From Desulfocapsa sp. (GTDB lineage Bacteria; Desulfobacterota; Desulfobulbia; Desulfobulbales; Desulfocapsaceae), in NCBI GenBank assembly GCA_016765495.1, contig JAESPV010000007.1:185603-249602 (forward strand): a stretch of DNA of 64,000 nt. Reading direction: 5' to 3'. Position 1 is the stretch's first letter. The number at the start of each line of letters is the position of its first letter. The position numbers were made by a program, and so were the translations under genes. The notes under the pieces were generated by a model. That model was given only the letters and a program-made list of their open reading frames with translations. It was not told where the DNA came from and ran no database searches. This document shows positions 1 through 64,000 of the stretch, in pieces.

Positions 1-2821
1 TGAGCAGCCATCCTGCAAAACATATCCGTTTTCCCTTGTGTTGTTCAAGATTGCATGCCCGGGTACGCCCCTGCAACTTCTCTCCATACAGCAAAAGCGG
101 ATGTTCCCGACAAAGAAAGCCTAAAACATGGTACTCCCGGCGCAGTAACTCTCGCTCTTCACAGGGCTGTAACAGAGGAGCCGGTGGAAGATGTAGTCCA
201 AACAAAGAACGGGTTTTGTTTTTTTGATTTTTTGCAAGACAATGAAACTGGGACAACTCCCAGAAAAGTCTACTTCTGTTGTTATCAGGGCACACATTGT
301 CCAAGGCTCCGGCCTGAATTAACGCTCGGCTCTCATCTTTATGCGGGGAAACGCGCTGCCAGAAATCAACACTGGAGACATATTTCCCGGCCTTTCTCCT
401 TGCAACGATCCGCTCCATGGTCTCCACCGCCAATCCTTTTACAGACATCAATCCCACCCGGATACTTTTTTCTCCCTTCTCTTTTTTCCATCTGAGCTCA
501 CTTCTATTCACGCAGGGCGGCAAAACAGAGACACCAAGACGTTTTGCTTCTGAAACATAGGCAAATGTCGAATAATATCCTCCCTGATTGGAAATAACTG
601 CCGCCATAAATTCTGCCGGGTAATGGGTTTTCAGATATGCCGCCTGGTAGGAAACTCGTGCATATGATGCAGAATGCGGTTTGCAGAAAGAATAGCCATC
701 AAAACTCATCATCATCTGCCAGAGCTGCATGCGGGTTTCTTTATCCACTCCCCGCTCAGCGCATCCTTTATCAAACTCACACTGATAATCCTTTAACCGT
801 AACAGCTTGTCCTTTTTAGACATCACCTTTCGCAAACCATCTGCCCGCGCATGGCTGAAACCGGCAAGTGCCACCGCAACCCGTGACACATCTTCCTGAT
901 ACACCATAAGTCCGAATGTCTCATTCAGAACCAGTGCAAGTTGCGGATGAAGGTGCTCCCATTTGCCGCCATGGAGACGCCGAACATATTCACGCACAAA
1001 ATCATTGGCTGCCGGACGAATAATAGATGATTGAAGGACAAGCTGCTCAAAGTCTCCACTGCCCGCCTTTTTCTGAAGCAGACGCATGGCTGGACTTTCA
1101 ATATAAAAACATCCCATGGTTTTTCCGGCCGCAATAGTTGCACAGGTTTGTGCATCCTCTTCCGGCTGCCAGTATTCTTCATCAAAACTGCGACCGCTGT
1201 TTTCAATGGAGGCAATGCAATCTCTTATTACTCCAAGACTTCGATTACCAAGCAGATCTATCTTAACCAGGCCCGCCTCTTCCGCCCCATCCTTATCCCA
1301 CTGAATAATGGGGACACCTTTAGCAGCAAACTGTACCGGCACATAATCACTTATTAATCCAGGAGTAATAACCACCCCGCCCGGATGGACGGAAATATGA
1401 CGTGGAATGCCTATTAATTTTGCAGCAAGAGTGATGATTTCAGGCCAGATATCTGTAAGTGATTCTTTTGCCATAGCTGGCATCTTCTGCAAAGAAGCAA
1501 GAAGCGAGTCTCCATGAAGGCTGCAATTGCCGGAGAGTCCCCTGCTGATACGTGCAATCTCTCCAGAGGGGATGCCAAAGGCTTTGGCCGTTTCCCGTAT
1601 AGCCATACGCGTCTGAAAACGTATGATGGTCGCAACCATGGCTGCATGCCCAGCATGTTCAGCCAATACCTGCTCAAGAATAGCATTGCGCTCATCCCAG
1701 GCAAAATCAATATCTATATCTGGCGGATCTGTGCGCCCCGGATGAAGAAACCGCTCAAAATACAAATTATGTTTTACTGGGCATATATTTGTAATTTCAA
1801 GACAATAGGCGACAAGAGAAGCTGCACCGGAGCCACGCCCACATATTCTGCGAGATCGCATGGCAGTGGTGTTAAGAGATTGGTATACAATATCTCTTAC
1901 CACAAGAAAATACGAGGAAAAGCCCATGGTATCGATAACAGCGAGCTCATGTTCAAGCCGTTCAACCACAGCTTCCGAGAGGTCGGTTCCATAGCGCATA
2001 CAGGCTCCTTTATATGCTGCAATACGCAAAGAGCCCACCGCTCTGCCACCAGTTTTATTGCCAGTTTTTTGGCCGTCCCAAGGGGGCATGACAAGTCCAA
2101 AATCGGGGCCTCTAAAACTACAGCGTGCAGCAAGATGATCTGTTGCTGCCATAACTTCCGGCCACACTGCAAAACGTTCAGAGTAGACAGTGGGTGCTTC
2201 CAGGCATACAGGTGGAATATCGATTAGAGTATATGGTGTATCTTCCACACGACTGTTGCTACGAATCGCCCTTATAAGATGAAAAAGGGATGCTTCGGTT
2301 TTTTCAGCCATAACAACTGCCGGAACAGCCACAGCGGGAAAGCCATTTTGCTGCGCCCATTTGCGGAGCTTCCCTGCCTGCTCCGTTGGGCGATCACCAA
2401 GGTTTGCAACTAAATCCACATTCGAATGTTGGAGTGCTCTTAGGAGTGAGAAAGAGGAGGAGAGTACTACAAGACCATCGGAATGTTCCTTAAGCTCCTG
2501 CTCTAACAGAAACTTTTTATCACATAAGCTTTTAGTCAGCAAGTTACATAAATTACTATACCCTGTAGCATTAACAGCTAAGCAAATAACTCCCGAAGAG
2601 TCTTTGTTTTTATTTTTAACATCAGTGAGTTCTGCACCGATCACAGGAGACAGTTTATAGTATTTGCAGGCAGCAAGAAAAGACCAGAGTCCTGCAAGGG
2701 AATCCAGGTCAGTAAGTGCAAGACCGGAATAACCAAGATCTCTGGCACGCTGACAAAGCTTTCCCGGTGAACTGCATCCCTGCATCAGGGAATAATAGGA
2801 ACGTACAGATAAAGGAAACAC
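1..2821 (-). CDS. dnaE2: Error-prone DNA polymerase III alpha subunit (DnaE2/ImuC type), 3' end beyond window
   Basis: Open minus-strand frame from GTG at 2821 to the window edge, absent from the ORF track because it has no stop inside the window. Reads KLCQRARDLGYSGLALTDLDS (PHP domain), EAVVERLEHELAVIDTMG, and FLHPGRTDPPDIDIDFAWDERN (catalytic PDxDxDF motif). Confidence 0.93.
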   Translation of the reverse strand, partial: MFPLSVRSYYSLMQGCSSPGKLCQRARDLGYSGLALTDLDSLAGLWSFLAACKYYKLSPVIGAELTDVKNKNKDSSGVICLAVNATGYSNLCNLLTKSLCDKKFLLEQELKEHSDGLVVLSSSFSLLRALQHSNVDLVANLGDRPTEQAGKLRKWAQQNGFPAVAVPAVVMAEKTEASLFHLIRAIRSNSRVEDTPYTLIDIPPVCLEAPTVYSERFAVWPEVMAATDHLAARCSFRGPDFGLVMPPWDGQKTGNKTGGRAVGSLRIAAYKGACMRYGTDLSEAVVERLEHELAVIDTMGFSSYFLVVRDIVYQSLNTTAMRSRRICGRGSGAASLVAYCLEITNICPVKHNLYFERFLHPGRTDPPDIDIDFAWDERNAILEQVLAEHAGHAAMVATIIRFQTRMAIRETAKAFGIPSGEIARISRGLSGNCSLHGDSLLASLQKMPAMAKESLTDIWPEIITLAAKLIGIPRHISVHPGGVVITPGLISDYVPVQFAAKGVPIIQWDKDGAEEAGLVKIDLLGNRSLGVIRDCIASIENSGRSFDEEYWQPEEDAQTCATIAAGKTMGCFYIESPAMRLLQKKAGSGDFEQLVLQSSIIRPAANDFVREYVRRLHGGKWEHLHPQLALVLNETFGLMVYQEDVSRVAVALAGFSHARADGLRKVMSKKDKLLRLKDYQCEFDKGCAERGVDKETRMQLWQMMMSFDGYSFCKPHSASYARVSYQAAYLKTHYPAEFMAAVISNQGGYYSTFAYVSEAKRLGVSVLPPCVNRSELRWKKEKGEKSIRVGLMSVKGLAVETMERIVARRKAGKYVSSVDFWQRVSPHKDESRALIQAGALDNVCPDNNRSRLFWELSQFHCLAKNQKNKTRSLFGLHLPPAPLLQPCEERELLRREYHVLGFLCREHPLLLYGEKLQGRTRACNLEQHKGKRICFAGWLL

Positions 2822-2824
2822 GGC

Positions 2825-3997
2825 TCAGAAAGACGTTCCTAATCGAATCATTCCATTTCCGAAACGATTGCATACCCTGTCCATAGCAGATAACATTTGT
2901 TCCTGCTGCTGTTCCCGACGGCTTGCCATCACAAAAAGAAGTTTCTGACGTGATTCGGGAATAAGGCGATCACAAATCAACGTACACCTGCGAACACGGA
3001 TGCGACGTCCCCAGGCCCTGTCAAGTGCCGCAAGAGCTAAACGGCGCAACAGAAAATCATTATTACTCCCCGCCTTGTGAGTAGCCTGCCGGGTTGTCTT
3101 TGTTCCATCACTATGGCTCAGAAAAATTCCCATACGTCTCCCAAGCAGTCCTCGTTGTCGCAGGGTTCTTCCTATTTGATGGATAAGCATGGTGATAACA
3201 GACTGTACTTCTTTATAGGTTCCAGTATCCTGCGCAAAAGTATGTTCCTCTGATATTTGCAGATTCCCAGCCTTCCCCGGCAATACAGCGGTTCTATCCC
3301 GTCCACGACTTGCATCATATAAATATGCACTGCGTTTCTGAAAAGGCACCAGTAACTGCTCACGGCTCAGTTCTGCCAACTGTCCTATTCTCGACAGGTT
3401 AAAATCTGCAAGTATCCGTATCTCATCAGGTTTCAACCCAGGGAGCATGGATAAAGGCAAGGGAGCAAGAAAAGCATGCTCTTCACCCGAACCGACAATA
3501 TATTCACCAAAAGGCCGCACCATTCTCGATGCAACCTTGGATACCAGTTTATTTGAAGCAAGACTCCAGACAGGATCAAGCCCCAACTCTTTCCGCAACT
3601 GTTTACGCAAGCGCCAGGCAATGTCCGGTGGAGGCCCAAAAAGTCTGTGAGTTCCGGTAACATCCATAAAAAGATGTCCATCTTCTGCACCCGGTTCCAC
3701 AAGTGGCGTATACACCACAGCCCGTTTCACCAAGGCCATCATAGCTTTTCGATACAATGCGGGCTGCGGCATAAGGACTCGTGCCCGCCTGCAATAGTTA
3801 CGGGCAAGACTTAAGCGCATCCCCTTACGAACCCCGTCTTTATAGGCTTCTTCACTCATATCATACACAAGGGCGCGTGAAGCCTGAGCAGGGGCAACAA
3901 TAAGCGGAACATGCTTTAAAGAACTGTCTTTTATCCGCTCCACTGCCACGGCAAAATCAGTGACATTGAAATGGATAATGGCTCTCTCCTGCATCAC
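2825..3997 (-). CDS. imuB: ImuB-like Y-family DNA polymerase homolog, predicted catalytically inactive
   Basis: 390 aa. EDGHLFMDVTGTHRLFG matches the ImuB signature; canonical catalytic acidic residues are replaced. Sits directly upstream of dnaE2. Confidence 0.88.
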   Translation of the reverse strand: MMQERAIIHFNVTDFAVAVERIKDSSLKHVPLIVAPAQASRALVYDMSEEAYKDGVRKGMRLSLARNYCRRARVLMPQPALYRKAMMALVKRAVVYTPLVEPGAEDGHLFMDVTGTHRLFGPPPDIAWRLRKQLRKELGLDPVWSLASNKLVSKVASRMVRPFGEYIVGSGEEHAFLAPLPLSMLPGLKPDEIRILADFNLSRIGQLAELSREQLLVPFQKRSAYLYDASRGRDRTAVLPGKAGNLQISEEHTFAQDTGTYKEVQSVITMLIHQIGRTLRQRGLLGRRMGIFLSHSDGTKTTRQATHKAGSNNDFLLRRLALAALDRAWGRRIRVRRCTLICDRLIPESRQKLLFVMASRREQQQEQMLSAMDRVCNRFGNGMIRLGTSF

Positions 3998-4794
3998 TCT
4001 TTCTGCTCCAAAAGCTTCTGCAGAAGCTTTCCATTAGCTGGTGCCTGGGCACGCACATGGTTATTAAAAAAGACCAGCCCCTGTCTGGCCTGAGAACGCA
4101 AAGATTGCAGGTATTGCAGGTTCCACCTGTCAAGCTCCTCTCTTGAATACGAATAATCAAACTTCTGCTGCATATTCCCGGACTGCCACCCCTGTATATT
4201 ACGACCATGAAACCGAACAAAGAAAAGATCGGGATTGGTGACCACATCCAAACAGGGGAAAAGTGTTGGCATGGAAGGAGCATCCACGGTAACCAGTGTT
4301 ACCCGCCTCTCTTCAAGTTCTTTAAATACAGAATCTCTGGCCCAGGAAATATGGCGAAATTCAACAGCCAGAGGAAATCCATGCAAACCATCCAGCAAAT
4401 GTGCCAAATAATATCGGTTTTGTACGCTCCAGGTAAAATCAGGAGGCAATTGAATCAAAATAACACTCAATTGTTTTTCCAGAGGCCTGATTCCCTCCAG
4501 GTACAGTTTCAATTCCTGCTGCCAGTTCAGGCCCCGCTCGTGGGTCAGTGTTCTTGTGAGCTTTGCAGCAAAAAGAAAACTTTTTGGAGCTTTTGCAATC
4601 ATCCGACTGATAGCTGACGCGCGAACCATCTGGTACCAGGTATAGTTCAGCTCAACAATCGGGAAGACATCTGCATAGAGAGAAAGCATCCCCGGAGTTC
4701 TTGTGCCCTGAGGGTAAAACCCGCTATCCACCCATTCTGTATAGGAATAACCGCTGGTTCCGATTAAAACCGGACAAAGATTATCTGCTGGCAT
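3994..4794 (-). CDS. DUF72 (YecE-like) family protein
   Basis: 266 aa. IGTSGYSYTEWVDSGFYPQGT start plus AVEFRHISW and VRFHGRN motifs typical of DUF72. Overlaps the imuB start by 4 nt. Confidence 0.9.
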   Translation of the reverse strand: MPADNLCPVLIGTSGYSYTEWVDSGFYPQGTRTPGMLSLYADVFPIVELNYTWYQMVRASAISRMIAKAPKSFLFAAKLTRTLTHERGLNWQQELKLYLEGIRPLEKQLSVILIQLPPDFTWSVQNRYYLAHLLDGLHGFPLAVEFRHISWARDSVFKELEERRVTLVTVDAPSMPTLFPCLDVVTNPDLFFVRFHGRNIQGWQSGNMQQKFDYSYSREELDRWNLQYLQSLRSQARQGLVFFNNHVRAQAPANGKLLQKLLEQKE

Positions 4795-5407
4795 AACTTC
4801 TGATCACACCCGTCACTTTTCCCTGCACCAGAATATCAGAAAAAGGATAGCGAACAGCACTGAAGGTTTTATTTTCCGGCCGCAACTCTATGTAATCCTC
4901 TCCCAGAAAAAATCGTTTTACCGTGGCCTCTTCTCCCTGAATGAGAACAGCCACAATTTCTCCATTCTCTGCATACTGCCGAGGCTCACACACCACCAGA
5001 TCACCATCCAGTATTCCTGCATCCTGCATGGATTTTCCACAAATACGCAGGCAAAACAAATTATTGCCCGGAAAAACCGTTCTATCTACAAGTATCGACC
5101 CATCCCACTCCTGTTGTGCATACATGGGCAATCCCGCTGTTATCTGCCCGACCACGGGCAATTCCCTGACCCGGTCTTCCCTGTCTTGTTTTTCAGGTAA
5201 CTGCTGCAAAATACGGATAGAACGACTATAGCGCCCTTCACGTTCAATCACCTTTTTCCGTTCCAGCTGTCCAATAAGCTGCGCCACAGCATTACGGCTG
5301 ACACCAAGATCATCCGCAGCATCCCGCAAACTAGGTGTTTGTCCACATTCAACCAGCTTCTTCTCCAGATAATCAAAAAAATGCTGTTGTTTTCTGGTCA
5401 GTTTCAT
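4781..5407 (-). CDS. lexA: LexA-family SOS repressor
   Basis: MKLTRKQQHFFDYLEKKL HTH start, Ala-Gly cleavage site in VGQITAGLP, Ser in GKSMQDAGI and Lys in EEATVKRF. The ORF track start (5446) is probably 13 codons too early; ATG at 5407 has a GGAGAG RBS. Confidence 0.92.
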   Translation of the reverse strand: MKLTRKQQHFFDYLEKKLVECGQTPSLRDAADDLGVSRNAVAQLIGQLERKKVIEREGRYSRSIRILQQLPEKQDREDRVRELPVVGQITAGLPMYAQQEWDGSILVDRTVFPGNNLFCLRICGKSMQDAGILDGDLVVCEPRQYAENGEIVAVLIQGEEATVKRFFLGEDYIELRPENKTFSAVRYPFSDILVQGKVTGVIRSYASR

Positions 5408-5424
5408 ATTTTTCTCTCTCCGCA

Positions 5425-5480
5425 AATGTCCATGTACAATTACCATAATAGCTCAACACACCGGATAATGTCAATGTACA
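5425..5480. promoter_or_regulatory. Two copies of a putative operator, AATGTC(C/A)ATGTACA, upstream of lexA
   Basis: AATGTCCATGTACA at 5425-5438 and AATGTCAATGTACA at 5467-5480, 13/14 identical, 42 bp apart. Each contains the dyad TGT-N6-ACA. Confidence 0.55.
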
Positions 5481-6092
5481 TTTTCCGTTACACTCTCCAT
5501 TGAATGAATAATAGATTGGTTTTACTCCACAAAAAATTCCACTCTCAACTGCGTATGAAACAGATGAAAACAAAACATTGTCCAGCGGAACCTTCTTCCT
5601 GTTAACGCCCTGTATCGCAGGATATTAGATGACAATTAGCTTGTTGAGCCCTCAGAAGGCATCCTCAATCAGCTAATAAAAACAGAGATCCTCCACGGAC
5701 ACTCGTTGTAAGAGTAAAAGAACAGGGACAGGAAGTGGAAAAACAAGTTTTAGTGGTAGGCGACACCACGGCCGGAATCGCTTGTATTAAAGTGAAATTT
5801 AACGTAGCATCAGCAAAGATCCTCTCAGGATTCTATGCTATTCTTGATCAGCTCGGAGTTTCCCTTGGTGATGTTTATTAGATGTTTGTCTTGCTGGACA
5901 ACAGATCTGCATAAAAGGCCACACCGACAGCAATGGTGACGAGATCACAATCACCCCCTCAGTTATCAGCGTACCGAATCAGTCTGAAAGCATGTGACAA
6001 TCGAGGGAGGGGCAACCCCCAATGATCTTTCCGCTCCCCTCTATCAGAACATCAATTAATATCAGGAGTTGCCCTTTATTTGCTCTTTTGCT

Positions 6093-6115
6093 CGGCCTCT
6101 TTTGGCCGTTTTTTT
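6093..6115 (+). terminator. Rho-independent terminator
   Basis: CGGCC-TCTTTT-GGCCG followed by seven T. Confidence 0.65.
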
Positions 6116-6134
6116 GTTGAATTTTAAGGTATAA

Positions 6135-6917
6135 TTAATTTGCCATTACTTCCATAGCTCTCTTAGGATTAGCCTCAACATTTTTCAGAATTTCTATAGT
6201 TTTTGCTTCAGGCAACCAGTTGATTTTACCATTTGATACGTCGTAGATAGCTCCAACAACTTTGACCTTCCCAGCGTTCACGAGATCACGAGAAACAGGG
6301 CTTTCCATAAACAAATCCTCCATTCCCTGCCAGACATTCTCCTCAATTGCATAAGGTACTACGTCAGCACCATGGGCTTTGGGATTATTTGCAATTGCCT
6401 TTTTAACTGCTGGAATGATGTTATCAACCAGGGGTGGGATATTTCTTTCCAGCGGGTGACCGTGACCCTGGACAGCATTTGTCACTGCGGTTACTGCTCC
6501 ACACTGAGTATGTCCAAGCACGACAAATACAGGGGTGTTTACATGAGCCAGGCCATATTCAACAGATCCTGCCTCATCAACATCCAGAACATTTCCGGCA
6601 ACACGAATAACAAAAATATCCATAATGCCGGCATCAAACAGAATCTCAACCGGTACTCTGGAATCAGAGCAGGAGATTACAGTTGCATAGGCGTGATCTC
6701 CCTGGTCTTCTTTGCCAGCAAGTGCAAGACGGGCAGCATCAGTATGGGGATGAATAGATTTACCGGTTACAAAACGCTCATTCCCAGCTTTCAGCATGGC
6801 TATTGCTTCATCTGGACTTGGTTTGGCCACTTTGCTGCCGCTGGCAAGAACAGTAGTGCTGGTAAGAGCCAGGAAACAGCTTACAGCTACAACAGATTTT
6901 AAAAATTTTTTCCTCAT
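6135..6917 (-). CDS. Beta-class carbonic anhydrase with signal peptide
   Basis: N-terminal signal MRKKFLKSVVAVSCFLALTSTTVLA; ISCSDSRVPVE and LGHTQCGAV zinc-binding motifs. Confidence 0.93.
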   Translation of the reverse strand: MRKKFLKSVVAVSCFLALTSTTVLASGSKVAKPSPDEAIAMLKAGNERFVTGKSIHPHTDAARLALAGKEDQGDHAYATVISCSDSRVPVEILFDAGIMDIFVIRVAGNVLDVDEAGSVEYGLAHVNTPVFVVLGHTQCGAVTAVTNAVQGHGHPLERNIPPLVDNIIPAVKKAIANNPKAHGADVVPYAIEENVWQGMEDLFMESPVSRDLVNAGKVKVVGAIYDVSNGKINWLPEAKTIEILKNVEANPKRAMEVMAN

Positions 6918-7225
6918 TGTACTTCCCTCCTTAATGAATTGATATTATAGCAAAGGTCTTGTCTCCGGTAGCTTAGACCGACTGCCACGAAAAGTATTAA
7001 AGTACTCAGTGTACGCTTAACTTCATCCTTCCTGATAAACCTTGTAGGTATTTTCATAACCGCCCCCCCTGGGGAGTAACAACTGCCACCTGCAAATCCA
7101 GAAAGTGTTTTGTGTTTTCCGTTGGAAGGGGGGGGCAACTTCTCTGTTAAAGGCGATACCGGCAATATCATGTCATCATCAATATCAACCATTGCCCTGT
7201 TTTTCAATAACAATTGATCTGGAAA

Positions 7226-7277
7226 CACAAAAATACCCGAAAAAGATCGTTCTCTTTCGGGTATTTAAAGTTTTTTT
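7226..7277 (-). terminator. Terminator hairpin, possibly bidirectional
   Basis: AAATACCCGAAA...CTTTCGGGTATTT hairpin with T/A tracts, just past the stop of the 7290 gene. Confidence 0.6.
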
Positions 7278-7289
7278 TGTAAGCAACAA

Positions 7290-8345
7290 TTACACAGTAC
7301 GACAAAGCCTCGCAAATCCTCCGGGGATAGTCCCTGAAGACCAGAAAGCACGACCATGCTTATAATCCACATACCAATATCCACCAGGTTTTCGCTGAGC
7401 ATTAACAAAAATAAACGGCTGCTCTTTAGAAAAACAGAGATTGAGATGAATATCCTTACTATTCACTTCTTTATTCATAAGTGACATGGCCTCTTCCATG
7501 GTTGGCATCCGCCAGTCATGAAAACCTGCAAATCCATCTTTGTTCAATTGTTCAATCTTGCGTTTCATGCTTCGCACTGCGGTAATATCGAGACCTGCAC
7601 GTTGCCACATAAGACCGGTTCGCTGATCCACAACCACCCGGCCGTCGTTGGGATCTACCAGTGAATTCTCAAAACTGCCATCACTGTTCAGATCACCATC
7701 ATAAAAATTCCATTTTCCCAGAAAGTCAGCTAGTTCATCATCATTGATAAAACTGTGTTCTACGGGTAGAGAAACCTTTTCACCTTTAAAATCCGTTTCA
7801 GAAAGAAGTGGTAAAGAGGATCCCATATCCTCCACTTCCTGCTCTTCATACAAAGGAATAACAGCAGAAGCATCATCCGATTGAAGAACATTGCCGATCA
7901 GCCATGCTTTAATTTCATCATTGATGGCATAACTTTTTTCAAAAACAGACGAGGTGCCCCCACTTTTAATACAATCGGCAAGCATCTGTAGAGGTATTCT
8001 GATTTCAGCAGCCACTCTTGCGTGTTTAACTCCACGCTCCATAAGGCAAAGTTTTGGCTCATCTTCCCAGTTGTCGATGAAAAAGTAGTAGACCCGATCG
8101 CTGGCACTGACATTGCTGCGCATCTGTTCGCGCCCCCCCCAAGACTCAAATGTTCCAAAAGTCATATCAGGTGTCATCTCCCAATCAATTTCCGGGGTAA
8201 CAGTATCGCCGATCTCCAATTTCTGAAACATGCCCATAAAAAACTCCTCTTTGTAGGTTCCACCTTTCGATTTCCAGGTAATATTTATGCTGTTTTCTAC
8301 GAATTTTCCATCAAATAGACAGTATAAATCCTTAATTTCAACCAC
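7290..8345 (-). CDS. DUF1566 (Lcl C-terminal-like) domain protein
   Basis: C-terminal DQRTGLMWQRAG...FAGFHDWRMPTMEEAMSL...YWYVDYKHGRAFWSS...ARLCRTV is the DUF1566 pattern. Confidence 0.85.
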   Translation of the reverse strand: MVEIKDLYCLFDGKFVENSINITWKSKGGTYKEEFFMGMFQKLEIGDTVTPEIDWEMTPDMTFGTFESWGGREQMRSNVSASDRVYYFFIDNWEDEPKLCLMERGVKHARVAAEIRIPLQMLADCIKSGGTSSVFEKSYAINDEIKAWLIGNVLQSDDASAVIPLYEEQEVEDMGSSLPLLSETDFKGEKVSLPVEHSFINDDELADFLGKWNFYDGDLNSDGSFENSLVDPNDGRVVVDQRTGLMWQRAGLDITAVRSMKRKIEQLNKDGFAGFHDWRMPTMEEAMSLMNKEVNSKDIHLNLCFSKEQPFIFVNAQRKPGGYWYVDYKHGRAFWSSGTIPGGFARLCRTV

Positions 8346-8862
8346 AGCTATATTTGATTATAATTACCATTATTAAAATGATCAAGCAAAAAAAACCCTC
8401 TTCACTGGCAGATCACCTTACCACTCAGTGGTACAGCATTTCCAGGACAACACTATACCCTCAGCACCCTCTTCAAAACATGCCACAACCGCGATTCTTA
8501 CCATTAATCTGGAACAACACAGCCGAGACGATCCAAGAACAAACAGTGGTTTTTTATTTGTTGTATAATTTACATGAAGAATCAGAAATTCCCATTATGC
8601 CGATTGGCAGCACTTTTTCCTTATGGTATGCTTGTCAAGATTGCTTCGAATACTTATTATTTACAGATCTTTTTTTTAGTACCATTATACATTCTTTCGC
8701 CGCCTACACTTAGCTGGTGTTTTTTTGAGATGAGTGTAAACTTCAAAACGAATTTACTGAGGTAGTACCCTCCTCAAGGGGGACTGAAAAAAGTACCAGC
8801 TTACCGTTCAACATCGGCGTTAGAACACAAAACAATGCAACCCCCCGAAAGGGATATTTTAA

Positions 8863-9411
8863 ATGATGCAAAGTAACTTTCTTTTTCTTGGCGATTCACT
8901 CATTGCTGATTTCAACTGGCAGGCACGAATGCACCGGTTTAAAATCCTCAATTATGGCGTTCCCGGAGAAACTGTACAAGGACTCCGCAATCGAATCCCA
9001 ACAATTACTAAAGACCTTGCATCTCCAGATCTTATTTTGCTAATGATCGGCACCAACAACCTTATTATTGAAGATTTCAGGTTTATGGATTCACTGCGTC
9101 AAATCATAGTCAGGCTCACCTCCCGTTACCCGTGTGCTGAAGTGATCATAAACAGCCTGTTGCCCTGTCAACTCCCCTGGGTTTCCCAGGAAAGGCTTCA
9201 GCGCATCAATGCAGAAACCAAAAATATAGCCAGCCAAACCGGTTCCTGTTATCTGGACATGTTCAGCAAACTTAAGCCCAATTCCTACTTTTTCCAAAGT
9301 GATGGTATTCACTTAACAGACAAAGCGTATGACATCTGGTCAAAATGCATACTGGAATTTGTCTCCTTTTTAATTGAAGACGAACAACCTATTCAAAACC
9401 TGTGCACATAG
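8863..9411 (+). CDS. SGNH/GDSL-family hydrolase
   Basis: FLGDSLIADF (block I), IGTNN (block III), DGIHLTDKAYDIW (block V). Confidence 0.88.
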   Translation: MMQSNFLFLGDSLIADFNWQARMHRFKILNYGVPGETVQGLRNRIPTITKDLASPDLILLMIGTNNLIIEDFRFMDSLRQIIVRLTSRYPCAEVIINSLLPCQLPWVSQERLQRINAETKNIASQTGSCYLDMFSKLKPNSYFFQSDGIHLTDKAYDIWSKCILEFVSFLIEDEQPIQNLCT

Positions 9412-9447
9412 CACTATACATTTATTTAACATGGAAGGATTAAACAC

Positions 9448-10269
9448 ATGAAGAAAACACTCTTTAAAGGAATCATAACCTGTCTTTTTATCAGCCTCGC
9501 TACATTTGCCAGTGCTTCCCAAAATATCACTGGTAAAGTTCTTGAAACCATGGATTCGGGTGGATACACCTATATGCAAGTTGATACCGGTGACAGCCAG
9601 CCATGGGTTGCTATCCCGAAGTCACAGGTAAAAGTTGGACAGGAAGTAACCTACCAGCCCGGTATGGTCATGAAAAACTTTGCTTCCAAAAGCCTGAACC
9701 GTACCTTTGACTCCATTGTGTTCTCTTCCGGGATTGACGGAGGCAGTGCTGCTCCACATGGAAAAGGTATGGGTATGGGTATGGGTATGGGCGGAATGCA
9801 AAACCCCCACGGAGAAAAAGCCGCCGCAGACGCAAATGATTCTTTTGCCAGCGCAGTTCAGGCAGAAGGCGGTGCTCCTGCCACCAGCATTAAGCCAGCA
9901 GCAGGGTCTGGAGGAAGCCTTGGTGCCACGGCTCCTTTTTCCGGAATATCAGTGGACAAAGCAGTGGGTGATAATGCTTATAGTGTAAGTGAAATATTTG
10001 CACAAACAGAAGCCCTGAATGGAAAGACAGTTCGTATTCAAGGGAAAGTTGTTAAATACAGCCCTTCTATCATGGGACGCAACTGGGTTCACCTTCAGGA
10101 TGGTACCGGTGATCCTGAGGCCGGCACCCACGATCTTGTTCTAACCACATCCGAGCAGATAAAGGTTAATACCGTGCTCACCATGGAAGGGGTCCTTGCT
10201 GCCAATAAGGATTTTGGAGCCGGCTATAAATATGTGGCCATTGTTGAAGAGGCAAAAGCTGTTCAGTAA
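9448..10269 (+). CDS. Secreted OB-fold-like (nucleic-acid-binding-like/NrfJ-like) protein
   Basis: Signal peptide ending FASAS; two OB-like segments (ITGKVLETMDSGGYTYMQV... and GKTVRIQGKVVKYSP...NWVHLQDGTGD) separated by a GMGMGMGMGG linker. Confidence 0.65.
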   Translation: MKKTLFKGIITCLFISLATFASASQNITGKVLETMDSGGYTYMQVDTGDSQPWVAIPKSQVKVGQEVTYQPGMVMKNFASKSLNRTFDSIVFSSGIDGGSAAPHGKGMGMGMGMGGMQNPHGEKAAADANDSFASAVQAEGGAPATSIKPAAGSGGSLGATAPFSGISVDKAVGDNAYSVSEIFAQTEALNGKTVRIQGKVVKYSPSIMGRNWVHLQDGTGDPEAGTHDLVLTTSEQIKVNTVLTMEGVLAANKDFGAGYKYVAIVEEAKAVQ

Positions 10270-10346
10270 GGGACGTACACGAAACATCTTGTTGCCCTTT
10301 GTTCCCATTCCTGATTTTCTGTAAACACTGCGAGAAGGAGATTCCG

Positions 10347-11294
10347 GTGAAGATTGGTATTATTGGCCCTGGGGCCCTCGGTTGCCTCCTGGCTGCCAGA
10401 CTCTTTCTCGCAGCCAGTGAGCAGAATAAAATAGTGCTCATTGATCATAACCCTGATCGAGCTGCCATGTTGAACAATCAGGGTATTGTTTTTGAAGCGG
10501 ATGGTGTTAAACAGAAACTGGCTATTCCGCTGAGTAGTAACCCATCTGAGATTGGCCCCATTGATGTTCTCTTTTCCTGTGTTAAATCTCACGACCTTGA
10601 AAAAAGTCTCACATTCGCCACCCCTTTGCTATCTTCCGCCACGCTCCTTATATTTCTGCAAAATGGTATCGGCCATCTGCAGTACAATAAGAGAGCAAAC
10701 GGTCAGGGGATTCCTGTTTTTGCCACAAGCTCAGAAGGAGCCACTCTTCTGGCCCCTGGCCATACAAAACATGCGGGGAAGGGACAGACATACTTAGGAT
10801 TTCTTTCGCAACAGCAGCAAACAGCAGAAAAAAGTCTCCAACAGCTAGCCGCCATTCTTCAACAGGCAAATATTACCTGCAGTGTTTCCAGCGATATTCT
10901 CAGCAGACTTTGGGCCAAGCTTTTTGTCAATGTGGGGATTAATGCACTTACTGCGATTCACAATCTGCCAAATGGCCAACTCCTCAAGTCTTCTGCTATA
11001 AAAGAGACAATGAAACAACTGGTGAGAGAAGCTGAACAGGTTGCAATTGCATCAGGAATAACAATCAGGGAAGATCCTGTTGCTGCAACTCTTGCAGTCT
11101 GCGAACATACGGCAAAGAATATTTCATCTATGCTGCAGGACGTTCGCAGGCATCGCCCCACTGAGATTGATGCAATAAATGGAGCGATAAGTGTGCATGG
11201 ACACAAAAACAACATTGCAACACCTCTCAATGACAAAACCATCGCTCAAATAAAAACCATTGAAAAGACTTACCATGAATATACGACACAATGA
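10347..11294 (+). CDS. panE: 2-dehydropantoate 2-reductase
   Basis: VKIGIIGPGALGCLLAARL Rossmann start; KLFVNVGINALTAI; preferred GTG at 10347 with GAGAAGGAG RBS. Confidence 0.88.
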   Translation: MKIGIIGPGALGCLLAARLFLAASEQNKIVLIDHNPDRAAMLNNQGIVFEADGVKQKLAIPLSSNPSEIGPIDVLFSCVKSHDLEKSLTFATPLLSSATLLIFLQNGIGHLQYNKRANGQGIPVFATSSEGATLLAPGHTKHAGKGQTYLGFLSQQQQTAEKSLQQLAAILQQANITCSVSSDILSRLWAKLFVNVGINALTAIHNLPNGQLLKSSAIKETMKQLVREAEQVAIASGITIREDPVAATLAVCEHTAKNISSMLQDVRRHRPTEIDAINGAISVHGHKNNIATPLNDKTIAQIKTIEKTYHEYTTQ

Positions 11295-11853
11295 GATAGG
11301 ATTTGATCTGGATGGGGTTATCGCAGACACAGGTGAGGCTTTTATCCGTCTTGCCTGTGAGGAGTTTGATTACTGCTCATTCCGTCTGGAAGATATCACC
11401 AGCTTTCAGGTTGAGGACTGTCTCAGCATCCCAACCGACAAGGTGGAACAAATTTTTTACGCCATCCTTAAAGACTCTTTAGGTACAGGGTTACAGCCGT
11501 TCCCCGGCGCAGTGGATGTGATAACAGGCATGGCCGCACAGGCTCCAGTTACCATCATTACAGCAAGACCTCTGGAAAAACCTGTTTCCGACTGGCTGGA
11601 TCACTTTTTCTCTTCCGAAACATGTAAGCAGATAAAACTTGTAGCCATGGGTGATCACGATGACAAAGCCCGCTACATAAAAGATCATAATCTGAACTAC
11701 TTTGTGGATGATCGAGTGGAAACCTGTTTACAACTTGCCGAAACAAACATTACTCCCATTGTTTTCAATCAACCGTGGAACCACAACAAACACAGCCTGC
11801 ACAGTGTCAGCAACTGGCAGGAAATCCAAGACCTTCTCAAGAATCAAAAATAA
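11275..11853 (+). CDS. HAD-superfamily hydrolase (5'-nucleotidase-like)
   Basis: IGFDLDGVIADTGEAF motif I, IITARPLEKP motif II, YFVDDRVETC motif IV. Start overlaps the end of panE. Confidence 0.8.
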   Translation: MNIRHNEIGFDLDGVIADTGEAFIRLACEEFDYCSFRLEDITSFQVEDCLSIPTDKVEQIFYAILKDSLGTGLQPFPGAVDVITGMAAQAPVTIITARPLEKPVSDWLDHFFSSETCKQIKLVAMGDHDDKARYIKDHNLNYFVDDRVETCLQLAETNITPIVFNQPWNHNKHSLHSVSNWQEIQDLLKNQK

Positions 11854-11854
11854 T

Positions 11855-12284
11855 ATGCGCTGTCCTCATTGCCAGCAAAAAATCCAGGTGTACCGAAACC
11901 CTGTTCCAACCGTCGATATAATCATCGAAGTTGAAGGGGGCCATTGTACTCATCAAACGAAAGAACCCGCCCCATGGCTGGGCATTACCGGGCGGCTTTG
12001 TTGATTACGGAGAATCTTACGAGACTGCAGCGACAAGAGAGGCAAAAGAAGAGACAGGACTTGTGGTAAAGAATCTTCAACAGTTCAGAACCTACTCTGA
12101 TCCGAATCGTGATCCCAGACAACACACAGCATCAACAGTTTTCATTGCTCAAGCTACCACACAACCAACGGCAGGAGACGATGCTGCTGAAGCAAAACTA
12201 TTCACAAAAGAAAACTTACCAGAACTGGTATTTGATCACAGCAAAATTATAGCCGACTACTTTTCCCTAAAAAAAGAGATGTAA
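11855..12284 (+). pseudogene. NUDIX hydrolase with N-terminal CxxC, apparent +1-nt frameshift
   Basis: [28 protein letters not shown] in one frame continues as [42 protein letters not shown] in the next frame; junction at a GGGGG run (11936-11940). Confidence 0.85.
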
Positions 12285-12314
12285 GCCAAAAACTCAGGTA
12301 AACAACGTAAGTGG

Positions 12315-12405
12315 TCAGGGTGCTGCAGATTTGTGCCAGCACCTCTGTCCGCCATAGTCTGTCCTATGCGGACAGAGGTGATCGTGCAAATCTTTCGCGC
12401 CCTGA
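12315..12405. repeat. Long imperfect inverted repeat (about 91 nt) between convergent genes
   Basis: TCAGGG-N6-AGATTTG-N6-CACCTCTGTCCGCCATAG / CTATGCGGACAGAGGTG-N6-CAAATCT-N6-CCCTGA. Confidence 0.8.
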
Positions 12406-12416
12406 GCGCTTCCCCC

Positions 12417-12587
12417 CTACTGCATAAGCCATTTTAGCAGAAAAAACATCCCCAACCCTGCGCCCGCAGAACTGTATATCAGCAGTCAGGGGGTACAATT
12501 ACTACCAAATTTTTTTTTAATAACAGTAAAAGTAGCAAGCGCTGCCACTCCCGCAATGAGTATATAAAGAAAAGTAAAATCCTGCAT
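12417..12587 (-). other. Small membrane-protein ORF with in-frame TGA (56 codons if read through)
   Basis: MQDFTFLYILIAGVAALATFTVIKKKFGSNCTP-(TGA)-LLIYSSAGAGLGMFFLLKWLMQ-stop; both halves in the same frame and hydrophobic. Confidence 0.4.
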
Positions 12588-12596
12588 ATCCCTGCT

Positions 12597-14396
12597 TTAC
12601 CCTTTAATCCGAACACCGGTTTTCTTACGAAGACGAATTGATTGAGGTGTAACCTCAACCAGTTCATCATCATTAATATAGGCGATACAATCTTCAAGAG
12701 TCATCATAACGGGAGGTGTCAAAACCACAGACTCATCCGATCCGGAGGCACGCATATTAGTAAGTTTTTTTCCTTTTGCAGGATTCACAACCAGATCAGT
12801 ACTGCGGCAATGTTCACCCAAAATCTGCCCTTGATACATTGGCGATCCCGGCCCCACAAAAAGCTTACCACGTTCCTGCAGGTTAAACAGAGCAAAAGCA
12901 ACAGATGTACACGGTTCTTTAACCACCAGTACCCCACTCACACGATTAACAATTTCTCCAGCCCATGGTCCATACTCAGCAAACACATAACTCATCATGC
13001 CCATGCCCTTGGTGTCAGTCATGAATTCCGAACGATACCCAAGCAGTCCACGGGTTGGAATTTTAAACTTGAGGCGAGCCATACCATTTTGATTGGTCAT
13101 CTCTTCCATCAGGCCTTTAAGTTTGCCAAGTTTTTCTATTACCGCCCCCTGATACTGTTCATCAACATCAACGGTCAACGCCTCATAAGGTTCGAGGGTC
13201 TCACCATCTTCTTCTTTTAAGATTACCTGGGGACGGGTAACCTGCAATTCATAACCTTCCCTTCTCATGTTTTCAATAAGGATGGAAAGATGCAACTCAC
13301 CACGTCCGGAAACTCTAAAGCCCACGGCATCAGTAAGTGGCTCATATTGCAGCGCAACATCGGAAAGTGTTTCTCTTTTCAAACGTTCTTCAATATGACG
13401 GGAGGTAACATATTTCCCTTCTTTTCCAGCAAACGGCGAGTCATTGGGGATAAAATTCATGGAGATGGTTGGGGGATCGATATCGATCAGTGGCAAGGGC
13501 TTAGGATCATCCGGATCGGTAAACGTTACTCCAACGGTAACATCTTCCATTCCAGCCACGGCAACAATCTCACCGGTGGTGGCAGTTTCTGTGGAAACTT
13601 TTTCATCACAGGCAAAACGATAAATTTTTGTAATACGAACCGGTTTAATTGATCCGTCCCGACGGCAAACAACAACCGGCTGATTGATGGACAAGGTGCC
13701 ATTTACAACCTTTCCAATGCCAAGACGTCCAAGATATGGGTTGTAGTCAATGGTTCCTACCTGCATTTGCAGGGAGGCATCGGGTGAACCGCTTGGAGCT
13801 GGAATATGGTCAACAATCATTTCTGAAATGACGTGCATATTGCCGCCATCCACGACTTCTTCATCATGTTCTTTGAGAGCATAGCCTTCTTTTGCAGAGG
13901 CATAAACCACCGGAAAATCAAGTGTCTCATCGGGGGCATTCAGCTTTACAAAGAGGTCAAAGACCTGATCAACAACCCAGTCACACCGGGCAGCAGGTTT
14001 GTCAATTTTATTGATTACGACGATTACCGGAAGATTGTTTTCCAGAGCCTTTTTCAGAACAAAATATGTCTGAGGCATGGGACCTTCCTGAGCATCGACA
14101 AGAAGCATTGCACCATCGGCCATTCGGAGTACACGTTCGACCTGGCCGCCAAAATCTGCATGACCTGGGGTATCAATAATATTGATCCAGTGGTCATTAT
14201 ATTCGTAAGATCCATTTTTGGCAGTGATGGTGATTCCACGCTCCCGCTCAATATCTCCGGAATCCATCAAACGTTCGGAAACTCGTTCGTTTTCCCTGAA
14301 CATACCGGAATGTTTAAATAACTCATCTACAAGCGTTGTTTTGCCGTGATCGACATGGGCGATAATCGCAACATTTCGAATTTTATCCTGTTCCAT
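12597..14396 (-). CDS. typA: Ribosome-associated GTPase TypA/BipA
   Basis: 599 aa. NVAIIAHVDHGKTTLVDELFKHSG, DTPGHADFGGQVERVL, VINKIDKP; C-terminus GSDESVVLTPP. Confidence 0.97.
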   Translation of the reverse strand: MEQDKIRNVAIIAHVDHGKTTLVDELFKHSGMFRENERVSERLMDSGDIERERGITITAKNGSYEYNDHWINIIDTPGHADFGGQVERVLRMADGAMLLVDAQEGPMPQTYFVLKKALENNLPVIVVINKIDKPAARCDWVVDQVFDLFVKLNAPDETLDFPVVYASAKEGYALKEHDEEVVDGGNMHVISEMIVDHIPAPSGSPDASLQMQVGTIDYNPYLGRLGIGKVVNGTLSINQPVVVCRRDGSIKPVRITKIYRFACDEKVSTETATTGEIVAVAGMEDVTVGVTFTDPDDPKPLPLIDIDPPTISMNFIPNDSPFAGKEGKYVTSRHIEERLKRETLSDVALQYEPLTDAVGFRVSGRGELHLSILIENMRREGYELQVTRPQVILKEEDGETLEPYEALTVDVDEQYQGAVIEKLGKLKGLMEEMTNQNGMARLKFKIPTRGLLGYRSEFMTDTKGMGMMSYVFAEYGPWAGEIVNRVSGVLVVKEPCTSVAFALFNLQERGKLFVGPGSPMYQGQILGEHCRSTDLVVNPAKGKKLTNMRASGSDESVVLTPPVMMTLEDCIAYINDDELVEVTPQSIRLRKKTGVRIKG

Positions 14397-14520
14397 CTTT
14401 TGCCTCTAAAAAGGAAAAAAGCACCCAGCCATATGCGGTTGCTTTAAAATTATTTTTGGTGTTGTGGTTGAAAAACTCAACAGAATAACAAAACCTCACC
14501 GACTTGACAAGAAAATTAAA

Positions 14521-15876
14521 TCACAGGGAATCAAGGATTTTTTTTCGGCTATCAGCGGAACGTTTCAGCACAGAGACAGCCTCATCGACATAATCATACA
14601 CCTTTGCCTGCTTCCCCTTTGCAGGACGCATAATTCGGCCCAACACCTGTAAAAGTCTCCCCTCAAAGGTGATGGGGGTAGTAAGAAACAAGTTGCTCAA
14701 TCCCGGACAATCAAAACCTTCACCAATGAGTTGCAAGGTGGCAACCAAAACCTTTATCTGGCCGGACTGAACTGTTTCAACAATGGCCGCTCGCTGATCC
14801 GCTGCTGTTTGTCCGGTAAGCAGGGCAACATCAACACCTCGCGTCTTAAGTCCCTTTTCAAAAACCTGACAATGGCTGACACGATCTGAAACCAGCAGCT
14901 GGATCCCGCTGTTTTTCTTTCTGCTTTCACGGGCAACATCATCAATAATCTGCTGATTTCTTTTTACGTCCTGGATAAGCGCAGTTATCAGAGGCTGATA
15001 ATCTCCGCAGTAATGATATTGAAAAGTGGTTTTACAACGCACAAGTTCAGGCTTTACGACAGCACCCGTTGCGTGCAGTTCTTCTTGATCTACCTTGTGA
15101 AACAGATCACCCATATAAAAATTAATCAGCTTTGTTGAACCGTCATCACTACGAAAAGCTGTGGCTGAAAGACCAAGAAGATAGTGACCGGAAAAACTAC
15201 TCACAACATCTGTAAACAGGGCTGCCGGTACCCGGTGACATTCATCCACCACCAGATGGCCAAAATTAGGAGCCAGTTCCTGCACCCGTTTTCTGGCTGT
15301 ATTTACGATAGCCACGGTGATGGGCTGCACATCAAAATGCCCATCGCCCACAAGACCAGAAGAACAATGCAGGAACTCTTTTATGCGCTCCTGCCACTGA
15401 TACAACAGCTCTTTAGTGTGGACAACAATGAGCGCAGGTTGTTTTCGGGCAGCAATAATTGCAAGTGCCATCACAGTTTTTCCACTTCCGGTTCCAGCTT
15501 CCAACACTCCAAGAGAACGATTTTCCGCATCTAACAGTGCTGAATTCTGATAAGAACGCAAGCTTCCCTGAAACACAAAATCCTCTTCTGCCAGCAGCAA
15601 ACGTTTGTCAACAATTACCGGTGTTTCCTGCAGAAACTCGCGGCACAACAGAACGGCCTGATTGGCAAAACCTCTTGGAAACCGCAAACCGTCAGGCGCC
15701 GAATCATAGTATTTCAATGTTGGCTTGAGCTTCTTCCCAATCCAGCGACCATACTTTTTCGCTGATATATATTTAGGATTATCAATTGTGAGGCGCGCTT
15801 TAACAGCACGTTCAAGATCAAGGGGGATATCTTCAAGAAGACAATCTGCAGCAACAGTAAGACGTGACATAGACAC
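14521..15876 (-). CDS. Superfamily II DNA/RNA helicase (DEAD/DEAH type)
   Basis: LEAGTGSGKTVMAL (Walker A), VVDECHR (DECH box), LSATAFRSD, QLIGEGFDCPGL and QVLGRIMRP (motifs V and VI). Confidence 0.9.
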   Translation of the reverse strand: MSMSRLTVAADCLLEDIPLDLERAVKARLTIDNPKYISAKKYGRWIGKKLKPTLKYYDSAPDGLRFPRGFANQAVLLCREFLQETPVIVDKRLLLAEEDFVFQGSLRSYQNSALLDAENRSLGVLEAGTGSGKTVMALAIIAARKQPALIVVHTKELLYQWQERIKEFLHCSSGLVGDGHFDVQPITVAIVNTARKRVQELAPNFGHLVVDECHRVPAALFTDVVSSFSGHYLLGLSATAFRSDDGSTKLINFYMGDLFHKVDQEELHATGAVVKPELVRCKTTFQYHYCGDYQPLITALIQDVKRNQQIIDDVARESRKKNSGIQLLVSDRVSHCQVFEKGLKTRGVDVALLTGQTAADQRAAIVETVQSGQIKVLVATLQLIGEGFDCPGLSNLFLTTPITFEGRLLQVLGRIMRPAKGKQAKVYDYVDEAVSVLKRSADSRKKILDSL

Positions 15877-15930
15877 ACTTTTCGCAACTATTCAATTGAT
15901 TATCTGACAGGTCTGTGGCATTTTCACTCT

Positions 15931-16848
15931 ATGCCCAATACTCTCATCCATATCGGGATACAAACCCCACTGACAAGGCTTGGAATCAAAGAGGCACCGC
16001 TGCAGTGGATTGTGGTGGGTTGCATTATCCCTGACATTCCATGGATTGTCCAGCGGATTTTCACGTATCTTCCGGGAATTGATTCTTTAGACCTGCGACT
16101 TTACAGCGCCACCCAGGCAAGTCTTGTCTATTGCCTGATACTTTCTCTGGCTCTGGCTATGCTGGCCAGCAGAAGCAAGCAGATCTTCCTGATCCTTGCA
16201 TCAAACAGCCTTTTTCATCTGCTCCTTGATGCAACTCAAAAAAAATGGGGAAATGGCATAAATTTATTTGTTCCATTTTCCTGGAAAGTGACAAATTTTG
16301 GAGTAATCTGGCCGGAACATCTGATAAGCTCTTTTTTTATACTTACAGGACTTATCACACTTGCTGTCCTATGGCCCAAGGCAATTCAAGTCAAACAGTT
16401 ACTGCAAAAGCCAAACAGAACAAAAATAATATGCATTACAACCTGTCTTGTTTTCTACTTTTGCAGCCCGGCCCTGCTCCTCAGTACTGCCTATGACGCC
16501 AATATTCATTACGGAAAAACACTTAGCGAACATACAACACGACATGGTAAAACAATTGAAATAGACAGAGCCAAATACAATGCAACAACAAACTCCCTGG
16601 AGTGCTACATTGATACTAATTTACGGATTGCCAATCCACCAGAAATAGAGTCAGGAATTATCACCATCCGCGGGCGTTTCCTCAACGAAGAAACTCTTCA
16701 TCTGGAAGAATATCATATTCACAAGATTTCACGAGACTATTCATCATATATAGGATTATTACTCGCCCTATTCCTTTGGAGCCACACATTCTTCTATCAC
16801 TACTATAAACCACCCCAAACACTAACAGGAACCCCACATGACTCTTAA
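15931..16848 (+). CDS. Multi-pass membrane protein, metal-dependent hydrolase-like (YdjM/DUF457-type)
   Basis: PNTLIHIGIQTPLTRLG, CIIPDIPWI, SLFHLLLDATQ; several hydrophobic segments. Confidence 0.55.
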   Translation: MPNTLIHIGIQTPLTRLGIKEAPLQWIVVGCIIPDIPWIVQRIFTYLPGIDSLDLRLYSATQASLVYCLILSLALAMLASRSKQIFLILASNSLFHLLLDATQKKWGNGINLFVPFSWKVTNFGVIWPEHLISSFFILTGLITLAVLWPKAIQVKQLLQKPNRTKIICITTCLVFYFCSPALLLSTAYDANIHYGKTLSEHTTRHGKTIEIDRAKYNATTNSLECYIDTNLRIANPPEIESGIITIRGRFLNEETLHLEEYHIHKISRDYSSYIGLLLALFLWSHTFFYHYYKPPQTLTGTPHDS

Positions 16849-17452
16849 ACCTTTCTTTACAGCTCTTTTCTTAATGCTGTTAGCGGGAACTCTCTCTTTT
16901 GCAAGCCCTGACAAGCAAGCCATTACCATGACTCTGCCAAGCAGTGTCGTCAAAGACGCAATCGCCAAAAGCCTTCCACTGGAGTTTCCGATAAATTCCG
17001 ATACATTACTTGGATCAATCGCAATTGACAAAATAGAGAACCTGCAATTTAAATTGAATAAACTTTCAAGTCACATCACGTTAACCGGACGTGAATTAAA
17101 TATTGTAACCTCCATTGCAGGACATAACCTTCGCATGAAAATCGGCTCACTCACCATGGGTTTTCAATGTGATGCCACCCTACGGTTTGACAGCTCAAGC
17201 CAGACACTGTTTATCAAACCAATTATTACTGACCTTCAATCTACAGACGAGGCGAAGAAAAATGTCGCCGCAACTATTGCCCTGCTTTTCAACAATCGGG
17301 AATTTCCGCTGCAAATAGAAAAACTCAAACCCATTGTAGCTGATATGGGGAATAAATTTCTATCCATCTCCATGGACATCACAAGCATAGAACTGCATCC
17401 CGACAGACTGTTTTTGAGCCTTACACCAAAAATTGAGACCACCGGAAAATGA
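16838..17452 (+). CDS. Exported hypothetical protein
   Basis: Signal peptide MTLKPFFTALFLMLLAGTLSFA; start overlaps the preceding ORF. Confidence 0.65.
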   Translation: MTLKPFFTALFLMLLAGTLSFASPDKQAITMTLPSSVVKDAIAKSLPLEFPINSDTLLGSIAIDKIENLQFKLNKLSSHITLTGRELNIVTSIAGHNLRMKIGSLTMGFQCDATLRFDSSSQTLFIKPIITDLQSTDEAKKNVAATIALLFNNREFPLQIEKLKPIVADMGNKFLSISMDITSIELHPDRLFLSLTPKIETTGK

Positions 17453-17642
17453 GCAATGGCTCGGTTGCCCAATAAAACAATGCCTTACCGGTTGAACTAT
17501 GTTATTTTTTAATTTTAAAGTTTTGCTTGTTTTACTACTTGTATTAAACTGTTCAGATTTGCTGGGAAAACATTTATATATTTTACCTTTTGTGAAATAA
17601 TAGCATTGCTCTTCTATCGACACCTTGTTGAGGAAACAGACT

Positions 17643-19172
17643 ATGCAGTCATTGCAGCACCTTTCCTGGATATTTCCAGAAGACTTTGTGCTTTCAGACC
17701 TGGAAAAACTCCTTTCTGTGCACTTTACAATGCAATTCGATTCCGTGAAAAAAAGCAGTCGAATTTGGTATGACACTTTTGACTGGCGTCTTTTTCGTAA
17801 AAAGCAGAGACTGACCAGTGAGGGAAACAACTGGATCCTTGATGACTTTCAGGGCCGGCAGCTGGCTGTCCTGAAGAGCCCTGAAAAATCATTCCGTTTT
17901 GCCTGGCAGTTCCCCGTCTCACCTCTTCGTCAATTCCTTGAAAACTCATTGGATGTTCGAGCTGTTCTACCAATTGCTGCTGAAGAGCTCGAGTCTTCTT
18001 CTGTACAGATTTTCAACAAGGATAAAAAGATTGTTGTCTTTCTGAATATCCAGCAGTCTACTAACAGCCAAAACGGAAAACAGCGAATTACCGTGCATAT
18101 GGAAGAGGTGCGTGGCTGCAATAAATGGTTTAAACGAGTTGCCAGGGTTCTTGACACTGCTGCTGTTAAACTTGGTAGCATTGGTGATCTGTTCCCCTTT
18201 ATTCTTGAGGGAACTGATCGCAAGCCTCTGGATTATGGTTCCGGCTATGCTGTTCCTTTGACGCCTGAAATGAGCAGTGTTGATGCAACTCAAAGGATTT
18301 TTGTATTCCTGCTATCCTGTATACGCCGCAATGAAGAGGGGATCATCGATGATCTCGACTCGGAATTCCTCCATGACCTGCGAGTGGCGGTACGAAGAAC
18401 ACGTTCAGCACTGAGCCTCCTCAAAGGAGTGCTGACAGCCGATGTAACGGATCGTTTCAAAGAAGATTTTCGTTATATTGGTCAAATTACCAACCCGGTT
18501 CGTGATTTGGATATTTACCTGCTCAACGAGAAAAAATACCAGGAAAGTGTTCCGCAACGTCTCCAACAAGGATTGACCTATTTTTTTGAAACCCTTGCAG
18601 ATAGAAGAAAAGAAGAACAGCGAGAACTCATCACATCTCTGCGCAGCATGCGTTATCAACAAATACTGACAGACTGGTCTCAACTGCTTGATCAGGAAGA
18701 CATGCTGCCAGCTGGAAAAAAAGGTGCTATTCCCATTGGGACTCTTGCCGGAAAAATTATCCACAAACGATTTAGAAGAATATTGAATGATGGAGCGAAG
18801 ATTCATCAGCGCAGCCCGGACAGCGAGCTGCACAAACTGCGCCTCCAATGCAAAAAACTTCGTTACTGCCTGGAATTTTTCGCCACTCTCTACGAGCCAC
18901 AGCACATGAAGCAATTCATTAAACAGCTAAAAATATTACAGAATAACCTCGGAGACTTCAACGACCTCTCTGTACAACAGGAGATACTTGCCGATTATCT
19001 ATCAAAGACCAAACCGGGATCCAGGAAGTCACTGGAATTGGCAGCATCCATCGGTGGTTTAATGACAGCTCTTGCCGTACAGCATCATCGGGTCAGGGCT
19101 CATTTTGAGAAAACTTTTGCCCACTTTTGTCGTCCAAAAAACATGAAGCTTTACCGGCAGATTTTTGATTGA
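17643..19172 (+). CDS. CHAD domain-containing protein with CYTH-like N-terminus
   Basis: LHDLRVAVRRTRSALSLL and LHKLRLQCKKLRYCLEFF conserved His/Arg CHAD repeats; ATG at 17643 preferred over TTG at 17625. Confidence 0.82.
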   Translation: MQSLQHLSWIFPEDFVLSDLEKLLSVHFTMQFDSVKKSSRIWYDTFDWRLFRKKQRLTSEGNNWILDDFQGRQLAVLKSPEKSFRFAWQFPVSPLRQFLENSLDVRAVLPIAAEELESSSVQIFNKDKKIVVFLNIQQSTNSQNGKQRITVHMEEVRGCNKWFKRVARVLDTAAVKLGSIGDLFPFILEGTDRKPLDYGSGYAVPLTPEMSSVDATQRIFVFLLSCIRRNEEGIIDDLDSEFLHDLRVAVRRTRSALSLLKGVLTADVTDRFKEDFRYIGQITNPVRDLDIYLLNEKKYQESVPQRLQQGLTYFFETLADRRKEEQRELITSLRSMRYQQILTDWSQLLDQEDMLPAGKKGAIPIGTLAGKIIHKRFRRILNDGAKIHQRSPDSELHKLRLQCKKLRYCLEFFATLYEPQHMKQFIKQLKILQNNLGDFNDLSVQQEILADYLSKTKPGSRKSLELAASIGGLMTALAVQHHRVRAHFEKTFAHFCRPKNMKLYRQIFD

Positions 19173-19830
19173 CCTGGCTCAACCTGAATAAATGAAGAAG
19201 CTATGATTGTTCTCGCTGTTTATACCAGTAGACGAAGTGGCTGCAAGCCAGTACAATCGCATATACGAATAACCGGGATGAAGAATACGTTGCCCACCAG
19301 AAGATCAGACAATTGATCTTCAGCGACCTCTGCAATCTTTTCTGCAAACTTACTGCTTTTTTCACCATAAACACTCCCCTTGAACCACAGAACACACAAG
19401 CTCGCTGGGCTCACCGCACCGGCAAGAGATTCCTTATCACATGGCAAAGTGAGGGCTGTTTACCTGTTCGACGAACCTGATATTCTCGTTCTTTTAAAAG
19501 TTCCATACTGTCCCCGTTGCTAATTGTTGATTTGATTAAGTCAAAAGCAACGATTGCGCCAAAAGAAACACAACATCTTCGACACCACAACAATTGTAGA
19601 AAATATGACAAAATGGAAAGGTGCCGTCTCTTTTGTTACAGGAAAGAACTTCACCAGGCTTGAAAACCACATACCACGCCTCTCACTTTTACATTTATGA
19701 CAAACCCGCCCTCCCACTCTTACCTTATTGTAATATTTTAATAATGACAATCTTGTGGGGTGCAGCGCCAGCACGCCTGAACACATGCGACTTCAGACAG
19801 TTAAGACAATAAAAAAACAAGAGACACACA

Positions 19831-19846
19831 TGGCATGCTATGTGCA
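19831..19846 (+). promoter_or_regulatory. Candidate sigma-54 (-24/-12) promoter upstream of urtA
   Basis: TGGCAT-N5-GTGCA matches the TGGCAC-N5-TTGCA consensus and spacing, about 85 nt before the urtA ATG. Confidence 0.45.
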
Positions 19847-19931
19847 AATATTGGACAGACAGCCAAAGACGGCTCAGCTACAGAACACAAAAGAAATGTT
19901 TTCAAACCAATATCCATAAAAGGAGAAAAAA

Positions 19932-21218
19932 ATGAAATCGAAGCTATTAACACTCTCATTGGGGTGCACCTTAATCCTTGGCTCCCTGGTCAGCGGTCAG
20001 GCCATAGCCGAAGAAACCATCAAGGTTGGAGTACTGCACTCCCTGTCCGGCACCATGGCCATCAGTGAGACCACCCTGAAAGACACCATGCTCATGCTCA
20101 TCGACGAGCAGAATAAAAAGGGCGGAATTCTTGGCAAAAAACTCGAAGCTGTGGTCGTTGACCCTGCATCTGACTGGCCGCTCTTTGCTGAAAAAGCACG
20201 AGAGCTGATTGAAAAAGAAAAGGTAGTCTCAGTATTTGGCTGTTGGACTTCAGTTTCCCGTAAATCAGTCCTTCCTGTCTTTGAGGAGCTGAACAGTCTG
20301 CTCTTCTACCCGGTACAATATGAAGGAGAGGAATCTTCATTAAACGTTTTCTACACAGGCGCGGCCCCGAACCAGCAGGCAATCCCTGCGGTTGATTACC
20401 TTATGAATGATATGGGCATAAAACGCTGGGTTCTTGCCGGTACCGACTATGTCTACCCACGCACCACCAACAAAATCCTCGAAGCGTATCTCAAGGCCAA
20501 GGGTGTAGCTGATACTGACATCATGATCCACTATACGCCCTTTGGGCACTCCGACTGGCAGTCCATTGTTGCCGACGTTAAAAAATTCGGCGCTACAGGT
20601 AAAAAGACGGCCGTTGTTTCCACCATTAACGGTGATGCCAATGTTCCCTTCTATAAAGAACTTGGCAATCAGGGTATCACCGCAGACACCATTCCTGTCA
20701 TTGCCTTTTCAGTAGGCGAAGAAGAGCTTTCAGGTATCGACACCAAGCCTCTTGTTGGTCACCTTGCCGCCTGGAACTATTTCATGAGCGTAGACAGTGA
20801 GGCCAATGACGCTTTTATCGAATCCTGGCAGAAATTCATCAAAAGTGAAAAACGAGTGACAAACGATCCCATGGAGGCTCACTACATTGGTTTCAACATG
20901 TGGGTCAGGGCGGTTGAAAAAGCGGGGACCACTGATCCTGCTGCTGTGCAGGACGCCATCATTGGTATTACTGTACCAAACCTGTCCGGTGGCTACTCTA
21001 CCATGATGCCTAACCACCACATCACCAAACCTGTACTTATTGGTGAAATTCAGGATGATGGCCAGTTTGAAATTGTCTGGCAGACAGCCGGCATGGAAGT
21101 TGGAGATGCCTGGTCCGACTTTCTCCCAGGCTCAAAAGATCTGATTTCCGACTGGAGGAAGCCCCTTTCCTGCGGTAACTATAACGTCAAGACTGGCAAA
21201 TGTTCCGGTAAAAAATAG
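19932..21218 (+). CDS. urtA: Urea ABC transporter substrate-binding protein
   Basis: TIKVGVLHSLSGTMAISETTLKD...GWTSVSRKSVLPVFEELNSLLFYPVQYEGEESS; followed by the other urt genes. Confidence 0.95.
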   Translation: MKSKLLTLSLGCTLILGSLVSGQAIAEETIKVGVLHSLSGTMAISETTLKDTMLMLIDEQNKKGGILGKKLEAVVVDPASDWPLFAEKARELIEKEKVVSVFGCWTSVSRKSVLPVFEELNSLLFYPVQYEGEESSLNVFYTGAAPNQQAIPAVDYLMNDMGIKRWVLAGTDYVYPRTTNKILEAYLKAKGVADTDIMIHYTPFGHSDWQSIVADVKKFGATGKKTAVVSTINGDANVPFYKELGNQGITADTIPVIAFSVGEEELSGIDTKPLVGHLAAWNYFMSVDSEANDAFIESWQKFIKSEKRVTNDPMEAHYIGFNMWVRAVEKAGTTDPAAVQDAIIGITVPNLSGGYSTMMPNHHITKPVLIGEIQDDGQFEIVWQTAGMEVGDAWSDFLPGSKDLISDWRKPLSCGNYNVKTGKCSGKK

Positions 21219-21234
21219 GCCAGCCCTTCGCTTA

Positions 21235-21265
21235 CCGGGAATCGGCAGCTCCTGCTGATTCCCGG
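21235..21265. repeat. Intergenic hairpin between urtA and urtB
   Basis: CCGGGAATC-GGCAGCTCCTGCT-GATTCCCGG, perfect 9-bp outer stem. Confidence 0.7.
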
Positions 21266-21311
21266 CCACTTTCTTTTACTCTGAATTATCGCACCCTAAC
21301 GAGAACATTTC

Positions 21312-22946
21312 ATGCATCAGGCACAAAGCAACCCCTACAACTTTAAGCCACTCCTCATCTTTTTTCTTGGCACCCTAATTCTCTTTCTAACAGGATTTTG
21401 CCATGCTGCAGAAAGAGAAGCGCAGTTCACTGAAGGAATTTCCCTCCTTCTCCAGAAAACTTTCAACCAGAAACAAAGTGGTATCCACAAAATCGCAACC
21501 AGTGGTGATAAACGAGCAGAACCGATTCTAACGGCTCTACTTGGCGGAAAACTGTATCGCCTGAAAAAAGACTACACCCTGGTGCATGCCACCATTGAAA
21601 ACTCACAAGCACATATCACAGATGCCCTCACTGGAGACTCTTTAGGATCTGTAAAGAAAAGAAAACTTAAAAAAATAACCATCAACAATACCTTACGCAG
21701 CAAGATTAAAGTAGCGCTTGCAACAATCCACCTCAGCAATCCTGACCCAAAAGTGCGCGAAAATGCAATCAATAAGCTGACAAAAAACCTGACCGATGAG
21801 TCATCCATCCTGTTGGCAGAGCTTCTGCACACAGAAAAAAACAGAGATGTGCGCGAGGCACTGACAATTGCCATGAATATTGTCAATCTGCGCAGCCCCG
21901 ACAGTGGACAAAAACTGCTGGCACTAAGCAAACTGCAGGGCAATCTAAAACCGGCAGTACGCAATGAAATCAATCGGCTCCTGTCAGAGGAAGAGGACGT
22001 ACAAGTTCGCAAGAAGGCGGAATCAGTACTTGCCTCTATTAAGTCAAAAACTTCTTTTTACGGGTTGCTGGAGACTCTCTTCTTCGGCCTCAGTCTTGGC
22101 TCGGTACTGGTGCTTGCCGCAATTGGCCTTGCTATCACCTTTGGTGTCATCGGTGTGATCAATATGGCTCACGGTGAGTTGATCATGCTTGGAGCCTATA
22201 CAACTTATGTGATCCAACAGCTCTTGCCTGGATCTATCGGCCTTGCGCTCTTCCTTTCCATTCCGGCAGCATTTCTTGTTTCCGGCCTGACAGGCATCAT
22301 CATTGAACGTTCGGTCATCCGTTTTCTCTACGGGCGTCCTCTGGAAACCCTGTTGGCAACATTTGGTATCAGCCTTATCCTGCAGCAGGCCGTACGCTCA
22401 ATATTTTCTCCACTTAATCGCAGCGTAGCCAGCCCTGCCTGGATGAGCGGTTCTTTACAGATCAACCCGATTCTGTCTCTGACCAACAACCGCATAGCAA
22501 TACTCATCTTTTCTTTGCTGGTCTTTGCAGGGCTGTACCTCATCTTAAAAAAGAGTTCCATCGGCCTGCAAGTTCGTGCAGTATCGCAAAACAGAAAGAT
22601 GGCCAGAGCCATGGGCATTCGAGCCGCAAGGGTGGACGCCCTGACTTTCGGCCTTGGTTCCGGCATTGCAGGGATTGCAGGTGTTGCTCTTTCCCAGCTG
22701 ACCAACGTTGGACCCAATCTTGGTCAGGCCTACATCATAGACTCCTTCATGGTCGTGGTGTTTGGCGGTGTCGGCAACTTATGGGGCACACTGATTGGCG
22801 GGCTGTCACTTGGGGTGGCCAATAAATTTCTTGAACCATGGGCCGGGGCAGTGCTCGCCAAAATCTTGATCCTTGTCTTCATAATTCTCTTTATCCAGAA
22901 ACGTCCCCGGGGCTTGTTCCCGCAAAAGGGCCGCACTGCGGGGTGA
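21312..22946 (+). CDS. urtB: Urea ABC transporter permease UrtB
   Basis: 544 aa. Long N-terminal HEAT-like extension plus LivH-type core (GVIGVINMAHGELIMLGAYTTY). Confidence 0.94.
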   Translation: MHQAQSNPYNFKPLLIFFLGTLILFLTGFCHAAEREAQFTEGISLLLQKTFNQKQSGIHKIATSGDKRAEPILTALLGGKLYRLKKDYTLVHATIENSQAHITDALTGDSLGSVKKRKLKKITINNTLRSKIKVALATIHLSNPDPKVRENAINKLTKNLTDESSILLAELLHTEKNRDVREALTIAMNIVNLRSPDSGQKLLALSKLQGNLKPAVRNEINRLLSEEEDVQVRKKAESVLASIKSKTSFYGLLETLFFGLSLGSVLVLAAIGLAITFGVIGVINMAHGELIMLGAYTTYVIQQLLPGSIGLALFLSIPAAFLVSGLTGIIIERSVIRFLYGRPLETLLATFGISLILQQAVRSIFSPLNRSVASPAWMSGSLQINPILSLTNNRIAILIFSLLVFAGLYLILKKSSIGLQVRAVSQNRKMARAMGIRAARVDALTFGLGSGIAGIAGVALSQLTNVGPNLGQAYIIDSFMVVVFGGVGNLWGTLIGGLSLGVANKFLEPWAGAVLAKILILVFIILFIQKRPRGLFPQKGRTAG

Positions 22947-22950
22947 AAAC

Positions 22951-24039
22951 ATGCTTATCCACAAACTCCTGAAAGATGATCGCGGCGGAACAGTTATGCT
23001 TGGTCTATTGACCCTGATAACTGTTTTGGTGCCACTCTGTAACCTGTTGGTACCAGAGAGCAGCCCCCTGCATATCTCCACCTACACCATGACCCTGCTC
23101 GGCAAGTATCTCTGTTATGCCTTGCTCGCCGTGGCCGTTGACCTGGTGTGGGGATACCTTGGCATACTCAGCCTTGGCCACGGAGCTTTTTTTGCTCTCG
23201 GTGGCTACGCCATGGGAATGTACCTGATGCGGCAGATTGGTAACCGCGGGATGTATGGACACCCCATACTGCCCGATTTCATGGTATTCCTCAACTGGCA
23301 GGAACTCCCCTGGTTCTGGCTCGGCTTCAACTGGTTCTGGTTTGCCATGCTTATGGTGGTGCTGGTGCCGGGGCTACTGGCTCTGGTTTTTGGCTGGCTG
23401 GCATTTCGTTCCCGGGTCACCGGAGTATACCTCTCCATCATGACCCAGGCACTGACTTACGCACTGCTCCTGGCATTTTTTAGAAATGAAATGGGATTTG
23501 GCGGCAATAATGGCCTGACTGATTTTAAAGATATACTTGGCTTTTCCCTCCAGTCCAATGCCACTCGAGCTGGTCTCTTTATCGCCTCAGCTATTGCCCT
23601 TGGCGCAGGGTACCTGAGCTGCCTGTACATCACCCGCTCCAAGCTCGGAAAGGTGTGTACCGCAATACGAGATCAGGAGGACAGAACCAGGTTCATCGGC
23701 TACCGTGTGGAAAATTTCAAACTATGGATCTTCACCTTTTCCGCCATGCTTGCTGGAGTTGCCGGAGCCTTGTATGTCCCCCAGGCAGGAATCATCAACC
23801 CGGGAGAATTCGCGCCCCTTGTATCGATCGAGATAGTAATCTGGGTCGCAGTTGGCGGACGGGCAACTCTGTATGGTGCAGTAGTGGGTGCAATGATTGT
23901 TAACTACGCAAAGAGCTACCTTACCGCTGCTATGCCGGATGCCTGGCTTTTTGCCCTGGGCGCATTGTTTGTTCTTGTGACTCTGCTCCTTCCCAGAGGA
24001 ATAACCGGATTACTGCGTAAAAAAGAGGTGACCAAATGA
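22951..24039 (+). CDS. urtC: Urea ABC transporter permease UrtC
   Basis: LivM-type permease; GYLGILSLGHGAFFALGGYAMGMYLMR. Confidence 0.94.
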   Translation: MLIHKLLKDDRGGTVMLGLLTLITVLVPLCNLLVPESSPLHISTYTMTLLGKYLCYALLAVAVDLVWGYLGILSLGHGAFFALGGYAMGMYLMRQIGNRGMYGHPILPDFMVFLNWQELPWFWLGFNWFWFAMLMVVLVPGLLALVFGWLAFRSRVTGVYLSIMTQALTYALLLAFFRNEMGFGGNNGLTDFKDILGFSLQSNATRAGLFIASAIALGAGYLSCLYITRSKLGKVCTAIRDQEDRTRFIGYRVENFKLWIFTFSAMLAGVAGALYVPQAGIINPGEFAPLVSIEIVIWVAVGGRATLYGAVVGAMIVNYAKSYLTAAMPDAWLFALGALFVLVTLLLPRGITGLLRKKEVTK

Positions 24040-24866
24040 ATATCCGTGAATCCATACGTTCTGCCTTAAGCCGGGATGAAGTCTTTGAATTTCTTGTCCC
24101 GGAAACTCCACCGGATCTTGATCTGACCCATGGGATCATCCTCTACCTTGAAGAAATCAGTGTCAGCTTTGACGGCTTTAAGGCAATTGACAACCTGAAC
24201 CTCTACATTGATGATGGCGAATTACGCTGTATCATCGGCCCCAACGGTGCCGGAAAAACCACGATGATGGACATCATCACCGGCAAAACCACACCGGACA
24301 AAGGATCAGCCTGGTTTGGGCAGCAGATTAACCTTTTAAACATGGATGAACCTGAGATTGCAGCCGCGGGAATTGGCCGGAAATTCCAAAAGCCCACGGT
24401 CTTTGAAAACCATGCCGTCATAGAAAATCTGGAGCTTGCCATGGCAGGAGACAAAGGTGTATGGACAACGCTCAACGCCCGTCTGAACGGAGAACAACGC
24501 AACCGTGTTGACGAAATCCTGAACACCATTGGTTTGAATCAGCAATACAAGGAACAGGCCGGCTCTCTCTCTCATGGACAGAAACAGTGGTTGGAAATAG
24601 GTATGCTACTCATGCAGAACCCGAGACTGCTGCTGGTGGATGAACCGGCAGCCGGAATGACCCATCAGGAGATGGATCGTACCGCAGAACTGCTGACTTC
24701 CCTTGCCGGCGACCACAGCATCATCGTTGTAGAACATGACATGGGCTTTGTCCGCTCCATTGCCAAAAAAGTGACGGTGTTGCATCAGGGCAGCGTGCTG
24801 GCTGAAGGAACCATGGATGACGTACAAAACAATCAGCAAGTCATTGAAGTTTATCTCGGAGAATAA
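24036..24866 (+). CDS. urtD: Urea ABC transporter ATP-binding protein UrtD
   Basis: [46 protein letters not shown]; overlaps urtC by 4 nt. Confidence 0.95.
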   Translation: MNIRESIRSALSRDEVFEFLVPETPPDLDLTHGIILYLEEISVSFDGFKAIDNLNLYIDDGELRCIIGPNGAGKTTMMDIITGKTTPDKGSAWFGQQINLLNMDEPEIAAAGIGRKFQKPTVFENHAVIENLELAMAGDKGVWTTLNARLNGEQRNRVDEILNTIGLNQQYKEQAGSLSHGQKQWLEIGMLLMQNPRLLLVDEPAAGMTHQEMDRTAELLTSLAGDHSIIVVEHDMGFVRSIAKKVTVLHQGSVLAEGTMDDVQNNQQVIEVYLGE

Positions 24867-24869
24867 CAG

Positions 24870-25565
24870 ATGTTGCAAACTAACCAACTCAACCAGTATT
24901 ATGGCGAGAGCCATACCCTCTGGGACATAGATATTACCGTACCAGAAGGACAATGCACCTGCCTGATGGGGAGAAACGGGGTGGGCAAAACAACTCTTCT
25001 GGATACCATCATGGGACTTCTCCCTGTCCGTTCCGGCCACATAAGCCTTGATGGCGTAGAAATAACAAAACTACCCGCAGAACGACGGGCTGGCCTTGGT
25101 GTGGGCTACGTTCCACAGGGACGGCAGATCTTCCCCCTTCTTACTGTCCGGGAAAATCTGGAGATCGGGCTTAGTACCGGTCGCACAAAGAGAAAAAACA
25201 TTCCAGACCTTGTCTTTTCCCTCTTTCCTGTATTAAAAGAGATGTTAAGTCGCCGGGGTGGCGATCTGTCTGGTGGCCAGCAGCAGCAACTTGCCATAGG
25301 ACGTGCTTTGGTGCTGGATCCTTCGCTACTGATTTTAGATGAACCCACGGAAGGAATCCAACCCAATATTGTTCAAGAAATTGGTGACATTATCAACAAA
25401 CTGAAAAATGATCTTGGTATAACCGTTCTCTTGGTGGAACAGAAACTACCTTTTGCCAGAGCTGTTGCTGATGGATTTGTCATACTGGATCGTGGCAGGT
25501 CAGTGGCAACGGGCACCATGGACACCCTTGATGAACAATTAATCCGCAAATATCTTACCGTATAA
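24870..25565 (+). CDS. urtE: Urea ABC transporter ATP-binding protein UrtE
   Basis: MGRNGVGKTTLLDTIMG, LSGGQQQQLAIGRALVLDPSLLILDEPTEGIQPNIV. Confidence 0.95.
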   Translation: MLQTNQLNQYYGESHTLWDIDITVPEGQCTCLMGRNGVGKTTLLDTIMGLLPVRSGHISLDGVEITKLPAERRAGLGVGYVPQGRQIFPLLTVRENLEIGLSTGRTKRKNIPDLVFSLFPVLKEMLSRRGGDLSGGQQQQLAIGRALVLDPSLLILDEPTEGIQPNIVQEIGDIINKLKNDLGITVLLVEQKLPFARAVADGFVILDRGRSVATGTMDTLDEQLIRKYLTV

Positions 25566-25582
25566 GGAAAATCAAAACCGGC

Positions 25583-26410
25583 ATGGAGAATGGTCAGAGT
25601 AAGGGCTGGAATGCCAGTCTGCAACTGAAGTACATACAACGCCGGGGACGCACAGTTCTTGCCCGCAACATCCACAGCGGCCCCCTTGTCGTGCAGCGAC
25701 CACTTTACCCGGAAGGCGGGGTGTGTCACACCTGCATTCTTCATCCACCAGGAGGAGTAGTCGGCGGTGACCACCTGAAAATGGATATCCTTGCAGAAAA
25801 AAAAACATCCACTCTTATTACCACCCCCGGTGCAACCAAGTTCTACCGCTCCGCAGGAAAAACAGCAGTCCAGGAGCAACACCTTTGCATAGAAGATGGA
25901 GCAATGCTTGAATGGTTGCCCCAGGGTAACATAATATTTCCCGGTGCAAATGCGGAAATCAACACCACCATTGACCTTGCGGCCGGGGCAAAATTTATGG
26001 GCTGGGAGATTCTCTGTCTTGGCCTGCCAGTGAACAACCAGCGCTTTGATCACGGGAAGCTTTTTACAAGTCTGGTCGTACGTCGCCAGAAAATTCCCCT
26101 GCTGATCGAACGACTTCGTGTACATGAGCATCAAGAACTATCGCGTTGTGCCGGGTTGCGCGATTTTCCAATTATTGCTACTTTTATTGCCACCGATTGC
26201 ACGAGTGAAACGCTCAGCCCGCTGCGAAGTCTCACGCCCCATGAAAAAGAGGCACTATACGGTGTGACTCTCATGGACGGTTTACTAGTGGTCAGATATC
26301 TCGGATTTTCAACCTTTGCAGCACAGGGGCTGTTTACCCATATATGGAAACTTCTACGACCGAAAATTACCAAAACAAATGCCTGCCCTCCACGTATATG
26401 GGCAACTTGA
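25583..26410 (+). CDS. ureD: Urease accessory protein UreD
   Basis: HPPGGVVGGDHLKMDILAEKKTSTLITTPGATKFYRS; position before ureA. Confidence 0.95.
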   Translation: MENGQSKGWNASLQLKYIQRRGRTVLARNIHSGPLVVQRPLYPEGGVCHTCILHPPGGVVGGDHLKMDILAEKKTSTLITTPGATKFYRSAGKTAVQEQHLCIEDGAMLEWLPQGNIIFPGANAEINTTIDLAAGAKFMGWEILCLGLPVNNQRFDHGKLFTSLVVRRQKIPLLIERLRVHEHQELSRCAGLRDFPIIATFIATDCTSETLSPLRSLTPHEKEALYGVTLMDGLLVVRYLGFSTFAAQGLFTHIWKLLRPKITKTNACPPRIWAT

Positions 26411-26456
26411 AAAAAATACAACCACATTCCTGTGGTGCAAAGCATAGAGGAACCCC

Positions 26457-26759
26457 ATGGAATTGACACCAAGAGAAAAAGACAAACTTATGCTGTTCAC
26501 CGCCGGACTGCTTGCCGAACGACGAAAAGAAAGGGGCCTGAAGCTGAACTATCCTGAAGCAGTAGCTTTTATTAGTGCAGCCATCCTTGAGGGAGCACGG
26601 GACGGAAAATCTGTGGCTGAGCTCATGGATTACGGCCGCACCCTGCTAGGCTTTGAAGATGTCATGGAAGGAATCGCGGAAATGGTGGACGAAATTCAAG
26701 TAGAGGCCACCTTCCCCGACGGCACCAAGTTGGTCACAATTCATAATCCTATTGTGTAG
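26457..26759 (+). CDS. ureA: Urease gamma subunit
   Basis: [40 protein letters not shown]. Confidence 0.97.
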
Positions 26760-26770
26760 GGAGATTTAGC

Positions 26771-27088
26771 ATGATACCAGGTGAAATTATCACTGCCGAT
26801 GGTGACATTGAAATTAATGTCGGTCGGCAAACCATACAAATTGACATCGGCAACAGTGGCGACCGTCCCATCCAGGTCGGCTCCCATTACCATTTTTTCG
26901 AAACCAATCCGGCCCTGATCTTTGACCGGGAAAAAACCCGTGGGTTCCGTCTTAACATTGCAGCTGGTACAGCTGTTCGTTTCGAGCCCGGCCAGAATCG
27001 TAAAGTCGAGCTCGTTGCCTACGCAGGCGAGCGAAAGGTATACGGCTTTAATGGTGAAATCATGGGAAAACTCGAGGATAGCAAATGA
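26771..27088 (+). CDS. ureB: Urease beta subunit
   Basis: [19 protein letters not shown]...[16 protein letters not shown]. Confidence 0.97.
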
Positions 27089-28788
27089 CAACAATTAGCC
27101 GCAGGGCCTATGCGGAGATGTTTGGCCCGACAACCGGTGACAGAGTACGTCTGGCAGACACAGAGCTCTGGGTTGAAGTAGAAGAAGACCGCACCACCTA
27201 CGGTGATGAGGTAAAGTTTGGAGGCGGTAAGGTCATCCGTGACGGAATGGGACAGAGCCAGCGTCAAAGTAAAGATGCTGTGGATCTTGTTATCACCAAT
27301 GCACTCATCCTGGATCACTGGGGGATTATCAAGGCTGATATCGGAATCAAAAACGGTCGCATCAGTACCATCGGTAAAGCTGGCAACCCTGATGTGCAAT
27401 CCGGTGTTGACATCATTATCGGACCTGGCACAGAGACCATTGCCGGAGAAGGTTCAATTATCACTGCCGGCGGTATAGACGCCCATATTCATTTCATCTG
27501 CCCTCAACAGATCGAAGAAGCCCTGGTGAGCGGCATCACGACCATGCTCGGCGGCGGCACCGGCCCGGCCACCGGCACCAATGCCACCACATGCACTCCC
27601 GGCCCCTGGAACATTCACCGCATGTTGCAAGCCGCCGATGCACTTCCCATGAATCTTGGCTTTATGGGCAAGGGCAATAGCAGCCTGCCGGAAGCTTTGG
27701 AGGAACAGGTTGAGGCCGGAGCCATGGGACTCAAGCTGCACGAAGACTGGGGTACAACACCAGCATCCATAGACAACTGCCTGAATGTGGCAGACAAAAT
27801 GGACGTACAGGTTGCCATCCATACTGACACCCTAAACGAGTCGGGCTTTGTCGAACACACCATGGCCGCATTCAAGAATCGAACAATCCACACCTACCAT
27901 ACCGAAGGTGCTGGTGGTGGCCATGCCCCGGATATTATCCGGGCCTGCGGGAAAAACAATGTCCTGCCCTCATCCACCAACCCCACCAGACCCTATACCA
28001 TCAATACCGTTGACGAGCATCTGGACATGCTCATGGTCTGCCATCATCTGGATCCCAAAATTGCAGAAGACGTGGCCTTTGCCGAATCACGCATTCGTCG
28101 GGAAACGATTGCAGCAGAAGATATTCTTCATGATCTTGGTGCATTCTCTATGATCGCCTCAGACTCCCAAGCCATGGGCAGGGTTGGCGAGGTGATCATC
28201 CGCACCTGGCAGACAGCACACAAGATGAAAACACAACGCGGTAGCCTGAGTGGTGACCCTGCCCGTCATGATAACCTGCGGGCAAGACGCTACATAGCCA
28301 AGTACACTATCAACCCTGCAATTGCCCACGGTATCAGCCACGAGGTGGGATCTGTTGAGGTCGGAAAATTTGCCGATCTGGTTCTTTGGAAACCAGCCCT
28401 GTTCGGCGTCAAACCAAGCCTCATCCTCAAGGGTGGGATGATTGCAGCCGCACCAATGGGAGATCCCAACGCATCTATTCCTTCGCCTCAGCCGGTACAC
28501 TACCGACCCATGTTCGGCGCTCTCGGCGGTGCCAGGAATGCAACTTCGCTCAGTTTTCTTTCCCAGACAGCCGTGGACAAAGGTATTGCTGATCGACTCG
28601 GTTTGCGCAGTATCATCGCTGCGGTCAAGGGATGCAGAAATATCACAAAAAAGGATATGATATTAAATGACTACCTGCCAGTGATTGAGGTTGACTCACA
28701 AACCTATGAGGTGCGGGCCGATGGAGAGCTCCTCACCTGCGAACCTGCATCTGTACTGCCAATGGCCCAGCGGTATTTTCTTTTCTGA
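27085..28788 (+). CDS. ureC: Urease alpha subunit
   Basis: [51 protein letters not shown] active-site region. Confidence 0.98.
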
Positions 28789-28789
28789 T

Positions 28790-29233
28790 ATGATACAATT
28801 CACGAGAAAAATTGAGCCCAGTGCAGAAGCAACAGGCACGATCACCCTGCCCTGGTCACAGCGCACAAAAAGCCGACAGCGTGTACAGCTTGACAATGGT
28901 GAAGAGGCCGGACTTTTTTTAGAGCGTGGCGTTATCCTCCGGGATGGTGATTGCCTGGCTTCCGAAGACGGTAGAATCATCAAGATACGTGCAGCCACAG
29001 AAACAGTATCAAGCGCTTACTGTGAAGACCCTCTGCAACTTGCACGCATCTGCTACCACCTCGGCAACCGCCATGTGGATCTGGAAATCAGCGCGAAGCA
29101 GGTTCGTTATCCACATGATCATGTGCTCGACTCCATGCTTTTGGGAATGGGTCTGACACCAAAAATTGAACAAGCCCCCTTTGAACCGGAAACCGGTGCC
29201 TACGGAGAAGGACATGGCCATAGCCATGGATAA
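28790..29233 (+). CDS. ureE: Urease accessory protein UreE
   Basis: GLFLERGVILRDGDCL, HLGNRHVDLEI, His-rich tail [12 protein letters not shown] at 28790 is a better start than the track's 28685. Confidence 0.93.
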   Translation: MIQFTRKIEPSAEATGTITLPWSQRTKSRQRVQLDNGEEAGLFLERGVILRDGDCLASEDGRIIKIRAATETVSSAYCEDPLQLARICYHLGNRHVDLEISAKQVRYPHDHVLDSMLLGMGLTPKIEQAPFEPETGAYGEGHGHSHG

Positions 29234-29900
29234 GCCCCATTCACTGCTGCGGTTACTGCACCTTGTTAGCCCCACCTTACCCACTGGCGCATTCAGTTAT
29301 TCCCAAGGCCTGGAATGGGCGGTGGAAGCAGGATGGATTCATAATGGTCCAAGCCTGCAGGAGTGGTTGGGTGATTTACTCGAACAGTCCCTGGCTTTTG
29401 TCGATATCCCGATTTTAGACCGAATGTTACGGGCCATAGAAAACAATAACCCGGAGGCGCTGGAAGAGTGGTGCTCCGTGCTCCTCGCCTGCCGTGAATC
29501 ATCCGAATTGCGTGAGGAGGAGCGGGTCCGTGGCCGGGCATTGCTGACATTACTGCAAGGCCTTACGATTGAAGGAACAAAGCAGTTTGAAAAGACCTTG
29601 AACCGCAGCCAGCTGGCCGGATTTTCTTTGGCTGCAGTGAAATGGAATATCGAGTTGCAGGAAGCAGCTCTCGGCTATACTTGGGCCTGGCTTGAAAACC
29701 AGATCATAGCCGGAATCAAGATCGTTCCCTTGGGCCAGACAGAGGGGCAACGCCTTCTTCTTCAACTCAGCGCGGAAATCCCGAAGATTGTCAGCCAGGG
29801 CCTGCAAACAAAAGATACAGATATAGGTGCAGCAAATCCGGCATTAGCTCTTGCCTGTAGCCTGCATGAAACTCAATACACCCGACTCTATCGATCCTAA
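29214..29900 (+). CDS. ureF: Urease accessory protein UreF
   Basis: [29 protein letters not shown]; start ATG 29214 or 29226 overlapping ureE. Confidence 0.94.
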
Positions 29901-29910
29901 AGGAAAAACC

Positions 29911-30537
29911 ATGACAACACCAAAAAAACCATCCCCTCTACGCCTTGGCATCGGCGGCCCGGTGGGCTCCGGCAAGACTGCTCTCATTGACGCCCTTTGC
30001 CGTAAAATGCGTGACCACTATCAGGTTGCTGTTGTAACGAACGATATCTACACTCGCGAAGATGCCGAATTTCTCACCCGCAGCCAGGCTCTGCCTGCAG
30101 AACGGATCGTGGGCGTGGAAACCGGAGGCTGTCCACATACGGCCATCCGCGAAGATGCTTCCATGAATCTGGCTGCCGTGGCCGATTTCATCGAGACTTT
30201 TCCTGATCTGGATCTCATTATCATTGAAAGTGGTGGCGATAATCTGAGTGCCACCTTCAGTCCAGAACTGGCTGACCTGACAATCTATGTCATCGATGTG
30301 GCAGCAGGTGACAAGATTCCACGCAAGGGCGGCCCCGGTATCACCCGCTCCGACCTGCTGGTGATCAATAAAATTGATCTGGCCCCAATGGTGGGTGCAT
30401 CTCTAGCCGTAATGGATAAAGACACAAAAAAAATGCGTGGTGAAAAAAACTACATCTTTACAAACATGAAAACCGGGAAAGGCGTTGATGAGATATTAAC
30501 CTTCATTGAACGGGAAGGGATGCTCGATACCAAGTAA
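29911..30537 (+). CDS. ureG: Urease accessory GTPase UreG
   Basis: [70 protein letters not shown]. Confidence 0.97.
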
Positions 30538-30634
30538 TTTTTCAGAACCGAAGTGCAGAAATCGGGCACAGACCCAGATTGAACAGCAACAAAAAAAACC
30601 GGCAGATGGAAATTGTCTTAAAATAATGATTCCA

Positions 30635-31324
30635 TTAGGGGCAGGCAGCCGCAGAGCCTGCCTCTCCGCTCGATCCACTTTTTAGTGTTTGGTTATATTC
30701 CACGATATAATCCATTACACTGGCAGAGGTTAGTTTAAAGGCTGGTGACATATCCATGCCTGCGCTTTTTAAAGCCTTAGCTGTCCAATTATTACAAGTA
30801 TTCATTAAATAGAAACAACCTTCACCTTGATAAAACTGACTATTTCCATAGATGCCGCTCTGAAGCTGTATTATGTCGCTTTGTTCATTTTTATAGAAAC
30901 TGTTTGTAATAAAACGTATCAATGAAGAGTACCCAGAGGAGCTGAGGCATAGTTTTTCAACTTGGCTGCCTGGAAAAAGCAGATCTACTTTTTCAGCTAT
31001 AGCCACCGCATGAATGACTGATTCCGTTGGCCAAAACAAAGCTCTTAAGGTCAAAAATATTGTTGTTTCCTCTGCTTGATAAAACACCTTATCCCCCCAA
31101 CCAAACTCAATATAAGGTGTTTTCCCAAATCGTTTCCACAACTGTGGCAGATTGGATTGAATTTTTCCAGCAGGTACCACAATTCCGGTATGCCAACCAT
31201 GGCTTACTACATATATTGCCACATTTTCTTCCGCAGTATTCTCTTCTGTTTCTTTCACCACATAGGGCTTCGATTGGCAGGCGGAGTGCAGTAAGAAAAC
31301 AAATAATAAAAATACCCTTTTCAT
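30635..31324 (-). CDS. DUF2459/TIGR02117 family lipoprotein
   Basis: Lipobox LLHSAC; VSHGWHTGIVVPA, EFGWGDKVFYQ, NTCNNWTAKALKSAG. Confidence 0.82.
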   Translation of the reverse strand: MKRVFLLFVFLLHSACQSKPYVVKETEENTAEENVAIYVVSHGWHTGIVVPAGKIQSNLPQLWKRFGKTPYIEFGWGDKVFYQAEETTIFLTLRALFWPTESVIHAVAIAEKVDLLFPGSQVEKLCLSSSGYSSLIRFITNSFYKNEQSDIIQLQSGIYGNSQFYQGEGCFYLMNTCNNWTAKALKSAGMDMSPAFKLTSASVMDYIVEYNQTLKSGSSGEAGSAAACP

Positions 31325-31482
31325 TGTTCGCTGCCTCCGCTTGCCGAGCAAAATTAGCTATACGGCTGAAGAAAACCTTGAAACATCATCCCCGCGGAAA
31401 ATCTAATTTCACGATACATCAAAAGAGAACTGGGGGCTTTTCCCGGCTTACGCAGATTTACAATTTTGAACTTATTTGCGAT

Positions 31483-32709
31483 TCACAGTCGAAGTGCTTT
31501 GAGAACTTTCAGGGTTGGTTTACCATCCGGCTCCATATTATGCCTACGCTGAAACAGCTTTATTCCATTTTTTGTATTGGAGCCCAGGCGACCATCAATC
31601 TCTCCGGCATACAAACCTTTTTTTTGGAGCAGTTCCTGCAACTCAAATTTTTCATCAACAGAGAGCGATCCTGCTGGTCTTGGCCACGACTGTACCATAC
31701 CCTTCTTTCCCATAAGCCGATCTGCAAGTAACCCAACAGCGAGTGCATAAAAATCAGAGTTATTATAGCGTTTAAGAACGAAAAAATTACGTAGCATAAG
31801 AAAACCGGGGCCATTATCACCACCAATCATTTTCAATTCCGCTTTTTCCTGGAGATCTTCAAACGTAGTGCTGCCAGGACGAACAAAACCAAGCTGTTGC
31901 CACTGAGCAAGTGTCTTTGTTTCTCCTTTTAATCGTGCGCCGTTTTTTGGAACTTTTACTTCATATCCCCATGTTTTCCCCGTACGCCATTTATTTTTGT
32001 GCAGCAGATTGGCAGCTGTAGCCAAGGCATCAGGAATGGAATTCCAGATATCACGGCGACCATTCCCATCCATATCAACACCATAGGCAAGAAAGCTCGT
32101 GGGAATAAACTGGGTATGCCCCATGGCGCCAGCCCAGGAACCGTTTAACCCATCAAGGCTCACATCTCCTGCCTGGAGAATTTGAAGTGCTGCAATAAGC
32201 TGGGAGCGTGCAAATTTTTGACGTCGCTTATCAGCATAGGCAAGGGTTGCCAAAGCTCTTGGGACATAATAAAGACGTGAGGTACGAAGAAGTGCCGCCC
32301 CGTAGCTTGTCTCCAAGGACCAGATTGCTAGTATAACAGGTGCCTCCACACCAAATTTTGCTTCAACCTGTTGCAGAAGATTTCCATACACTCCTGCCAT
32401 GATACGCCCATCGTCAATGGATCGTGGATTAACCCGGGCATCCAGATAATCCCAGATTTCAGTTGTGAATTCCGGTTGATATTCCGCCTTTTTCAATACG
32501 TCTGCATAGGGTTCTTTCACATCAGCAAAGGCACTATCATACGTTGAGCGGGTAATTCCTTTTTTTGCCGCTTCTGCATAAAAAGAATTCAAAAATTCCT
32601 TAAATGATTGATGCTCAATGGGTACGGCAGATGCCATTCCAACATTTGCAAACAAAAACATACAACAGAAGATAAGGATACGGCCAGACAGTTTATACAA
32701 AATATTCAT
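31483..32709 (-). CDS. Lytic murein transglycosylase (MltB-like) with C-terminal peptidoglycan-binding domain
   Basis: AIWSLETSYGA, WAGAMGHTQFIPTSFLAYGVDMDGNGRRDIW; C-terminal LQKKGLYAGEIDGRLGSNTKNGIKLFQRRHNMEPDG. Confidence 0.92.
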   Translation of the reverse strand: MNILYKLSGRILIFCCMFLFANVGMASAVPIEHQSFKEFLNSFYAEAAKKGITRSTYDSAFADVKEPYADVLKKAEYQPEFTTEIWDYLDARVNPRSIDDGRIMAGVYGNLLQQVEAKFGVEAPVILAIWSLETSYGAALLRTSRLYYVPRALATLAYADKRRQKFARSQLIAALQILQAGDVSLDGLNGSWAGAMGHTQFIPTSFLAYGVDMDGNGRRDIWNSIPDALATAANLLHKNKWRTGKTWGYEVKVPKNGARLKGETKTLAQWQQLGFVRPGSTTFEDLQEKAELKMIGGDNGPGFLMLRNFFVLKRYNNSDFYALAVGLLADRLMGKKGMVQSWPRPAGSLSVDEKFELQELLQKKGLYAGEIDGRLGSNTKNGIKLFQRRHNMEPDGKPTLKVLKALRL

Positions 32710-33046
32710 GATTTCATCTTTATGTGTTTATAACAGGAACATCAGCAAGTTCCTTCCAGACATAATAGTTCAAACAATGCACGTTCCTCATGAAGCGGCA
32801 CCCCCCATTCATTGTCATGATCATCCTGATACAAAGGATCATCACTGCACCAGCTGCATCTTTTTTTCATAATTATCTTACTCCACAGCCATGATGGCAA
32901 AAAGAAAAATGTTACGAACGGGAACGAATACCGCCAACTATCGAATAATATGATACGTTACAATACCTCTCATGAAACAACTAACTGATCTGACCAACTC
33001 GATTTTGTATGAATTTCCTCCTAACCCTTTCTAAACGGAAAGAATC

Positions 33047-33580
33047 ATGACAATTTACTATCAGAAAATGACATCTCCAATTGGTTCAATCTTTATTGCT
33101 GCCGACAAAGTCTATTTAAGAGCAATAACATTTGACCGTAACGAAGAAAAAATACGCGCGACACTAAGCCGGTTCAGACATGAAAGAAACCCAATAATAA
33201 CACAAACTCATGCCCAACTGCAAGAATACTTTTCCGGAATTCGAACTGAATTTGATCTGCCAATTGCTTTTACCGGAACTCCATTCCAGAATCAGACATG
33301 GCGTGCTCTATTAACCATACCATATGGCGAAACACGCTCCTATTCAGAGCAGGCACTTGTAATAGGCAATCCCAAGGCTGTGCGGGCCGTGGGGAGAACA
33401 AACGGACTCAACCCCATAGGCATTGTTGTTCCCTGCCACCGGGTAATCGGGAAATCCGGTAAATTAACCGGCTATGCAGGAGGACTGGATAAAAAAGTAT
33501 TTTTACTGAACCTGGAAAATGAAGTATTGAACAAACTGAACACCATCAATGGATATTATGATAATCCAGGCAGTATGTAA
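33047..33580 (+). CDS. ogt: Methylated-DNA--protein-cysteine methyltransferase
   Basis: GIVVPCHRVIGKSGKLTGYAGGLDKK active site; TPFQNQTWRALLTIPYGETRSY. Confidence 0.95.
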   Translation: MTIYYQKMTSPIGSIFIAADKVYLRAITFDRNEEKIRATLSRFRHERNPIITQTHAQLQEYFSGIRTEFDLPIAFTGTPFQNQTWRALLTIPYGETRSYSEQALVIGNPKAVRAVGRTNGLNPIGIVVPCHRVIGKSGKLTGYAGGLDKKVFLLNLENEVLNKLNTINGYYDNPGSM

Positions 33581-33771
33581 CGTTTTTGTCAACACAGGTG
33601 GCGCAACAAAGTGCAAGTAGGTAGGTAAGCGCAGACTCCGAGATGTTTAAGATATTTCGTGTATGTTCCTCAGGGGCTGGGAATGCCAGTGCAGGGTTTG
33701 CGAAGAAACAACATGGATGGTACTGCGCTTGGATTTGAGTTCTATTTGGACGTTGTGATCAGGACTGATAT

Positions 33772-34170
33772 TTAATTGTATTGTTCCAGAAGTGTTGCTT
33801 CAACCGCGGGCCCTACCACCTTCCAGTCAACACAGGGTCGATTAAAGGTAGGAGGATGAATCAGGGGACAACCAAAAGCCGAATCGTCAATATAAATCTT
33901 TCCGTAGGCTTTTGGACTGTTGGTCCATGAATCCTGATCAGGATTGTGGTTTATTCCAAATAGTTCAATATTATTTTCCTCAAAATACTGGACTGCATCC
34001 CTTAAATATTCTTTGCCCTCTGCATCATCTGAACGCATGGTGAATAAAATAAGTTTTGCCCCGAGTTCCACAAATCGCTGCAGCCAATCCACGGCTAAGG
34101 GTACCGGGTCGCCCACATAGGGATAGCGATGATCTACAACGGTTCCGTCAAAATCTATGCAAATATACAT
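33772..34170 (-). CDS. HAD-like hydrolase, small (BT0820-type)
   Basis: MYICIDFDGTVVDHRYP, LILFTMRS, IYIDDSAFGCPL. Confidence 0.8.
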   Translation of the reverse strand: MYICIDFDGTVVDHRYPYVGDPVPLAVDWLQRFVELGAKLILFTMRSDDAEGKEYLRDAVQYFEENNIELFGINHNPDQDSWTNSPKAYGKIYIDDSAFGCPLIHPPTFNRPCVDWKVVGPAVEATLLEQYN

Positions 34171-34197
34171 TGTTTCCCCAGGTTTTTAAATTCTCTA

Positions 34198-34893
34198 CTA
34201 CCAAAGTTCAAAGAGTTCCCGGATTCCTTTTTCAGCAAGGGTTGTCATAGCCATAAATGATTCTGAACTGAAGGGTTTCCCCTCTGCAGTAGACTGAATT
34301 TCGATCCAACGACCATCTCCACTCATAACAAAATTGGCATCCACCTCAGCTCTTGAATCTTCTGAATAATCAAGATCAAGACAGGCCTTACCTTCAATTA
34401 TTCCAACTGAGATTGCAGCCACGGGCAAAAGAGCAGGCATCTCAGCGAGTTTGCCATTATCAACAAGTTTCTGCAATGCGTGACGGAGCGCAAGGGCTCC
34501 ACCGGTGATTGAGGCGGTACGGGTACCACCATCGGCATTTAACACATCACAATCCACCCGTAGAGTCCGTTCTCCAATGGTTTCAAGATCTACCATCATA
34601 CGCAAACTGCGGCCAATGAGACGTTGGATTTCATAGGTTCTTCCAGACCTGCCACCAATTTCACGCCTGTAACGTGAATTTGTTGCACAGGGAAGCATGC
34701 CATATTCAGCTGTTATCCAGCCTTTACCTGTATCTTTTAAGAAAGGAGGTACCTTTTCTTCAACACTGACACCGCAAATTACATGTGTTCCTCCCATACG
34801 AATAAGCAAAGAGGCATCGGCACCGGGTTGAAAATCCCACTCCAGAGAAACATCCCGAAGACTGTCCTCTGTTCTATTTTGAAAACGATTCAT
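34198..34893 (-). CDS. rph: Ribonuclease PH
   Basis: [53 protein letters not shown]. Confidence 0.95.
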
Positions 34894-36194
34894 ATTTTCC
34901 TCATATCTATTACTCTTTGGCCTTTTCCTTCAAAACGTTCCAGAGTTTTTTCTTCCACAAGTTTTACAATTACACCTATGCCAAGTTCCGAGCTGAGTTG
35001 CCCTCGAATGGTGTCTATCAGTTCCCGCTGCTTTTTCATCTGATCTGAAAAGAGAGAATCTTTTACCTCAACCAGCACCGTTGCTCTATCCTGATGATTT
35101 TCACGTTCAACAACGATACGATAATGCGGCTCGGTTCCATCAATATTAAAAAGGACAGACTCGATCTGGGTGGGAAATACATTGACGCCCTTAATAATCA
35201 GCATATCATCGGTGCGGCCAAGAATTCTCTGCATACGCCTGAATGTCCGGCCACAGGGACACGGCTCAGGCATAAACCGGGTCAGGTCTCTTGTACGGTA
35301 GCGAATCATGGGAAAAGCTTCTTTGGTGAGTGTGGTAATTACAAGCTCTCCCACTTCACCCGGCTCGACTGGTTCCAGAGTTTCCGGATCAAGGATTTCA
35401 ACCAGAAAATGATCTTCATTGATATGGAGGCCGTTACATTCACTGCATTCTCCGGCAACCCCCGGCCCCATAATTTCTGAGAGTCCATAATTATCCGTTG
35501 CCCGGATGCCCAGTTTTGCATTAATCTCCAAGCGCATGGCCTCGGACCATGGCTCGGCACCGAAAAGACCGAATTTAAGAGAAAGTCCGGCTGGATTGAT
35601 GCCCATATTAAACATAACATCTACAATATTCAAAGCATAGGATGGTGTACAGACAAGAGCAGTAGTCTTAAAATCCTGCATGATCTGAATCTGACGTTTG
35701 GTGTTTCCGGCAGAAATAGGAATAACAGAAGCCCCGAGACGTTCTGCACCATAGTGCAAACCAAAACCTCCGGTAAAAAGCCCGTAACCGAAGGCTATCT
35801 GAATAACATCATCGGCAGTAAGTCCTGCGGCACACAAAACGCGTGCCACAAGGTTAGACCAATTCCTGATATCGTTTTGAGTATATCCAACCACCGTTGC
35901 CTGACCTGTGGTACCAGACGATGAATGGAGACGAACGACCTCACGAAGGGGTACCGCAAATAACCCGTATGGATAACTGTCACGCAGATCCTGTTTGCAG
36001 GTAAAGGGCAGTTTGCGAATGTCATCCAATGAATGAAAGCCTTCGTAATCAAGCTTCATTTCATTAAACTGCTGTTTATAGAACGGTACGTGAGTACCCA
36101 CACGGTAGAGAGTGGATTGCAGACGTTCGAGCTGAAGTTGCTCAAGATCTTCCCTTGCCATACATTCTTTTTCAGATTCCCAATACATATTCAA
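34890..36194 (-). CDS. paaK: Phenylacetate-CoA ligase
   Basis: [56 protein letters not shown]. Confidence 0.93.
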
Positions 36195-36223
36195 ATTTGT
36201 GTTTGAGGTTGGTGTTTACAAAA

Positions 36224-36961
36224 TCAATCTGTTTTCTCACGTCCCAGGTAAGCCCGCTGTACATCCTGATTGGCCAGCAAATCATCTGCCGGACCCTGAA
36301 GTATGACCTTACCTGTTTCCAGTACATAGCCACGATCGGCAATCCCCAGTGCTGCTTTTGCATTTTGCTCAACAAGCAGAACAGTATTCCCTTCATCTCG
36401 TAATCGAACAATAATTTGAAAGATCTCTTTTACAATGAGTGGAGCAAGACCAGTTGACGGCTCATCCATCATAACGAGCGAGGGTTTTGCCATAAGTGCT
36501 CTTCCCATGGCCAGCATTTGCTGTTCGCCACCGGACAATGTTCCGGCAAGCTGATCTTTGCGATCACGGAGAATGGGGAAGAGTTCGTACTGATATTCCA
36601 TTAATCCAGCTAAGAACTCTCTACCCTTTTTCTGAACAACATGACCGCCAAGGAGCAAATTTTCTTCCACAGTCATGGTCGCAAAAACCTGCCTTCCTTC
36701 AGGCACCATTACACACCCTAAACCGGGAATGGCAGCGGCTTTGCTTTTCAAAATATTTGTACCTTTAAATTCCACTTCACCGGAATTTGCCTTCACAAGG
36801 CCTGCGATGGTGGATAGAAGAGTGGTTTTCCCTGCCCCGTTGGCTCCGATAATGGTGACGATTTCCCCGGAATCCACATGCATGGAAATGTTCTTTAAGA
36901 CTTTTATTTTTCCGTATCCGGATGCAAGATTACGAATTTTCAGCATTTTTTCACTCTTCAC
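36224..36961 (-). CDS. livF: Branched-chain amino acid-type ABC transporter ATP-binding protein (LivF)
   Basis: [50 protein letters not shown]. Confidence 0.93.
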   Translation of the reverse strand: MKSEKMLKIRNLASGYGKIKVLKNISMHVDSGEIVTIIGANGAGKTTLLSTIAGLVKANSGEVEFKGTNILKSKAAAIPGLGCVMVPEGRQVFATMTVEENLLLGGHVVQKKGREFLAGLMEYQYELFPILRDRKDQLAGTLSGGEQQMLAMGRALMAKPSLVMMDEPSTGLAPLIVKEIFQIIVRLRDEGNTVLLVEQNAKAALGIADRGYVLETGKVILQGPADDLLANQDVQRAYLGREKTD

Positions 36962-37709
36962 CTAAGTAAACTTTAATTACTTCAGGGTTCTGCTGGATGT
37001 TTTTGGGTGTATCTTCAGCAATCTTTTCACCAAAACAGAGCACCACAACCTCATCTGAAATATCCATTACAAGCGACATATCATGTTCCACCAGCAGAAC
37101 AGTGATTCCAAGATCACGAATCCTGGTGATCAAACGACCAACCTCTGCTGTCTCATACATATTCAGACCCGCTGCGGGTTCATCAAGAAGAAGAAGGGAC
37201 GGTTCCAAGGCAAGAGCACGAGCAAGCTCCACTGCACGTTGCTGACCAAAAGCCAGACTTTGTGCATCGGTGTGAGCATGCTCTTCAATTTCAAGGAGTG
37301 CCAATAGCTCCATGGATTTATCGCGAATATCCTTCTCTTCTTTCCAGACCCAGGGCATCCGAAACATGGACGCCATGAAACCGGCACTGCTTAGTACATG
37401 ACGCCCCACCATCACATTTTCAAGGGCGGTCATTCCGCTGAACATTTTGATATTTTGAAATGTTCTGGCCATGCCAAGAGTTGCAACCTGGAACGGTTTT
37501 TTTCCCTTAAGCTCACGCCCCTTGAAAGAGACGGTTCCGGAAGTCGCAGGAAAAGTACCGGAAATCATATTAAACAGGGTTGTTTTACCAGCTCCATTTG
37601 GCCCGATTACAGCTTTGATCTGTCCGGGATCAACCTGAAAAGAGACATCGTTCACAGCGAGGAGCCCGCCAAAACGTTTATTCAGCTTATTTATTTCAAG
37701 AAGTGCCAT
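36951..37709 (-). CDS. livG: Branched-chain amino acid-type ABC transporter ATP-binding protein (LivG)
   Basis: [49 protein letters not shown]. Confidence 0.93.
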
Positions 37710-37714
37710 CCTCG

Positions 37715-38791
37715 TTACACCTCCTCTTTCTTATCCGATTTCCATCGTCCTGAAAACTGTTTCAGACGATGGCGGATATTCAAACTCAGGATTCCATTGG
37801 GAGCAAAAAGCATAATCAGAATCAGGATCAAACCAAAAACTGCGTCATCATAGGAACCAAACACGCCACGCAGAGAAAGAAAGGAGAGGACTATCCCCAT
37901 AAGCAATGCTCCCCAGAGATGCGCCATGCCGCCAACAGCAACAATGGCCACATAACGAACAGACTTCATTACTCCGGCCTCAGAAGGCCCGATTCCTCCA
38001 TTATAATGCGTAAGGAAAACTCCGGCAATCGCTGCAAAAACAGCAGAAAGTACAAATGTCTGCAGCTTGAAACGGGAAGTGTTCACACCCATGGCATCAG
38101 CTGCTTCACCAGAACCATGAATACCGCGCAGAGCCCTGCCCACCCGAGAATCAATAAGATTTAAGAGAAGAACCATACCAAAAAGGAGCAATCCCCAGGC
38201 GATATAGTAATTTTGAACCCGTTCACTGAAATTTCCACTGACACTTAAGCCGGGGAAAAGGACAAAAGCGGGAACCTCTGAGATCCCATCGGCTTCACCA
38301 AAATATTCGAGCGCCAGAACAACCCGATAAATGATGATACCAAAACCAAGTGTTGCCATGGCAAGGTAATGGCCTTTCAGCTTTAGAACTGGAATACCGA
38401 TAATCACAGCTATCATTGCGGCAGTACATACTGCAACAACACATGCTGCCCAGGGTGACACCACAAGCAGAGTTTCACCATAAAGGTCATGTCCCAAAAG
38501 AAGCAAACCGGCAGAATCCAGAAAACCAACCAGTGCGTTATCCTGATAGGGAATAAGATTGCACGTGGTAAGAGCCGCTGAAAGATACCCACCAATGGCA
38601 AAAAATCCTGCATGCCCCAGAGAAATCTGACCGGCATAGCCCATGAGAACACAAAGAGCAATGATAAGCAGTGCGTAATAGGCTGACATGGTCAGCTGGG
38701 TCAGATAATACATGGTATCTGTGGCACTGGTCAGAAAATGAATTCCGATTACCACAGCAAGAAGTGGCAGAACGGATAGCAGTTTTTTCAT
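37715..38791 (-). CDS. livM: Branched-chain amino acid-type ABC transporter permease (LivM)
   Basis: GYAGQISLGHAGFFAIGGYLSAALTT; internal ATG at 38791 preferred. Confidence 0.92.
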   Translation of the reverse strand: MKKLLSVLPLLAVVIGIHFLTSATDTMYYLTQLTMSAYYALLIIALCVLMGYAGQISLGHAGFFAIGGYLSAALTTCNLIPYQDNALVGFLDSAGLLLLGHDLYGETLLVVSPWAACVVAVCTAAMIAVIIGIPVLKLKGHYLAMATLGFGIIIYRVVLALEYFGEADGISEVPAFVLFPGLSVSGNFSERVQNYYIAWGLLLFGMVLLLNLIDSRVGRALRGIHGSGEAADAMGVNTSRFKLQTFVLSAVFAAIAGVFLTHYNGGIGPSEAGVMKSVRYVAIVAVGGMAHLWGALLMGIVLSFLSLRGVFGSYDDAVFGLILILIMLFAPNGILSLNIRHRLKQFSGRWKSDKKEEV

Positions 38792-38795
38792 AATC

Positions 38796-39686
38796 TTAAA
38801 ACTCCGACAGTCCTGCTGCCTCTTTTGACCCAAACAAGCCTTGAGGGCGCACAAAGAGAATAATCAGAAGAATGGCAATGGCAATGGCATCCTGAAAAGC
38901 AAGGGGCACAACAGAAACAGAAAATGCTTCGAGAATGCCCAGGAGAATACCTGCAACCACCGCGCCCCCAGAACTGCCAAGGCCACCAAGAATGGCCACG
39001 GTGAATCCTTTAATAGCCAGCCCCGTACCCATATCATACTGGCTATAGGTAATGGGAGACATGACACAGCCGGCGAGTGCTCCAATACCGGCGCTCAGGA
39101 TGAAAGAAAGGGTCACCATATTCCGGGTATTAATACCGCAGAGCGTGGCGGCCGTACGATTCGATGCACAGGCTCGCATTTCCCGGCCAACCGATGTGGT
39201 CTTGAAGAAAATACCAAGACAAACCACCATCAGGCCAGATACTGCAACCACCCAAAAAACCTGCGGTGAAACACGCGCACCCAGCACTTCCACAGAGCTG
39301 ATCTCATTCCCGACAAAATAAGGCAGGGAACGAATAGATTCACCCCAGATATGCGCTGCTGTTTCACGGGACAGGATGGAAATACCAATGGTGATAATGA
39401 TCATCCGCAGTACAGAAGGAGATTGAAGCCAGCGAATAAAACAGACCTCGATCAACGCCCCAATAAGCATGGTGATCAACACTGCCAGAATAATGGCAAT
39501 AGGCATGGGCACGAATTGCAGGAGGCTGATCGCAATCATCCCCCCAAGCATGACAAACTCACCCTGAGCAAAATTAATGATGCCTGTGGTGTTATAAATA
39601 ATATTAAATCCAATGGCGACAATGGCATAGATACTGCCATAGGTGATCCCGGCCATCAGATATTGAATGAAGAGTTCAGTGGTCAT
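38796..39686 (-). CDS. livH: Branched-chain amino acid-type ABC transporter permease (LivH)
   Basis: GIINFAQGEFVMLGGMIAISLLQ; AILGGLGSSGGAVVAGILLG. Confidence 0.92.
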   Translation of the reverse strand: MTTELFIQYLMAGITYGSIYAIVAIGFNIIYNTTGIINFAQGEFVMLGGMIAISLLQFVPMPIAIILAVLITMLIGALIEVCFIRWLQSPSVLRMIIITIGISILSRETAAHIWGESIRSLPYFVGNEISSVEVLGARVSPQVFWVVAVSGLMVVCLGIFFKTTSVGREMRACASNRTAATLCGINTRNMVTLSFILSAGIGALAGCVMSPITYSQYDMGTGLAIKGFTVAILGGLGSSGGAVVAGILLGILEAFSVSVVPLAFQDAIAIAILLIILFVRPQGLFGSKEAAGLSEF

Positions 39687-39691
39687 AAAAA

Positions 39692-39727
39692 CAGTTTTCA
39701 GTGTTCAGTTTTCAGTGTTCAGTTTTC
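39692..39727. repeat. 14-nt tandem repeat CAGTTTTCAGTGTT, about 2.5 copies
   Basis: CAGTTTTCAGTGTT CAGTTTTCAGTGTT CAGTTTTC, just upstream of livH. Confidence 0.85.
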
Positions 39728-39778
39728 CGTCACGCAATGTCCCTGATAAAAACTGAACACCGATAACTCAATAACTAT

Positions 39779-39812
39779 AAAAACCGGACTGGAAAATATT
39801 CCTCCAGCCCGG
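39779..39812 (-). terminator. Terminator-like hairpin after livK
   Basis: Minus strand CCGGGCTGGAGGAATATTTTCCAGTCCGGTTTTT, lying between livK and livH. Confidence 0.55.
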
Positions 39813-39842
39813 CAAATTCTCCATTGTCTGCAAACCGGAGTT

Positions 39843-40991
39843 TTATTTTCCGGTATACGCAACAAACTTTCCATCTTTAACAGTCATCATCTGGAAAGCA
39901 TCAATACCAAGACCATTATGATCTTCAGGAGAGAAACTGAAAACACCACCGGTTCCAGGGAAGTTTTGCAGATTTTCAATTGCTGTACGTACTTTATCAC
40001 GATCATTACCGACCTCGGCGATGGCCGCAGCAAGGATAGTGATGGCATCATAGGCATGGCCACCAAAGGTGGAAGCAGGCTCGTTAAACCTGAGCTCATA
40101 ATTTTTCTTATATGCCATGAGCACTGCTTTCTGTGGATTATCATCGGGAAGCGAACCTGCAATAAGAAGACGTCCTGCAGGGAAGATAATTCCTTCAGCA
40201 GCAGCACCGGCAGCTTCTACGTATTTAATATTTCCAAAACCGTGGCTCTGAAAAAGTGGCACATCCCAGCCGGACTGACGCATGTTTTTAGGAACGATGG
40301 CCTGAGCAGGAACGATGGACCAGTTAACAACAGCCTGTACATCTTTGTTAGCTTTAATTTTGGCAACAACCGCTGAAAGATCATTGGATTTTTTGTCATA
40401 TACTTCAACTTCCACAACCTCGATGCCAAACTCAGGGGCTATTTTTAAAAGCTGTCTCTTTCCAGCTTTACCAAAGCCGGTATTTCCTGCAAGAACTGCA
40501 ATCTTGGAAATGCCCATTTTATTCATTTCCATGTAGATTTTCTTCACAGCAAAGGAATCTTTCTGAGGAGTTTTGAAAACATAGGATGCAACCGGGCTAA
40601 CAATAACCTCAGCCGCACCACAGGAGATCAATGGGGTTTTTGCCTGCTGACAGATATTCTTGATTTTCATGGTCTCGCCACTTGTGGAAGGTCCGATGAT
40701 TGCAAGAACTTTGTCCTCTTCGATCAGCTGTTTAGCAAAGGAAATTGCTTTCTCAGGACTCGCTGCAGAATCTTTGATAATGAGTTCAATCGTGTTACCG
40801 TTAATTCCACCTTTGGCATTAATCTCATCAACCACCATTTCCAGACTGCGGGCTTCAGGACCGCCAAGGAAAGAAGCGCCACCGGTAACAGCAAGAATAG
40901 CTCCGATTTTGATTGTCTCAGCAAAAGCAGGCGCCACAGAAAGGCTGACGGCTACAACTGCCAAAAGAAGTTTTGATGCAAATTTTTTCAT
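39843..40991 (-). CDS. livK: Branched-chain amino acid-type ABC transporter substrate-binding protein (LivK)
   Basis: Signal peptide; TIKIGAILAVTGGASFLGGPEARSLEMVVDEINAKGGING. Confidence 0.93.
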   Translation of the reverse strand: MKKFASKLLLAVVAVSLSVAPAFAETIKIGAILAVTGGASFLGGPEARSLEMVVDEINAKGGINGNTIELIIKDSAASPEKAISFAKQLIEEDKVLAIIGPSTSGETMKIKNICQQAKTPLISCGAAEVIVSPVASYVFKTPQKDSFAVKKIYMEMNKMGISKIAVLAGNTGFGKAGKRQLLKIAPEFGIEVVEVEVYDKKSNDLSAVVAKIKANKDVQAVVNWSIVPAQAIVPKNMRQSGWDVPLFQSHGFGNIKYVEAAGAAAEGIIFPAGRLLIAGSLPDDNPQKAVLMAYKKNYELRFNEPASTFGGHAYDAITILAAAIAEVGNDRDKVRTAIENLQNFPGTGGVFSFSPEDHNGLGIDAFQMMTVKDGKFVAYTGK

Positions 40992-41078
40992 CTTTTCCCC
41001 CGTTCAACTATAAATAAAAACATTGCGACAGAACCTCCGTGATTCTGCTCAAAAATCACTCCGGTCTTACTCCAGAGG

Positions 41079-41510
41079 CTACAAAGCACTGATTTGTTCA
41101 CCACTTAAGATGGTATATCCTGTTCGCTGCAAGGACTCAATGGCCTGATCAATGTCATCAAAACGGAAGATAAGTACTGCATTTTCCCCAGTTTTATTAA
41201 CAAAAGCGTACATATATTCAACATTCAGTTTTTCTTCTTTTATGGTCTGCAAGACTGCTGCAAGACCACCAGTCTTATCGGCCACCTCAACGGCAATAAC
41301 GTTTGTTACACCAACGGTAAAGCCATTTGATTTTAAAGTGCTTTTTGCCTTCTCAACGTTATCAACGATGAGACGCAGGATCCCAAAATCAGCAGTATCA
41401 GCAACAGATAGTGCCCGAATGTTGATATTTTCCTCTGCCAGTCTTGCGGTGATCTCAGCCAGACGACCTGATTTATTTTCTAAAAATACTGCAATCTGTT
41501 CTACTCGCAT
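41079..41510 (-). CDS. Tandem ACT-domain protein
   Basis: [37 protein letters not shown] and a second ACT repeat [33 protein letters not shown]. Confidence 0.9.
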
Positions 41511-41521
41511 TTTAGATCCCC

Positions 41522-42829
41522 TTATACTTTTCTATTATCAATGACTCGCTGCGCCTTCCCTTCACTGCGCTGGATAGTTCCTGGTTCAACCAATTTCACC
41601 CTGCAGGTTACGCCAAGCATATCCTTGATGTCCATCTGGATACGTTTTGTAATATTCTCCAGAACCTTAATCTCATCGGAGAAAAGATCCTCACTGACTT
41701 CAACCTCAACAGACATGGTATCCATGTTCCCTTCACGGTTTACAACGATCTGGTAATGAGGTTCAACACCTTCGGTTCCCATAAGCACATGCTCAATCTG
41801 GGATGGGAAGACATTGACGCCGCGGATAATCAGCATATCATCGGTTCGCCCCGTTACCTTTTCCATGCGAACCAACGTTCGGCCACACGCGCATGTATCG
41901 TACATGAGTCTTGAAATATCTTTTGTCCGGTAGCGAATAATGGGAAAAGCTTCTTTGGTAAGCGTTGTAAAAACGAGTTCACCCTTTTCACCGCAAGGCA
42001 ACACCTCGCCCGTATCAGGATCAATTATTTCAGGCAGGAAATGATCCTCAAAAATGTGCAGCCCTTTTTCTCCTTCAAGACACTGCATGGCCACACCCGG
42101 CCCCATTACTTCGGAAAGACCGTAGATATCCACAGCCTTGATGTTCAGTTTGCGCTCAACTTCATCGCGCATATTATCACTCCAGGGCTCCGCACCGAAG
42201 ACACCAACACGAAGCGAGAGAGACTTGGGATCAACCCCCACAGCTTCCATGGTTTCAGCAAGATTCAAGGCATAGGAAGGAGTGGCAAGTAAAACCGTTG
42301 AGGCAAAATCCTTCATAATGGTGATCTGACGCTTGGTATTTCCACCGGAAACAGGAATTACTGTGGCTCCAAGGCGTTCAATACCATAGTGAGCGCCAAG
42401 ACCACCTGTAAAAAGTCCATACCCGTAGGCGTTGTGCACCATATCCTTAGCAGTGGCTCCTGCAAGAGTAAGAGCCCGTGCCATAAGGTTTGCCCATGTT
42501 TCGATATCCTTTTTGGTATACCCTACAACCGTTGGTTTCCCTGTGGTACCGGATGATGCATGAACACGAACAACCTGATCCATGGGAACAGTGAAAAGTC
42601 CAAAGGGGTAGTTCTCGCGTAAATCCTCCTTTACTGTAAAGGGGAGTTTTGCAAGATCGTCAAGAGTTTGAATATCCGCAGGTTTTACTCCTGCAGCGTC
42701 CATCTTCTCACGATAAGGAGCCACGGTTTTATAAACACGGGCCACCAGCTTTTGCAGGCGTTTCAACTGAATAGATTCCAAGCCGACTCGCGGCAGGGTT
42801 TCCATCTCCTCTTCCCAATATAATGTCAT
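41522..42829 (-). CDS. paaK: Phenylacetate-CoA ligase (second paralog)
   Basis: [59 protein letters not shown]. Confidence 0.93.
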
Positions 42830-42905
42830 AACACCCTCTTTTTATCGTTCCTGATTAAACGGCTAATGCTCTGTCCGCTGCAAGTGTATACCCAGTGTAA
42901 CATTA

Positions 42906-42952
42906 AGGAAGGCACACGAAAGAACTTGAATATCTTATTTCGTGTACCTTCC
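42906..42952. repeat. Inverted pair of a dispersed motif (AGGAAGGCACACGAAA / TTTCGTGTACCTTCCT)
   Basis: Arms 15/16 complementary, separated by about 16 nt. Confidence 0.75.
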
Positions 42953-43189
42953 TGTCCAATAAAAAAAAAACAGGCCTGAATTTTCATGTAAAACATGATA
43001 AACTACTCCAAGAGCCTGCTATCAGGCAAGGTTTTTTTAGACCGGAGCCATCGTAGCATGTGTACCTTTTTCAACACAACCTGCCACACACACCAGTGAA
43101 GCAAAGTGAAATAAAACCCAACTACCTGATGTTTAAGGGTTTAACGTAAAATTAGACAAATAAGTGTTTAACTAAATAATAAAAAACAC

Positions 43190-43218
43190 TTGACGACTGG
43201 CAACTACAGCGCTACCAA
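43190..43218 (+). promoter_or_regulatory. Weak sigma-70-like promoter candidate upstream of the SulP gene
   Basis: TTGACG-N17-TACCAA, about 100 nt before the ATG. Confidence 0.25.
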
Positions 43219-43316
43219 TTGTCAAAGAAGTATAACTGAATCACTGTTAAATCTATTGTAACCATCTTTTTTTTGTAGCCCCGTACGCCATCAACCCTCT
43301 ACAGAAGAGACCACAC

Positions 43317-45476
43317 ATGATGTATCTAGCAAAGGTTTTTCCATTTTTACTCTGGTTTAAAGGGTACAAGAGAGAATCATTCAAACTGGATCTGGTAGCC
43401 GGCATAACGGTCGCCATGGTTTTAATTCCTCAATCAATGGCTTATGCCCAACTTGCTGGCCTGCCAGCCTATTATGGTCTTTATGCTGCATTTCTGCCTC
43501 CCATGGTGGCAGCATTATTCGGTTCCAGTCGCCAGCTTGGTACAGGGCCTGTGGCTGTTGTCTCACTTATGTCAGCGGCATCCCTTGAACCCCTTGCCAC
43601 AGCAGGATCTCCTGAGTTTATTGCTTACTCAATCGTATTGGCTCTTGTTGTCGGTATCTTCCAGTTCTCCTTAGGAGTTCTGCGTTTGGGAATGGTGGTA
43701 AACTTTCTCTCCCATCCCGTTATCAATGGTTTCACCAATGCAGCGGCAATTATCATTGCATCTTCCCAGTTTTCGAAGTTCTTCGGCGTATATGTAGACA
43801 AAGCCCCCCACCATTACGAAACCATGATTCGAGTGGCACAAGCTGTGATGGATTATACACACATGCCAACCCTGGCCTATGCGATCTCAGCAATCACCAT
43901 CATGGCACTGTTAAAAAAATTCGCGCCAACAGTTCCAAGTGTGCTGGTGGCTGTCCTCATTACCACTGTAATTTCATACTTTACAGGATTCAACAAAGAC
44001 ACCACAGTTGATGTCTCTGCTGTTCAATTACCTGGTTTCTCCGAAAAAATACATGCGTTTAATCAGGCGACCACACTCATCGAAACGTATGGCGGCGAAC
44101 GTGCAGAAATTGGCAACGCCGCCGATGAATTACGCAGTAAAGAATCAGGAGCGAATGGTGGCCCATCCGTTGAACTGATACGAATGGAGAGTGAAATTGC
44201 AATTCTCACTAATTATATGAATCAGGCGAAAGAAGAGGCACATCTATTCCGTAAAGACCTCCGGCACTTGAAATTTGAAGGGGTACTAAATGATAACGAC
44301 TACACCTTCTATCCGAAAGATTCCATTCCGGCTGGCATTGAAACCGATGGAAAAACCTGGCGTTTACAAGTCAACAACAAGCCCCTGGACAGCTCAAAAT
44401 TACTTATGATGGGTGGTGGCGCAATTGTCGGAAAAGTTCCCAAGGGACTCCCGACAATTGCGATGCCAGAACTCACAACGAACAGCTTCCTCAAGCTTCT
44501 GCCAACTGCAATCATCATTTCTCTGCTTGGATTTATGGAAGCCATTGCCATTGCCAAAGCCATGGCGGCAAAAACCGGTCAGAAGATCGATGCCAACCAG
44601 GAGTTGATTGGTCAGGGACTTGCAAATATCTTTGGTTCTTTTGGCTCCAGCTACTCGGTTTCCGGATCATTTTCCCGTTCTGCAGTTAACCTCGCATCGG
44701 GTGCTGTTTCAGGTATTTCATCCGTAATCACATCAGTTATGGTTGTTATCACCCTGCTCTTTTTTACTCCCTTACTCTACCATCTTCCACAGGCAACACT
44801 TGCTGCGGTTATCATGATGGCCGTTATCGGACTTGTGAACATTAAAGGGTTTATCCATTCATGGCATGCACAAAAATATGATGGAATTATCTCTGTCTTA
44901 AGTTTTGTTGTTACCCTCTATTTTGCTCCGCATCTGGACAAAGGTATCATGGTTGGATTTGTTCTTTCCATGGGTGTCTTCCTTTATAAATCCATGCGTC
45001 CAGTTGTCGCCGAGCTCTCCCTGCATGAAGACAAAATACTGAAAAGTTCAGAACATTACCGGTTGAAAGGATGTAATCATATTTCAGTTGTTCGTTTTGA
45101 TGGCGCACTGTTTTTTGCCAACGCAAGCTATCTTGACGAACAGGTCGCTAAGTTCAGAACAGTCCACCCCGATCTGCGTTATATTCTCCTTGATGCCAGA
45201 GGAATAAATGACATGGATGCATCCGGTGAAGCAACTCTTTCCATGATTGTTGACAGGCTTCGTGCAGCAAAAATAGGTTTTGCAATGTGCAGCATCAAGG
45301 GGCAAGTTATGGCTGTAATGGAACGGACACACCTTCTTGATAAGATTGGTATGGAAAACATCTATCCAGACACTAAAAAGGCCGTTGCTGATATCATCAC
45401 TGAGATTCACACGAATACGGACCTGCCTGCAAATGGATGTAAAAACTGCCCGCTGACAAAATATATGCCTGTATAG
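43317..45476 (+). CDS. SulP/SLC26 family anion transporter with STAS domain
   Basis: LVAGITVAMVLIPQSMAYAQLAGLPAYYGLYAAFLPPMVAALFGSSRQLGTGPVAVVSLM; C-terminal STAS-like VRFDGALFFANASYLDEQV...LLDARGINDMDASG. Confidence 0.93.
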   Translation: MMYLAKVFPFLLWFKGYKRESFKLDLVAGITVAMVLIPQSMAYAQLAGLPAYYGLYAAFLPPMVAALFGSSRQLGTGPVAVVSLMSAASLEPLATAGSPEFIAYSIVLALVVGIFQFSLGVLRLGMVVNFLSHPVINGFTNAAAIIIASSQFSKFFGVYVDKAPHHYETMIRVAQAVMDYTHMPTLAYAISAITIMALLKKFAPTVPSVLVAVLITTVISYFTGFNKDTTVDVSAVQLPGFSEKIHAFNQATTLIETYGGERAEIGNAADELRSKESGANGGPSVELIRMESEIAILTNYMNQAKEEAHLFRKDLRHLKFEGVLNDNDYTFYPKDSIPAGIETDGKTWRLQVNNKPLDSSKLLMMGGGAIVGKVPKGLPTIAMPELTTNSFLKLLPTAIIISLLGFMEAIAIAKAMAAKTGQKIDANQELIGQGLANIFGSFGSSYSVSGSFSRSAVNLASGAVSGISSVITSVMVVITLLFFTPLLYHLPQATLAAVIMMAVIGLVNIKGFIHSWHAQKYDGIISVLSFVVTLYFAPHLDKGIMVGFVLSMGVFLYKSMRPVVAELSLHEDKILKSSEHYRLKGCNHISVVRFDGALFFANASYLDEQVAKFRTVHPDLRYILLDARGINDMDASGEATLSMIVDRLRAAKIGFAMCSIKGQVMAVMERTHLLDKIGMENIYPDTKKAVADIITEIHTNTDLPANGCKNCPLTKYMPV

Positions 45477-45542
45477 ATTACTCTTCTGCCACTTTGCAAC
45501 GGCTAGTTGCGCATTACGCAATACGTGTTATGTATTATATTT

Positions 45543-45806
45543 ATGATTAAATCGTTTAAGCATAAAGGTTTACGAAAATTTTTCAAAACTGGCAGTGTAG
45601 CAGGTGTACAGCCAAAACATAAACAAAAACAAAAACTACGTCTCAGACTGACAGCCCTTGACACCGCAACGTGCGTTGAAGATATGAACACTCCAGGCTG
45701 GCGTCTTCATAATCTTACTGGCAACCGCAACGGTTTATGGGCCATTGATGTTAACAAAAACTGGCGCATTGTATTCGATTTTAACGATGGCAATGCCTAT
45801 GTATAA
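45543..45806 (+). CDS. HigB/RelE-like toxin, C-terminus apparently shortened, no antitoxin gene downstream
   Basis: MIKSFKHKGLRKFFKTGSVAGVQPKHKQKLRLRLTALDTA...DMNTPGWRLHNLTGNRNGLWAIDVNKNWRIVFDFNDGNAYV-stop. Confidence 0.75.
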   Translation: MIKSFKHKGLRKFFKTGSVAGVQPKHKQKQKLRLRLTALDTATCVEDMNTPGWRLHNLTGNRNGLWAIDVNKNWRIVFDFNDGNAYV

Positions 45807-45996
45807 CCCACTTTACCATATGCCATGATGTTGTTTTTTTTATCATCCAAACTCCACAGCTGCCGCAAGCCTTCCTTCATATAATAAGCGGTGGCGAAAG
45901 GCTTATTTAGTGACAGAGCTGAGTCAAGTATGGTCATTTTGTCTGGTTTTAATGCAAGCGTTTTTCGAGCCGTGAGCAACAACCAACATGGTATTT
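45797..45996 (-). pseudogene. ISL3-type transposase C-terminal remnant
   Basis: WLLLTARKTLALKPDKMTILDSALSLNKPFATAYYMKEGLRQLWSLDDKKN resembles the ISL3 transposase 'LxxxLxLNxPLATAYYLKExLRxxW' region; no start and no rest of the element. Confidence 0.6.
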
Positions 45997-46008
45997 CGTG
46001 TACGTTCC

Positions 46009-47985
46009 TTAGCCATCCAGAGCTTCCATCTTTTCCTGGGCAGTCTCCCATTTCTCATACCAGCGTTCAAGCCTGTGCTTGCACTCATCATACTCTGTAG
46101 AGGTTGCCACCCATGCCACCTGATCCTGATACAATTCAGGATCAGCCATCTTAGTCTCAATCTCCACCTTAAGAGCCTCAAGGTTTTCCACATTTTTCTC
46201 TGCTTCTGCTGCTTGCTTTTTCCAGGGGCCTACTTTTTTATTCCGCTCCTGACGTTTTTTTGCATCCTGTTTACGTTGTTCTTTTTTAGAACGTTGTGTC
46301 TTGGGCTGTTCTGGTTTTACGGCTGCCTGTACTACCTTCACGTTTTCTGATTTTCCCGCCTGCTTTGATTTTTCCTCATCCGCCTCGATCTTCAGCAGGT
46401 AATCACTAATATTTCCTTCATACACTGATATATGCCCATCTTTAACCTCAACCACCTTATTCACAAAACTATCCAGAAAGTAACGATTATGGGAGACCAC
46501 CAGAATAAAACCATCATATTGCGACATTGCCTCCTGCAAAACTTCCTGAGAGCTGATATCCAGATGATTTGTAGGTTCATCGAGCAGCATACAGTTTGCA
46601 GGCGATGCTATCATCTTAGCCAGCGCCAGACGACTCTTTTCGCCACCTGAGAGCACTGACACTTTCTTGTCCACCTCTTCACCCCGGAATAAAAAAGTAC
46701 CGAGTAGTGAACGGATTCGCGTGATGGGCATATCTTTTACAGAGAGCGAAAGCGTTTCAAGAGCCGTAAGAGAAGGAGTGAGTTCCTGGGCCTGATGTTG
46801 GCCGAAGTAGGAAAGCTGAACATTATGACCAGGCATTACCTTTCCTGAATCTGCTGCAATTACACCTGCAATAATTTTCACAAGGGTGGATTTACCGGCA
46901 CCATTCACTCCCACCACTGCGACTTTATCGCCACGCTGAAACTGAAAGCTTACATTCTTTAAAACCTCCTTTCCGTCAAAACTTTTACATAAATTTTCGA
47001 CAGTGAGCACATCCCTGCCCGAATCCGGTGCAGGCGGAAAGCTAAAACGGATTTGTCTCTCCTCGTCTCCAATCTCAAGAAGCACCATCTTTTCAAGCTG
47101 TTTCACCCTGCTCTGGACTTGTTTGGCCTTGGTTGATTTGGCACGGAATCGCTGGATAAACTGCATACTTTGCTTAATCTGTGCCTGCTGATTATCATAA
47201 GCGGCTTTCTCGATGGTTTTACGCTCAACTTTTTCCTTCTCGTAATACGAATAATTACCCTTGTAAACCGAAAGCTTCCCGAGGCTTAACTCCCAGGTAG
47301 TTGTTGTAACTTTATCAAGAAAAGCCCGATCATGGGAGATAATCACCATGGCTCCGTTATAGGAACGAAGAAAATCTTCCACCCAGGTAAGTGAGCTTAG
47401 ATCTAAATGATTAGTCGGCTCATCAAGCAACAGAAGTGAAGGCGCTGCCAGCAGCATCCTGGCAAGCATCAAGCGCATGATCCATCCACCGGAAAAAGAC
47501 GATGCCGGCTTATCCATATCATCCTGATGAAAACCAAGCCCGAGCAGGATCTTTTCAATCCGAGCCCGCATAGTATAAATACCACTCCCTTCCAGGCGAT
47601 GTTGGATTTCTCCCTGACGATCAAGCATTTTGGAAAACTCATTCGATTGCGGATCAATATCTGCGAGCCCTTCATTTATAGCATCAACTTCTTTTTGCAG
47701 TTCAAGCAACTCAGCGAAGGCACTCTCTGCCTCCTGATACAAGGTCTGACCAGAAATAAGCGCACTGGATTCCTGAGGAAGATAGGCCACTGAAAAATAT
47801 TTTGAACGGCTGACAACACCATCATCACACTCATCAACACCTGCCATAATTTTCAAGAGCGTGGATTTCCCGGCGCCATTAACGCCCATCAAACCAATTC
47901 GTTTTCCATCAGTTACCTGAATGGACAGATCCTTAAAGAGATGTTTGTCTCCGTAACGGATATCCAGATGATTAATTGATAACAT
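46009..47985 (-). CDS. ABC-F family ATPase (Uup/YheS-like)
   Basis: Two ABC domains (GLMGVNGAGKSTLLKIMAG, VGVNGAGKSTLVKIIAG; LLLDEPTNHLDL, MLLDEPTNHLDI), basic coiled-coil C-terminus. Confidence 0.95.
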   Translation of the reverse strand: MLSINHLDIRYGDKHLFKDLSIQVTDGKRIGLMGVNGAGKSTLLKIMAGVDECDDGVVSRSKYFSVAYLPQESSALISGQTLYQEAESAFAELLELQKEVDAINEGLADIDPQSNEFSKMLDRQGEIQHRLEGSGIYTMRARIEKILLGLGFHQDDMDKPASSFSGGWIMRLMLARMLLAAPSLLLLDEPTNHLDLSSLTWVEDFLRSYNGAMVIISHDRAFLDKVTTTTWELSLGKLSVYKGNYSYYEKEKVERKTIEKAAYDNQQAQIKQSMQFIQRFRAKSTKAKQVQSRVKQLEKMVLLEIGDEERQIRFSFPPAPDSGRDVLTVENLCKSFDGKEVLKNVSFQFQRGDKVAVVGVNGAGKSTLVKIIAGVIAADSGKVMPGHNVQLSYFGQHQAQELTPSLTALETLSLSVKDMPITRIRSLLGTFLFRGEEVDKKVSVLSGGEKSRLALAKMIASPANCMLLDEPTNHLDISSQEVLQEAMSQYDGFILVVSHNRYFLDSFVNKVVEVKDGHISVYEGNISDYLLKIEADEEKSKQAGKSENVKVVQAAVKPEQPKTQRSKKEQRKQDAKKRQERNKKVGPWKKQAAEAEKNVENLEALKVEIETKMADPELYQDQVAWVATSTEYDECKHRLERWYEKWETAQEKMEALDG

Positions 47986-48979
47986 AGTTCATTGTGCCTC
48001 GTTTCAAGGTTTTATCCGTTGTAAGTTGTAATCGTACATCAAGTCCCAATGCCTGCAAACGGTTCATATTAGCGCGTTTAGGGCCCACAAAAGCTGACAC
48101 ATCTCTGTTTGAAATCTGTAGAGTAAGCTGTTTATCAGAGGGACACCCGGCAAGCAAAGGTCGAACACGCTTAAACCAGTGCCGTGCTGTCACAAATTCT
48201 CCAAATGATGGGTGATAGGGGCCGGCGAGCAATTCCTGTTCCAAAGATTCAGATGCCTGCAAACCCATTCGCATGATTTGTATTCCTGCCTGATCAAGCC
48301 GTTTTTTTGCAAGACAACAAAGAGCAATTGCCCTATTCATACTCATGGGCTGATACCTTCCCTTAGCATACTCCCGGGCCAACCCTGACCCGGAAATAAC
48401 AAGTGTGGGATAGAGACGAACGAAATCAGGCTTACATTCAATCACCCGATGAAGCGTTGCAAGAAATGACAAAGTACTTTCATGGGGCAGGCCCGGCATA
48501 AGTTGAACACCCAGTTGCATACCTTTTTCCTGCAGAATTCGTATGGCTTGTAAAGAATCTGCGCTGGAATGTCCACGATCTGTGGCAGCAAGCACACGAT
48601 CATCAAGGGACTGCACCCCAAGCTCCACTGTTTTCACGCCATGTCTAAGTAAAAATTCACAGATCTCATCGTCTATACAGTCGGGACGAGTGGAAAGACG
48701 GATGGAATCCACATCACCCTTTTCTAAAAAAGGCTGTACCGCATCCAGCAACAGTTCCTGGCGTTTCAGGGGCAGACAGGTAAAAGAACCACCATAAAAT
48801 GCAACCTGAACTCCGGTATGTTTCCTGGAAAAACCAAGCCACTCGGTTATGGTCTTGTGCACCAGCACGGAGCCATCTTCTTTCTGCGAATGTTTTCCAC
48901 TGATGGAAACCTGATTACAGAACAAACAATGCTGTGGACATCCCTGATGAGGAATAAAAACTGGAATTACAAGAGGCAT
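47972..48979 (-). CDS. Elp3-like radical SAM protein
   Basis: PVFIPHQGCPQHCLFCNQ (CxxxxCxxC-type cluster site), VAFYGGSFTCLP, ELGVQSLDDRVL. Confidence 0.9.
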   Translation of the reverse strand: MPLVIPVFIPHQGCPQHCLFCNQVSISGKHSQKEDGSVLVHKTITEWLGFSRKHTGVQVAFYGGSFTCLPLKRQELLLDAVQPFLEKGDVDSIRLSTRPDCIDDEICEFLLRHGVKTVELGVQSLDDRVLAATDRGHSSADSLQAIRILQEKGMQLGVQLMPGLPHESTLSFLATLHRVIECKPDFVRLYPTLVISGSGLAREYAKGRYQPMSMNRAIALCCLAKKRLDQAGIQIMRMGLQASESLEQELLAGPYHPSFGEFVTARHWFKRVRPLLAGCPSDKQLTLQISNRDVSAFVGPKRANMNRLQALGLDVRLQLTTDKTLKRGTMNYVIN

Positions 48980-48988
48980 AAAAAGGTA

Positions 48989-49732
48989 TTACCTTGAAAA
49001 TTTATCTATCACATCACTCAGTATATCAAGAGTTGCTGATGCAGCTCGCTGTTCTGCCTCTTTTTTTGAACTTCCCGTTCCTGTTCCAAGGGCATCCCCC
49101 TTAAACAGAACAGAAACAGTGAATATTTTTTGATGCGATGGCCCCTCATCACGATCCACCCTATAAGAAGGAGCCTCGTTAAATTTCTCCTGCAATGCCT
49201 CCTGTAGTCGACTTTTAGCATCTGCCATCAACAATTCTTCTTTTTTAGCTTCCATATCAGGAACGAAGAATCTAATGATAATCGATTCAACTGTCGAGTA
49301 GTTACTGTCTTCAAAAACCGCTCCGATCACCGCCTCATAGGCACAGGAAAGGATAGAAGATTTATTGCGGCCATTGGAAGCATCCTCACCTTTCCCAAGA
49401 CAGAGATAATCACCAAGTTGTAACTCTCTAGCCGTTATCGCCAAATGGGTTTCATTCACAAGTGATGATCTCAGCCGGGTCAGTTCACCCTCCCGCATCT
49501 CAGGAAAGTTTTTACAGAGTGTATGCCCAATAACAAGATCAAGCACTGCATCTCCTAAAAATTCGAGTATTTCATTGCTATTATCGCTCTGCGCCTGTTC
49601 AAAAGCAAATGACGAATGAATCAATGCTTTTTGCAGCAGGCGCAGGTCGGTAAAACGATACCCAAGGCGTTGTTCCAGTACGGCCAGATCCTCCTTGTTT
49701 CGTCGAACCAGTGTTTCAATATCCATGATCAT
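48989..49732 (-). CDS. rnc: Ribonuclease III
   Basis: NEILEFLGDAVLDLVIG signature; C-terminal dsRBD GTGSSKKEAEQRAASATLDIL. Confidence 0.96.
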   Translation of the reverse strand: MIMDIETLVRRNKEDLAVLEQRLGYRFTDLRLLQKALIHSSFAFEQAQSDNSNEILEFLGDAVLDLVIGHTLCKNFPEMREGELTRLRSSLVNETHLAITARELQLGDYLCLGKGEDASNGRNKSSILSCAYEAVIGAVFEDSNYSTVESIIIRFFVPDMEAKKEELLMADAKSRLQEALQEKFNEAPSYRVDRDEGPSHQKIFTVSVLFKGDALGTGTGSSKKEAEQRAASATLDILSDVIDKFSR

Positions 49733-49798
49733 TTTTCCTCTTGTTAAAAATACAAACTATGGTATAAAGTGTTGCTCATGCCTCAACGGGGCATATAC

Positions 49799-49874
49799 GG
49801 CGGCGTAGCCAAGCGGCTAAGGCACTGGTCTGCAAAACCATGATTCAGCGGTTCAAATCCGCTCGCCGCCTCCA
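49799..49874 (+). tRNA. tRNA-Cys(GCA)
   Basis: Acceptor GGCGGCG/CGCCGCC, anticodon loop TCTGCAAA (GCA), T-arm GCGGTTCAAATCCGC, encoded CCA. Confidence 0.93.
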
Positions 49875-49882
49875 GTACTTTC

Positions 49883-49923
49883 AAGGTGATATTCTGAGTA
49901 TTTTCAGGATATCACCTTTTTTT
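49883..49923 (+). terminator. Rho-independent terminator downstream of tRNA-Cys
   Basis: AAGGTGATATTCTGA...TTCAGGATATCACCTT followed by T run. Confidence 0.8.
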
Positions 49924-50286
49924 ATTGGCATAAAAAAACAGAGGCAACTGCACTCCGCTCAATAAAACAACCCTGTATAGCATAAAACAGCTATTCCAGC
50001 ACCCCTTTCCTTTTCCAAAAAAGGTGACAAAATATTCCGATGAAGGGATACCACAAAGTTAGAGTTTGACAGGAGATATTTTCGGCATATATTTTTCTCA
50101 AATAGGAGAAGTCTGTCCGAGAATACACATTCTGTTCAATACAGAACAATTTTCCAAAAAAAACGCAGCAGATATTTCTGTATTGAAAAAAATACATTCT
50201 GCGGGCATTTTTCCTATAAAAGTTCTCCGTTATCAATTATTAATACCGACACCCCTCATATATTTCAAAAAAAGGAACCGCTTATA

Positions 50287-50916
50287 ATGTCAGATAAAAG
50301 TAATATGGTGAAAAAAGAAACTCTAATTTACGCTCTGTTCATTGGACTTGTTATAGGTTTTATTAGCGGCGTCGTGCTGGCTGTAAACAAACTCACCCCT
50401 TCCACTTCAGATATGCAGACTGTTCAAACCCCGGCAGCACCAGACAATTCTGAACTATTACAAAAACAGGCCGCTGCTGCCATTGCCAACTTTGAAGCAG
50501 AAGTCACAGCAGAGCCGCATAATGTTGATGCCTGGATCCAGCTTGGCAACCTCTATTTTGACTCTGACCAGCCGGGAAAAGCAATCAAGGCCTACACCAA
50601 ATCCTTGGAGTTACAGCCTGACAACGCAAACGTAATGACAGATCTGGGAGTTATGTACAGAAGAACCAAACAGTTTGAGAAAGCCATTGAAGCCTTTGAG
50701 AAATCATACGCTATTGAACCAAGCCATGCTCCTTCACGCCTGAACAAGGGAATCGTCCTGCTTTATGATTATAATAAACCGGAGGAAGCTATTGCTGCCT
50801 GGGAGGAATTACTGGCTATCGACCCCAATGCAAAAATGAACAATGGTGTGCCGTTAACCCAGGAAATAGACAAACTCAGAAAAGCAATGAATTCAGAAAC
50901 TCCTTCTCAACAATAA
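50287..50916 (+). CDS. TPR-repeat protein with N-terminal membrane anchor
   Basis: Hydrophobic N-terminus; TPR units AWIQLGNLYFDSDQPGKAIKAYTKSLELQP and VMTDLGVMYRRTKQFEKAIEAFEKSYAIEP. Confidence 0.85.
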   Translation: MSDKSNMVKKETLIYALFIGLVIGFISGVVLAVNKLTPSTSDMQTVQTPAAPDNSELLQKQAAAAIANFEAEVTAEPHNVDAWIQLGNLYFDSDQPGKAIKAYTKSLELQPDNANVMTDLGVMYRRTKQFEKAIEAFEKSYAIEPSHAPSRLNKGIVLLYDYNKPEEAIAAWEELLAIDPNAKMNNGVPLTQEIDKLRKAMNSETPSQQ

Positions 50917-50928
50917 GGGAAACTCTAT

Positions 50929-51900
50929 ATGGCAACCGACAATATTAACATCCAAGAACAATGTGAGCATGAGATAAATAGCGCAAGCGGTCTCCACACC
51001 AAGTTGCCTGCTGTGGTGGAACGACTGGTTGCCGCCTGGCAAACCGAGGACTGTTTTGATCATGTGGGGCCTGTTCCTATCCCCTCACACACCTCCATTA
51101 TTAATATAATATACCAGGTTCGGCAGATATTGTTCCCGGGCTATTTCACTAAAACCAAGCTTCATGCATCCAACCTGGAATACTACCTGGGCAAAGAAAC
51201 CACGGAGCTTTACGAAAAACTGAGCATGGAAATTATCATGGCCATTCGCCATGATTGCAGACGCTCCAATCTCCCCTGCACCCGTTGTGAAGAACGGGGG
51301 CACCGCATGGCTTTGTCATTTATTGAAAGCCTGCCTGGAATATCAGCCATGCTCTCCACTGACATTCGCGCAACTCTGGCGGGAGATCCTGCAACAGCAA
51401 GCACCGATGAAGTGATCTTTTGTTACCCCGGACTCCTTGCCACTTCCATTTACAGAATGGCTCACGAGTTGTATTTGCTGAAAGTTCCGATTATCCCACG
51501 AATCATGGCTGAGCACGCCCACAGTGTGACTGGAATTGATATCCATCCAGGTGCAACCATTGGATCCGATTTTTTCATTGACCACGGGACAGGTGTTGTT
51601 ATTGGGGAAACCACGACGATAGGATCAAATGTTCGGTTGTACCAGGGGGTCACTTTGGGTGCCCTCTCTTTACCTAAAAATGCCGGGACAATAATGCAGG
51701 ATGTTAAGCGCCATCCAAGTATTGAAGATGATGTTATCATCTACGCCAGTACAACCATCCTTGGAGGCGACACAACAATCGGAGCAAGGTCCGTGATTGG
51801 TGGCAATATATGGCTCACCGAATCTGTCCCTTCAGATACCAAAGTTATTCTCAAGCGTCCGGAACTTCTTTATTCTGGCAGAAAAGGAGGCACATCATGA
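50929..51900 (+). CDS. cysE: Serine O-acetyltransferase
   Basis: C-terminal hexapeptide fold [45 protein letters not shown]. Confidence 0.93.
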
Positions 51901-52817
51901 CACAATCCGCAACTGACACCATAGGAAACACCCCGCTTACCTCTCTTAGTAATATTACCAAAAACTGCTCTGCGCAGATTCTTGCAAAACAGGAATCCCG
52001 TAATCCCATGGGTAGTGTTAAGGATCGTATCGCACTTGCCATGATTAATGCGGGTATCCATGAGGGACAAATCCAGGAAGGCACCACTATAATCGAGGCC
52101 ACTTCCGGAAATACCGGACTTGGCTTGGCCTTTGTCTGTGCAGAAAAAAATCTTCCCCTGATTCTTACCATGCCGGAATCCATGTCTCTTGAGCGAAGAG
52201 CACTTTTAAAACACCTGGGAGCACAACTGGTTTTGACTCCTGCGACGGGGGGGATGAAGGGAGCCATTGAAGCAGCGGAAGAACTTCTTGAAAAGACCCA
52301 AAACAGCTTTATGGTCAGACAATTTGACAATCCGGCAAACCCGGCAATCCATAAAAAAACCACAGCTAACGAAATATGGCAGGCGACCGATGGCAAAATC
52401 GATATTTTTGTTGCAGGCGTGGGAACAGGTGGAACCATTACTGGCGTGATGGAGGCCTTAAAAGAAAAAAATCCTGACATCATTGGTGTTGCAGTGGAAC
52501 CTGCTGACTCCCCTGTTTTATCAGGAGGAAAACCCGGCCCGCATAAAATCCAGGGAATTGGGGCTGGTTTTATCCCTACAATTTTAAAAACAGATCTTAT
52601 TGACCAGATTATACCAGTGACAAATGACAATGCCATGGAAACAGCCAGGCTACTCGCAAAACATGAAGGGTTGCTGGTTGGTATCTCTTCTGGTGCTGCC
52701 ATGTGGGCTGCGTTGCAACTCGCATGCGACGAGACACACAAAGGCAAAACAATTGTCGTCATCCTGCCGGACACAGGAGAACGATATTTAAGTACTGAGT
52801 TGTTTTCTGTAGCCTAA
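51897..52817 (+). CDS. cysK: Cysteine synthase (O-acetylserine sulfhydrylase)
   Basis: [28 protein letters not shown] (PLP Lys), [32 protein letters not shown] overlaps the cysE stop. Confidence 0.95.
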
Positions 52818-53004
52818 AATCTGGTTGTTTTATGTTAGGCGCTCCTGTTATGACATTATGGCAAGAGCAAGGTTTATATAAATTGTCTCCGTAAGCATTA
52901 TGAAAATATTCACAAAATATTTCAATACTTGGAACTCTAACGATCACCATTCAACATACCACTGCCTGTTCTGTCACAAACGGGTCAACTAGGAAACACA
53001 AACC

Positions 53005-53835
53005 ATGTGGAACATTAAAGACGTATACTATGTATCTGATTCAACGGCTATAATAGCTGAAGACATAGGAAAATCACTCATTTGTCAATTTCCTGACATC
53101 AGCTTTAACGAAGAAAAAATACCGTTTGTTCGCTCCAAAGCCGAAGCCAAACAAGCCATTGCCCATATCCTTGAACAGTCAGCCGGCTTGTTGCCGATTG
53201 TTTTCTGCACCATCAAAAACAAGGAAGCTCGCGATCTCCTTGACGTTGCGGAAGTTGAAATGATGGATCTTTATGGCGGTTTTTTACATAAGCTGGAACG
53301 AACACTTGAGACAAAGGCTTTGCCGGACCCCTGTTACTTCAGGAAAGGATTTGACCTTGACAATCAAACCGCACAACGGGTGGATGCCATCCACTATTCC
53401 CTCGAGCACGATGACGGCCAAAAAACCAGACAATACGATGAAGCGGATATTATCCTGGTCGGGGTTTCCCGCTCTGGAAAGACACCGGTCAGCATCTACC
53501 TGGCCTCTCACATGGGGCTTAAAACAGCAAATTTCCCCCTAACCCCGGATCATCTCAATGAGTACAAGATGCCTGGCGACATTGTTCGCAACAGTAAAAA
53601 AACCGTAGGATTAACTATTTTCCCGCAAACCCTGCACAAAATCCGGGAAAGACGATTTCCGAACAGCACCTATGCCAAACTCTCAACCTGCACGACAGAA
53701 CTGCAGCAGATGGAGCAACTGTGCATGCAGCATGCTATAAGAACGATACAATCCGACTTCAGATCCATAGAAGAACTCTCTGTGCAAGTTACCCAGCTAT
53801 TGGGTATTTCAAAAAAGAAATGGAAGAGGCACTGA
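53005..53835 (+). CDS. Pyruvate, phosphate/water dikinase regulatory protein (DUF299 kinase/pyrophosphorylase)
   Basis: YYVSDSTAIIAEDIGKSL, ILVGVSRSGKTPVSIYLASHMGLKTANFPL. Confidence 0.92.
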   Translation: MWNIKDVYYVSDSTAIIAEDIGKSLICQFPDISFNEEKIPFVRSKAEAKQAIAHILEQSAGLLPIVFCTIKNKEARDLLDVAEVEMMDLYGGFLHKLERTLETKALPDPCYFRKGFDLDNQTAQRVDAIHYSLEHDDGQKTRQYDEADIILVGVSRSGKTPVSIYLASHMGLKTANFPLTPDHLNEYKMPGDIVRNSKKTVGLTIFPQTLHKIRERRFPNSTYAKLSTCTTELQQMEQLCMQHAIRTIQSDFRSIEELSVQVTQLLGISKKKWKRH

Positions 53836-54013
53836 TGGACAACATGGCGACACTGCACAACACTATGCGTTCAGGACCTAATGGTTACCTTACATCAACC
53901 CTACCCGATTTTTCACTCCCTCCACTACCCTGAAGAAACTGTTCGGGTACGCAGTCGACACCATGCGACCACGGCCCGATGTACACTGGCATCCCTTGCA
54001 GTCTTGTTAATTA

Positions 54014-54184
54014 AAATGGTCGGAACCCTACGGAACCAACAAGCGTTGGTACCACAACAGTAAGGAACGGAAAAATCTAAATTTCAGAACATGGATCAAA
54101 CGGCTTACAAAAAGAATGCACGACACTGTTATGAGCCTGTTGATTAATAAAGTCAAATTGGGCCTGGACATTCATGTCAAATAA
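54014..54184 (+). pseudogene. IS1-family-like transposase C-terminal remnant
   Basis: KWSEPYGTNKRWYHNSKERKNLNFRTWIKRLTKRMHDTVMSLLINKVKLGLDIHVK resembles the C-terminal ERxNLxLRxxxxRLxRK...MHDxVIGLxIN region of IS1-type transposases; no upstream catalytic domain in frame. Confidence 0.55.
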
Positions 54185-54376
54185 CAGATTTCACCCACAC
54201 CTCAAAAGCAGTAGGCCAACCTCCATTATAATTACAACTACGCATATACGACACTTGCTGTAAATACCGATACATTGTAAGACAAGATGCATAATCAAAT
54301 TCTTTTTTCTGCATCTCGTCAAACGTAATCGCCTTATGCTTTTTAAACAGCTCAACGAGATGTTTTGCGGATCAAT
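54182..54376 (-). pseudogene. Winged-helix/HTH-like gene remnant
   Basis: SAKHLVELFKKHKAITFDEMQKKEFDYASCLTMYRYLQQVSYMRSCNYNGGWPTAFEVWVKSVI-stop, preceded in frame by TGA with no start codon. Confidence 0.4.
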
Positions 54377-54499
54377 TGGCCACAATGATACAGCATGCCG
54401 TACTGTGGCACTTACTATTCCGATATATTAGTTAATTACGAGCATCCAACCGAATTCTGACGCGATAACTAATTTTATACAATTTTACTCAAAATCATC

Positions 54500-55534
54500 A
54501 TGCTTCCACTTGCTGTAACAATGGGATGTCCCGCAGGAATTGGCCCGGAAATCATCCTCAAATATTTTGCGGAGTTTAGCAACAATCCCGATTCACCAAT
54601 TATCGTAGCTGGCGATAAGAATGTTTTCGATTTTTATGTCAATAAACTGCAGATAGATTGCTCAATTATCCCATGGAAAATTGGTGATCCTATTTCTACA
54701 GACCTTGGAGTCATTCCAGTCTTTGAAACATCTAAACTCTCACAAGATGCCATTCGGCCCGGCGTATTCTCGAAAGAAACTGCAGTTGCCATGGCAGCAG
54801 CAATCAATACAGCCGTAAAAGAGATTCAAAACTCTCATTTTTCAGGCCTTTGCACCTGCCCGATTTCCAAAGAAGCTCTTCAGAAAAGCGGCTACCACTA
54901 TCCTGGTCATACAGAAATGCTCGCGGATCTCACCAATAGCACCGATCAGGTTATGATGCTTGCGGGTTCCTCTTTACGGGTAGTTCTTGCAACTATCCAT
55001 TGTGCTATTGCCCAGGTACCTGCTTTACTGAGTATTGAATCGCTGTGTGAGCTGTACCGGACAACACACCAAAGCCTTCTAAAAGATTTCAATATTCCAT
55101 ATCCTAAAATGGCTGTCGCCGCGCTCAATCCCCACGCTGGCGAAGGTGGCATGTTTGGAACAGAAGAACAGGATATACTCTCGCCGTCCATTACAATTGC
55201 CCAAAAACACGGTATAAACGTACAGGGTCCCTTTCCTCCTGACACAATTTTTGTAAAAGCAGCGAAAGGCGAGTATGATGTTGTTATATGTATGTATCAT
55301 GACCAGGGCTTAATCCCCTTCAAACTTCTTCATTTTAAAGATGGGGTTAACAGCACACTTGGCCTGCCCATTGTCAGAACATCGGTTGATCATGGAACAG
55401 CTTATGACATTGCAGGAGAAGGGGTCTCCGACCCAACAAGTCTTGCCGCTGCAATAGAGATGGCCCATACTATTATTGAAAATAGAGCACAATTCAAGGA
55501 CACAGAATGTCAGAAAACAAACCCGGCCTGCTGA
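54500..55534 (+). CDS. pdxA: 4-hydroxythreonine-4-phosphate dehydrogenase
   Basis: LPLAVTMGCPAGIGPEIILKYF, GHTEMLADLT, NPHAGEGGMFGTEE, MYHDQGLIPFKLLHF. Confidence 0.95.
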   Translation: MLPLAVTMGCPAGIGPEIILKYFAEFSNNPDSPIIVAGDKNVFDFYVNKLQIDCSIIPWKIGDPISTDLGVIPVFETSKLSQDAIRPGVFSKETAVAMAAAINTAVKEIQNSHFSGLCTCPISKEALQKSGYHYPGHTEMLADLTNSTDQVMMLAGSSLRVVLATIHCAIAQVPALLSIESLCELYRTTHQSLLKDFNIPYPKMAVAALNPHAGEGGMFGTEEQDILSPSITIAQKHGINVQGPFPPDTIFVKAAKGEYDVVICMYHDQGLIPFKLLHFKDGVNSTLGLPIVRTSVDHGTAYDIAGEGVSDPTSLAAAIEMAHTIIENRAQFKDTECQKTNPAC

Positions 55535-56118
55535 TTGTTTTTGAAGGAACAGATGGAACCGGGAAATCTACCCAGACGAAACTTCTAGCTACAGATCTTG
55601 AAGAAAGAGGGTTTGCTGTGGTGTCCACCTTTGAACCAAGCAATGGAATATACGGCAAGCAGATTCGTGCACTCTTCACAAACAGAGAAACAATCAGTAG
55701 AGAAGAAGAACTTGATCTGTTTTTAGCCGACAGGAAAGATCATGTGGACAACCTGATAGCACCATCCTTAAAAAGTGGAAAAGTCGTCCTCTGCGATCGA
55801 TACTATCTTTCAACCATTGCCTACCAGGGTGCTGCCGGGATTGATCCGGCTCACATCCTTGCACGAAATGATTTCGCTCCTGTTCCTGACCTTGCACTTC
55901 TCTTTTACGCTCCCCTTACAACAGGAATTCAACGTATAACAGAGGGACGGGGAGAGCCTCTCAATGACTTTGAAAAAGAAGACTATTTAGAAAAAGTTGC
56001 CAGCCAATTTGAACAATTACAACTTCCCTGTATCAAACGCATAGATGCAACACGTGACATCGAGACGATTCATCAGGATGTCCTTGCTCTTGTTAATCCC
56101 ATCCTTCGGTCGCCATGA
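55507..56118 (+). CDS. tmk: Thymidylate kinase
   Basis: LIVFEGTDGTGKSTQTKLLA, LCDRYYLSTIAYQGAAG. Confidence 0.95.
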   Translation: MSENKPGLLIVFEGTDGTGKSTQTKLLATDLEERGFAVVSTFEPSNGIYGKQIRALFTNRETISREEELDLFLADRKDHVDNLIAPSLKSGKVVLCDRYYLSTIAYQGAAGIDPAHILARNDFAPVPDLALLFYAPLTTGIQRITEGRGEPLNDFEKEDYLEKVASQFEQLQLPCIKRIDATRDIETIHQDVLALVNPILRSP

Positions 56119-57857
56119 AACACCAGACTTTCTACAGGTCACTTCTTATCTTTATTACTTTTGCCCTGCTTTTTTGTGGCGGCTGCAGTTCCATACCCAG
56201 GGAAGAGCTCGCCATTGATCAGCACCTGATACCCGAAGAATCCGATCCGGGTGTTTTCACCGACCAATCAGACAGCCCCTGCTCCTATTTTTATTTTTTA
56301 TGGGGCACACACGCAGAAAACAACACCCTCTACAATGAAGCGGAAGAGGCCTTTGAGAAAGCTCTCATTTGTGACCCAGACTCCAGTTATGTTCTTCGTA
56401 AACTCCCCATTCTTCTCATCAGGATGGGAAAACAGGATGGTGCCGAAAAGTGGTTAAGAACCTTAATTGAAAAATTCCCGAATGATACACAGGACAGACT
56501 GCTTCTCGCTCGCCTCAAGATTCGCAGTGGTAAAATTGATGCGGCTATTCAATTATACACTGAACTCATTGAACTCAATCCTCTGGATGAAACAATGCTC
56601 CTTCGCTTAGGCTTTCTTTACGCTGAGCAAAATCGTTTTATAGAGGCAGAACAGACCTTTCATCAAGCTCTCAGCATAAACAATGGTTCTCTCTTTGCTC
56701 ACCTCTATCTGGCACGTCTAGCTATCCAGACAGAAGAGATGGAGAAGGCTGCAACATGGTACGAAAAAGCGCTGGCAATAAACTGGTCCACAGATCTGGC
56801 TCTTGAGATTGCCGAATTTTACAACATGCAGAAAAATTACAAAAGGGTTGAACTTCTGTACCGAGCAATACTTGAAAATCAGCCTGACGACCTCCCGGCA
56901 GGTCTTGGACTTGTCCATACGCTATTACTACAAGATAAAGAGAAAGATGCCCTGCAGATTCTAGCCGACTTACGGAAAAGCAGTGACGATTCCAATCAAA
57001 TAGATATCATAGCGGCAAGGCTCTATCTACGTTCTAAAAATCTTGAAAAGGCAGCTGCCATCCTGGAACCGATTGCAACCCCGCAGGGATCAGCAGAAGC
57101 CGCCTATATGCTTGCTGTTATTCGCTATCAGCAGAAAAATTTCGAAGTTGCTCTAGATCTGCTTCAAACCATCAAAGAGGACTATGTCAATTTTGGGGAT
57201 AGTATTCTTCTCCAGATACGAATCCTTCTGGAGCAAAAGAAAAATGACAAAGCCCTTCAACTCATCCACCAGACCCTTGACAATGAGAATACTGCAACTC
57301 CTGAACTTTATACTCTCCTGTCCTCTCTTTACATGGAACAAAAGCAGCCACAAAAAGGATATGATATTCTAGATATTGCCCTCATCAAATACCCTGACAA
57401 TGCGAAGATTTACTTTGAATATGGCCTTCTTCTGGAACAGGACACCTTGCAACAGAAGGCTATTGTATATATGGAGAAAGTCCTGGAACTTGAACCGAAT
57501 CATGCCGAGGCATTAAATTATCTTGGTTACACCTGGGCTGACAATAACGTCAATTTAGAAAAAGCACTGGAATACATCCAAAAATCAATGCTTTTAAACC
57601 CTGGAAACGGCTATATTCAGGATAGTCTGGGGTGGGTCTACTTCCGTATGGGAAAACTGGATCTTGCCATAAAGGAAATATTGGCAGCCCTGCAACTGGA
57701 GCCCGATGATCCGCATATCCACGAACATTTAGGCGATATTTACATGGTACAAGGTGACAAAAAGAAGGCAAAGGAAGCCTTTAAAAAAGCAGAACAACTT
57801 TTCAGCACAACAAACAATAAAGCCCGTGTGCAGGAAAAAATTAATGCACTCAAGTAG
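56115..57857 (+). CDS. TPR-repeat lipoprotein
   Basis: Lipobox LFCGGC; many TPR motifs; C-terminal ALNYLGYTWADNNVNLEKALEYIQKSMLLNPGNGYIQDSLGWVYFRMGK. Confidence 0.9.
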   Translation: MKHQTFYRSLLIFITFALLFCGGCSSIPREELAIDQHLIPEESDPGVFTDQSDSPCSYFYFLWGTHAENNTLYNEAEEAFEKALICDPDSSYVLRKLPILLIRMGKQDGAEKWLRTLIEKFPNDTQDRLLLARLKIRSGKIDAAIQLYTELIELNPLDETMLLRLGFLYAEQNRFIEAEQTFHQALSINNGSLFAHLYLARLAIQTEEMEKAATWYEKALAINWSTDLALEIAEFYNMQKNYKRVELLYRAILENQPDDLPAGLGLVHTLLLQDKEKDALQILADLRKSSDDSNQIDIIAARLYLRSKNLEKAAAILEPIATPQGSAEAAYMLAVIRYQQKNFEVALDLLQTIKEDYVNFGDSILLQIRILLEQKKNDKALQLIHQTLDNENTATPELYTLLSSLYMEQKQPQKGYDILDIALIKYPDNAKIYFEYGLLLEQDTLQQKAIVYMEKVLELEPNHAEALNYLGYTWADNNVNLEKALEYIQKSMLLNPGNGYIQDSLGWVYFRMGKLDLAIKEILAALQLEPDDPHIHEHLGDIYMVQGDKKKAKEAFKKAEQLFSTTNNKARVQEKINALK

Positions 57858-58677
57858 TGTTTTGAAAAAGCTGACAGGAGTTTTTCTGTTTCTTTGCTTT
57901 ATTCTTTCCTTATTATCCGGTTGCGCCGGGAAACGGTGGAAAGAACCTTTAGCAGAAGAGGAAAGTGCTGAAATAATATCACGTATTAACGTCTTACAAG
58001 AGACTTATAAATCATGCCCTGAAAGCCTTGATGCAGATGCAAGTATCTTCTGGAAAAGCCCAAGCACTGATTTTGGAATGATCGGCTACCTCCAACTCTC
58101 GTCACCATCCTATATAAAATATATACTCACAAACCCTTTAGGAATGATGATATATGCCTTTGCCAGCGATGGAAAAACTTTCCAAATTTTAGATACCTTC
58201 AAGTATCGGCATACAAGAGGAAATGTACGCTCACTTGTAATCCGCCATAAATTACCATTGCTTCTTGCTGAAGGAGACTGGTTTAACTACCTAAGCGGTC
58301 GTCTTCCTTCCGATCCGATTAAAATACAGCAGGTTACCAGAGATGTCTCAGACCAGACGGTCTGGGTTCTCCTTGCAAGGTCCCAATTCAGCATAACAGA
58401 TGACCAAAGATGGGTTCATATCGATTTGCAACAGCAAACGATTTTGGGTTATCTGTTTCTTGATGCCAGTGGAAAAACGCTTGCTGAAATTTCCTACGAA
58501 AAGCAGGAGGGAAACGGGGACAATTGTAAGCCCAAAGAAAAAATAATGATTACAGGGCTTCCCTGGGGATCAGAAATGCGAATAGAACTTCAGGATATAA
58601 GTACTGCAACGCAGTTTAACCAGTCTGATTTTACCCTGCCGGTTCCAGAGACCTACTCCACACAACTACAACCATAG
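57844..58677 (+). CDS. Outer-membrane lipoprotein (LolB/DUF4292-like)
   Basis: Lipobox LLSGC; beta-rich sequence; start ATG 57844 overlapping the end of the TPR gene. Confidence 0.6.
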   Translation: MHSSSVLKKLTGVFLFLCFILSLLSGCAGKRWKEPLAEEESAEIISRINVLQETYKSCPESLDADASIFWKSPSTDFGMIGYLQLSSPSYIKYILTNPLGMMIYAFASDGKTFQILDTFKYRHTRGNVRSLVIRHKLPLLLAEGDWFNYLSGRLPSDPIKIQQVTRDVSDQTVWVLLARSQFSITDDQRWVHIDLQQQTILGYLFLDASGKTLAEISYEKQEGNGDNCKPKEKIMITGLPWGSEMRIELQDISTATQFNQSDFTLPVPETYSTQLQP

Positions 58678-58691
58678 AAGGCGGCCTCAAA

Positions 58692-59735
58692 CTACTCTTT
58701 TTCCTCATCTGAAGAGGTATAAGAATTCACAATAATAACAAAAAGATTATCTTCTTTGAAAAAAACCTGCTGCAGATCGTAATCTTTATTGGGCACAAGC
58801 TGAAGTGTTACCCGGATTGAATCGGTATCATCGACCTGTTCCACACTCACCCGTTCTACAAATTCACCACGAGTCTCCTGCTCCTTTATAACCTCCTCCC
58901 CCAATCGTGTTCCCACAAAATCACAGATAACAAGCGGCGTACCTTCTTCTTGTCCACTTACCGTGGGGGGGTAAAACCCGTTTAATTTGAAAAGAACCAT
59001 TTCTCCTTTGTTGGACGTGTTTTCAAAGGAGACATCAACAAGCAGGGCATCAACAACGGGACTGAGTTCGTACAGCGTTTCCTGTGGCAGCTCTACCACT
59101 TCAACTGTTTTAACTTCTTCTACAGGTTCAATTACTTCGACAATCTTCCGCTCCGGTTCTTCAGCTATGACTGCTACCGCAATAACCTCTTCAACAGTAA
59201 CCGCTACCACTTCTTCCGGCTCTGGCGCAACGACTACGTCCCGTTCAACTTCGTTAACTTCTTCAACTTTTGCTACTTCTGCTACTTCTTTTAGTACTAC
59301 CTTTTCTTTTTGAGCTACCTCTTCGGGAAAAATCTGAATAGTGAGAATATTTTCATTCTCATCAAACTGTTGAGCGAAATTAAAAGCTTCACCTGCAGCA
59401 AGATCAACCACCACTCGAATTTTGTTGGCATGGCGACCAATACGGACTTTACGGATCATCTCCCCTTGAGCATCGATGGAAGATGGAACACTCCCAGCCA
59501 GGCGAGTTTCCATAAAATCAAAAACCACACGGGGCTTTTCTCCCTTAAGAGCAAATGCTCTGGGAAGCCATGGACCATTCAAATGAAACATAACCGATTC
59601 AGTTTTTCCATTTTTTCCATGAAAAGTTACTTTTTCGATCAATCCATCAGCAGCATGGAGCGATCCTGCAAAGAAAACAAACAGAAACAGAACAACACAG
59701 AAAAAACCAGCTTTATGATTCAACATAAAAAACAC
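58692..59735 (-). CDS. AMIN-domain protein with two AMIN-like modules and a Glu/Val-rich linker
   Basis: Signal peptide ending LHAAD; module 1 ESVMFHLNGPWLPRAFALKGEKPRVVFDFMETRL, module 2 EMVLFKLNGFYPPTVSGQEEGTPLVICDFVGTRL. Confidence 0.75.
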   Translation of the reverse strand: MFFMLNHKAGFFCVVLFLFVFFAGSLHAADGLIEKVTFHGKNGKTESVMFHLNGPWLPRAFALKGEKPRVVFDFMETRLAGSVPSSIDAQGEMIRKVRIGRHANKIRVVVDLAAGEAFNFAQQFDENENILTIQIFPEEVAQKEKVVLKEVAEVAKVEEVNEVERDVVVAPEPEEVVAVTVEEVIAVAVIAEEPERKIVEVIEPVEEVKTVEVVELPQETLYELSPVVDALLVDVSFENTSNKGEMVLFKLNGFYPPTVSGQEEGTPLVICDFVGTRLGEEVIKEQETRGEFVERVSVEQVDDTDSIRVTLQLVPNKDYDLQQVFFKEDNLFVIIVNSYTSSDEEKE

Positions 59736-59823
59736 CTAGATAACCTTCTATATTATAAGGGACAAATCAGATACTTTCTTGAATACATCATCCCCTCTTG
59801 TAAAGTCAACTAATTTTCAGTAA

Positions 59824-62481
59824 ATGAGTAGCAGAGAAATCAGGGTAGACAAGACAGACAAGATTTCGAACAATTTTCCCGTATTACAAAACACTTACCA
59901 ACAACTAACACACTTCCAGATGAAACAAAAACTTGAACAAAGAGAAATCCTCCCTTTTGTCAACAAACCAGGGCGTTACCTTGGTCATGAATACAATAGT
60001 ATTGTAAAAGATTGGGATACGACACCACTCCACTGCGCACTTATTTTTCCCGATCTTTATGAAATAGGTATGTCACATCAAGGATTGCAGATACTCTATC
60101 ATATATTAAACGGTCAGGCAAACATGCTTGCCGAGCGATGTTATTGCCCGGATAAAGACATGGAAGAGCTTCTTCGTGAAAATGATCTTCCTCTCTGTTC
60201 AGTTGAAAATAGTCGTCCCCTATCTGATTTTGACCTTATCGGTTTCACTTTGCCCTATGAACTGTGTTATATAAACATTCTTACCATTCTTGATTTGGCG
60301 AACATTCCATTTCGTTCATCAGATCGTGATGAAGATACGCCCATTATTCTTGGGGGTGGTTCATGCAGCATGAACCCGGAACCGGTTGCCGACTTCTTTG
60401 ATGCCATCCTGCTTGGTGATGGCGAAGAAGCAATTATTGAAATTGCTGCATGCCTGCTGCTTGCCAGAGAAGATACCCTTACGCGCAGTGAAACCTTACT
60501 GAAGCTTGCGGCCTTGCCAGGGGTGTACATCCCATCCTTATTTGAACCCTGCTATGATGAAACTGGTACTATTAGAGAAATCAAAGCTCTAAATCCTGAT
60601 TTCCCAAACGTCACAAAACGGGTTCTCAGTGATTTATCCGCATTCGATCACCTCCTCCATCCCCTTGTTCCAAATTCCAGGATTGTCCATGACCGTTTAG
60701 GGGTCGAAGTGGCCAGAGGCTGTACAAGAGGATGTCGATTCTGTCAGGCAGGAATGACTTATCGCCCAGTCCGGGAACGGAGTCCCGAGCAGGTCTTCAA
60801 GCTTGCAAACACCGGCATTAAAAATTCGGGATTTGATGAACTTGCCCTTCTTTCTCTTTCCACCGGTGACTACTCATGCCTGGGAACCGTACTGCCTCAA
60901 CTGATGGATCGATTTGCCGATGAGGCAATCTCAGTCTCTATGCCTTCCATGCGTGTTGGAACACTTACTCAGGATCTTATGGACCAGATCAAACGGGTTC
61001 GCAAAACAGGGTTCACCCTGGCTCCTGAAGCTGGCAGTGAACGTTTACGCCGGGTAATTAATAAAGGGATCACAGAGGCAGATCTGCTCAAAACCAGCAA
61101 GGATGCTTTCGGTCTGGGCTGGAAGGTCATGAAACTCTATTTTATGATCGGCCTGCCCAGTGAAACAGATGACGATATCTGCGCCATTGCAGATCTTGCA
61201 AAGAAAACAAAACAGATTGGAAACGAATCAGGTGGAAGAGGGCGTCAGCAAATTAATGTGAGCGTAGGTACCTTTGTTCCCAAACCTCACACCCCTTTTC
61301 AATGGAGCGCACAAATCTCCCAGAGCGCAAGTCATGAAAAAATCAGGCAACTCAAAAAGGCACTTCCACGGAAGGGTATTAACCTGAAATGGCATGATCC
61401 TGAAATGAGCTTTTTGGAGGGCGTTTTTTCCCGGGGCGACAGACGTCTGTCCTCTCTCCTGGAAAGCGCCTGGAAGAAAGGTGCGCGGCTTGATGGCTGG
61501 TCGGAATTTTTCAACCTTACCCGCTGGAATGAAGCAGCAGCAGAGTGTTCATTGGTTCTTGAAGATTTTCTGCGAGAGCGTGATCTGGGCGAGATCCTCC
61601 CCTGGCATCATTTGAGCTGCGGGGTCGATGAGTCTTTTCTGAAAGAAGAACTCCAAAAATCCTACACTGAAACTTATACTCCTGATTGTCGCTATCACGA
61701 CTGTCAAAAGTGTGGCTTATGTGATTTCAAAACAATTAAGCCCATTGTCATTGACAGAAAACGCAGCCAGAGTGTTAAAGCAGCAGGTCATAAGGGTGAC
61801 AAAAACAGATCGAATAGCTCCACAAAACAAAACAATGAAGATCCTCATTTTTATTATGTCGTCAACTATTCCAGAATAGGTGACATCTGTTATCTCGGAC
61901 ATCTTGAAATTTTACAGATTGTTTTTCGTATTCTACGACGTGCTGAAATAAAAACAAACTTTTCAAAAGGGTTCAACCCTTCACCAAAGATCTCCTTTGG
62001 CCCTGCAATGCCAGTGGGTACCCAGAGTCTTGCCGAGTACTTTATTATGGACCTACCTGTCCCTCTTGACAACCTCGAAGATGCTGCAACACGGCTTAAC
62101 AAACAGATGCCTCCGGGACTTACAGTATTAAATATTACACTCAGTAATGGTTCTGTTCCACAAAGAATTGTGAGTTCCTATCGTATCACGTTAAAACATG
62201 CCCTCACAAAAGATGACAACAATCGCTTTAAAGACTTTTTGACAAAAGAAGAATTTCTCGTCTCACGAATCCGCAAGAGAAAGCTAAAGCAAATCAATAT
62301 CAGACCACTGCTGACAAGTCTTCAGGTCATTAATAAACACACATTGGCTCTGGAACTCATCAGCATAGCAAGTACCGCAGGAGTAAAACCCCTTGAAGCT
62401 GTGGCCGCAATACTTGGCAAAGAACCTGATGATTTCCTGACATCGGTTGTAATAAAAACAGGCTGGAAAGAATTGCAGTAA
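59824..62481 (+). CDS. TIGR03960-type radical SAM protein fused to C-terminal DUF2344/TIGR03936 domain
   Basis: VARGCTRGCRFCQAGMTYRPVRERSPEQV cluster site; C-terminal DICYLGHLEILQIVFRILRRAEIKTNFSKGFNPSPKISFGPAMPVGTQSLAEY. Confidence 0.93.
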   Translation: MSSREIRVDKTDKISNNFPVLQNTYQQLTHFQMKQKLEQREILPFVNKPGRYLGHEYNSIVKDWDTTPLHCALIFPDLYEIGMSHQGLQILYHILNGQANMLAERCYCPDKDMEELLRENDLPLCSVENSRPLSDFDLIGFTLPYELCYINILTILDLANIPFRSSDRDEDTPIILGGGSCSMNPEPVADFFDAILLGDGEEAIIEIAACLLLAREDTLTRSETLLKLAALPGVYIPSLFEPCYDETGTIREIKALNPDFPNVTKRVLSDLSAFDHLLHPLVPNSRIVHDRLGVEVARGCTRGCRFCQAGMTYRPVRERSPEQVFKLANTGIKNSGFDELALLSLSTGDYSCLGTVLPQLMDRFADEAISVSMPSMRVGTLTQDLMDQIKRVRKTGFTLAPEAGSERLRRVINKGITEADLLKTSKDAFGLGWKVMKLYFMIGLPSETDDDICAIADLAKKTKQIGNESGGRGRQQINVSVGTFVPKPHTPFQWSAQISQSASHEKIRQLKKALPRKGINLKWHDPEMSFLEGVFSRGDRRLSSLLESAWKKGARLDGWSEFFNLTRWNEAAAECSLVLEDFLRERDLGEILPWHHLSCGVDESFLKEELQKSYTETYTPDCRYHDCQKCGLCDFKTIKPIVIDRKRSQSVKAAGHKGDKNRSNSSTKQNNEDPHFYYVVNYSRIGDICYLGHLEILQIVFRILRRAEIKTNFSKGFNPSPKISFGPAMPVGTQSLAEYFIMDLPVPLDNLEDAATRLNKQMPPGLTVLNITLSNGSVPQRIVSSYRITLKHALTKDDNNRFKDFLTKEEFLVSRIRKRKLKQINIRPLLTSLQVINKHTLALELISIASTAGVKPLEAVAAILGKEPDDFLTSVVIKTGWKELQ

Positions 62482-62589
62482 ATCCTGTTGATTATACCAG
62501 TACCTTTGTGGTAGAAATCTAAAGCTCATAAAAAATGATTATTTGCAAATTAATAGAATGTTACTAAGACTAAAAAGGAGTCACACCCC

Positions 62590-63936
62590 ATGACAACAAA
62601 GAAGATTGTTCTTCGCGATGATGAGATGCCAACTCAATGGTATAACGTGGGACCTGATATCCCAAACGGCCTTCTTCCATCCCTTGATCCGGAAACAAAA
62701 GAACCCATGGGGCCTGAAAAACTTGGTGCTATCTTTCCAATGGCACTCCTTGAGCAGGAAATGTCACAGGAGCGATTTATTGACATCCCTGAAGAAGTTC
62801 TCGACGTCTTGAAGATCTGGCGCCCAGCCCCGCTCGTTCGAGCATATAGTCTGGAAAAAGCACTCGGTACCAAATCCAAAATATATTTCAAGAATGAAGG
62901 TGTTTCTCCCGTTGGATCCCATAAACCAAACTCTGCAGTTCCTCAGGCATATTATAATGCAAAGGAAGGCATCAAAAGACTGGCTACTGAGACAGGAGCC
63001 GGACAGTGGGGAAGCGCCCTCTCCTTTGCCTCCCAGAAATTTGGTCTTGAATGTATGGTTTACATGGTTCGTATCTCATTTGACCAGAAACCATACCGAA
63101 AATCCATGATGCACACCTTTGGCGCATCCATTGTGGCAAGCCCGAGCACTGAAACGACCATCGGACGCCAAATCCGCAAACAATACCCGGATACAGCCGG
63201 ATCCCTTGGTATTGCAATTTCTGAGGCCATAGAAGATGCAGCCAGCCGTGATGACACCAACTATGCACTTGGTTCGGTTTTAAATCATGTTGTTCTGCAT
63301 CAGTCCATCATCGGGCTTGAAGCTAAAAAGCAGATGGATATTGCCGGCGATTACCCGGATGTTATTATTGGCTGCTGTGGTGGCGGATCAAACTTTGCCG
63401 GTCTTGCAGTCCCCTACGTACCCGATTACCTTGATGGCAAAAAAATTCGGTTTGTCGGAGTGGAACCTGCTTCCTGCCCAACACTTACCATGGGCAAACT
63501 GGCATATGACTTTGGTGACGTTGCTCAAACTACGCCACTCTTAAATATGTACACCCTGGGACACGATTTTATTCCACCTGGAATCCATGCAGGCGGACTT
63601 CGCTATCATGGAATGGCTCCAATTGTGTCAGCTATGGTTCGTGAAAACATTATTGATCCAATCAAAGTTCATCAGCTTGAATGCTTTGAAGCGGGTGTTC
63701 TTTTTGCAAGAACAGAAGGAATCATCCCTGCACCTGAGACTTGTCACGCCATCCGCGGGGCTATCATTGAAGCCACCAGAGAACTTGACAAACCACAGAC
63801 CATCCTCTTTAACTTTTCAGGACATGGACTGATCGATATGGCATCCTATGATAAGTACTTTTCAGGTGATCTGCATAACTACGATTACCCTAAAGAAGCC
63901 ATTGAAGCATCCATGGCAAAACTTCCGAAGATATAA
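62590..63936 (+). CDS. trpB: TrpB-like pyridoxal-phosphate enzyme (TrpB2 type, tryptophan synthase beta)
   Basis: [22 protein letters not shown] (PLP Lys), [26 protein letters not shown]. Confidence 0.93.
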
Positions 63937-63945
63937 ATTGGTCAA

Positions 63946-64000
63946 ATGCTTGCAGATCAACTGCATAAACTGCTTCGATTTCCCTCTTCGCAAACTGTTG
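63946..64000 (+). CDS. Possible start of a further ORF, truncated by the window
   Basis: ATG CTT GCA GAT CAA... (MLADQLHKLLRFPSSQTV) open to the window end; weak RBS. Confidence 0.3.
   Translation, partial: MLADQLHKLLRFPSSQTV

What the first reader, a model, noticed from the sequence alone, without database searches (positions are those of the whole stretch)
1..5480. SOS mutasome cassette with a DUF72 gene in the imuA position (lexA-DUF72-imuB-dnaE2)
Seen: four minus-strand genes tightly packed (lexA/DUF72 overlap 14 nt, DUF72/imuB overlap 4 nt ATGA, imuB stop to dnaE2 GTG gap 3 nt). Established: Pseudomonas and relatives carry lexA2-imuA-imuB-dnaE2, where ImuA is a RecA/SulA-like protein. 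Here there is no imuA and a DUF72 (YecE-like) protein sits in its slot. Inference: DUF72 may be a structural or functional replacement for ImuA, or a new mutasome partner, in this lineage.
Basis: partly seen in the sequence, partly recalled or inferred. Interest (0 to 1): 0.7.

Follow-up and report, generated by a model that had tools for sequence, protein, structure and literature searches.

The report
DUF72 gene added to ImuA-less mutasome
In a group of sulphur-metabolising bacteria (Desulfobacterota), a gene of unknown function (DUF72, a TIM-barrel protein that looks like a working enzyme) is built into the damage-induced operon of an error-prone DNA polymerase; it is probably not a stand-in for the missing ImuA protein, because the polymerase's partner protein keeps a RecA-docking tail and related operons exist with neither gene.

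Summary
The gene order lexA-DUF72-imuB-like-dnaE2 is real, and so is the absence of imuA. By my tally of the genome tables, 60 of 62 family genomes with the imuB-like gene have DUF72 directly upstream. DUF72 joined once and was lost about three times. A Desulfosarcina plasmid carries the same cassette. Tandem LexA-type operators, one containing the -35 box, indicate an autoregulated SOS operon.

The "ImuA replacement" reading is not supported. The "ImuB" is a catalytically dead Y-family protein that ends in a RecA-NT motif and lacks the ImuB-C domain. This matches the published DnaE2B-iPolY-RecA type of mutasome, in which RecA is predicted to fill ImuA's place. Sister cassettes lexA-iPolY-dnaE2 have neither imuA nor DUF72, so there is no vacated imuA slot. 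DUF72 is a TIM barrel that keeps the residues conserved across its family and adds clade-specific ones beside the likely active site. It looks like an enzyme, not a RecA-like scaffold.

Best reading: a DnaE2B-iPolY-RecA variant with a co-induced accessory enzyme, probably acting on damaged nucleic acid. That activity is inferred and untested. I found no earlier description of this link; a DUF72-PolB2 link is published. New variant of a known kind.

The parts
1..2821 (-). dnaE2-like C-family polymerase (DnaE2B-like), GTG start at 2821; continues about 295 bases beyond the window start, 1038 aa in all; polymerase motifs PDIDIDF and KIDLLG intact
   Evidence: Scores 542 bits against NCBI's error-prone polymerase model (cut-off 939), against 1381 for a canonical Rhizobium DnaE2.
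2825..3997 (-). imuB-like gene = catalytically inactive Y-family protein (iPolY), 389 aa (ATG at 3994) or 390 aa (GTG at 3997)
   Evidence: Pfam IMS and IMS_C; Asp8 to Asn and Asp-Glu pair disrupted by Gly-His relative to E. coli Pol IV; model pLDDT 88.
2933..2947 (-). Beta-clamp-type motif position in iPolY (QKLLF here; QLSLF in many relatives)
   Evidence: C-termini of homologues; Q350 and L353 invariant, F354 nearly so. Function by resemblance only.
2831..2908 (-). RecA-NT-like motif at the iPolY C-terminus (predicted RecA docking tail)
   Evidence: hhalign of the C-terminal profile against RecA N-termini: probability 81.7, E 1.1e-5; 40 column-shuffled decoys at most 0.7; predicted helix 359-378.
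3994..4794 (-). DUF72 gene, 266 aa, TIM barrel
   Evidence: PF01904 E 1.4e-56; model pLDDT 94.7; TM 0.87 to TM1631/1VPQ; 30 residues conserved in operon and non-operon DUF72s.
4781..5407 (-). lexA, 208 aa from the proposed start at 5407 (longest ORF reaches 5446); only LexA gene over the cut-off in this genome
   Evidence: TIGR00498 162 bits; single copy; start from operator and ribosome-binding site.
5425..5440 (-). LexA-type operator 2, ATTGTACATGGACATT, just downstream of the -10 box
   Evidence: LexA binding not tested.
5445..5474 (-). Sigma-70-like promoter TTGACA-18-TATTAT, -35 box inside operator 1
   Evidence: 11 of 12 consensus matches.
5467..5482 (-). LexA-type operator 1, AATGTACATTGACATT
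   Evidence: With operator 2 the only sites of at most 1 mismatch in the genome; such sites near lexA or iPolY in 31 of 67 cassette loci and nowhere else in 789 kb.

Best explanation
This is an SOS-type, LexA-autoregulated operon for a DnaE2B-iPolY-RecA mutasome, with a DUF72 gene added in one clade. When the SOS response removes LexA from the two operators, the whole operon is transcribed. The dead Y-family protein acts as an adaptor: its C-terminal RecA-NT tail docks onto RecA at damaged single-stranded DNA (the place ImuA takes elsewhere) and it brings in the active DnaE2-type polymerase, which copies past the lesion. DUF72 is not the ImuA substitute. It is an intact TIM-barrel enzyme made in the same response, most likely one that processes damaged DNA or nucleotides alongside the polymerase. 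Shown: gene order and conservation, operators and promoter by sequence, loss of the Y-family catalytic residues, the RecA-NT motif, absence of imuA, single gain and repeated loss of DUF72, DUF72 fold and conserved residues. Inferred: LexA and RecA binding, polymerase recruitment, and the enzymatic role of DUF72 (that last step about 0.4 on its own).
For: RecA-NT motif and dead Y-family site; no ImuA in the genome, with a positive control; no ImuB-C extension; polymerase separate from DnaE2A on the tree; sister cassettes lexA-iPolY-dnaE2 without imuA or DUF72, and three losses of DUF72 inside the clade; operators and promoter; DUF72 TIM barrel with family residues intact and operon-specific residues W53, Q55, L79, T80 beside invariant Y54 and K78; co-inheritance of all four genes. 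Published: DnaE2B-iPolY-RecA modules (PMC12926913); DUF72 enriched near polB2 (PMC11791011); TM1631 predicted to bind DNA (PMC3828134).
Against: No interaction or activity was measured and no complex was modelled. The DnaE2B assignment rests on a tree with long branches. The RecA-NT motif is weak by single-sequence search (36 of 71 proteins give a hit in the tail, at low scores). DUF72 does not show the Endo IV or UVDE relationship among its best structural matches, so a DNA substrate is a guess from context. The near-constant presence of DUF72 in 60 of 62 family genomes would also suit a complex member.
Confidence: 0.62

Rival explanations
1. DUF72 replaces ImuA: it is a structural subunit that bridges iPolY and DnaE2.
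For: imuA is absent and DUF72 sits directly upstream of the imuB-like gene in nearly all family genomes; DUF72 and iPolY distances correlate (r 0.893).
Against: iPolY keeps a RecA-NT tail; lexA-iPolY-dnaE2 cassettes exist without imuA and DUF72, as sister group and as later losses; DUF72 is a TIM barrel with an intact conserved centre, not a RecA fold. All operon genes correlate equally well, as expected from shared inheritance.
Confidence: 0.08
2. DUF72 is an additional physical member of the mutasome, for example a lesion-recognising or strand-cutting enzyme held by iPolY or DnaE2, with RecA still in the ImuA place.
For: Strict position and co-inheritance in the clade; 22 operon-specific conserved residues; complete cassette kept together on a plasmid.
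Against: Three lineages keep iPolY and the polymerase without DUF72; in Desulfogranum japonicum other genes separate lexA-DUF72 from iPolY-dnaE2; the specific residues flank the likely active site, which fits substrate choice as well as an interface. No complex was modelled.
Confidence: 0.2
3. DUF72 has a function unrelated to DNA damage and merely shares the LexA promoter.
For: Other DUF72 genes lie next to unrelated genes, for example 2-oxoacid:ferredoxin oxidoreductase-like genes in Kryptonia; DUF72 is widespread in genomes without this cassette.
Against: The position is conserved over several families; DUF72 also follows mutS in a Thermotogaceae genome and overlaps a PcrA/UvrD-like helicase gene in Thermosipho and is enriched near polB2 (PMC11791011).
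Confidence: 0.15

Closest known systems
DnaE2B-iPolY-RecA putative mutasome (gbDinB2 type, Geobacter bemidjiensis; PMC12926913, PMC6511836)
   Same: Inactive Y-family protein with RecA-NT motif and no ImuB-C, DnaE2-type polymerase outside the DnaE2A group, no ImuA; often with lexA.
   Different: A DUF72 gene lies between lexA and iPolY in this clade; the papers' main texts do not name DUF72 in these modules (no occurrence in PMC12926913).
lexA-imuA-imuB-dnaE2 cassette (ImuA-ImuB-DnaE2 mutasome)
   Same: LexA-controlled operon with a dead Y-family protein and a second C-family polymerase.
   Different: No ImuA, no ImuB-C domain, polymerase far below NCBI's DnaE2 cut-off.
PolB2 operons with a DUF72 neighbour (PMC11791011)
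   Same: DUF72 gene near an error-prone polymerase under damage control.
   Different: B-family polymerase with iRadA and PPB2; unrelated polymerase and accessory proteins.
TM1631 (PDB 1VPQ), DUF72 of Thermotoga maritima
   Same: Closest solved structure: about 34% identity, TM 0.87, same TIM barrel.
   Different: The 22 operon-specific residues are absent from most non-operon DUF72s (TM1631 itself was not scored position by position).

Membership tests
ImuA-ImuB-DnaE2 mutasome | ImuA encoded in the genome | tested here: not met
   Only RecA found by the ImuA model; Rhizobium ImuA finds nothing; positive control passes.
ImuA-ImuB-DnaE2 mutasome | ImuB with C-terminal ImuB-C domain | tested here: not met
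   389-390 aa, ends at the RecA-NT motif; no barrel after the little finger in the model.
ImuA-ImuB-DnaE2 mutasome | Polymerase of the DnaE2A group | tested here: not met
   542 bits against a cut-off of 939; apart from Rhizobium and Streptomyces DnaE2 on the tree, with long branches.
DnaE2B-iPolY-RecA mutasome | Y-family protein with disrupted active site | tested here: met
   Asp8 replaced in all but one of 67 homologues; Gly and His at the Asp-Glu pair in 67 and 65.
DnaE2B-iPolY-RecA mutasome | RecA-NT motif in the Y-family tail | tested here: met
   hhalign probability 81.7, E 1.1e-5, decoys at most 0.7.
DnaE2B-iPolY-RecA mutasome | Genome without ImuA | tested here: met
DnaE2B-iPolY-RecA mutasome | No standalone ImuB-C protein | not tested
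   No ImuB-C profile was searched in the genome.
DnaE2B-iPolY-RecA mutasome | Polymerase in the DnaE2B clade | tested here: inconclusive
   Groups with a Chryseobacterium DnaE next to a PolY, away from DnaE2A and DnaE1, but on a very long branch; the published DnaE2 tree was not reproduced.
DnaE2B-iPolY-RecA mutasome | RecA binds the iPolY tail | not testable with these tools
   Needs multimer modelling or binding assays.
DUF72 (PF01904) | Pfam model over its cut-off and the DUF72 TIM-barrel fold | tested here: met
   192 bits, cut-off 25.3; four DUF72 structures are the top matches.
Endonuclease IV / UVDE-like nucleases | Structural kinship and the His-rich metal site | tested here: inconclusive
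   Neither appears by name among the 50 best structural matches; only three His (85, 148, 196) are conserved in both DUF72 groups. Metal ligands were not mapped in three dimensions.
LexA/SOS operon | LexA-type operator at the operon promoter | tested here: met
   Two sites at the promoter, recurring in relatives. That LexA binds them, and that damage induces the operon, was not tested.

The most novel reading that the evidence does not exclude
DUF72 is an unrecognised SOS-induced enzyme that processes damaged DNA or nucleotides and was recruited at least twice to error-prone polymerase operons: here to DnaE2B-iPolY-RecA cassettes and, as published, near PolB2. These cassettes would give a functional handle on a widespread family of unknown function.
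Probability: 0.35. Interest if true: 0.75.

Novelty: new variant of a known kind. Interest (0 to 1): 0.52.

Why it matters
DUF72 (YecE/TM1631) occurs in bacteria and archaea and has solved structures but no assigned function. A clade-wide, LexA-controlled operon that links it to a translesion polymerase, together with the published link to PolB2, turns its function into a testable DNA-damage question. It also adds a lineage to the ImuA-less mutasomes, in which RecA is predicted to do ImuA's job.

Tried and rejected
ImuA elsewhere in the genome: searched with the NCBI model and with a real ImuA; only RecA was found.

A paper returned for DUF72 with imuB and dnaE2 (PMC5720831) concerns Rv0004. 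I take its 'DUF72' counts to be a longer DUF number caught by word-start matching; I did not open it.

Desulfocapsa MC-01 (L002), where DUF72 stands alone, first looked like proof of an independent function. On inspection the cassette is decaying: lexA is truncated, iPolY and dnaE2 are gone, and DUF72 dN/dS is 0.19 against 0.05-0.07. I treat it as ambiguous.

A wider LexA regulon: 2-mismatch operator hits in the genome (33 in all, both strands) are not far above the reversed-pattern control (19), so none was claimed.

Membership of Endo IV or UVDE was considered and not adopted.

Viral contigs hold seven DUF72 relatives of 39% identity or less; their neighbours were not examined.

A first hmmsearch for RecA-NT gave weak single-sequence scores; the profile-profile test was needed.

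Full report
What is there. The window comes from a 3.8-Mb Desulfocapsa-like genome (closest named loci are Desulfocapsa). On the minus strand lie lexA, a DUF72 gene, a Y-family gene and a C-family polymerase gene, packed as described. The polymerase gene runs about 295 bases beyond the window and encodes 1038 aa with intact PDIDIDF and KIDLLG motifs. lexA probably starts at 5407, because an operator occupies the first codons of the longer ORF and a ribosome-binding site precedes the inner ATG. The DUF72/Y-family junction is TGATG or GTGA, not ATGA.

Regulation. Two 16-bp sites, AATGTACATTGACATT (5467-5482) and ATTGTACATGGACATT (5425-5440), lie at a TTGACA-18-TATTAT promoter whose -35 box is inside the first site. 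No other place in the genome has a site with one mismatch or fewer. Among 67 cassette loci, 31 have such a site near the start of lexA (or of iPolY where lexA is missing), and none has one elsewhere in 789 kb. These 31 are close relatives of the window; more distant cassettes must use other operators. The genome has one LexA gene over the model's cut-off. recA has no such site in the stretch I read upstream of it. That LexA binds these sites is inferred.

The 'ImuB' is an inactive PolY. Against E. coli Pol IV, catalytic Asp8 is Asn, and the Asp-Glu pair is disrupted by Gly-His with a one-residue insertion. Among 67 homologues Asp8 survives once, and the Gly and the His are present in 67 and 65. 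The protein ends at residue 389-390, against 503 and 507 in the Rhizobium and Streptomyces proteins. The model shows a Y-family core, a short helix at the clamp-motif position and a final helix, with no domain after it. The tail aligns with the N-termini of the family's RecA proteins (QQEQMLSAMDRVCNRFGNGMI-RLGTS against KEGSVENALNQIHRQFGKGSIMRLGSA) at hhalign probability 81.7 and E 1.1e-5; forty column-shuffled decoys reached at most 0.7. Published work names this motif as the element that docks Y-family proteins on RecA or ImuA and describes DnaE2B-iPolY-RecA modules in genomes without ImuA (PMC6511836; PMC12926913).

No imuA, and no imuA slot. The ImuA model finds only RecA in this genome, and in the family only hits below its cut-off, in frames of RecA or RadA length apart from a few cut by contig ends. 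It scores a Rhizobium ImuA at E 2e-14, and that ImuA finds nothing here. Elsewhere in the phylum, eight cassettes are lexA-iPolY-dnaE2 without DUF72; the three whose gap I inspected hold no imuA between lexA and iPolY. On the iPolY tree these eight form the sister group, and all DUF72 cassettes lie in one clade of 59 rows (100*). Inside it DUF72 is missing in G064 (same family), G222 (lexA-iPolY-dnaE2) and family f15 (iPolY-dnaE2 without lexA). With the eight as outgroup, the simplest history is one gain and three losses, added to a cassette that already lacked imuA. The tree does not by itself fix the root.

Extent. By my hand tally, 62 of 97 family genomes have this iPolY, and in 60 DUF72 is directly upstream. 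The two others are G036, where the iPolY hit is cut at a contig end, and G064. Among the named loci, 46 of 47 DUF72s of 53% identity or more sit in the cassette or in a contig-end fragment of it; none of the 33 more distant ones has lexA, iPolY or dnaE2 nearby. Operon DUF72s form one group (100*), and their distances correlate with those of iPolY at r 0.893 (null maximum 0.298), as do those of the other genes. Desulfosarcina ovata plasmid Do28_1 (typed mobilizable, MOBQ) carries the complete cassette, so it can probably move.

DUF72. The model is a confident TIM barrel (pLDDT 94.7, TM 0.87 to 1VPQ). The 50 best structural matches name no RecA-like protein and no Endo IV or UVDE. Thirty residues are kept in both operon and non-operon DUF72s, and 22 more are specific to operon members; W53 and Q55 flank conserved Y54, and L79 and T80 follow conserved K78, near the ends of barrel strands where TIM-barrel active sites lie. 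I read this as a working enzyme with its own substrate. Hints that it acts on DNA are a computational prediction for TM1631 (PMC3828134), enrichment near polB2 (PMC11791011), and single cases behind mutS and overlapping a PcrA/UvrD-like helicase gene. None is a measured activity.

Separability. The polymerase part persists without DUF72 in three lineages. In Desulfogranum japonicum, genes that look like potassium-transport genes separate lexA-DUF72 from iPolY-dnaE2. In Desulfocapsa MC-01 the cassette has decayed to an intact DUF72 with raised dN/dS, which is ambiguous. Together these suit an accessory enzyme better than an obligate structural subunit, though the near-constant presence of DUF72 in the family leaves a complex member possible.

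Verdict. The ImuA-replacement idea is not supported, because RecA is the likelier occupant of that role. What remains of interest is a clade-wide SOS-type operon that couples a widespread protein family of unknown function to an error-prone polymerase. Searches of the paper library for DUF72 with imuB and dnaE2, with LexA and operon, and under its other names returned no earlier description; supplementary files and most subscription journals were not covered.

Noticed in passing
L183 (NZ_AP021877.1, 59962-65737): A mobilizable-typed Desulfosarcina ovata plasmid carries a complete lexA-DUF72-iPolY-dnaE2 cassette.
   Followed up: partly
L002, 3134-4085: In Desulfocapsa sp. MC-01 the cassette is decayed: lexA truncated, iPolY and dnaE2 gone, DUF72 ORF intact with dN/dS 0.19.
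   Followed up: yes
L053, 1753-4962: In a Thermotogaceae MAG a DUF72 gene follows mutS by 15 nt.
   Followed up: partly
L062, 6085-8747: In a Thermosipho MAG a DUF72 gene overlaps a PcrA/UvrD-like helicase gene by 4 nt.
   Followed up: partly
L039, 8796-12182: In Desulfogranum japonicum, opposite-strand genes that look like potassium-transport genes lie between lexA-DUF72 and iPolY-dnaE2.
   Followed up: no
window 2933-2947: The clamp-type motif QLSLF of relatives is degenerate in the window's Desulfocapsa group (QQTLF, QKLLF), so clamp binding may be weaker or supplied by another subunit there.
   Followed up: no
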